Assembly: GCA_938015425.1 (NCBI GenBank)
Contig: CALLPQ010000169.1
Location: forward strand, 1 to 36,869
DNA length: 36,869 nt
From: an uncultured Parvularculaceae bacterium
GTDB taxonomy: Bacteria > Pseudomonadota > Alphaproteobacteria > Caulobacterales > Parvularculaceae
Direction of reading: 5' to 3'
A program made the translations under genes and the position numbers. Below the pieces are notes generated by a model. That model searched no databases and was not told the DNA's origin. It worked only from the letters and a program-made list of their open reading frames with translations. Below are positions 1 to 36,869 of the stretch, one piece after another. Every line of letters begins with the position of its first letter. Positions within the stretch are counted from its first letter, which is position 1.

Positions 1-71
1 CAATAGTGGCCATAATGACAAGCCTTATAGGCAACAATTGATTTTACCGTTCACTATATGCAATCAGATCA

Positions 72-1394
72 TTATAAAATAAATTTCGATAAGTCCGTAT
101 CGCCCGTAATTTCGCCAAGGCGTTGTGTCACATAATCTGCATCGATGGTAATAGATTGACCAGAGCGATCCGCCGCATCAAAAGAGACTTCTTCAAGAAT
201 TTTTTCCATTATCGTTGCCAATCGGCGTGCTCCGATATTTTCGATACTAGCATTCACTTGGGTTGCCGCGTCCGCAATGGCGTCAATGCCGTTTTCTGAA
301 AATTCCAATGCCAACCCTTCCGTATTTATCAAGGCTGTATATTGTTTTAACAAGCTTGCTTCTGTTTCAATCAGAATACGGCGCATATCATCACGGGAAA
401 GGGCGTCCAATTCTACGCGAATAGGCAAGCGCCCTTGAAGTTCCGGCAACAAATCTGAGGGTTTTGACAAATGAAAAGCACCAGAGGCAATGAATAAGAT
501 ATGGTCGGTTTTTACGGGTCCATATTTCGTGGCAACCGTTGCCCCCTCAATCAAGGGCAAAAGATCGCGCTGCACCCCCTCGCGGGAAACATCGGCGCTG
601 CCCCCACCGGAAGAGGCCCCTCTGGCAATTTTGTCAATTTCATCAAGAAAGACAATGCCGTCATTTTCAACCAGATCCACCGCTTCGCGGGACAGACTGT
701 CTTCATCCAGCAATCCATCAGACTCTTCAGCAATTAAAGGTTGGTATGCATCTTTTATTTTTAATGTCTTTTTCTTGGTGGGGCCGCCAAATCCTTTGCC
801 CATAATATCGGACAGGTTGATCATGCCCATGGACGCGCCGGGCATGCCGGGAATATCAAAACTTGGCATAGAGGCCGCACCCTCTTTGACTTCTATCTCG
901 ATTTCATGGTCATCCAATTCGCCGCTGCGAAGGCGCTCGCGAAATTTTTTCTTTGTGGCCTCACCAGCGTTTTCCCCTGTCAGCGCAGCCAGCACCCGCT
1001 CTTCCGCCAAGGCATGGGCCCGCGCCTTCACCCCTTCACGTTTTTTGTCGCGCACTAAGCCAATAGCAATCTCAACCAAATCCCGAACAATAGAATCAAC
1101 ATCACGGCCAACATATCCAACCTCGGTAAATTTGGTGGCTTCAACTTTTAAAAAAGGAGAACCCGCAAGTTTGGCCAAGCGCCGCGAGATTTCGGTTTTG
1201 CCCACACCCGTGGGTCCAATCATCAAAATATTTTTAGGGGTAATCTCATTGCGCATCTCCCCTTCAACATGACGACGACGCCACCGGTTTCGTAATGCCA
1301 CGGCCACCGCCCGCTTAGCCGCGGTCTGGCCAATAATAAAACGATCAAGTTCGGAAACAATTTCGCGGGGAGAAAAACTGGTCATGGGGGGCAC
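72..1394 (-). CDS. hslU: ATP-dependent protease ATPase subunit HslU (ClpY)
   Basis: ORF translation has [20 protein letters not shown], Walker [10 protein letters not shown], Walker [11 protein letters not shown], and the C-terminal LSKFIL typical of HslU. Confidence 0.97.
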
Positions 1395-1545
1395 ACTAAC
1401 TTTAGGAATTCAAGAATAGATTTTAAGACTGATTAGGTAGTGTTATGAACACGGTTTGGCAATGAAAATATTTGCCTAAAAACATATAAGAAGATTTATC
1501 AGAAAATATATTAGCGTTTAAGGAAAACATTAATCCACTTATCGG

Positions 1546-2310
1546 TTAGCGCTTTTTTAAAAATACATAAAACGCCCCTGTGCCGCCATCGCGTGGCTTT
1601 GCACCGCTCACCCTAATAATGTGATCGCGCAAGGGCGCTTGCTCCACCCAATCCAGAAATCTGGATCGTAAAACCCCGCGCGGTGCGCGGTGCATATCCC
1701 CTAAACCTTTATAACAGCTATCTTCTAGCCTATCATCGTGCATTCGGGTTCTTTGGCTCTCGCGGCCTTTACCTGTTATCACCAAAACACATCGCGCCTC
1801 TTGATGACGCGCTAAAGCAATAAAGGCCTGTAGCCTTTGTTGGGCCTCAACTTGTGTGTGTCCATGTAAATCCAAACAAGCATCAATACGCATCCGCCCA
1901 CGGGCGACCCGTCGCTCCATCGCCGGATCCCCTTGGGTAAACACTGAAACGCTTTGCTGCGGCGGATTTGGCAAAATAATTTTAGGCGTATTATGCGCCG
2001 TATACGTGTTGTTTTTATTGATGGATCGTTCGTGATCAGAAAGTTTTGCCGAAACAGAATCCATCGACTGTTTGGACCCTAAAGACTTATCCCGATTATA
2101 AGTTTTAAGCTTTCTTTGTTTCTCGGATGTGGGCCGTATGGTCGGGCTGGCATTTGCTTCCCACGTTGGGGGCGCTGTGCCTGCCATTAATTGCTCCATA
2201 GAAACAGGCTGTTCTATCTTATTTAATTGTGCCACATCTTTTGTTACCAACGCCCACAAGGCCGCTTCCTGTTTGGATAGTTTTCTGGCTGGTTTTTTGC
2301 GCGGTGACAT
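1546..2310 (-). CDS. Smr/MutS2-type domain protein
   Basis: C-terminal DLHGHTQVEAQQRL...VLVITGKGRES...LRDHIIRVSGAKPRDGGTGAFYVFLKK matches the Smr domain. Its start is adjacent to the mltA stop. Confidence 0.9.
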   Translation of the reverse strand: MSPRKKPARKLSKQEAALWALVTKDVAQLNKIEQPVSMEQLMAGTAPPTWEANASPTIRPTSEKQRKLKTYNRDKSLGSKQSMDSVSAKLSDHERSINKNNTYTAHNTPKIILPNPPQQSVSVFTQGDPAMERRVARGRMRIDACLDLHGHTQVEAQQRLQAFIALARHQEARCVLVITGKGRESQRTRMHDDRLEDSCYKGLGDMHRAPRGVLRSRFLDWVEQAPLRDHIIRVSGAKPRDGGTGAFYVFLKKR

Positions 2311-3716
2311 TATCGTGCTACTTCTCTTGGCACTGATGATTGTTGAATTGCCTTCAAAACACGCTTTGCGGCGGCATTCGGGATAAACACCGTCATGGTG
2401 CCCCGCGCCTTCATCACACCCGCTTTAGCTTTGGCTTCATCACCGCTACCCCAATACACATCACCGCGCACTGGCCCGCGGATCGCCCCGCCTGTATCTT
2501 GAATAATCATTAATTGGCGAAGGCTTTGCCCCCCCTCATCGCCTCCAATATCAAGCCAGACAGGGGTTCCCATCGCATGATATCGCCGATCCGCCGCGAG
2601 AGAGCGCCGTGATGTTAATTGCACCCCTTGCGCCCCAAGGGGCCCTAATGAGGGGTCAGGTAAATTATTTAATTTCCTGAAAAACACATAAGAGGCGTTT
2701 TCTTCGCGTAGGTTTTGTGCCTCCTCTTTAGTCGCTTTATCCAACCATTCTCTTATAGTCTGTAAGCTGATCTTGTCACGGGGGATTGCTCCACGCTCTA
2801 ATAATGGTTTGCCAATCGCCGTATATGGGTGACCGTTTTGCGCAGCATAACCCAACCGCACGATCTCATCTTTTTCCAAAATCAATTGACCAGACCCTTG
2901 TATTTGCAAAAACAAAAGGTCGTTTGGATCCATCCAGGCCAATATATCGCTTTTACCGGTTAAGGCCCCCGCATTAATTTCACGGTGATCTTCATAAGGG
3001 TATAAACGCCCCTCCTTTAGCCGCCCCGCAATACGCACACCCGCCAGATTTTCACGGAATTTGCCCAAATCAATCTCTATCAAATCGGGCGGGCGAGCAT
3101 AAACCGGTGCCAAATAAGGATCAGCCCGTTTTGAAGAGGCCTTATAAATAGGCTCAAAATACCCCGTAAATAACCCGTCATCATCGCGCCTGATTGTTTT
3201 AGCGCTAATTTTAGTATCAGTTTCATCACGGTAATGATTAATTATTTTAAAAGGTGTAAATTCATTTTCAAAAAAGGCCTTTGCATCACGCTTATAATCT
3301 TCGCCATCCCCATTAGAGTCTGATTGATAAAGATCATGCAAGGCCTTGCCTCGCGCACAAGGGCCACGCCAATCACCAATGGTGCCGGCGATAGATTGCA
3401 GGTGTTTATTGTGTTTCCCTAAGGCCTCTATGGGATTTGCCGCATTATTATCCGGCTTTTGCATAAGTTTTGCGCAAGAGCGTAAAAACACGGGCAAAGC
3501 CATTGCGTGATCATCTTGTTCCCACCCTGATAAAGCCGCAAAACTGGACGGGGATAAATCAAAATGCGGTTCTCCCAGATTGTCAGCAGATTGTGTCGAT
3601 TGACCATCACCAGATTGACCACCACCAAAGGGTAATAAAATCACCATGACACTGAATAGGAACGTCACAGCCAGAAAAGCAAAAAGATAAATACGCGCTT
3701 CTCGGCTCAAACCCAT
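2310..3716 (-). CDS. mltA: Membrane-bound lytic murein transglycosylase A
   Basis: Single N-terminal TM segment, then FTGYFEP, ILAWMDPNDLLFLQIQGSGQ and QDTGGAIRGPVRGDVYWGSGDEA, typical of the MltA/3D domain. ORF is open to 3755, but the MGLSREARIYLF start at 3716 is more plausible. Confidence 0.93.
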   Translation of the reverse strand: MGLSREARIYLFAFLAVTFLFSVMVILLPFGGGQSGDGQSTQSADNLGEPHFDLSPSSFAALSGWEQDDHAMALPVFLRSCAKLMQKPDNNAANPIEALGKHNKHLQSIAGTIGDWRGPCARGKALHDLYQSDSNGDGEDYKRDAKAFFENEFTPFKIINHYRDETDTKISAKTIRRDDDGLFTGYFEPIYKASSKRADPYLAPVYARPPDLIEIDLGKFRENLAGVRIAGRLKEGRLYPYEDHREINAGALTGKSDILAWMDPNDLLFLQIQGSGQLILEKDEIVRLGYAAQNGHPYTAIGKPLLERGAIPRDKISLQTIREWLDKATKEEAQNLREENASYVFFRKLNNLPDPSLGPLGAQGVQLTSRRSLAADRRYHAMGTPVWLDIGGDEGGQSLRQLMIIQDTGGAIRGPVRGDVYWGSGDEAKAKAGVMKARGTMTVFIPNAAAKRVLKAIQQSSVPREVAR

Positions 3717-3796
3717 CTTTAATCTCCGATCGTAAGCGTGACATTTCAGGGTCACACTTGAATTACAGGGTCGGGGTTACAGTCTGCATAAAGATT

Positions 3797-4486
3797 TTAG
3801 GTGGCGCTACCCGTTGCCACTAATAACCAGTTCGGGTCATTATTATTACGCTTACGTGTAAAGGTCCAACGATCCCGCACTAAATCAATCCGGTTCGGGT
3901 CCCCGTCGACAACATTCCCCTCACCATCTTTTGTCACACGTACCTGATCGGAAACAAAATCCGTTACAGCTGTCATTTTGTCTTCACTAATGCTTGCACT
4001 GACAATTTTGGCGCTCTCGATACCGACAAATTTCATATCAATCGTTTGGTTATCGGTTTGGCGTTGTTCGATGGCGGCTTTCAAGGAGCTCAGAACGTTT
4101 TTACCCACATAGTCTTTGATGTCCTTTGTTTCCCCTTTGGCGAAAGCTTCCACAATCATTTCATACGCGTATTTAGCGCCTTCCAAAAACGCCGCCTCAT
4201 CAAAATTGGGATCAGCTTCCAATAATGGTTTTGCTTCATCAGAGGTTTTACGCACTGTTAAAGGCACCACATTATCGGTAAAAGATTTTTCGGTTGTCTT
4301 ATCCTCTTTCCCCGCAGGGGCATCCGCCTTTTTAAGGCCGCCCGTCAATGTACGGCGCAGCGCATCCAGATCGGAGACATTATCCGACTTACTATCACCC
4401 TCACCAGAATTATCACCCAAGGTGGTATAAAGTTTAAAGATAAAAAAGGCCGCTATACAGGCAAAAATGAGGATAACAGGGTCCAT
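3797..4486 (-). CDS. Tim44/TimA-like domain membrane-anchored protein
   Basis: N-terminal TM MDPVILIFACIAAFFIFKLYTTLG; FDEAAFLEGAKYAYEMIVEAFAKGE resembles bacterial Tim44-like domains. Position divergent from fxsA/secB matches common alphaproteobacterial order. Confidence 0.87.
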   Translation of the reverse strand: MDPVILIFACIAAFFIFKLYTTLGDNSGEGDSKSDNVSDLDALRRTLTGGLKKADAPAGKEDKTTEKSFTDNVVPLTVRKTSDEAKPLLEADPNFDEAAFLEGAKYAYEMIVEAFAKGETKDIKDYVGKNVLSSLKAAIEQRQTDNQTIDMKFVGIESAKIVSASISEDKMTAVTDFVSDQVRVTKDGEGNVVDGDPNRIDLVRDRWTFTRKRNNNDPNWLLVATGSAT

Positions 4487-4720
4487 ATCGGTTTAAGCGC
4501 TTTCGTAAAAATTTCACGTTCCGGATAGAATGAAACGAATAGACAAAACAGAGCAAAATAGGAAGTCACAATAGCTTGGCCAAAAACCTTAACAGAAATA
4601 TCGGCAGAATTTTCAAAAGTTTTTCCGGTGTTTACCTAGTGCGTTTTCACAATTTAAAGCCTATGATAGTCTGAATGTCCTTTATATATGATGTATTATC
4701 ACGAAATGACCAGATGAATC

Positions 4721-5119
4721 ATGCTCCTTTTTTTAATTCTTTTATTTATTATTGCCCCGATCGCTGAAATCTTTGTGCTTTTAGCCGCGGGTGACGCTTT
4801 TGGGATATGGCCAGTGGTGGGGGCATGCATCTTCACGGCAGTTCTGGGCGGCATTTTGCTTAAATCCCAAGGGGCGGCGGCTTTGTTAAAAGCACAAAGA
4901 ACCATCCGCGAGGGAAAAGTGCCGGTCGAGTCGGTGGTGGATGGGGTATTACTGGCCATTAGTGCCCCCTTTTTGATGACCCCGGGGTTCTTAACCGACA
5001 TTGTCGGGTTTTCTTTGCTGGTGCCCCCTGTTCGCCAATGGATTGGGCGATATGCCTTACGGCGCTTAAAGCAAAAAATTGATAAAGGGGAAGCGCAAAT
5101 CCACATTCATCGTCCATAA
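4721..5119 (+). CDS. fxsA: FxsA family membrane protein
   Basis: ATG start; APIAEIFVLL, LLKSQGAAALL and TPGFLTDIVGFSLLVPPVR are FxsA hallmarks. Confidence 0.92.
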   Translation: MLLFLILLFIIAPIAEIFVLLAAGDAFGIWPVVGACIFTAVLGGILLKSQGAAALLKAQRTIREGKVPVESVVDGVLLAISAPFLMTPGFLTDIVGFSLLVPPVRQWIGRYALRRLKQKIDKGEAQIHIHRP

Positions 5120-5247
5120 AATTATCATCTAACACCAAACCAAATTGTCTTATTCAAGTTGGTTTATGGTTGCAGGGGACTCGCGGCGCGTGTAAGAGGT
5201 GAGGCTAATTAGGGAACCAACAAATTTTAAAACAGCGGTGATGATCA

Positions 5248-5751
5248 ATGTCAGAAACTCCACAAAATGGTGATGCAAATAATAACCCTCAAGAAGAGGG
5301 GGCAATCATGCGGGTTGTCACCCAATATTTAAAAGACCTTTCGTTTGAAAGCCCGAATTCTCCCGCGGTTTTTGGTGAATTATCCACCCCCCCTAAAATT
5401 GAGGTCAATGTTGATGTAAGCGCCCATGGCTTGGGCCAAGACCATTACGAGGTGGAGCTTTCTGTTTCTGCACGAGCAGACCATGAAAACAAATCTGTAT
5501 TCGTCGCCGAAAGTACCTATGCCGGTGTGTTTTTATTACAGGGTATTCCGGAAGAACATCTAGAAGCCGTTATGGTGGTAGAATGCCCCCGGCTTTTATT
5601 CCCGTTTTTACGCCAAATTCTGGCCGATGCTACCCGCAATGGAAATTTCCCGCCCTTAATGCTGGAACCCATTGATTTTATGCGCATTTATGAAAACCGC
5701 CAAAATGCTGAAGGTCAGTCCATCCAAGCTGATAATGTTGGAAACGCATAA
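5248..5751 (+). CDS. secB: Protein-export chaperone SecB
   Basis: VTQYLKDLSFESPNSP, VFVAESTYAGVF and VECPRLLFPFLRQILADATRNGNFPPLMLEPIDF match SecB. Confidence 0.97.
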   Translation: MSETPQNGDANNNPQEEGAIMRVVTQYLKDLSFESPNSPAVFGELSTPPKIEVNVDVSAHGLGQDHYEVELSVSARADHENKSVFVAESTYAGVFLLQGIPEEHLEAVMVVECPRLLFPFLRQILADATRNGNFPPLMLEPIDFMRIYENRQNAEGQSIQADNVGNA

Positions 5752-5927
5752 ACATCAATACCCCATTTGATCAGAAGGTTAAGAAGCTGATAAGTCCAGC
5801 AAAGGTGCCATGACAGTATACTAGCTGGGATAAAAGGCCGCGCTTTACAGCGTTTTAAGGATATTGCATTACCTGCAAGACAGGGCTAAAACCCCGCCAA
5901 TTCACTCGTAAATAATTGAGGCCCCTA

Positions 5928-6542
5928 ATGAACGACCCACTCTATGGAAATAAAATTGCCAGCGCTATTCTTGCGTCATTGCTATTGATTTTTGGTCTGC
6001 CTCTATTAGGCGATAGTTTTTTTGGCGGTCATGGGGGTGGTCACCACGGTGATGATCATGGTCATCCCTTCCCCCAGCTTCCCATTGAAGTTCAAGTTGC
6101 CCAAGCCGCCACAGCCCCCGAACCAGAAATTCCCCTTGGCAATATGATGGAGGAAATGACTCCTAGCCAAGGCGAGCGGGCAGCAGCCGCTTGTAAATCT
6201 TGCCATACATTTGAAAAAGGTGGTGCCCATCGGGCGGGGCCAAATTTATGGGATATTGTCAATCGCCCCGTAGGCGGAGCATCGGATTATACCTCCTATA
6301 GCGGCGCTTTAAAAGATGATGGCGGAGTTTGGTCTTTTGAACGGCTAGACGGGTTTTTAAAGAACTCGAAAACATACCTTCCTGGTACTGCTATGGCCCA
6401 AAAGGTCCGTAAAGATGATAAACGCGCTTCTATTCTTGTTTATCTTTCAACGCTTTCGGATAATCCAGCTCCGTTTCCCGAAGCCATTGCCATTGATTTA
6501 ATTGATGAAGATTCGCACGGTGATGAAGAAGAAGCCCACTAA
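5928..6542 (+). CDS. Membrane-anchored class I c-type cytochrome
   Basis: N-terminal TM anchor, CKSCH heme motif (AAACKSCHTFEKGGAHRAGPNLWDIV), distal YLPGTAMAQKV with Met ligand candidate. ATG at 5928 chosen over the TTG at 5916. Confidence 0.92.
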   Translation: MNDPLYGNKIASAILASLLLIFGLPLLGDSFFGGHGGGHHGDDHGHPFPQLPIEVQVAQAATAPEPEIPLGNMMEEMTPSQGERAAAACKSCHTFEKGGAHRAGPNLWDIVNRPVGGASDYTSYSGALKDDGGVWSFERLDGFLKNSKTYLPGTAMAQKVRKDDKRASILVYLSTLSDNPAPFPEAIAIDLIDEDSHGDEEEAH

Positions 6543-6605
6543 CGAGGCGCACCAAATATTACAATTCGGGAAACGCATATTAGTTTAATATGCTCCGCAT
6601 GCGAT

Positions 6606-6965
6606 CTACTCAACTATTTCCAATACATTTTCCAGGGGTCTGCCTATGGCGGCCCTTTTGCCCTTAACCACAACGATTGGGCGCTCTAGAAGTTTTGGGT
6701 TTTCATGGATTGCCTTGACCAAAGCGGCATCGCTCAGGCTTTCATCCCCAAGATTCAACTGTTTGTAAGCCTCTTCTCCCTTGCGCATAATTGCACGGGG
6801 GCCAACGTCAAGCAGTGTAAGGATCGTTTTAATTTCCTTCACACTCGGGGGCTTTTCCAGATAGAGGATAATCTCCGGCTTTATGCCGCGCTCTTCCAAC
6901 GCCCCAAGGGTCGCGCGCGATTTGCTGCACCGGGGGTTGTGATAGATTTTAGTGGTGTCGCTCAT
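6606..6965 (-). CDS. ArsC/Spx-like family protein (arsenate reductase-like)
   Basis: MSDTTKIYHNPRCSKSRATLGALEERG and RPIVVVKGKRAAIGRPLENV typical of the ArsC/YfgD family. ORF is open to 6980. Confidence 0.9.
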   Translation of the reverse strand: MSDTTKIYHNPRCSKSRATLGALEERGIKPEIILYLEKPPSVKEIKTILTLLDVGPRAIMRKGEEAYKQLNLGDESLSDAALVKAIHENPKLLERPIVVVKGKRAAIGRPLENVLEIVE

Positions 6966-7063
6966 CTCCAACTCCTTCATTATCGCAACATGATTGACGC
7001 AATCCCGCTAACGCATAAGACCTAGCGCGTTAACCCGATGATGGCAGATCAACATTTTGCACT

Positions 7064-7753
7064 TTATAAAGCCAGGCGATAGCCACCGCTTTCAGTCACC
7101 AAAATACTGGCATTTGAGGGATCTGGTTCGATTTTTTGACGTAAACGATAAACATGGGTTTCAAGAGTGTGGGTCGTGACACCGGAATTATAGCCCCAGA
7201 CCTCATCCAGCAAAATATCACGGCTTACTGCTTTTCCGCCCGCACGATAGAGAAATTTCAAAATGGAAGTTTCTTTTTCCGTGAGGCGAATTTTTTTATC
7301 GTCAGAGGTTACGAGCATTTTTACGGCAGGGCGGAACTCATAAGGGCCGACTTTAAAGACCGCATCCTCACTTTGTTCATGACTGCGTAAGTGGGCCCGC
7401 ACACGGGCCAATAAAACGACAAATTTAAAGGGCTTAGTCACATAGTCATTTGCACCCGCATCAAGACCCAAAATCGTATCGGCCTCGCTATCCGCCCCCG
7501 TAAGCATAATAATGGGTGATTTAAATCCGTTTTTACGCATCACACGGCAAGCCTCACGGCCATCCATATCGGGCAGGCCCACATCAAGGAGCATCAAATC
7601 GATATGCGCTTCTTTCTTAACCCACTCAATGGCTTCTTGGCCATTTGCTGCGCAATCAATCGAGAATTCATCATTCATCTTAAATTGATCAAGTAATGTC
7701 TCTCGTAATAATTCGTCGTCATCAACCAACAAGATGCGTTTTGTCCGTGCCAT
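7064..7753 (-). CDS. OmpR/PhoB-family response regulator (CenR-like)
   Basis: Receiver domain ILLVDDDE...LMLLDVGLPDMDG...KPF, then winged helix ETSILKFLYRAGGKAVSRDILLDEVWGYNSGVTTHTLETHVYRLRQKIEPDPSN...GGYRLAL. Confidence 0.93.
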   Translation of the reverse strand: MARTKRILLVDDDELLRETLLDQFKMNDEFSIDCAANGQEAIEWVKKEAHIDLMLLDVGLPDMDGREACRVMRKNGFKSPIIMLTGADSEADTILGLDAGANDYVTKPFKFVVLLARVRAHLRSHEQSEDAVFKVGPYEFRPAVKMLVTSDDKKIRLTEKETSILKFLYRAGGKAVSRDILLDEVWGYNSGVTTHTLETHVYRLRQKIEPDPSNASILVTESGGYRLAL

Positions 7754-7962
7754 AAATTCCTATGCCTTTTAATATTTCGTGATTGTTATATCGGTGTTTT
7801 TTAAAAAGTATCTAGTGTTATATTCATCAACACAATTCAGTCAGATAAATAAGGCCGTAAACCAAAAAGCGCAAGGTACACACTACCTTAATTGCCATAA
7901 CCCAGTCATCAACTTGATCATCACTTTGCTTGAAAAAAGCGTGAACGCGAAAGCTATACACT

Positions 7963-8493
7963 ATGCCCGTTTATCATCTTATCGTTCATTATATGGATAA
8001 TATTCCTTATCTGAAGATAACTCACCCCGATCATCGGGACCAAAACATTCGCTGTGCCCTTGGCCCAAACGGGATGACTCATATAAAAAGGGAGGGAGAT
8101 GGAGCCACTCCTATCGGGCGCTTTGACCTTAGACAGGTTTATTATCGGGCTGATAAAATATCCAAGCCCAAAACAGCCCTACCCTGCATTCCTATTAACC
8201 CGAATGATGGATGGTGCGACGACCCCAAAGATCAAAACTATAATAAAGCCGTGGCCCTACCTTATCCAGCAAGTGCAGAATCCATGTGGCGCAATGACCA
8301 TCTCTACGATATTTGCGTGATCCTTGGCCATAATGATAACCCGCCCATAAAAGGGGCCGGTAGTGCTATCTTTTTTCACCTAGCTCATGATGACTATCGT
8401 CCTACCGAAGGGTGTGTAGCCATCCTTGAACAGGATATGCGCCAGATTTTGCAGTTTTGCTCAATCGGGTCCTGTATTGAGATTGATGACTGA
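7963..8493 (+). CDS. L,D-transpeptidase (YkuD-type) family protein
   Basis: GDGATPIGRFDLR near the N-terminus and catalytic-like FFHLAHDDYRPTEGCVAI. Confidence 0.85.
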   Translation: MPVYHLIVHYMDNIPYLKITHPDHRDQNIRCALGPNGMTHIKREGDGATPIGRFDLRQVYYRADKISKPKTALPCIPINPNDGWCDDPKDQNYNKAVALPYPASAESMWRNDHLYDICVILGHNDNPPIKGAGSAIFFHLAHDDYRPTEGCVAILEQDMRQILQFCSIGSCIEIDD

Positions 8494-8613
8494 CCAAAAC
8501 CCGGATAAGCGATATTAGTATTAGATAATTCAGATGGGAGATTTATCAAGCGGAACAAACACATATTGGCCATACCTAGATTGCGTACCGAGCAAGCAGC
8601 CATTAAACTCCGC

Positions 8614-9324
8614 CTACCCTCTTGCCCCAAAAATGGCACTACCAATACGGACATGGCTAGCGCCTAATTTAGCGGCTATTTTATAATCGGCGCTCATTCC
8701 CATGCTGATCGTTTGCAATCCATAACGGTTGGCCAATTTATGCAGTAACGCAAAATGGGGTGCGGGGGCTTCATGTATGGGGGGGATACACATCATGCCC
8801 GCAATTGTCAGGCCATACTCGCTTTGGCATTGCCCCATAAACCTATCAACATCTTCGGGAAGTATGCCCGCTTTTTGCGGCTCCGCCCCCGTATTAATCT
8901 GCACCAATAAAACGGGATTACGGCCCTGTTTTTGAATTTCATCGCCGATGACCCGCGCCAATTTGGGGCGGTCTAGGGTTTCTATAACATCAAAAAGGGC
9001 AACAGCCTCTTTAGCCTTGTTTGATTGTAACGGGCCAATAAGGTGTAATTTTATGCCAGCATATTTATCTTTCAAGGACGGCCACTTCTCCATTGCCTCT
9101 TGGACACGGTTTTCACCAAAGGTTCGATGACCCGCTTCTAGGGCTGGCAAAATCGTTTCCACCTTATGTTTTTTACTAACAGCGGTAATCGTTACCCCAC
9201 CCCCGCGACCAGCAACCTTACATGCTTTGGTCAATTCTGCGGAAATACACTCAAGCGCTTGAGCGGGACCTAACAAAGGGTTAGAGCCGGAGGGGTTTTT
9301 GGGGGCTGGATTAATCTTCGACAT
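8614..9324 (-). CDS. yggS: YggS/PROSC family PLP-binding homeostasis protein
   Basis: VSKKHKVETI, FGENRVQEAMEKW, LHLIGPLQSNKAKEAV and SMGMSADYKIAAKLGASHVRIGSAIFGAR are diagnostic. Confidence 0.95.
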   Translation of the reverse strand: MSKINPAPKNPSGSNPLLGPAQALECISAELTKACKVAGRGGGVTITAVSKKHKVETILPALEAGHRTFGENRVQEAMEKWPSLKDKYAGIKLHLIGPLQSNKAKEAVALFDVIETLDRPKLARVIGDEIQKQGRNPVLLVQINTGAEPQKAGILPEDVDRFMGQCQSEYGLTIAGMMCIPPIHEAPAPHFALLHKLANRYGLQTISMGMSADYKIAAKLGASHVRIGSAIFGARG

Positions 9325-9491
9325 AAGTAGACCAATAAATTATTAACAGTTTAAAGCCAGCCAAGTTAAGTCAGGGAAGCCTATTTACATAGAGGGTCGC
9401 CCATTTGTATAGAACAGGCCGAGTATAAGACAAGACATATCGGATCAATCGAGGAACACAAGATGGCCCAAAAACTCATGTTAGCAGCGTC

Positions 9492-10190
9492 ATGACAGAT
9501 AGTCTCAAGAATGTTCCCATAAACAAAAATGGCCATTTCAATCCCCCTTTGAAAAGCCCTGAATATTTGCTTAATCTACAATTAGCCGCCCAGAAACTAG
9601 CCCAATCTTGTTCATTAGAAGGGCCCGGTTTTTCACTGATAATGATGACCGATCTAGAGACGGTTAAAGACCCTCTATCCGTTATAAAAGCCTTACCATC
9701 TGGTTCTGCGGTACTATTTAGAGATTATTTCGCCTACAAAAGGATCCTTATAGCAAAAGAACTATGCTCGATATCCAAACAGCAAAAACACCCCTTTATT
9801 GTTGCAGGTGATATTAGCCTTGCACGCCAAGTCAGAGCGGATGGTCTTCACCTTCCCTCTCATTTAATTGCTAAAAAAGGGTATTGGCAAGACTTTAACG
9901 GCTTTATTAGCGCGGCTTGCCACACCATCGGGGAAGTCCGTCAAGCTTGTGATAATGGGGTGGATTTCATCCTTCTCTCCCCCCTCTTTCCAACCGCCTC
10001 CCACAAGGGTGAACCTTCTCTCGGACCTAGGCAGTTTTCAGCCCTTGCCGCCGCCTCCAACGTGCCCGTCTTCGCCTTAGGGGGCATTGGGCCCCAAACC
10101 CTAAATCGATTATCAGAGATTAGCGGGAAGAATATTGCCGGGTTCGCTGCCATTTCAGCTTTCAAGGGCCCTACATCACCAACCCGATAA
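9492..10190 (+). CDS. Thiamine phosphate synthase-like (ThiE/TenI fold) protein
   Basis: ADGLHLPSH, ISAACHTIGEVRQACDNGVDFILLSPLFPTASHKGEPSLGPRQF and VFALGGIG follow the TMP synthase pattern. The N-terminal part is divergent. Confidence 0.82.
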   Translation: MTDSLKNVPINKNGHFNPPLKSPEYLLNLQLAAQKLAQSCSLEGPGFSLIMMTDLETVKDPLSVIKALPSGSAVLFRDYFAYKRILIAKELCSISKQQKHPFIVAGDISLARQVRADGLHLPSHLIAKKGYWQDFNGFISAACHTIGEVRQACDNGVDFILLSPLFPTASHKGEPSLGPRQFSALAAASNVPVFALGGIGPQTLNRLSEISGKNIAGFAAISAFKGPTSPTR

Positions 10191-10361
10191 TTTAGTCTAA
10201 TCAATCCTTGTTATTAGCCTTTTGGGCACGGTTTATTGGCCCATCAGGGCAAAATTACCAATCTGTTAACCATAATCAGTTTAGATAATGGCAATCCCCT
10301 GAAACAAGGTGTTCACACACCAACAGGGTAAAATTGGATAAAGCAGGAAAGTTGACTGGTC

Positions 10362-11789
10362 ATGCGCCGAGTAGAATTTCGCCGACCCATTATTGGCCGT
10401 TTATTATGGGGATGGATAGGGTTTGCGGGCTTTTTACTGTGTGGGGCAGGATGGTTAATCGTTGACCAAGCCAACAAGCCCAAGATTGGCACGATCGCTC
10501 TTAATATTGATGAAAATGCAACGCGCCTTGCTTTGCCTGAAAACGCAAACGTCAAACCTGAATTACGTTTATCACCCCCCGAAGGGGCCGTTTTTGCGTC
10601 AACTACCAGTCCGACCCTTGCATCTTCAAAACATAACGAAGCTTCCAATTCTGGTTCTGCCCTAAGAAGAGGCCCAAGCACAGTTTTGGTTTCAGATCAT
10701 AACAGTGAAATATCCGGACCTAAAACCTACATCATTAACGATGAAAATAGTGACACTGAAACTAATAGTGATGAGGACGATTTTATAGATAGATCATCAC
10801 CCTATATATCAACGTTTGATGGCACCAATCTTGATACGGAAGAGTTAACCGGTGAAGGTCCGGCATTTGAAGATAATTCAGCAGAAGACAACCCTGAAGA
10901 AGACAATCCCGGGGAGTTAGTCATCACCATTGACGGGGTCAGTATTGATGAAAAAAAACCGGGAAAGTCACGAGCCGTCCGAAAAGAAGTGATCAAGCCT
11001 CTCAAACAGCCCCTCTCCTCGCTTACGCAAACCACCCAATATGGCGATATCCCTAAAATCGACAATCAGGGGCGGCGTGCGTCAAATTATTATGCAAAAC
11101 CTCACACTCTCAACACCGAGAAAAAGCAGGTTGCTTTCGTCGTAAGCGGCTTAGGCCTAAACGCAGAGCTAACCGAATTTGCCATTGAAGCCTTACCGGG
11201 CAAGATCACCCTTGCTTTTGCTCCCTATGCTGAGGACCTTGATATATGGACAAAAAAAGCCCGCGCGAATGGCCATGAAGTCATTATTGAAATTCCGATG
11301 GAAGGTTATGGCCCCAACGCCGCCCAACGCATTGGCCCCGCCGGATTATTAACAACCCATAGCGAGCCGGAAAACAACCAACGGCTAGACTGGATATTGT
11401 CACGAACAAAAGGGTATTTTGCGGTAACCAACTATCAGGGGGGGCGGTTTTCGGCGGATGAAAAAGTCATGGCACCCGTTATTAAAAGGCTGATGTCCCT
11501 AGGTCTTGCCTATATTGATGATACGGGCGCAGCAACAAAACCGACCCGTTCTGCATTGCTGGCCAAATCGCGGATTATTTCCCCTGCACAAGGAAGCGCA
11601 AATTCCACCAAGATGAAAACCGACCTTGCGAACTTACGCCAATTTGCCCTTGCGGAAGGACAGGCCATCGGCAAAATAATTGCCTCGCGTGCCAGCATTA
11701 CCATTTTGGATTTATATCTGGACGAATTAGAAGATGAAGAGATAGAGCTTGCGCCTGCTTCCGCGCTTCTTTATGCGAATAGCCAATAG
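10362..11789 (+). CDS. Divergent polysaccharide deacetylase family protein
   Basis: N-terminal TM and long acidic linker, then VAFVVSGLGLNAELTEFAIEALPGKITLAFAPYAEDLDIWTKKARANGHEVIIEIPMEG...YFAVTNYQGGRFS. Location upstream of rppH is consistent. Confidence 0.88.
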   Translation: MRRVEFRRPIIGRLLWGWIGFAGFLLCGAGWLIVDQANKPKIGTIALNIDENATRLALPENANVKPELRLSPPEGAVFASTTSPTLASSKHNEASNSGSALRRGPSTVLVSDHNSEISGPKTYIINDENSDTETNSDEDDFIDRSSPYISTFDGTNLDTEELTGEGPAFEDNSAEDNPEEDNPGELVITIDGVSIDEKKPGKSRAVRKEVIKPLKQPLSSLTQTTQYGDIPKIDNQGRRASNYYAKPHTLNTEKKQVAFVVSGLGLNAELTEFAIEALPGKITLAFAPYAEDLDIWTKKARANGHEVIIEIPMEGYGPNAAQRIGPAGLLTTHSEPENNQRLDWILSRTKGYFAVTNYQGGRFSADEKVMAPVIKRLMSLGLAYIDDTGAATKPTRSALLAKSRIISPAQGSANSTKMKTDLANLRQFALAEGQAIGKIIASRASITILDLYLDELEDEEIELAPASALLYANSQ

Positions 11790-11835
11790 ATGAATCCAAC
11801 GATTGAATTTAAACGCCCTAAAACTGCCATTATAG

Positions 11836-12405
11836 TTGCGCGTTACCCCTGCCAAATTCCCGCCAAAACATAGGCCAACAATGTTGCTATCCAAGAAACT
11901 CACCAAACATTATCGCCCTAATATGGGGATTATGCTTTTTAACAAAGAAGGTAAAGTCTGGCTTGGACGACGACTTGCGGGGTTTGATGCTCTGGATCCG
12001 GAGAGTTTTACGGACGGGTTCCGGTGGCAGATGCCGCAAGGCGGTATTGATAAAGGGGAAAACTATAAGGAAGCAGCCTATCGGGAACTCAAAGAAGAAA
12101 CGGGTGTGTATAACGCTTCATTAATCATGGTTACACCGGGGTGGTTGGCTTATGATTTCCCCCCCGAATATAAAAAACGCAAATGGCGCGGCCAACGCCA
12201 GAAGTGGGCTGTGATGGCTTTTACCGGTGATGAAAGCGAGATTGATTTAACCGCTGATGACCATCAGGAATTTGACGCATGGCGATGGGAAGAGCTTGAA
12301 AACCTGCCCGACTTGATTGTGCCTTTTAAAAAAGAAATCTACCAAGAGCTTGTCGACACTATACTACCCATTAGAGATTATATCTTGGCGAGACCACCAG
12401 CTTAG
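11836..12405 (+). CDS. rppH: RNA pyrophosphohydrolase (Nudix)
   Basis: YRPNMGIMLFNKEGKVWLGRR, FRWQMPQGGIDKGE and Nudix box YKEAAYRELKEETGV. The internal ATG at 11881 may be the true start. Confidence 0.94.
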   Translation: MRVTPAKFPPKHRPTMLLSKKLTKHYRPNMGIMLFNKEGKVWLGRRLAGFDALDPESFTDGFRWQMPQGGIDKGENYKEAAYRELKEETGVYNASLIMVTPGWLAYDFPPEYKKRKWRGQRQKWAVMAFTGDESEIDLTADDHQEFDAWRWEELENLPDLIVPFKKEIYQELVDTILPIRDYILARPPA

Positions 12406-12407
12406 CA

Positions 12408-12868
12408 TTACCTATTGCCTAAATGATCCTCTTGATACGGGGGAACTTGCTTTAGGTATGGCAGTCGCTAATCCATCTCGTTCTTTTGGACGTGCGCTTG
12501 GAAATGGACTTATCACAAATTAATTTAGAGGTAGTGCTACGACACGTGCAGCGGGACGCAATGGCACAAGAGCCGAGAGGGTTGGGGTTATAGGAGGTTC
12601 CGCTATTTTGGGTGGGGTGACATTTACAAGTATTCAGAGGGGGCAAGCAATGATAGCTCTTACTAACTTTGATAATCAGCTGTCTTCTGCCGGTTTATCG
12701 CTAAATATTGTACCGATCAGTGCATTAACTTCCTTGGGTCGATCAGCTGCCGTTGGCTCTGAATTTGATTTTAGTTTGAGAACTGGTATTTTGACCGTTG
12801 GGTCTAATTTAGGAACTGAAAATGTGAATGTGGTCTTTTCACAACAAATTTTTGCCCCCTTTCCTTAG
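12408..12868 (+). pseudogene. Possible decayed coding sequence with one in-frame stop
   Basis: One frame reads LNDPLDTGELALGMAVANPSRSFGRALGNGLITN, stop (TAA 12521-12523), then FRGSATTRAAGRNGTRAERVGVIGGSAILGGVTFTSIQRGQAMIALTNFDNQ...FAPFP. Both halves share a frame and look protein-like. Family unknown. Confidence 0.4.
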
Positions 12869-12897
12869 GGTTTATTTAACAACTAGAAACTGAGAAA

Positions 12898-13095
12898 ATG
12901 GAAAAACTTTGGATAAAATATTTAGACTTCATTCATGGCTGTTTTTTTTATGCTAGTATTTTTTTTATACCAGATTTGATAATTTCTATTTTATATAAAA
13001 AAGAACCCTTTGCTTATGGATCATTATTTTTTATACTTTTAGTTCTAACAACGATATCAAAAGTAATTTTAAATCGTCTTAACGATCAAAAGTAG
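12898..13095 (+). CDS. Small hydrophobic protein, hypothetical
   Basis: 65-aa ATG ORF with two predicted hydrophobic segments (CFFYASIFFIPDLIISILY; GSLFFILLVLTTISKVIL). Locally AT-rich; no family recognised. Confidence 0.45.
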   Translation: MEKLWIKYLDFIHGCFFYASIFFIPDLIISILYKKEPFAYGSLFFILLVLTTISKVILNRLNDQK

Positions 13096-13154
13096 TAAGT
13101 CGCAACTGTGTATATCAGGTATTTCTCACCTCAATAAACCGATCTTCCCTCATC

Positions 13155-13499
13155 ATGGCGTTTATCTGGGTTAGCGGTATGCAAAAAATTGTTGATAGCC
13201 GAGGTTTTGCCTGCCCCCTTCCCGTTATTCAGATGGAGGCGGCTCTGCGCCACCTTAATCATGGGGAAAGCCTATTGGTCTTGGCGGATGATCCCATCGC
13301 AATGATTGATATCCCCCATTTCTGCCAAGAAGGCGGCCATACCGCCCAAAAACTATCCCTCTTGGAGCTCGAGCGAACCCTAAAATCAGAAAATCCGGCC
13401 TACTATTCAAACATATTTCCCCTTAAGAAGAGGGATATTTGCGTTTTTATGGTCACAGCTGGCCGGAAAACACCCTTCATTCCCCCAAAAACACCATAA
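13155..13499 (+). CDS. TusA/SirA-like sulfurtransferase family protein
   Basis: IVDSRGFACPLPVIQMEAALRHLNHGESLLVLADDPIAMIDIPHFCQEGGH has the CPxP motif and TusA-like spacing. Confidence 0.85.
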   Translation: MAFIWVSGMQKIVDSRGFACPLPVIQMEAALRHLNHGESLLVLADDPIAMIDIPHFCQEGGHTAQKLSLLELERTLKSENPAYYSNIFPLKKRDICVFMVTAGRKTPFIPPKTP

Positions 13500-13623
13500 A
13501 TTTGCTTAATAACTGTCTCATTATGGGATGAATATTTGTGCATAACAGGTTCTAATGATAGCCTATCACAAGCTGCCTATTGATTATGGGCCTATAGAGT
13601 GCTTGTCTGTTTATTAACCAAGT

Positions 13624-13638
13624 TTAAAAAACTATTAA
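13624..13638. promoter_or_regulatory. Candidate CtrA-type box TTAA-N7-TTAA
   Basis: Exact TTAA AAAACTA TTAA; a near-match TTAA at 13614 lies one helical turn upstream. Local AT-richness makes chance occurrence possible. Confidence 0.3.
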
Positions 13639-13665
13639 ATTTGGTAGTTTGAGCAAATAAAGGCA

Positions 13666-13693
13666 GATTGGCTATCTTGGATTAGCTATCTTG
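13666..13693. repeat. Two-copy 14-bp tandem repeat
   Basis: GATTGGCTATCTTG followed directly by GATTAGCTATCTTG (one mismatch). Confidence 0.75.
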
Positions 13694-13830
13694 GTAAGAG
13701 TAACAATATTGGGTAAAAATACCCGATATTGGGTTTGAGTTAGAATCTGATTGAGTAGAATCCACACTATCGGATTTTGGACTTTATATTTTAAAAGCTC
13801 GACTTTTGTTGGAAATTGGGGAGCTAAGTT

Positions 13831-15151
13831 AATGGGATACGGGGTTATGAAAAACCATACTAATCTTAAAAATAGGGCCAAAGCAGCCGTTGCAGGGTTA
13901 GCATTAATAACAGGTGCCACACTCGCAACAGCGACACCAGCCTATGCTGATTATAATGAAGGTTTACAGGCCTATATTGCCGGGCAATATGAAAAATCCA
14001 TCGACACGTGGACACGGTATGCCCTGGCTGGTGATGTCAGATCAAAAAAGGTTCTGGGCGATATCTATTCCGGCAAAGCGCTGGAAAATGTTGGCGATGC
14101 AGCCATACCAATTGATAAACTACCCATAGATTATGTGCAGTCATTAACATGGTACACATTAGCGGCCTATCACAATTTCTCGTCATTCCAGCAACCCAGC
14201 ACCTTGGAAGTGAATGATAAAATTATCGCTGAACAGCGTTTACCTGATATCCGTATGCGTATGAGTTCTGCCGATGTGATCAAAGCTGAAAAACGCGTTG
14301 CCCAGAAGTTTGAATCCGGCAGCCCTTATGATCTTTATAATCTCGGCTTTATGTTTCAACGCGGTGCCGGCCTTAAAAAAGATAATGTGCGGGCCTTACA
14401 AATGTTTGCACTGGCCAAGGCCAGAGGCGTTGGTGAAGCCAGTGAGGCTTATGAGCGTCTTGAAGTCTTAATGACACCCTCGGAAAAGAAACGCGCTGCA
14501 GAACTCATTGAAGTATGGCAGCCGCCTTTGCCGCTAGAGTTCACAGGCACAACAAAACAACAAGAAGAGTTGGATAAAGCCCGTAGAGAGCTTAATGAAA
14601 TCAAACGGGCTCAAGCCCTTGAAAAAGTGGCTGATATTGATGTTGAACTTATTCAACGCTCCCTTAACGCCCTTGGCTTTAGAGCGGGCGCTGTTGATAA
14701 CGAACTAGGGCCAGGCACAAGAGCTGCCATCCGGCGTTATCAATATTCTACTGTGGCGCGGAACCCGCAAATGACAGAAGAAGAAAAGCGCTCCATCGTT
14801 ACGGGGACATTATCTGCCTTGCAAACGGTTTCTCTGTTCCAAGAGGCCGCCAGAAATCAACACCCCATGTCACAATATGTATATGGTATCATGCATGTTG
14901 GTGGCATCGGCGTAGAACGCAACGGCGCGATTGCAGTTGAATGGCTGGAGAAAGCCGCAAATCAAAACCTTGCGATTGCCCATAACGGTCTTGGGGTGAT
15001 CTTTAGAGAAGGCACAACAGGGCTAAACGAGGTTACGCCAAACCAGAGTAAATCGGCGTTCCATTTCGCAAAAGCGGCAGCTCTTGGCTATAAACCGGCA
15101 AACAAATCGCTCGAAAAGCTTAGCTTTGAATCACCGCGTGATAATCAGTAA
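13831..15151 (+). CDS. SEL1-repeat protein with peptidoglycan-binding-like domain, exported
   Basis: Signal peptide GLALITGATLATATPAYA; SEL1-like stretches YNLGFMFQRGAGLKKDNVRALQMFALA and HNGLGVIFREGT; PG_binding_1-like IQRSLNALGFRAGAVDNELGPGTRAAIRRYQ. ORF is open to 13751; a start at 13831 or 13849 fits the signal peptide. Confidence 0.87.
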
Positions 15152-15156
15152 AGGGA

Positions 15157-16230
15157 ATGGTGATGACTTATAAAATTAAAACCTTAGCCATATGCGGAAT
15201 TTCTGCACTTACACTATCTTCGATTGCCCAAGCGCAAACTCTTGATGGGAGATTCCCCATTCGAGAGCCCGGCGCTAAAGCCAGCGCAAGCGGTCCAGCC
15301 AAAGGTAAGCCAGACAAGGAAGAAGAAGGCCCGCTACAAATTATTGTAGATGCCAATGGCATTGGTCCCTATACCTCAATCAATCAAGCCATTAAAGATG
15401 TGGCCGTTGGCGGTATTATTTACGTTCAACACGGTGTTTATAATGAAAGCATCAACCTCACGAAATCTGTTTCTATCCAAGGAGACAGAGGGCCAGGATC
15501 AGGCGTTGAAATCAACGCACCGATGAACCAGCCTTGTTTGCGGTTTGCACCAAAAGATGGGGCATCCCATGCTGTGGTTGCCAATGTTAAATTTTATTCA
15601 AAAATAAATTCAGGGGCAAACGCGTGCGTCAATGTTATGGGCGGTGTGTTCACCTTGAAAGAAAGTGACGTCCTTGGTAGTGGCGTGCGTCCCTCCGTTA
15701 AAATTTCTGGCGGCACGGTTATGCTGGAAAAAAACAATATCGCAGCAGGATCAGAGGGCATTTTTGTAGAACAGGCCCATAGTCTTTCTCAAAGCTTTAT
15801 CATTGATAACCATATCAACCGGAACAAGATCGGCGTCGATATTGCCTCTGGTAGTCGGGCTGACGTGGTGATTGCGGGGAACGAGATTTTTGATAATCTT
15901 GATAGCGGCGTTAAATCATCTGGTTATGGCGGCGCAAAACTTATTGGTAATAAGATACGCAACAATAAAGGCTCGGGTATTATTCTAGACAAATATTCCA
16001 AGCTCTCTCTCATCCGTCACAATGATATTTTGCAAAACGCTGGTGATGGTGTGGCGATTCCTTTTGGGGCTAATTCTATCATTGAAGATAATGATATTGT
16101 TGGGAATAGCGGCCTAAGCATTTATGTGCGGGACGGACTATTACCTAAAGTCACAAATAACTTTATTGATAATAATGATGGCGATAAGCCAAGGAAAAAA
16201 CGCCGCCGCAATAAAAAGCGACGTAACTAA
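15157..16230 (+). CDS. Right-handed parallel beta-helix repeat protein, exported
   Basis: Signal-like LAICGISALTLSSIAQAQ; PYTSINQAIKDVAVGGIIYVQHGVYNESI; repeated N-rich turns (NHINRNKIGVDIASGS, NEIFDNLDSGVKSSGYGG, NKIRNNKGSGIILDKYS). Five bp after the upstream stop. Confidence 0.87.
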   Translation: MVMTYKIKTLAICGISALTLSSIAQAQTLDGRFPIREPGAKASASGPAKGKPDKEEEGPLQIIVDANGIGPYTSINQAIKDVAVGGIIYVQHGVYNESINLTKSVSIQGDRGPGSGVEINAPMNQPCLRFAPKDGASHAVVANVKFYSKINSGANACVNVMGGVFTLKESDVLGSGVRPSVKISGGTVMLEKNNIAAGSEGIFVEQAHSLSQSFIIDNHINRNKIGVDIASGSRADVVIAGNEIFDNLDSGVKSSGYGGAKLIGNKIRNNKGSGIILDKYSKLSLIRHNDILQNAGDGVAIPFGANSIIEDNDIVGNSGLSIYVRDGLLPKVTNNFIDNNDGDKPRKKRRRNKKRRN

Positions 16231-16277
16231 TTGCAATAATTAATTGCAGTAATTGATCGCATCAACACCGTTGATAC

Positions 16278-16313
16278 AAAAACCCTCCAATAGAGATATT
16301 GGAGGGTTTTTTT
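16278..16313 (+). terminator. Rho-independent terminator
   Basis: AAAACCCTCCAAT-AGAG-ATTGGAGGGTTTT hairpin followed by T-run, just after the beta-helix gene. Confidence 0.9.
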
Positions 16314-16365
16314 ACTGCTCATAATATGATTGCGCCGCTATCACAATAGTTTTACCGCTCGGCCT

Positions 16366-17343
16366 TTATCGCTGGAGTGAGCGTCGACGTTCATGCTCGT
16401 TTCTTCTTTGCCCCATCCCCCATTTTTGTTGGTCTGACTGCCTGGCCTGCTTATCTGATTGCCCCATAGCGGGGCGACTTATAGCCCTTGCTCCTGCGCT
16501 TCCAGCGGCAACAGATCCGTTTTCACCTAATTTAGTGAGTTCGTCTCTAGGTTTCACAACGGCATTACGGGCTTTAGCAGATTGAGAAATTTTCATTTTT
16601 AATTGTTTACGCGCTGATGCCTTATAAGACCTTTTACCTTCCGTGCGTTGGCGGTATCCCCCGCTTCTGTCTTGTTGCCCAGCCCCCAAACCATTCGCGC
16701 TTTGATTGTTTGTAGCTTGATTATTTTTTAATGGCTCACCTTTTACCGGCTCATCAAGGGCAGATAGATCTCTGGCTAGTCTTTCTTTAAGAGGTGTATT
16801 TTTGCGGGTTTTCTTTTTCCCTCTAATCGTTTTATTACTTCTCGCATTTAAGGCATTTTGTGCTTTTGCATGGGCCGGAATTTTTGATCTATTCGTCTCT
16901 ATATCCCGATCAATACCTAATCCGGTCCTCACCCTTGACTCGGAACCGATGCCCGAAGCGGATAATGAACCGGATTTTACACCGGATACAGACCCAACCC
17001 GCCGCAACTTTTTCGCCTCTGCCTTACTCTTTTTAGCCTGATTATATTTCAGCTTCACTTTGTTGACCTGATGAAGATCTCGATCCTCATCTTTTGGGTA
17101 ATAATCGCGATATTGCCGGTCATGGAACCCTTGTCGAATGGCTTCCTTCTTGGGGCGAACGCGCTGTTTTGGCCGTGATTTTTGTTGGGACACCGCCAAT
17201 TGCTCATCTATTTTATCGATGATAACACCGATAAACCCCAAAGCACCACTTTCTCCATTTTCATGATTATAAATATACCATGCCAAGATAATGGCACAAA
17301 ATATCATCATAATAAAAAACGTTATGGTTTCCATAGGGGTCAC
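16366..17343 (-). CDS. Membrane-anchored, Lys/Arg-rich low-complexity protein, hypothetical
   Basis: N-terminal TM ITFFIMMIFCAIILAWYIY, then a long highly basic, Q/S/N-rich, probably disordered region. No domain recognised. Confidence 0.65.
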   Translation of the reverse strand: MTPMETITFFIMMIFCAIILAWYIYNHENGESGALGFIGVIIDKIDEQLAVSQQKSRPKQRVRPKKEAIRQGFHDRQYRDYYPKDEDRDLHQVNKVKLKYNQAKKSKAEAKKLRRVGSVSGVKSGSLSASGIGSESRVRTGLGIDRDIETNRSKIPAHAKAQNALNARSNKTIRGKKKTRKNTPLKERLARDLSALDEPVKGEPLKNNQATNNQSANGLGAGQQDRSGGYRQRTEGKRSYKASARKQLKMKISQSAKARNAVVKPRDELTKLGENGSVAAGSAGARAISRPAMGQSDKQARQSDQQKWGMGQRRNEHERRRSLQR

Positions 17344-17559
17344 TTCTATGATTTAACTAGAGCCAGAAAATCGCCCCAAAACGGGAATAGTACACAAACG
17401 ATCAATGGCCATACAGTTTAGGCTAACTTAAGTATTTAGAACAACTTACACCTAATGCTTGGGCATAACGATAGCACCGGTGCGGTTTTCTTACCTCTCT
17501 ATGCTAAAATCACACCAATTTGATCACTGCACAATTCTGCTTAATAAATTCGAGGAAAT

Positions 17560-18384
17560 ATGACAAATTATCATGGTAAATGGGCTCTGGTCACTGGCGC
17601 TTCAGCGGGTTTAGGAGCCAGCTTTGCAAAGCAACTCGCCCAAAAGGGGTGCAACATTATTCTCGTCGCACGGCGCGGTGGGCGTTTATCCGCCATCGCC
17701 AGCACTCTGCAGGAACAATATTCCATAAAAACCAAGATAATCACAGCGGATCTGGCAAACCCCAAAGCACCGGATAACATTATGGCAACCTTAAAGGCTG
17801 ATGGCATTCCGGTTGACATTCTAATTAACAATGCAGGATTTGGCTTAACCGGACTTTACACCGACCGCACATGGCAGGAGCAACGCGACTTCATCGAACT
17901 GATGATCACCAGCTATGCGGCCCTAACCCACCATGTGCTAGGCGGCATGGTAGAACGGGGGTTTGGCCGTATAATACAGGTTTCATCCGTGGCGGGATTA
18001 ATTCCGGGTTCTAAAGGGCACACGCTATACGGCCCAACAAAAGCGTTTCTCGTCAGTTTTAGTCAATCCTTGTCAGCTGAATATGAAGATAAAAATATAT
18101 ATTGCAGCGCCCTTTGCCCCGGCATGACAATCACTGAATTCCATGACGTCAATGAAACCAGAAATCTGTTTGTCAAACTTCCCAAATTTACCGTGATGGA
18201 GGCCGATCCGGTTGTCGCGGGGGCGCTGCGGGCGGTTGAGCGCAAACATGTGGTCTATGTACCAGGATTATTTAACAAATTTCTGGTTTGGTTTATGGGG
18301 TGCTTACCGCGACCTTGGGCGGCGGCATTGTTTCGTCAACGGTCTTCAAGCTTTAGAAACAGCACCTCAACACCAAACCGATAA
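17560..18384 (+). CDS. Short-chain dehydrogenase/reductase (SDR)
   Basis: ALVTGASAGLGASFA (TGxxxGxG), NNAG, and catalytic-like YGPTK. Confidence 0.93.
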   Translation: MTNYHGKWALVTGASAGLGASFAKQLAQKGCNIILVARRGGRLSAIASTLQEQYSIKTKIITADLANPKAPDNIMATLKADGIPVDILINNAGFGLTGLYTDRTWQEQRDFIELMITSYAALTHHVLGGMVERGFGRIIQVSSVAGLIPGSKGHTLYGPTKAFLVSFSQSLSAEYEDKNIYCSALCPGMTITEFHDVNETRNLFVKLPKFTVMEADPVVAGALRAVERKHVVYVPGLFNKFLVWFMGCLPRPWAAALFRQRSSSFRNSTSTPNR

Positions 18385-18414
18385 ATCATTTTTCTAGATA
18401 GATTAGAAAATATA

Positions 18415-19344
18415 CTATTCAACATTCTCAACGGGCGCGGCATCATTGAGTGTCCAGTCATATTCATATTTAGAGATAGATTTTTTACCATCCAGCTTTT
18501 TAAGCAAATCATCATTGGCGTATTGGCGAATATGATTAAGGATTTCCCGCTCCTTGGTGCCAAAATCACCATTATACCAGCCATATATTTTGGAAGCGAT
18601 AACCCGCCCCCGCCTTTTGGTAAAGCCAACACCGCGCGGATGGTTAATATAATCGCGCGCACCTTTATCCAAAAGTTGCTCCACATTATCGCCCGTATAC
18701 GCATCAATACTTAAATTAGGACAGCCAATAGACGCGCAATTTACCGCATAATGAATGCGATTATCGCCCCAGACCGGCCTTATAATGCCATGTTCAATAT
18801 TATTTAAAGTCAGGGCGATGCCTGCAATCGTCACAACAGGGCTATCCCACGGCTTATCCAAATCCCGTATAGATGCCAAAGGATAATTTTCAATAATCAA
18901 ATCAACAGTGAGGGCATTATAAAGATTTATCCAGAAACTTAATTGCTCATCACGGTTTAATTGGCGAATATCAACATCGCTTAATTGCTGGATATAAGAT
19001 TGCAAACCGTTTTTATCATCAGCACTCACGCCCCGATAATTAACGAGGTTCACACCATCTGTGTTTTCACCGTTGCCGATTTTAACATAGCGTTTTAAAA
19101 ATTGATCCCATTGGGTATGATCAATTTTAACGACACTATCAGAATTATGAGATTCAAATACAGGGTCCAAAAGAGACGAAGACTGAACAAAATTACGCTC
19201 CAGCCAGATTGGCGCTGCAAACGCAGGAGAAGCCAGGAGTGTAAAAGCCAGAAGCATGGAGATGATAGAAGCAAATATGGTTTTTATCGATTTCGTTTTT
19301 AATCTTGATATAATACGCATGGGACCCTTTTGAATTTTCGCCAA
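18415..19344 (-). CDS. DUF547 domain protein, exported
   Basis: Signal peptide LLAFTLLASPAFA; FWINLYNALTVDLIIENYP, NNIEHGIIRP and HYAVNCASIGCPNL are DUF547 hallmarks. Confidence 0.92.
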   Translation of the reverse strand: MAKIQKGPMRIISRLKTKSIKTIFASIISMLLAFTLLASPAFAAPIWLERNFVQSSSLLDPVFESHNSDSVVKIDHTQWDQFLKRYVKIGNGENTDGVNLVNYRGVSADDKNGLQSYIQQLSDVDIRQLNRDEQLSFWINLYNALTVDLIIENYPLASIRDLDKPWDSPVVTIAGIALTLNNIEHGIIRPVWGDNRIHYAVNCASIGCPNLSIDAYTGDNVEQLLDKGARDYINHPRGVGFTKRRGRVIASKIYGWYNGDFGTKEREILNHIRQYANDDLLKKLDGKKSISKYEYDWTLNDAAPVENVE

Positions 19345-19474
19345 TTAATTTTTAAAATAATCAACCCTCATATGCCTGATCTTTGTGGCATAGTCATGAT
19401 GATCAATTTATAATTTATGAATATCCACGGTTTCGCAATGACGGGTCGGCCATTCTAACACTCATGTGAAAATT

Positions 19475-21784
19475 CTAGCTTATTTTTTGAGCCCAATCGC
19501 GGTGGGCGTCATCCAATTTGGCTGCGGCCATCACCGCCAAGGTCACAATATCCGAAACTCCGGCCCCAATTTGGGTAATCTGTACTGGCTTCTCCAAACC
19601 AATCAACATTGGCCCGATCACCGTTGCCTCACCAATCTCCCCTAGCAGTTTACTGGATATAGAGCCCGAATGCAGCCCCGGCACCACCAGCACATTTGCC
19701 TCCCCCTCAAGACGGGAAAAGGGAAACGCAGAACGAAACCTTTCATTCAAGGCCATGCGCGGTGTCATTTCACCTTCATAGTGAAAATCAATATCATTAC
19801 GTTCATCCAGAATGCTGACCGCGCCAGAAACCCGTCTGGAATGATCCGTATCAGGATTACCAAAATTGGAATAGGAAACAAAAGCAACTTTTGGTTCCGA
19901 CCCCAAGCGCCGTGCCGCATGGGCCGTTTGCATGGCAATTTCAGCTAATTCTTGAGAATTCGGTAATTCATGAATATTGGTATCCGCCATAAAGATGGTG
20001 CGGCCTTTCGCCAAAATAATTGACATCCCTACAAGGCGCTCCCCCTGACGCGGATCAAGCGCCAAGCGTACATTGTTTAAAGCCACATCAAAATTGCGCG
20101 TAACCCCGGTCACCATACCATCCGCATGACCCGCCGCCAGCATACACGCCCCAAACACATTACGGTCAGTATTCACAAAGCGCTGGGCATCACGAAACAA
20201 ATAGCCCTTTCGCTGCAATCTTTTATAAAGGTAATCCGTATAAGCAGGATTATGGGTTGAAATTCGTGCATTATGGATTTCTAAATCAGCATCATGAGGA
20301 AGACCGGCTTCTAACAAACCGGCCTTAACTTCATCTTCCCGGCCAATTAAAACCGCACGGCCAAACCCTTGGTTTTGAAAAGAATAGGCGGCCCGAATGA
20401 CAGAAATATCCTCACCCTCCGCAAACACAATACGGCGGGGGGATTTTTGACCACTTAATGTGCCATAGACTTTCTGCATAAAAGAAGCTGACGGATCAAG
20501 CCGCGCCGCCAATTGTTGCGAATAGGCTTTCATATCGGTAATGGGTTTACGGGCAACACCGGTATCCGCCGCCGCTTGGGCCACCGCGGGGGGAACCTCT
20601 GACATTAAACGCGGGTCAAACGGGGTCGGGATGATATAGCCTTTACCATATTTTAGCCGTTTACCATAGGCTGCCGCGACTTCATCGGGCACGTCTTTTC
20701 TGGCTAAATTAGCCAAAGCCTGTGCACAAGCGATTTTCATTTCTTCGTTTATAGTTCGTGCACGAACATCTAAGGCGCCGCGAAAAATATAAGGAAAACC
20801 TAAAACATTATTGACTTGATTAGGATAATCAGAACGCCCCGTTGCAATAATCGCGTCATCTCGCACCGCTTCAATATCTTCTGGTAAAATTTCAGGATCC
20901 GGATTTGCCATGACAAAAATAATGGGATTTTTCGCCATTGATTTAATCATATCCTGATTAACTGCACCGGCCACGGAAAGACCGATCAATACATCCGCGC
21001 CATCAACCGCCTCGGCCAATGTCCGTTTATCCGTTTCCACCGCATGGGCAGAGCGCCATTGGTCAAGCCCTTCACGGTCTTTATGAAGAACACCCTTGCT
21101 ATCGCAAACCAATGCATGATGATGGGGCAAGCCCATCGCTTTAATTAATCCTATCACGGACAATGCCGAGGACCCAGCCCCTGAAACCGCCACCTTTATA
21201 TCTTTGATAGATTTTCCCGTAATATCGAGCGCATTCAACAAACCCGCCGCTGCAATAATTGCCGTGCCGTGCTGGTCATCATGGAATACCGGAATATCCA
21301 TTAATTCTTTTAGCTTTTGCTCAATAACAAAACTTTCTGGCGCTTTTATATCTTCCAAATTGATACCGCCAAATGCAGGGCCCAGATATTTTACGCAATC
21401 GATAAAGGCATCGGGATCTTTGGTGTCCACTTCTAGATCCACACTATCAATATCGGCAAACCGTTTGAATAAAACCGACTTTCCTTCCATCACCGGCTTT
21501 GATGCCAATGGTCCTAAATCACCCAGTCCTAAAATAGCGGTCCCATTTGAAATCACCGCCACCATATTGCCTTTGGATGTATAATCATAAGCGAGGTCGG
21601 GGTTTTCTGCGATATGTTTCACCGGAACCGCCACCCCGGGAGAATAGGCCAAAGACAGATCGCGTTGGGTCGCCATGGGCTTGGTGGGCGTGATTTCCAA
21701 CTTCCCCGGTTTACCGCGGGCATGAAAGTCTAACGCTTCTTCATCTGTAAACTTGGTTGAATTATCGTCCATGGCGTCATTCAC
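19475..21784 (-). CDS. maeB: NADP-dependent malic enzyme (malic enzyme plus phosphotransacetylase-like domain)
   Basis: LSLAYSPGVAVPVKHI, FHDDQHGTAII, VSGAGSSALSVI, then C-terminal PTA-like domain SPRRIVFAEGEDISVIRAAY...DTNIHELPNSQELAEIA. Confidence 0.96.
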   Translation of the reverse strand: MNDAMDDNSTKFTDEEALDFHARGKPGKLEITPTKPMATQRDLSLAYSPGVAVPVKHIAENPDLAYDYTSKGNMVAVISNGTAILGLGDLGPLASKPVMEGKSVLFKRFADIDSVDLEVDTKDPDAFIDCVKYLGPAFGGINLEDIKAPESFVIEQKLKELMDIPVFHDDQHGTAIIAAAGLLNALDITGKSIKDIKVAVSGAGSSALSVIGLIKAMGLPHHHALVCDSKGVLHKDREGLDQWRSAHAVETDKRTLAEAVDGADVLIGLSVAGAVNQDMIKSMAKNPIIFVMANPDPEILPEDIEAVRDDAIIATGRSDYPNQVNNVLGFPYIFRGALDVRARTINEEMKIACAQALANLARKDVPDEVAAAYGKRLKYGKGYIIPTPFDPRLMSEVPPAVAQAAADTGVARKPITDMKAYSQQLAARLDPSASFMQKVYGTLSGQKSPRRIVFAEGEDISVIRAAYSFQNQGFGRAVLIGREDEVKAGLLEAGLPHDADLEIHNARISTHNPAYTDYLYKRLQRKGYLFRDAQRFVNTDRNVFGACMLAAGHADGMVTGVTRNFDVALNNVRLALDPRQGERLVGMSIILAKGRTIFMADTNIHELPNSQELAEIAMQTAHAARRLGSEPKVAFVSYSNFGNPDTDHSRRVSGAVSILDERNDIDFHYEGEMTPRMALNERFRSAFPFSRLEGEANVLVVPGLHSGSISSKLLGEIGEATVIGPMLIGLEKPVQITQIGAGVSDIVTLAVMAAAKLDDAHRDWAQKIS

Positions 21785-21987
21785 CTATATTAAGTTACCA
21801 AAACAAGTATCAGCTATTCGCTTGTTTCTCTATCATCTTTCATGTCTAGGGCAGCCTCCCCACAATCACAAGGCAAAACAATAAACATTGAGGACGGTTT
21901 CAATTGCTTTGTGATAGGCAATCTTATTGTGTTTGGGGGAGAGCCTCCTTATATGTTAATAAGATTTACCTTTGCAGCGAGTTGGCC

Positions 21988-22572
21988 ATGTTTATACAAA
22001 CCGAAGACACCCCAAACCCTCAATCCATGAAATTCCTTCCCGGTGAGCCCGTTTTAGGAGAAGGACAATTGGGCATGGATTTTCCCACAATAGAAAGCGC
22101 TGCTCTTTCCCCGCTAGCAGAGGCAATCTATAGCGTTGACGGCATCATGGGGGTTTATTTAGGCGGTGAATTTATTACCGTTACGAAAGACCCTTCCGTA
22201 GAATGGCACCATATCAAACCTACCATTTTAGGCATTATCGCAGACTTTTTAACGGCAAAGTTGCCTATTTTAAATGTTGGCGCTACCAGTAAGCCAAGCC
22301 CCGCAACGCCCCTTGAAGATTATGAAGGCGATGACCGCGAAGTGGTTGAACAGATTCTAGAGCTGATCGACACTCGTGTTCGCCCCGCCGTGGCAGCCGA
22401 TGGCGGCGATATTGTCTTCCATCATTTTGAGCCGCGCACCGGCATTGTATTTCTATCGATGCAAGGGGCTTGTGCGGGGTGTCCATCTTCCACATATACA
22501 TTAAAAGCAGGCATCGAAAATATGCTTAAACATTATGTACCAGAAGTGGTTAAAGTCGAACCGGTTATGTAA
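21988..22572 (+). CDS. NifU family iron-sulfur scaffold protein (Nfu-type)
   Basis: MFIQTEDTPNPQSMKFLPG (Nfu N-domain) and RPAVAADGGDIVFHHFE...GACAGCPSSTYTLKAGIENML with CxxC. ORF open to 21904. Confidence 0.95.
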   Translation: MFIQTEDTPNPQSMKFLPGEPVLGEGQLGMDFPTIESAALSPLAEAIYSVDGIMGVYLGGEFITVTKDPSVEWHHIKPTILGIIADFLTAKLPILNVGATSKPSPATPLEDYEGDDREVVEQILELIDTRVRPAVAADGGDIVFHHFEPRTGIVFLSMQGACAGCPSSTYTLKAGIENMLKHYVPEVVKVEPVM

Positions 22573-22607
22573 GCATACAGATTAATAAAAGAATATAGGT
22601 AATAATA

Positions 22608-23198
22608 ATGGGAAAATCGATTTCAGATGCGGGCCTTGATATCTTGTTTCGCAAAGCACGCACATTTAATAGCTGGGAAGACAAACCCATTTCCAATACC
22701 CACATACAAGCCCTTTACGAGCTTTTAAAATGGGCCCCCACCTCGGCCAATAGCGCGCCGGCGCGGTTTATCTTTATTGCCTCGGACGAGGCGCGTGAAA
22801 AACTAAAACCCTGTCTGGATGAGGGGAACATCGTAAAAACCATGACAGCCCCCCTAACTGTTATAATCGGTCAGGATCTAGATTTTCCCGACAGTCTGGC
22901 AACACTTTTTCCTCATGCCGATGCCAAGAGCTGGTTTGAAGGCAATCAGAACTTAATAGAAGACACCGCCTTTAGAAGTAGTAGTCTTCAAGGGGCTTAT
23001 TTAATGTTGGCAGCCAGAGCCTTGGGCTTTGATTGCGGCCCCATGTCCGGCTTTGACAAAGAAAAAACCGATGCAACCTTTTTTAAAGGCACCAATATCA
23101 AGTCCAATTTTTTATGTAATCTTGGCTATGGCACACCAGAAGGGTTGTTTGAGCGTGGCCCACGGCCAGCCTTTGATGATGTTTGTACCATATTATAA
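22608..23198 (+). CDS. Nitroreductase family protein (RutE/HadB-like)
   Basis: ARTFNSWEDKPISNTHIQALYELLKWAPTSANSAPARFIFI and ALGFDCGPMSGFDKEKTDATFF match the malonic semialdehyde reductase RutE-like group. Confidence 0.87.
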   Translation: MGKSISDAGLDILFRKARTFNSWEDKPISNTHIQALYELLKWAPTSANSAPARFIFIASDEAREKLKPCLDEGNIVKTMTAPLTVIIGQDLDFPDSLATLFPHADAKSWFEGNQNLIEDTAFRSSSLQGAYLMLAARALGFDCGPMSGFDKEKTDATFFKGTNIKSNFLCNLGYGTPEGLFERGPRPAFDDVCTIL

Positions 23199-23387
23199 AC
23201 ATAGCGGGCCCACCAAAACACCCTAAATACCTAAAAACAGGCGTAGATTTACCACAAGGCATCGATATCTAGCCAATTCTACCCGCAATATTATTGATTC
23301 TATAATGACTTTGTATATATACCCGTTATAGATAGACTATATTTTATAAACCATATTTGATTTGAAGCTTCCACAGGAGAGACGTCC

Positions 23388-23927
23388 ATCGTCCGCAGAC
23401 CTACTAACACCCCGCCCTCTAAATCCGACGGTCCCCGCATGAACGAAGACATTACCGTTCCTCAGGTCCTACTTGTTGATCATCTTGGCGAAAAACGTGG
23501 TGTTGTTGCAACCCCTGAAGCCCTCGAATTAGCGACTGAAGTCGGCCTTGATCTGGTCGAAGTCTCCCCCAATACCCAGCCTCCAGTGTGTAAAATACTG
23601 GATTATGGTAAGTATAAATATCAACAACAAAAGAAAAAGACCGAAGCCAAGAAAAAGCAAAAGGTCGTTGATATTAAAGAAATCAAAATGCGCCCCAACA
23701 TCGATAAACATGATTACGAGGTCAAAAGCCGCGCGATTAAGCGGTTCCTTGAGTCAGGCGACAAAGTTAAAGTAACCTTGCGCTTTCGGGGACGTGAAAT
23801 GGCCCATCAGGAACGGGGCATGGAACTGCTTCAAAGGGTGCGCGATGAATTTGAAGAAGTCATCAAGGTCGAGCAATATCCAAAGCTTGAAGGCAAACAA
23901 ATGATGATGGTGATTGCCCCTAAATAA
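23388..23927 (+). CDS. infC: Translation initiation factor IF-3
   Basis: ORF-track ATG at 23439, but an ATC codon at 23388 is in frame ([26 protein letters not shown]...), preceded by AGGAGA with suitable spacing. Downstream [20 protein letters not shown] is IF-3. Confidence 0.93.
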
Positions 23928-23959
23928 ATGAAAAGCGCCATCTCCATAATAATCTAAAC

Positions 23960-23989
23960 AAAAGGCCCCGCTTCGAACGGGGCCTTTTT
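23960..23989 (+). terminator. Rho-independent terminator after infC
   Basis: AAAGGCCCCG-CTTCGAA-CGGGGCCTTTTT hairpin. Symmetric enough to serve the convergent gene too. Confidence 0.92.
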
Positions 23990-24008
23990 AATGAGTCTCT
24001 TCATTATC

Positions 24009-27000
24009 TTAATTCACACGCTTAACATTATTGTCGCCGTCGCGGTCAATCATTTTGATATAAGGATCAATGCCCGCAAATTCCGGCTCTTGATCAACGA
24101 TGATCGTAATCACCGGATTGTCCGGATCAATATCGTGCTTTTGCAAATAAAGAACATCTTCTTTTTTAAATTTGCCAGACGCCGGATTTTCTAAAAACAC
24201 ACCAATATCAAGGGGGATTGTAATATCCGCATCGCTTTCTCTGCCTTGGCCGTCAGCGTAAAGTTTTTTAGCGCTATATTTCAATGTCACATCAAAACGA
24301 CCATCTTCCCGCTTGGACACATCGACATCATCAGCTTTTAAATCATAAAGAGTAATCTTCTCGAAAAGGTCTGTGATAAGATCATTATATTTTGGATCAG
24401 CTTCTTCCCTTAAAATAGTCAGGAAGTCCAGACTGGTTGCATAAGGGTTCGATTTAAATGCTCGCAGCTCGATTAATCTTTGCAAAGAGCGGTTAACCAC
24501 ATCTTCGCCTACATAATCTTTAAGGGCGTACATCACCAATGATGCTTTATTATATTGGATATGCTGCTGGTTTTCTACACGATATAAAGGAAGCTCTTCA
24601 AACCGTTCACTACCACGCGCCTGCAAATATCGATCAAGCTCTCGCTTAAGGTAATTACGGATTTTAGCTTCCCCAAAGGTTTTCTCCATTACCATCAGCG
24701 CAGAATATTGAGCAAACCCTTCAACCAACATTGTACCCCCCTGGACATCTGCCCCCATGACTTGGTGGGCCCACCATTGGTGCGCAATCTCGTGAGACGT
24801 GACATAGAAAGAAACATCAATTTCTTCCGGATCTCTGGTATCAGTGATAAAGCCAATCCGTTCGGAAAACGGAACCGTGTTAGGAAAAGATTGCGCAAAG
24901 GCGCGGTAGGGGAATTCCAATATGCGCAATTGTCGATACTGAAATGGACTAAAGTTTTCTGTAAAATAATCGAAAGATTTTTTCGCAGCATCAATCATCC
25001 CGTCCACATTATAGTCATGGGGTTTATGATGGTAAATCTGAATGGCGACATCGTTCCATTTATCTTCTTTAATTGTGTAGTCAGCCGACTGAAAAGAAAA
25101 GAAATTCAAAATGGGCGTATCCATCTTATAATGGAAATAGCGGCGATTATTCTCGATCCATTCACGTTCAAGATATCCCGGAGCAATCGCTGTTTGATCA
25201 GGCACGGTAGAAACAATTGTTTCAAAGTTTACAAAATCAGAGTCACTGCGCAAATAACTGGTATTATATTTATCCGTATCTTCCAATTTCGCCATGCGCG
25301 GGATTTCTTCGAGCCCGTATTTGCGGCGTGTATTGCGGGCCTGCAACATCCGCTGGGGGACAAAACCAAGGGTTGGCATTAAGTCATTATTGTTAAGAAA
25401 TGTACCGTTCTGCACTAGGGTTAACCCATTAGCTCCATTGCGAAAACCAACATATTCAAAACGGGTATTAAAAGTCAGCGTGCGTTTTTCATTCGGCTGC
25501 ATAGGTGTATCAAGTTTAAACCGATAAACATTAAAAACCTCATCAGAATGCTCCAACTTGCCGCCCGTCAAGCTTTGTCCGATCACTTTCAAATCGCTTG
25601 AATATTCCACATGGACCATTTTGATGGCTTGGTCCGTTTTGTTTTGCACAATATAAGTGCCCGCCGCATCAGCCTTGCGTTTATTGGGGTAAATATCGAG
25701 GTTAACATTAACATCGATAATTTTAGGTTGAATATCATTTTCATACTGACGGTATTCTTTTTCATACCTAACAGACAATCGCTCCCTATCTTTGCTAGTG
25801 ACATAGTCATTGAGGATATTGGTGTTATAAAAAATAAAGCTACCCGTGGCGACCACCCCTATTAAGGCAAGGGTCAACAAAATTCCGGAAACACCCTTTA
25901 ATTTTTTAGGCAGGCTTTTCAGTCTTCTAAAAAACCCAGTATGAACGCCGCGATTAAACAACACATAAGATAGGACAAGGAGGATGATCGCAAAACAGGT
26001 CCAATAAAGATTAAACCAGTTACGAATAGACAGAAAATGCCCATATTTATTAATATCGGAATAGGCCCCATCCGGCGCACCTGCATATTGATAGAGATTA
26101 TGTTCAAAGCCAAAATTACTCAGTGTAATGGACAAAACATAATAAATCAGCATCGCAAAAATACCCAGATAACGGTTGGCAAAAACAGTCTGGAAAAATA
26201 TGGCCAACACCGTAACCTGCATCAATGGCAGTCCGGTGATATAGAAAAAGCGCACAAAATATTGCCCTATTTCAATATCGGTAAATCCATTAAAGATTTG
26301 ATGCGAGATACCCAATATAGCCATGAACAAAAACAAGCCAAAAACAACCATGAAAATGGCAATCATTTTAGGGAATATAAAGGCCCAGTTCGGGGTAGGC
26401 GTTGCATCAATCACCTCATATATGCCCGCACTCTTGTCACGCCACATTAAATCGGCCGCATAAAAAACAATCACCACAAATGGCAGGAAGCCAAGCCCAT
26501 TGTTCAACAAGTTAACAATATGCCGCGTGACCGGCAAAATCGGCGCGCCAAAAACTTCGCCAGCAAACAATAGGTTTATTAAGGCAAGGCCGGTTCCCAA
26601 AACAAGCAAAACCCAAAATGTAATAGATTTTAAAACAGTCTTTACCTCAAATCCTGTGCGGGCAAGGAACTGTTTTTGCGCGGTTTTATTAGTCGAAAAG
26701 TCACGCATCACGGTGGGCAAGGTCACTGTGGTTGGAATAAACCTTTGTTGGGGCAATGCTCTTGATTGTTTTTTGCTATTCGCGCTTTTGCCGAGATTAC
26801 GAAAGGAAAATAAAAAATAATTTCCCATAAATAATACAATACCAATACCAATCCATAAAAGGCGATTATAAAGCAGGCTTCCGGTAAGGGGGGGGAGTTT
26901 TGTATTCTGCTCGATTGGGGTCCACCCAAAAGTGGCCTGCGTCCACGCCCCAACCCCTAGAGGGTCCGCAAGGGCTGCGATATCACGCAATTCAGGTTGG

Positions 27001-27584
27001 CCCAACAGTGTTTGTGAAACAAAATATAGAACGAAAAACGAAACAAGCCCGATATAAGTTGCGATAAGCGAACGCGTTAATGTAGCAATCGCAAACATCA
27101 TCATACCGATTGCAAACATGTTCGGTAAGCCCATGACGAGCAAAGCATAAACAAAGTCAAAGGGCCTAAAAGGCCCCAACGTTTCTGGATCTATCCACGG
27201 CATTAGAGAGCCAATCAGTAAGCCGATAATCACAGCAGAAAAACACAAAGAAACAATGACAAAGGCACCGATGACCCGGCCAAATAAATAATCTCTCTTG
27301 GTTATCGGCGTAGAGAATAGTAAACCGTCCATCTTGCTGCTGGTATCGCGTAAGGCAGCATTAGAGAAAAATATGGTGGGAATAATAGCCCCGAACAGAC
27401 TCAAAATCATTGTTGAAAAAATGATGGCGAAAGGCGCATTCACATTGGTATTACCAAACACGACCTGTACTTCATCAAGCGAGATAACCGCGAAACTTAA
27501 TAAAAAGAATATCGCGAACATAATGATAAAAGCGGGAGATTTTAACTGGTAGTTAATTTCAAATCGTGCAATTTTTCCAAGCAT
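24009..27584 (-). CDS. ABC-2 type permease fused to periplasmic M1-like metallopeptidase
   Basis: N-terminal ~600 aa with many TM segments; C-terminal ~600 aa with HEIAHQWWAHQV...LVEGFAQYSALMVMEK. Start at MLGKIARFEI (27584) chosen; ORF open to 27629. Confidence 0.92.
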   Translation of the reverse strand: MLGKIARFEINYQLKSPAFIIMFAIFFLLSFAVISLDEVQVVFGNTNVNAPFAIIFSTMILSLFGAIIPTIFFSNAALRDTSSKMDGLLFSTPITKRDYLFGRVIGAFVIVSLCFSAVIIGLLIGSLMPWIDPETLGPFRPFDFVYALLVMGLPNMFAIGMMMFAIATLTRSLIATYIGLVSFFVLYFVSQTLLGQPELRDIAALADPLGVGAWTQATFGWTPIEQNTKLPPLTGSLLYNRLLWIGIGIVLFMGNYFLFSFRNLGKSANSKKQSRALPQQRFIPTTVTLPTVMRDFSTNKTAQKQFLARTGFEVKTVLKSITFWVLLVLGTGLALINLLFAGEVFGAPILPVTRHIVNLLNNGLGFLPFVVIVFYAADLMWRDKSAGIYEVIDATPTPNWAFIFPKMIAIFMVVFGLFLFMAILGISHQIFNGFTDIEIGQYFVRFFYITGLPLMQVTVLAIFFQTVFANRYLGIFAMLIYYVLSITLSNFGFEHNLYQYAGAPDGAYSDINKYGHFLSIRNWFNLYWTCFAIILLVLSYVLFNRGVHTGFFRRLKSLPKKLKGVSGILLTLALIGVVATGSFIFYNTNILNDYVTSKDRERLSVRYEKEYRQYENDIQPKIIDVNVNLDIYPNKRKADAAGTYIVQNKTDQAIKMVHVEYSSDLKVIGQSLTGGKLEHSDEVFNVYRFKLDTPMQPNEKRTLTFNTRFEYVGFRNGANGLTLVQNGTFLNNNDLMPTLGFVPQRMLQARNTRRKYGLEEIPRMAKLEDTDKYNTSYLRSDSDFVNFETIVSTVPDQTAIAPGYLEREWIENNRRYFHYKMDTPILNFFSFQSADYTIKEDKWNDVAIQIYHHKPHDYNVDGMIDAAKKSFDYFTENFSPFQYRQLRILEFPYRAFAQSFPNTVPFSERIGFITDTRDPEEIDVSFYVTSHEIAHQWWAHQVMGADVQGGTMLVEGFAQYSALMVMEKTFGEAKIRNYLKRELDRYLQARGSERFEELPLYRVENQQHIQYNKASLVMYALKDYVGEDVVNRSLQRLIELRAFKSNPYATSLDFLTILREEADPKYNDLITDLFEKITLYDLKADDVDVSKREDGRFDVTLKYSAKKLYADGQGRESDADITIPLDIGVFLENPASGKFKKEDVLYLQKHDIDPDNPVITIIVDQEPEFAGIDPYIKMIDRDGDNNVKRVN

Positions 27585-27680
27585 GTAATAATCTCTTAAT
27601 GTTTTTAGACGCGTGCCAGCAGAAAACAAGGCGAACTAGAAGGTCAGTAAAATCAGCGAACGGAGCTTTAACGCCACATT

Positions 27681-28571
27681 TTAGGCTGCGGCTACTTTTT
27701 CGCTATCCCCCGAGAAGACCTTCCGGAAATAGACATCTTCCAGATCGGCATCCACCCCTTCAAACCCATCTCCCGGATCATTTTCAGAATAGATACGGAT
27801 CACCGTCCTGCCCGTCATCAAGCGTGCAGAGAGTAAGTTGTATTTTGCCTGATAGGCTTCAATCTCGCTTTTCGGAATGGATTTTTGCCAAATACGTCCC
27901 GCCAATTGGGCCACAAGGTCTGCTGGCGCTCCGCGCGAGACAATTGAGCCCGCGGCGATAATCGCCATATTGGGGCAAAGATCCGCAACATCGGAAACAA
28001 TATGAGTGGATAATAAAACCACAACATTCTCGCCAATTTCCGACAATAAATTATGAAAACGGTTGCGCTCTTGCGGATCAAGGCCGGCGGTTGGTTCATC
28101 CACAATAATTAATTGCGGATTCCCGATCAGCGCTTGGGCCACGCCAAAACGCTGGCGCATACCGCCAGAATAACCCGCCAAGGATTTCTTACGCACCTCA
28201 TACAAATTAACCTGACGTAATAGCTCCGCCACCAGCTCCTTACGTTCCCGATTATTCGTCACCCCTTTTAGAATAGCGATATGGTCCAACATTGCTTGTG
28301 CGGACACACGGGGGTAAACGCCAAAGTCTTGCGGTAGATAACCCAAAGACTGTCGCAACCGGCTTGGGTCTTGTAAAACATCAATATCACCGAATTGAAT
28401 GCCCCCTTTGGAGGGAACCTGCAAAGCCGCCAAACACCGCATCAAGGAAGACTTGCCCGCGCCATTGGGGCCCAACAGACCAAACATACCCTTGGGGACT
28501 GACAGCGACACATTATTAAGCGCTCGCACACCATTGGGGTAAACATGGGTAAGGTTTGAAATTTCTAGCAT
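27681..28571 (-). CDS. ABC transporter ATP-binding protein
   Basis: Walker A GLLGPNGAGKSSLMR, signature YSGGMRQRFGVAQAL, Walker B LIIVDEPTAGLDP. Same strand and directly upstream of the permease/peptidase. Confidence 0.96.
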   Translation of the reverse strand: MLEISNLTHVYPNGVRALNNVSLSVPKGMFGLLGPNGAGKSSLMRCLAALQVPSKGGIQFGDIDVLQDPSRLRQSLGYLPQDFGVYPRVSAQAMLDHIAILKGVTNNRERKELVAELLRQVNLYEVRKKSLAGYSGGMRQRFGVAQALIGNPQLIIVDEPTAGLDPQERNRFHNLLSEIGENVVVLLSTHIVSDVADLCPNMAIIAAGSIVSRGAPADLVAQLAGRIWQKSIPKSEIEAYQAKYNLLSARLMTGRTVIRIYSENDPGDGFEGVDADLEDVYFRKVFSGDSEKVAAA

Positions 28572-28860
28572 AAACGCCCCTTTAACATTGTTCTTTTGAG
28601 CAACCGGCATAACCCCCGGTTAGACCTCTTCCTCTATTGATAGATTCGAACCTGAACACCGAATTGTCAATCAAGATATTGAGTTTAAAGGGCGTAAAGC
28701 GTTAGAACACGAGATAAATGCGACGAAACGTTATCAAGACGAAACAGGAGACAAAACCAAACCCTCGACAAAAGCGTAAGGGGAAGCACCACACCATGAA
28801 AGCCAAAGCGCTTTAGTCTTCACCGTCTCAAAACCCGTCACGATTGCCAATTATTGCGCC

Positions 28861-29958
28861 TTATTGCGCCCCCGCTTTAACCGCATAATACCAACCTAAT
28901 TTCGCCAACCCGGGAATTTGCTCTTTATATTTAAGGGACTGATCGGAGGAGGCATTGCCTTGCAATCCGCGAAAATATACCCCTTGAACAATAGCGGCGA
29001 GGCGAAACATATTATAGGCTAGGCAATAATCGAGACTCTCAGTGATGCTCCCTTGGGTCGAACCATTAGAGCGACTAAATCCTTTAGTGCGTTCCCCATA
29101 ACGGCTTACCATCTCATCCAAGCTGGGGATACCGGCCGCCGCCAGATCAACCCCCGCAAGTCCGCCGCGCACTTGCGGTGGAAAATGCCACGTCATAAGA
29201 AAATACGTAAAGTCCGCCAACGGATGGCCCAGCGTAGAAAGCTCCCAGTCAAGGGTAGCGATTATTTCCGGTTTATGGGGATCAAAGATTAAATTATCGA
29301 GACGGAAATCACCATGGACAAGGGTTGTTTGATCGCCTTCAGGAATATTATCCGGAAGCCACGCAATCAAAGCATCCATCTCTTTAATGGTCTGCGTTTC
29401 ACTGTTTTTATATTGACTGGACCAGCGTTTTATCTGGCGCGCAAAATAACCTCCCTTTTTGCCATAATCATCAAGACCCGCCTTGGAGACATCAATCATA
29501 TGCAAGTCTGCAATGGCATCAGCCATTGCCAAATAGATATCACGGCGCTCGGCCTTTTCACAAGAGCCAAGTTGGGCATCCCAAAAAATACGCCCATCAA
29601 TAAAATCCATCACAAAAAAAGCCGTACCAATAATATTTTCGTCCTCGCATAAAATATAGGTGCGAGGCACGGGAAAATTTTGCGCCTTTAATGCCGTTAT
29701 AATTTTATATTCACGATCAATCGCATGGGCAGACGGCAATAATTTTCCCGGTGGCTTGCGGCGCAACACATAATGACCCGATAAAGCTTTTAACAGATAG
29801 GTTGGATTAGACTGTCCCCCCTTGAATTTTTCAACCGTCAGTGGGCCAACAAAACCATCTATATGGGTTTTTAAATAGTCTTCGAGAACCTGCTCATCAA
29901 ATTTAAGATGGTCAGGGGTTTCGCCTGTTCCGCTATAAACCTCATCTTCTGTCGACAT
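28861..29958 (-). CDS. APH-like phosphotransferase family protein (acyl-CoA dehydrogenase-associated type)
   Basis: GGQSNPTYLL, YVLRRKPPGKLLPSAHAIDREYKI, LVHGDFRLDNLIF and ATLDWELSTLGHPLADFTY. Confidence 0.92.
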   Translation of the reverse strand: MSTEDEVYSGTGETPDHLKFDEQVLEDYLKTHIDGFVGPLTVEKFKGGQSNPTYLLKALSGHYVLRRKPPGKLLPSAHAIDREYKIITALKAQNFPVPRTYILCEDENIIGTAFFVMDFIDGRIFWDAQLGSCEKAERRDIYLAMADAIADLHMIDVSKAGLDDYGKKGGYFARQIKRWSSQYKNSETQTIKEMDALIAWLPDNIPEGDQTTLVHGDFRLDNLIFDPHKPEIIATLDWELSTLGHPLADFTYFLMTWHFPPQVRGGLAGVDLAAAGIPSLDEMVSRYGERTKGFSRSNGSTQGSITESLDYCLAYNMFRLAAIVQGVYFRGLQGNASSDQSLKYKEQIPGLAKLGWYYAVKAGAQ

Positions 29959-30028
29959 ACCTTAACCCTTTTCAAGCTTTTATGGTGCAAGCATTTACCT
30001 TGGCAAAGTTGCCAGAAAAAATAAACAA

Positions 30029-30058
30029 AAACGCGCATATGAAATCATATGCGCGTTT
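30029..30058 (-). terminator. Probable Rho-independent terminator of the M16 gene
   Basis: Perfect inverted repeat AAACGCGCATATGA-AA-TCATATGCGCGTTT, followed by a T-rich run when read on the minus strand. Confidence 0.75.
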
Positions 30059-30090
30059 AAGAATAAAGATTAAAAATCTAGGGGGTGTTG

Positions 30091-32844
30091 TTATAGATCG
30101 TTGACCGACCGTATCTCAATATCGGTCAAACCGGCATCACGCACCTCTTGTTCGATTTTTTTCGCATCACCAATGATAATCCAGGTTAGATTATCAGGGC
30201 GTAAGACTTCTTTGGAAGCCGCTACAATATCTGCAACATCAAGACCATTATATTTCGCTGGCAATGTTGCAGGGTAATTGGTTGGGCGCCCAAAACGGTT
30301 AGAGGAAAGCAAACTACCCAACACCGCATTCGAAGTTTCAAAGCGACCCGGTAAAGAGCGAATATTATTTGCTTTTACGGCAGAAAGTTCCGCATCAGTC
30401 GCTGGCTTATCATTTGTTATACCCGCTAACTCTTTGCGGATTTCCTCGATAGAAACACCGGTTTTATCAGTTTGAACAGGCGCCAAAACAATAAGCGGGC
30501 GTTGTCCGATACTGTCAATAAGCGCCGTAAAGGCACCGTATGACCAACCCTTATCTTCCCGCAAGTTCAAATTAATGCGTGATATAAAGCCGCCACCAAC
30601 AATTTCATTCAAGGCTGATATTGCGATATTATTTTCAACCCCTGTACCCGGCGCAACCTGCCCGGCCAGAATGATGGATTGCGGAGAACCGGGACGGTCA
30701 ACCAAAACAACTTTGGGGGTGTCCGGAACATTTACAGTGGCGATATTTTTAGTTGGCTTATCGCCTCTTACACGCCACCTGCCAAAATTACGTTCCAACA
30801 AAGGTTTAATTTGTGCAAGACTTGTATCACCAACCACGAAAATCGTACCATTATCAGGACGTAACCATTTATCTTTAAAACCAACCAGATCATTCCGGCT
30901 AATTGAAGTTACCGCATCAATCGTGCCAGACCCCGTTAGCGGAATACCGTACGCATGATCATTACCATACAATAAAGGTGGTAATAAACGTAATGCGATG
31001 GCATTAGGATTGGCTTTTTCCTGATTAATTCCGGCAAGGAGTAGTTTACGTTGCCGCTCGATCTCTTCATTATCAAAAGAGGGTCTAAGCACCACATCAG
31101 ATAAAAGCGAAAGTGAAGAACCAAGATTTTCCGACAATGCAGACATCCGCACGGTTGTGGTGTCTAGATTGGACCCTGCATTCAAGGTTGCACCAAGTTT
31201 TTCAAGCTCGGATGATAATTCCAGCGCATCAAATTTGCCCGCGCCTTCATCCAACATCGAGGTTGTAAAATTGGCAAGGCCAATTTTGCCGCCTGCATCT
31301 GCGGCATAACCCGCATCAAACTGTAGAGCGATATTCACAACGGGAACCGTATCCCGTTTGGCAAACACAACCTTCATGCCGTTACGCAATGTGGTTTCTT
31401 CAACCTGCGGGAATGCCAATTGGGTTTCACCCGTAACAACCGGTAAGCCCGTGCTACGATCAACCCCTGTCTCATTTGCTGAATATTTAGGGAAGGGTTT
31501 ATAAATCACTTGATGGTAATTTTGACCAAACCAAGCCCGCGATGATGCCAATACTTTTTCTGGTGTGGCGTTATCGAGTAAAGCCAGCTCTTTTTTATAA
31601 AACCCGGGATCACCAGCATAAAGCTCGCCTTGGGCAAGAGTTGTGGCTTTGCCGCCAAAACCGCCAACTTGTTCAAGTCCGCGAATAATGCGCGCCTTGG
31701 TTTTTGTTGAAACCAGCTTTACCTCATCACGAGTCGGCCCGTTTTCAAGAAACTCCGCAATAATCGCATCAAGCTCGGCTTCAACCTTTTCAACACTTTC
31801 GCCCTCTTTCACATCAACACTGATGCCGGCGATAGACGCCATTTGAAGCTCAAGGTTAAAGGTACCCACATTCGTTGCTAATTGCTTGTTATAGACAAGC
31901 TCTTTATACAGACGGGAATTTTTTCCATCCCCTAAAACACTTGATGCGATAGAAAGATCACTGGAAACAGGGTTTGTGTCTTCCGGCGTTGCCCACACGC
32001 GATAAATGCGCGATTGTGGTACCTGACCCTCAATGGTTTCACTAGAAATAGCATTCCGCTTTGGCACCCAGCTATCATATTTTGCCACGGGTGGGCCCGA
32101 CGGAATATCCCCAAAATATGTATTCATTTTTGTTTTGGCGGTTTCAACATCAATATCACCTGCTAAAACAACAAAGGCATTGGCCGCACCGTAATAGTCA
32201 GTAAACCACGTTTTTACATCTTCCAGAGAGGCCGCATCAAGATCTTCTAATGATCCGATGACAGAATGTGAATAGGGGTGACCAGGAGGGAAAAGGCCTT
32301 CGAGAATTGAAGTAAATACACCCCCATAAGGTGCATTTTCGCCTTGACGTTTTTCGTTTTGAACAACGCCGCGTTGTTCGTCTAATTTATCTTGCTCAAT
32401 CGCACCCGCAAAATGGCCCATACGGTCAGATTCCAACCACAAAATGCGGTCTAATGCGGGGGTTGGCACCGTTTGGAAATAGTTAGTGCGATCTGTATTC
32501 GTTGTTCCGTTTAATCCCGTTGCACCAACCTCTTGCAAAGGTTTAAACCATTCATCATCATAATTTTCAGAGCCTTGAAACATAAGATGTTCAAATAAAT
32601 GGGCGAAGCCGGTTTTTCCGGTGGGTTCGTCTTTAGAGCCCACTTTATACCAAACAGAAACAGCAACCACGGGCGCTTTACGATCTTGATGAACGATAAC
32701 GGTCAATCCATTATCCAGTTTAAATTTTTCATAATTAATATTGACTTCTGACTGTGCAAAAGCCGTGCTTACAGTCATTGGGCTTGCAAACGTCAGCGCA
32801 GCAATTGCGCCAACAGAGCTAAGCAGTGATTTCATACGTGACAT
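30091..32844 (-). CDS. M16 family zinc metallopeptidase, two-module, exported
   Basis: Signal peptide; HxxEH motif in GFAHLFEHLMFQGSEN; two M16-like halves (second begins near ETTLRNGMKVVFAKRDTVPVVNIALQF). Confidence 0.95.
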   Translation of the reverse strand: MSRMKSLLSSVGAIAALTFASPMTVSTAFAQSEVNINYEKFKLDNGLTVIVHQDRKAPVVAVSVWYKVGSKDEPTGKTGFAHLFEHLMFQGSENYDDEWFKPLQEVGATGLNGTTNTDRTNYFQTVPTPALDRILWLESDRMGHFAGAIEQDKLDEQRGVVQNEKRQGENAPYGGVFTSILEGLFPPGHPYSHSVIGSLEDLDAASLEDVKTWFTDYYGAANAFVVLAGDIDVETAKTKMNTYFGDIPSGPPVAKYDSWVPKRNAISSETIEGQVPQSRIYRVWATPEDTNPVSSDLSIASSVLGDGKNSRLYKELVYNKQLATNVGTFNLELQMASIAGISVDVKEGESVEKVEAELDAIIAEFLENGPTRDEVKLVSTKTKARIIRGLEQVGGFGGKATTLAQGELYAGDPGFYKKELALLDNATPEKVLASSRAWFGQNYHQVIYKPFPKYSANETGVDRSTGLPVVTGETQLAFPQVEETTLRNGMKVVFAKRDTVPVVNIALQFDAGYAADAGGKIGLANFTTSMLDEGAGKFDALELSSELEKLGATLNAGSNLDTTTVRMSALSENLGSSLSLLSDVVLRPSFDNEEIERQRKLLLAGINQEKANPNAIALRLLPPLLYGNDHAYGIPLTGSGTIDAVTSISRNDLVGFKDKWLRPDNGTIFVVGDTSLAQIKPLLERNFGRWRVRGDKPTKNIATVNVPDTPKVVLVDRPGSPQSIILAGQVAPGTGVENNIAISALNEIVGGGFISRINLNLREDKGWSYGAFTALIDSIGQRPLIVLAPVQTDKTGVSIEEIRKELAGITNDKPATDAELSAVKANNIRSLPGRFETSNAVLGSLLSSNRFGRPTNYPATLPAKYNGLDVADIVAASKEVLRPDNLTWIIIGDAKKIEQEVRDAGLTDIEIRSVNDL

Positions 32845-33078
32845 TGATTGCCCCTAAACATTATGTTGAACGAAATGGTAAGTTTTACTTACCGTAACAT
32901 CATAACAAAAAGTTATGGTCGGGGGTAGGGGCTGGAGGCGTTATTTGACGCAAATATGGATCACTTCATCGACGGGTGAGGTTTCATGATATTTTTATCG
33001 CACCAACCCAAGAGAGCCTTGCGATTAGTATAATCACTCACAGTTTTGATCGTTTAAATTTTAAGGCACTAAAAATAT

Positions 33079-33678
33079 TTATCGCGGTGCGCGTTTTGCG
33101 AGAATCCGTTGTAAAGTCCGCCGATGCATACCAAGACGACGTGCGGTTTCAGAAACATTATGGCCGCATAACTCATAAACCCGCTGGATATGCTCCCAGC
33201 GTACACGGTCGGCCGACATGGGGTTTTCCGGCGGGGGTGGGCGCTCCCCCGGAGGAGCCAGCAAAGCTTTTTCAATATCATTGGCATCAGCCGGTTTTGG
33301 CAAATAATCGAGAGCCCCCGCTTTGACCGCCGCCACCGCTGTCGCGATATTGCCATAGCCCGTTAAAATAACCACGCGACAATCTTCACTGACTTCGTGA
33401 ATCGCGTTAACCACCTCTAATCCATCACCATCTTCAAGGCGTAAATCCACCACCGCAAAAGCAGGCTTTTCTAGCTTGATAGAGGCTTTTGCCTCACTTA
33501 CCCCTGCGGCTAAGACAGGTTTAAAACCCCTCTTTTCCATGGCCCTACCCAGCCGATTGCGTAAGGGTTCGTCATCATCAACAATCAACAAGCTCATATT
33601 TTCCGGGCGCACATTTTTTTGTTCATCGTCTAATGTAGTGGGCGATGTAGCGGGGTTTTTAGGGGGGTGGTTTTCCAT
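33079..33678 (-). CDS. regA: RegA/ActR/PrrA-family response regulator
   Basis: LLIVDDDEPLRNRLGRAM, VVDLRLEDGDGLEVV, ILTGYGNIATAVAAVKAGALDYLPKPADA, and C-terminal Fis-type HTH NVSETARRLGMHRRTLQRILAKRAPR. Confidence 0.93.
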   Translation of the reverse strand: MENHPPKNPATSPTTLDDEQKNVRPENMSLLIVDDDEPLRNRLGRAMEKRGFKPVLAAGVSEAKASIKLEKPAFAVVDLRLEDGDGLEVVNAIHEVSEDCRVVILTGYGNIATAVAAVKAGALDYLPKPADANDIEKALLAPPGERPPPPENPMSADRVRWEHIQRVYELCGHNVSETARRLGMHRRTLQRILAKRAPR

Positions 33679-33878
33679 GATCCAGTTCCTTCTTTCCCGA
33701 TGGTCGTATTCAAGGTTTTACAAAACTCGAACGTTTCAAATTCAGATCAATATTGCATAAATTTTTTGCAATATTGTTTAAAGTGCTTTTATACGTCTCC
33801 ATACCCCATATGTAGCGCCATTGAAGAGAGTGCAACCCTTGGGTAATTATGTCGCAATTATTAGAAGGCTTGTGCGCC

Positions 33879-35474
33879 CTAATCCGTGTTGGCCCCTTCA
33901 ATAATCGCCGCCACGGGCCACACTGCCCGCACCATAGCCCCGTAAACTCCTGACTTACGCGATAAACCGTCTTCGATAATATCCGAAACGATCTCTTCGA
34001 TAAATGCCGACTCTCCGGTTAATGCTTCTGTCTCCCTCATTATATTCCCGAAATCGATGGAGGCTTGCGTACGCTCCAATAAGGTTTTGGCAATAAAAAA
34101 GCCGAGACCCATTCCATGGTCTTGTTGTTCGTGGTCCGTTTTCTTGTAGATTATTTCAGTATTTTTAATTTTAGTCCGGCTACTGGATGGTTTTGAATTT
34201 ACATAAGGCTCACCAAGGCGTCCCAAAACTTCCGGGCTAAATCCCGGCCCATCATCAAGAATAACGATACTCATTCTATCATCGTACCACCGCGCCGACA
34301 TCACCACCGTTGTACTGGCATAGCTGGCCGCATTTTCGATAATATTACGCAATCCATAAATTATTTCAGGGCGGCGCACCATCATCGGGGGGGCGGGTAA
34401 AGTGCCATCAAAATCCACATCGAAAATCATTTGCGGGCTATTGCTCATCTCCACAAAGGGCGCCGCGGCCTCTCGCAGCAAACTATCAAGACCAATACGA
34501 TCATGCATGACATCCCCTTCATCGCCCCTTAGGGATAATCGCCCTAAAATATCACGGCAGCGACGCACTTGTGAAATCATTAATTCCGCATCCTCGCGTA
34601 ATAATTCTTGATCAAGGGTTTCCCCTTTTTTTAACCCTCCCCGTAATTCTTCCGAAATTTCTTGTGCTGTTAATTGAATGGTCGCTAACGGGGTCCCTAA
34701 TTCATGGGCTGCGGCTGCGGCAAGCCCACCAAGTGCCGATAGCCGTTCTTCGCGAGAGAGAACCATCTGTGTAGCAATTAAAGCACTTCGCATCTGGGCA
34801 GACTCAGCTGCAATACGGTGGGCATAGATTGAGAAAAAAACCACAGAGAAAGAAAGGGCCGTCCAAACACCGGCAATAAAAACTGGCGGTACCGCAAAAC
34901 TGTTTTTATCCGCCCACGGAAGCGGCCAATGAAAATAGCCGACAATCGCCACCAATATGAGTGCCAGAAAAACGATAGCAATGGTATGCCGCAAAGACAA
35001 AACACTAGCCGCAATGGTGACAGGTGCCAAGATCAACACGGCAAAAGGGTTTTGCAAGCCCCCCGTAAAAAACAGCAACATGCATAATTGGCAAATATCA
35101 AAAGCGATGTGCAATGCCGCCTCTGTGTCACCAAGATAGCGTTGGGATGAAAACCGTAACATCACAAACAGATTAAGCCATACACTCGCCGCGATAATGC
35201 CAACACAAATCGATAACGGGACTTCATATCCCAAACCAAAATGGACCAAGGCAATAGCCGTGGTTTGTCCAATCACGGCGAGCCACCGTAATGTGGTTAA
35301 AGTGCGCAAGCGTACGGGCCCCCGCAGCGGGTTCCACAAGACGCGTTCAGCAGATTTATCCGGTGAACCCCCTAAAAACTGCGCCGTTCTATTTCTTTGA
35401 ATATGTTCGGGAGAAAACAATGACGCACCCTGCTTGCGCAAGGCGGCACCAATAGAGCGAAACCGGTTCATCAT
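33879..35474 (-). CDS. regB: RegB/ActS/PrrB-family sensor histidine kinase
   Basis: Multiple TM segments, GGLQNPF heptapeptide, H-box AAAHELGTPLATIQL, conserved RRCRDILGRL, ATPase motifs IIENAASYA and ILDDGPGFSPE. Confidence 0.92.
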   Translation of the reverse strand: MMNRFRSIGAALRKQGASLFSPEHIQRNRTAQFLGGSPDKSAERVLWNPLRGPVRLRTLTTLRWLAVIGQTTAIALVHFGLGYEVPLSICVGIIAASVWLNLFVMLRFSSQRYLGDTEAALHIAFDICQLCMLLFFTGGLQNPFAVLILAPVTIAASVLSLRHTIAIVFLALILVAIVGYFHWPLPWADKNSFAVPPVFIAGVWTALSFSVVFFSIYAHRIAAESAQMRSALIATQMVLSREERLSALGGLAAAAAHELGTPLATIQLTAQEISEELRGGLKKGETLDQELLREDAELMISQVRRCRDILGRLSLRGDEGDVMHDRIGLDSLLREAAAPFVEMSNSPQMIFDVDFDGTLPAPPMMVRRPEIIYGLRNIIENAASYASTTVVMSARWYDDRMSIVILDDGPGFSPEVLGRLGEPYVNSKPSSSRTKIKNTEIIYKKTDHEQQDHGMGLGFFIAKTLLERTQASIDFGNIMRETEALTGESAFIEEIVSDIIEDGLSRKSGVYGAMVRAVWPVAAIIEGANTD

Positions 35475-35624
35475 CTAATCCATTATTCCCATAATCTGTT
35501 TTACTCCATCTCATTACCCATCAGGCATCCACTTTAAAGAGATAAAGCCGATTTCGTCGCGGTTTGTGCCCTTTTAAAACTGCAAAACAACGACTATACC
35601 ACACCTCATCATATTGATCAGGAG

Positions 35625-36245
35625 ATGGCTATGCTTCAATTGCGCTCACTCACGCAATCACCTTTTAAAAGCGTTATCGTTTTATTAACCATGTTCGGGG
35701 TTTTGCTCGCCTGTTCTCCGGCTTCGAATAAAAGCCTACCTGCCGGTATTGTTATTGAACTATCATCTGCCTTTCATGGGCAATATACCCTTGTGGATAT
35801 GCATGGAAAAACCCGTAGTCAAAATAGTTTCGGGGGCAAACCGGCCCTTATATATTTTGGCTTTACCTCGTGTCCAGATGTGTGCCCAACAGGCCTTGGG
35901 GTGATGAGTGCGGCCCTTAACGAATTAGGGCAAAAGGCCGATAATATTCAACCTCTATTCATCACTCTAGACCCCGATCAGGACAGCGCGGAAGTGTTAC
36001 GGGATTATCTGGCGTTTGAACCCCGCCTCTTGGGATTAACAGGCACAGCTGACGCCTCTAAACAGGCACAAATGGCCTTTAAAGTCTACTCACAACGCAC
36101 TAAGCAAGAAGATTCAGCCCTTGATTACACCATTAACCATTCCAACTTTTTCTATTATGTAGATGCCCAAGGTACGCCGCTTTATGCCCTTAAAGCCACT
36201 TTAACCCCCCAGCAATTAGCGCAATTTATCAATTCAGTCCGTTAA
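35625..36245 (+). CDS. SCO1/SenC/PrrC-family protein
   Basis: KPALIYFGFTSCPDVCPTGLGVMSAALNEL (CxxxC), LFITLDPDQDSAEVLRDYLAFEPRLLGLTG, and distal His in INHSNFFYYVD. Divergent from regB. Confidence 0.94.
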   Translation: MAMLQLRSLTQSPFKSVIVLLTMFGVLLACSPASNKSLPAGIVIELSSAFHGQYTLVDMHGKTRSQNSFGGKPALIYFGFTSCPDVCPTGLGVMSAALNELGQKADNIQPLFITLDPDQDSAEVLRDYLAFEPRLLGLTGTADASKQAQMAFKVYSQRTKQEDSALDYTINHSNFFYYVDAQGTPLYALKATLTPQQLAQFINSVR

Positions 36246-36381
36246 CCAAACCAGAGCCGTGACCGCCTAGTTAAGCATAAAAGATTGCGATTTTGTAACA
36301 TTTCATTGCTATATATAAAAAACTGTCCCTATACTCAAAGGGTTCGGTACATAAATGACAAAACAGTGAATTGAGTATATA

Positions 36382-36869
36382 TGCTATATTCTGCTTTCGA
36401 GATGGGCATCAGCGCCTTTTCTCCAGCGCGTATCGCCGCCGGTATCGGTGCACAGCTTTTACGCTCCCCCTTTAATCCCGCTTCCCATACTTGGTGGGGT
36501 AAAAACACGGCGGCTGCTTTTGACCTGTTTGAAAATGCGGTAAGGCGCTATCCCAAACCTGAATGGGATATAGACGCGGTTACGCTAAACGGGGTTGATG
36601 TTCCTATCCAGATTGAGACTATTAAACGAAAAGATTTTTGCACCCTCATTAAATTCACACGCGATAAAACTGCCCTCAAAAAAGCGCAAACAGCAAAAAA
36701 GTCAAAAAACCTTGACCCTTCCGTTTTAGACCCTTCCGTTTTAATTATTGCGCCTCTATCCGGCCATTACGCCACTTTATTGCGCGGGACTGTTTTGGCG
36801 ATGTTACCCGAGCATGACGTTTACATCACCGATTGGACCGATGCCCGCAATGTGCCTGTCACCGCAGGA
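36382..36869 (+). CDS. phaZ: Intracellular polyhydroxyalkanoate depolymerase, truncated by window end
   Basis: ATG at 36382, open to window end: MLYSAFEMGISAFSPARIAAG...IIAPLSGHYATLLRGTVLAMLPEHDVYITDWTDARNVPV matches the PhaZ family. Confidence 0.85.

Follow-up and report, generated by a model that had tools for sequence, protein, structure and literature searches.

An ABC-2 permease carrying a C-terminal M1 peptidase in the same chain was catalogued in 2013 as TCDB family 3.A.1.145 (e.g., Myxococcus xanthus Q1D520), without a function (PMC3924187); this was the only paper on the fusion found in the literature searched, where no function is reported. The M1 aminopeptidases (ERAP1/2, IRAP, PSA, PepN, LTA4H) have in common the fold of domains I–III, the HExxH motif, a third Glu ligand, and a catalytic Tyr, and their canonical signature combines an X18 spacing with a GxMEN motif. 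In M1 enzymes, domain IV closes the cleft, and a second amine-binding Glu lies in the QxE of domain I, as known from PepN. The Glu and Asn of GxMEN have been implicated in transition-state stabilization, and a contact of these residues with the N-terminus of the substrate is considered possible (PMC2241622). In YbbAP-TesA, an ATP-driven membrane module is combined with a periplasmic hydrolase, and YbbAP is proposed to extract or present hydrophobic molecules for TesA (PMC12646458). In NosDFY, the transmembrane protein NosY and the ATPase NosF serve a large periplasmic partner, the beta-helical NosD.

The locus described here lies in a window of 36,869 nucleotides (contig CALLPQ010000169.1 of an uncultured Parvularculaceae bacterium) and consists of an ATPase gene followed on the same strand by a gene for a permease–peptidase fusion (Table 1), in agreement with an earlier note, made from the letters alone, that had read a protein of about 1190 amino acids with the ATPase just upstream. 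The same note had stated that such fusions exist in annotation; the window's fusion is placed in TCDB 3.A.1.145 by its domain layout, and no family-level difference was seen on the features compared. The fusion reading frame (24009–27629, minus strand) has no stop over 1206 amino acids when counted from a TTG, and the ATG at 27584, which agrees with the orthologs, was taken as the start. The ATPase frame (27681–28610, minus strand) reaches back to an ATG at 28610, the probable start being the ATG at 28571. A frameshift or assembly artifact joining two genes, which the earlier note had considered, is ruled out by the same layout in 110 full-length relatives and by a single open frame, with no internal stop or frameshift, in the 30 relatives that were aligned at full length (the window's own included, the others at 40–60% identity).

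Table 1. Features of the two-gene locus, in window coordinates
Feature	Position	Strand	Basis
ABC-2 permease/M1-type peptidase fusion, 1191 aa	24009..27584	-	ORF; 30 aligned orthologs; AlphaFold2 full-length model
ABC ATPase subunit, 296 aa from ATG 28571	27681..28571	-	ABC_tran (Pfam), E 6.4e-28; Walker A, signature, Walker B
First ABC-2/NosY-like transmembrane half, residues 1–262	26799..27584	-	NosY match of transmembrane model; ABC2_membrane matches in orthologs
Second ABC-2-like transmembrane half, residues 299–562	25899..26690	-	Helix pattern repeats that of residues 1–262
Thirteenth membrane helix, residues 563–592	25809..25898	-	Hydropathy peak 567–585; helix 565–590 in models
M1 domains I–III, residues 615–1191	24012..25742	-	Foldseek ERAP1/2, IRAP, PSA; hhalign to M1 aminopeptidases
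FAQSF, residues 896–900, GxMEN slot with Glu replaced by S899	24885..24899	-	phmmer, hmmsearch, and hhalign alignments
HEIAH, residues 931–935, zinc ligands and catalytic Glu	24780..24794	-	H, E, H invariant in 110/110
E955, third zinc ligand, X19 after H935	24720..24722	-	Invariant, spacing 19 in 110/110
Y1011, M1 catalytic tyrosine position (YxKG)	24552..24554	-	Invariant in 110/110

The profile searches proposed in the earlier note gave a mixed outcome. Peptidase_M1 (PF01433) is matched by the fusion above the Pfam cut-off (E 2.4e-10), whereas the ABC2 families stay below threshold in the window's own protein (ABC2_membrane_5, E 0.0011) and are recognized in relatives, ABC2_membrane_3 being matched by 34 of 40 transmembrane regions of the family. 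The Walker A, YSGGM signature, and Walker B motifs of the ATPase are all intact, and its matches include ABCA and NosF ATPases. AlphaFold2 modeled the full chain with pLDDT 85.8 and pTM 0.81, and residues 1–599 with pLDDT 85.2 and pTM 0.77. With Foldseek, the C-terminal part matched ERAP1/2, IRAP, and PSA at E of about 1e-18. The best structural match of the transmembrane part was NosY, with a target TM-score of 0.71 at a weak E of 3e-3 (sequence match E 0.034), other matches being a fused mycobacterial efflux permease and PmtCD; structure comparison aligned the tandem halves with the mycobacterial permease over about 600 columns. On these matches, the fusion may resemble NosDFY in having NosY-like halves, a NosF-like ATPase, and a large periplasmic partner, but its halves lie in one chain and its partner, a zinc peptidase in place of the beta-helical NosD, is joined covalently. 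Thirteen membrane helices are predicted, i.e., two ABC-2/NosY-like halves plus one; from this count, the peptidase is predicted to be periplasmic, carried across by helix 13, and one permease chain is predicted to pair with two ATPases.

All residues expected of a working zinc site are kept. In 110 of 110 aligned members, no variation is seen at H931, H935, and E955 (zinc ligands), at E932 (general base), or at Y1011. The earlier note had found HEIAH intact with the downstream Glu one residue farther away than in canonical enzymes, and both observations stood, as did the 19-residue spacing when checked for conservation, since HExxH-X19-E occurs in every one of the 110 relatives. By comparison, 28 other M1 proteins from the same and related genomes all have X18, and 19 of them have GxMEN. 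Because X19 is fixed in the family, it does not point to a defect in the site of the window's copy, and a damaged or degenerating copy is ruled out by the universality of the motif changes. The motifs are altered, as the note had stated, but in the whole family and not specially in this fusion. Set against the M1 aminopeptidases, the fusion retains the fold, HExxH, the third Glu ligand, and the catalytic Tyr, and differs in having X19, no GxMEN, no domain IV (the chain stops after domain III), and an attached permease.

The GxMEN slot was mapped by phmmer against ERAP2, by a family profile against PDB, and by hhalign profile–profile alignment (fusion versus M1 aminopeptidases, E 1.5e-27 over 517 columns). 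All three set FAQSF on GAMEN, so that S899 occupies the Glu position, and the absence of the motif reported in the earlier note was thereby upheld. The family consensus of the slot is F-A-Q-[SA]-F, with Ser in 72 and Ala in 38 of the 110 members at the Glu position, A897 invariant, and Q898 present in 109 of 110. A candidate loss of the QxE Glu at NGTF was rejected, as hhalign aligns this Glu with E768 of KLED, where 110 of 129 sequences have E or D. Judged from these alignments, the amine site is weakened and not fully dismantled, only the GxMEN Glu being clearly lost. E890 and E908 are invariant in the family, and E768, E890, or E908 could serve as an alternative amine-binding acid.

The replacement of the GxMEN Glu by Ser or Ala family-wide, together with the missing domain IV, makes cleavage within peptides or another mode of substrate recognition likely, and the orthologs are probably not standard aminopeptidases. 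It is quite unlikely that the protein is an ordinary membrane-anchored aminopeptidase with a different recognition of the N-terminus, its ABC part exporting something unrelated or serving as an anchor. Such an enzyme would fit the M1 fold, the complete catalytic set, and the possibility that E890 and E908 bind the amine, and M1 subfamilies without GxMEN (aminopeptidase O and an actinobacterial group) continue to be counted among the aminopeptidases (PMC2241622); however, the GxMEN Glu is lost in 110 of 110 members, and the constant fusion to a full ABC module speaks for coupling. Three features support the earlier picture of an ATP-linked, membrane-tethered, zinc-binding protein that is unlikely to be a standard aminopeptidase: the predicted topology, a catalytic set without variation, and the absence of the GxMEN Glu across the family.

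Constraint is unevenly distributed along the chain. Over 129 sequences, 25 invariant residues fall in M1 domain II, compared with 2 and 3 in the two transmembrane halves and 3 in domain III, which makes the catalytic domain the part of the fusion under the strongest constraint. This clustering, with the invariant zinc, Glu, and Tyr set, suggests that the orthologs are probably active enzymes. The same pattern argues against a NosDFY-like mechanotransmission device in which the M1 domain mainly acts as an ATP-driven binding or effector domain (sensor, chaperone, or assembly factor) and proteolysis is of lesser importance; the full catalytic set is kept in all 110 orthologs, with the invariant residues concentrated in the catalytic domain. 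We regard that alternative as unlikely, although NosY is the nearest transmembrane half of solved structure, the matches of the ATPase include NosF, and some paralogs have lost the zinc motif.

In these paralogs, HExxH is replaced by RExxR with X22 (L144, the same locus as L156) or is missing altogether (L151 and L152), and the ATPase gene is still upstream in all three. Some branches thus appear, from their sequences, to have lost zinc binding while retaining the machine, and the M1-like domain may serve without catalysis in some members. Since these rare relatives without HExxH retain the ATPase, catalysis is not essential in every member. The GxMEN Glu is likewise absent from divergent relatives, most of which retain X19. 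An intact copy (L128) occurs in the genome that carries L144. In more distant fusions (L142/L153, L154, L155), HExxH-X19-E is accompanied by GYALPQ where GxMEN would lie, and the M1 part is shorter, at about 490 amino acids, probably lacking domain III. Among a peptidase driver, a sensor, and an exporter, which the earlier note had listed together, the sequence does not decide; conservation favors catalysis in the orthologs, and the rare dead paralogs permit a binding role.

The family is widespread. A search of 119 related genomes gave a match at E <= 0.001 in 46, some of them ordinary M1 proteins only. A scan of genome contigs found at least 589 relatives; of the best 80, most belong to Alpha-, Beta-, and Gammaproteobacteria or to Bacteroidota (Pontibacter, Rufibacter), and a few to acidobacterial and other MAGs. 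Of 399 genomes drawn evenly from the window's phylum, 28 (~7%) carried the fusion. Among the 108 relatives that could be tested, 107 have the ATPase gene immediately upstream, usually across a gap of about 10–30 bp; two of the 110 members were excluded as cut by contig ends, and the sole testable member without it is from Pontibacter pamirensis (L100).

No third conserved gene was found in the sampled loci, whose same-strand neighbors represent 66 Pfam families, each in no more than 3 of 72 proteins. This bears on a processing exporter, in which a peptidase on the outer face of the membrane would trim an emerging peptide or amino-acid derivative, an arrangement otherwise like that of peptidase-containing ABC transporters. 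The ABC-2 halves resemble those of exporters, including PmtCD and the mycobacterial efflux pump, and the TCDB authors proposed export of an amino acid, a derivative, or a metabolic product (PMC3924187); yet the conserved neighboring precursor or biosynthesis gene that is usual for dedicated cargo exporters is missing from the sampled loci, and we consider this reading improbable.

Several neighbors in the window were noted in their own right. A double-domain M16 (insulinase-type) peptidase is encoded near the operon (30091–32844, minus strand) and is not conserved as a neighbor. About 8 kb from the operon, a right-handed beta-helix protein (15157–16230, plus strand) contains a NosD-like stretch (E 1.1e-11) and has the fold of the natural NosFY partner. 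A Fis-type HTH response regulator and a histidine kinase with a PilS-like membrane domain (33079–35474, minus strand, and 35625–36245, plus strand) adjoin a SCO1/SenC gene, an arrangement that we take to resemble RegAB/PrrAB. Antisense gene clusters in the ORF calls were judged to be spurious overlaps. A defense system was rejected on the lack of a PADLOC match for the fusion and generic matches for the ATPase, and a phage origin on the lack of a PHROG match.

The reading that we prefer, while giving it somewhat less than an even chance, is a self-contained two-gene, ATP-driven periplasmic peptidase, in which a NosFY-like module would feed hydrophobic peptides to the fused M1 domain. Two ATPase copies would pair with one permease chain bearing both halves in tandem, and helix 13 would carry the single M1-type zinc peptidase into the periplasm. 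Moved by ATP binding and hydrolysis, the transmembrane halves would pull out or push peptides that are hydrophobic or associated with the membrane toward the periplasmic side and deliver them to the peptidase cleft for cleavage. The enzyme would most likely cut inside peptides or recognize its substrate otherwise, and not remove one residue at a time as an aminopeptidase; inner-membrane peptide remnants or membrane-active peptides are guesses at its substrates. YbbAP-TesA serves as a functional precedent, the likeness being in working principle only, as YbbAP is a type VII (MacB-like) transporter and TesA a separate esterase.

This study adds that X19 and the absence of GxMEN hold throughout the family, that strong constraint acts on the catalytic domain, and that dead paralogs exist; no paper stating these three points was found in the literature searched, which took in few of the subscription journals. 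It is possible, if rather doubtful, that the family as a whole comprises widespread ATP-driven periplasmic endopeptidases, whose ABC module feeds membrane-derived peptides to an M1 site needing no free N-terminus, with some members acting as noncatalytic ATP-driven binding machines. If ATP hydrolysis does drive the periplasmic zinc peptidase, the fusion would join YbbAP-TesA as a further ABC-plus-hydrolase machine and may provide a route to clear or process membrane peptides.
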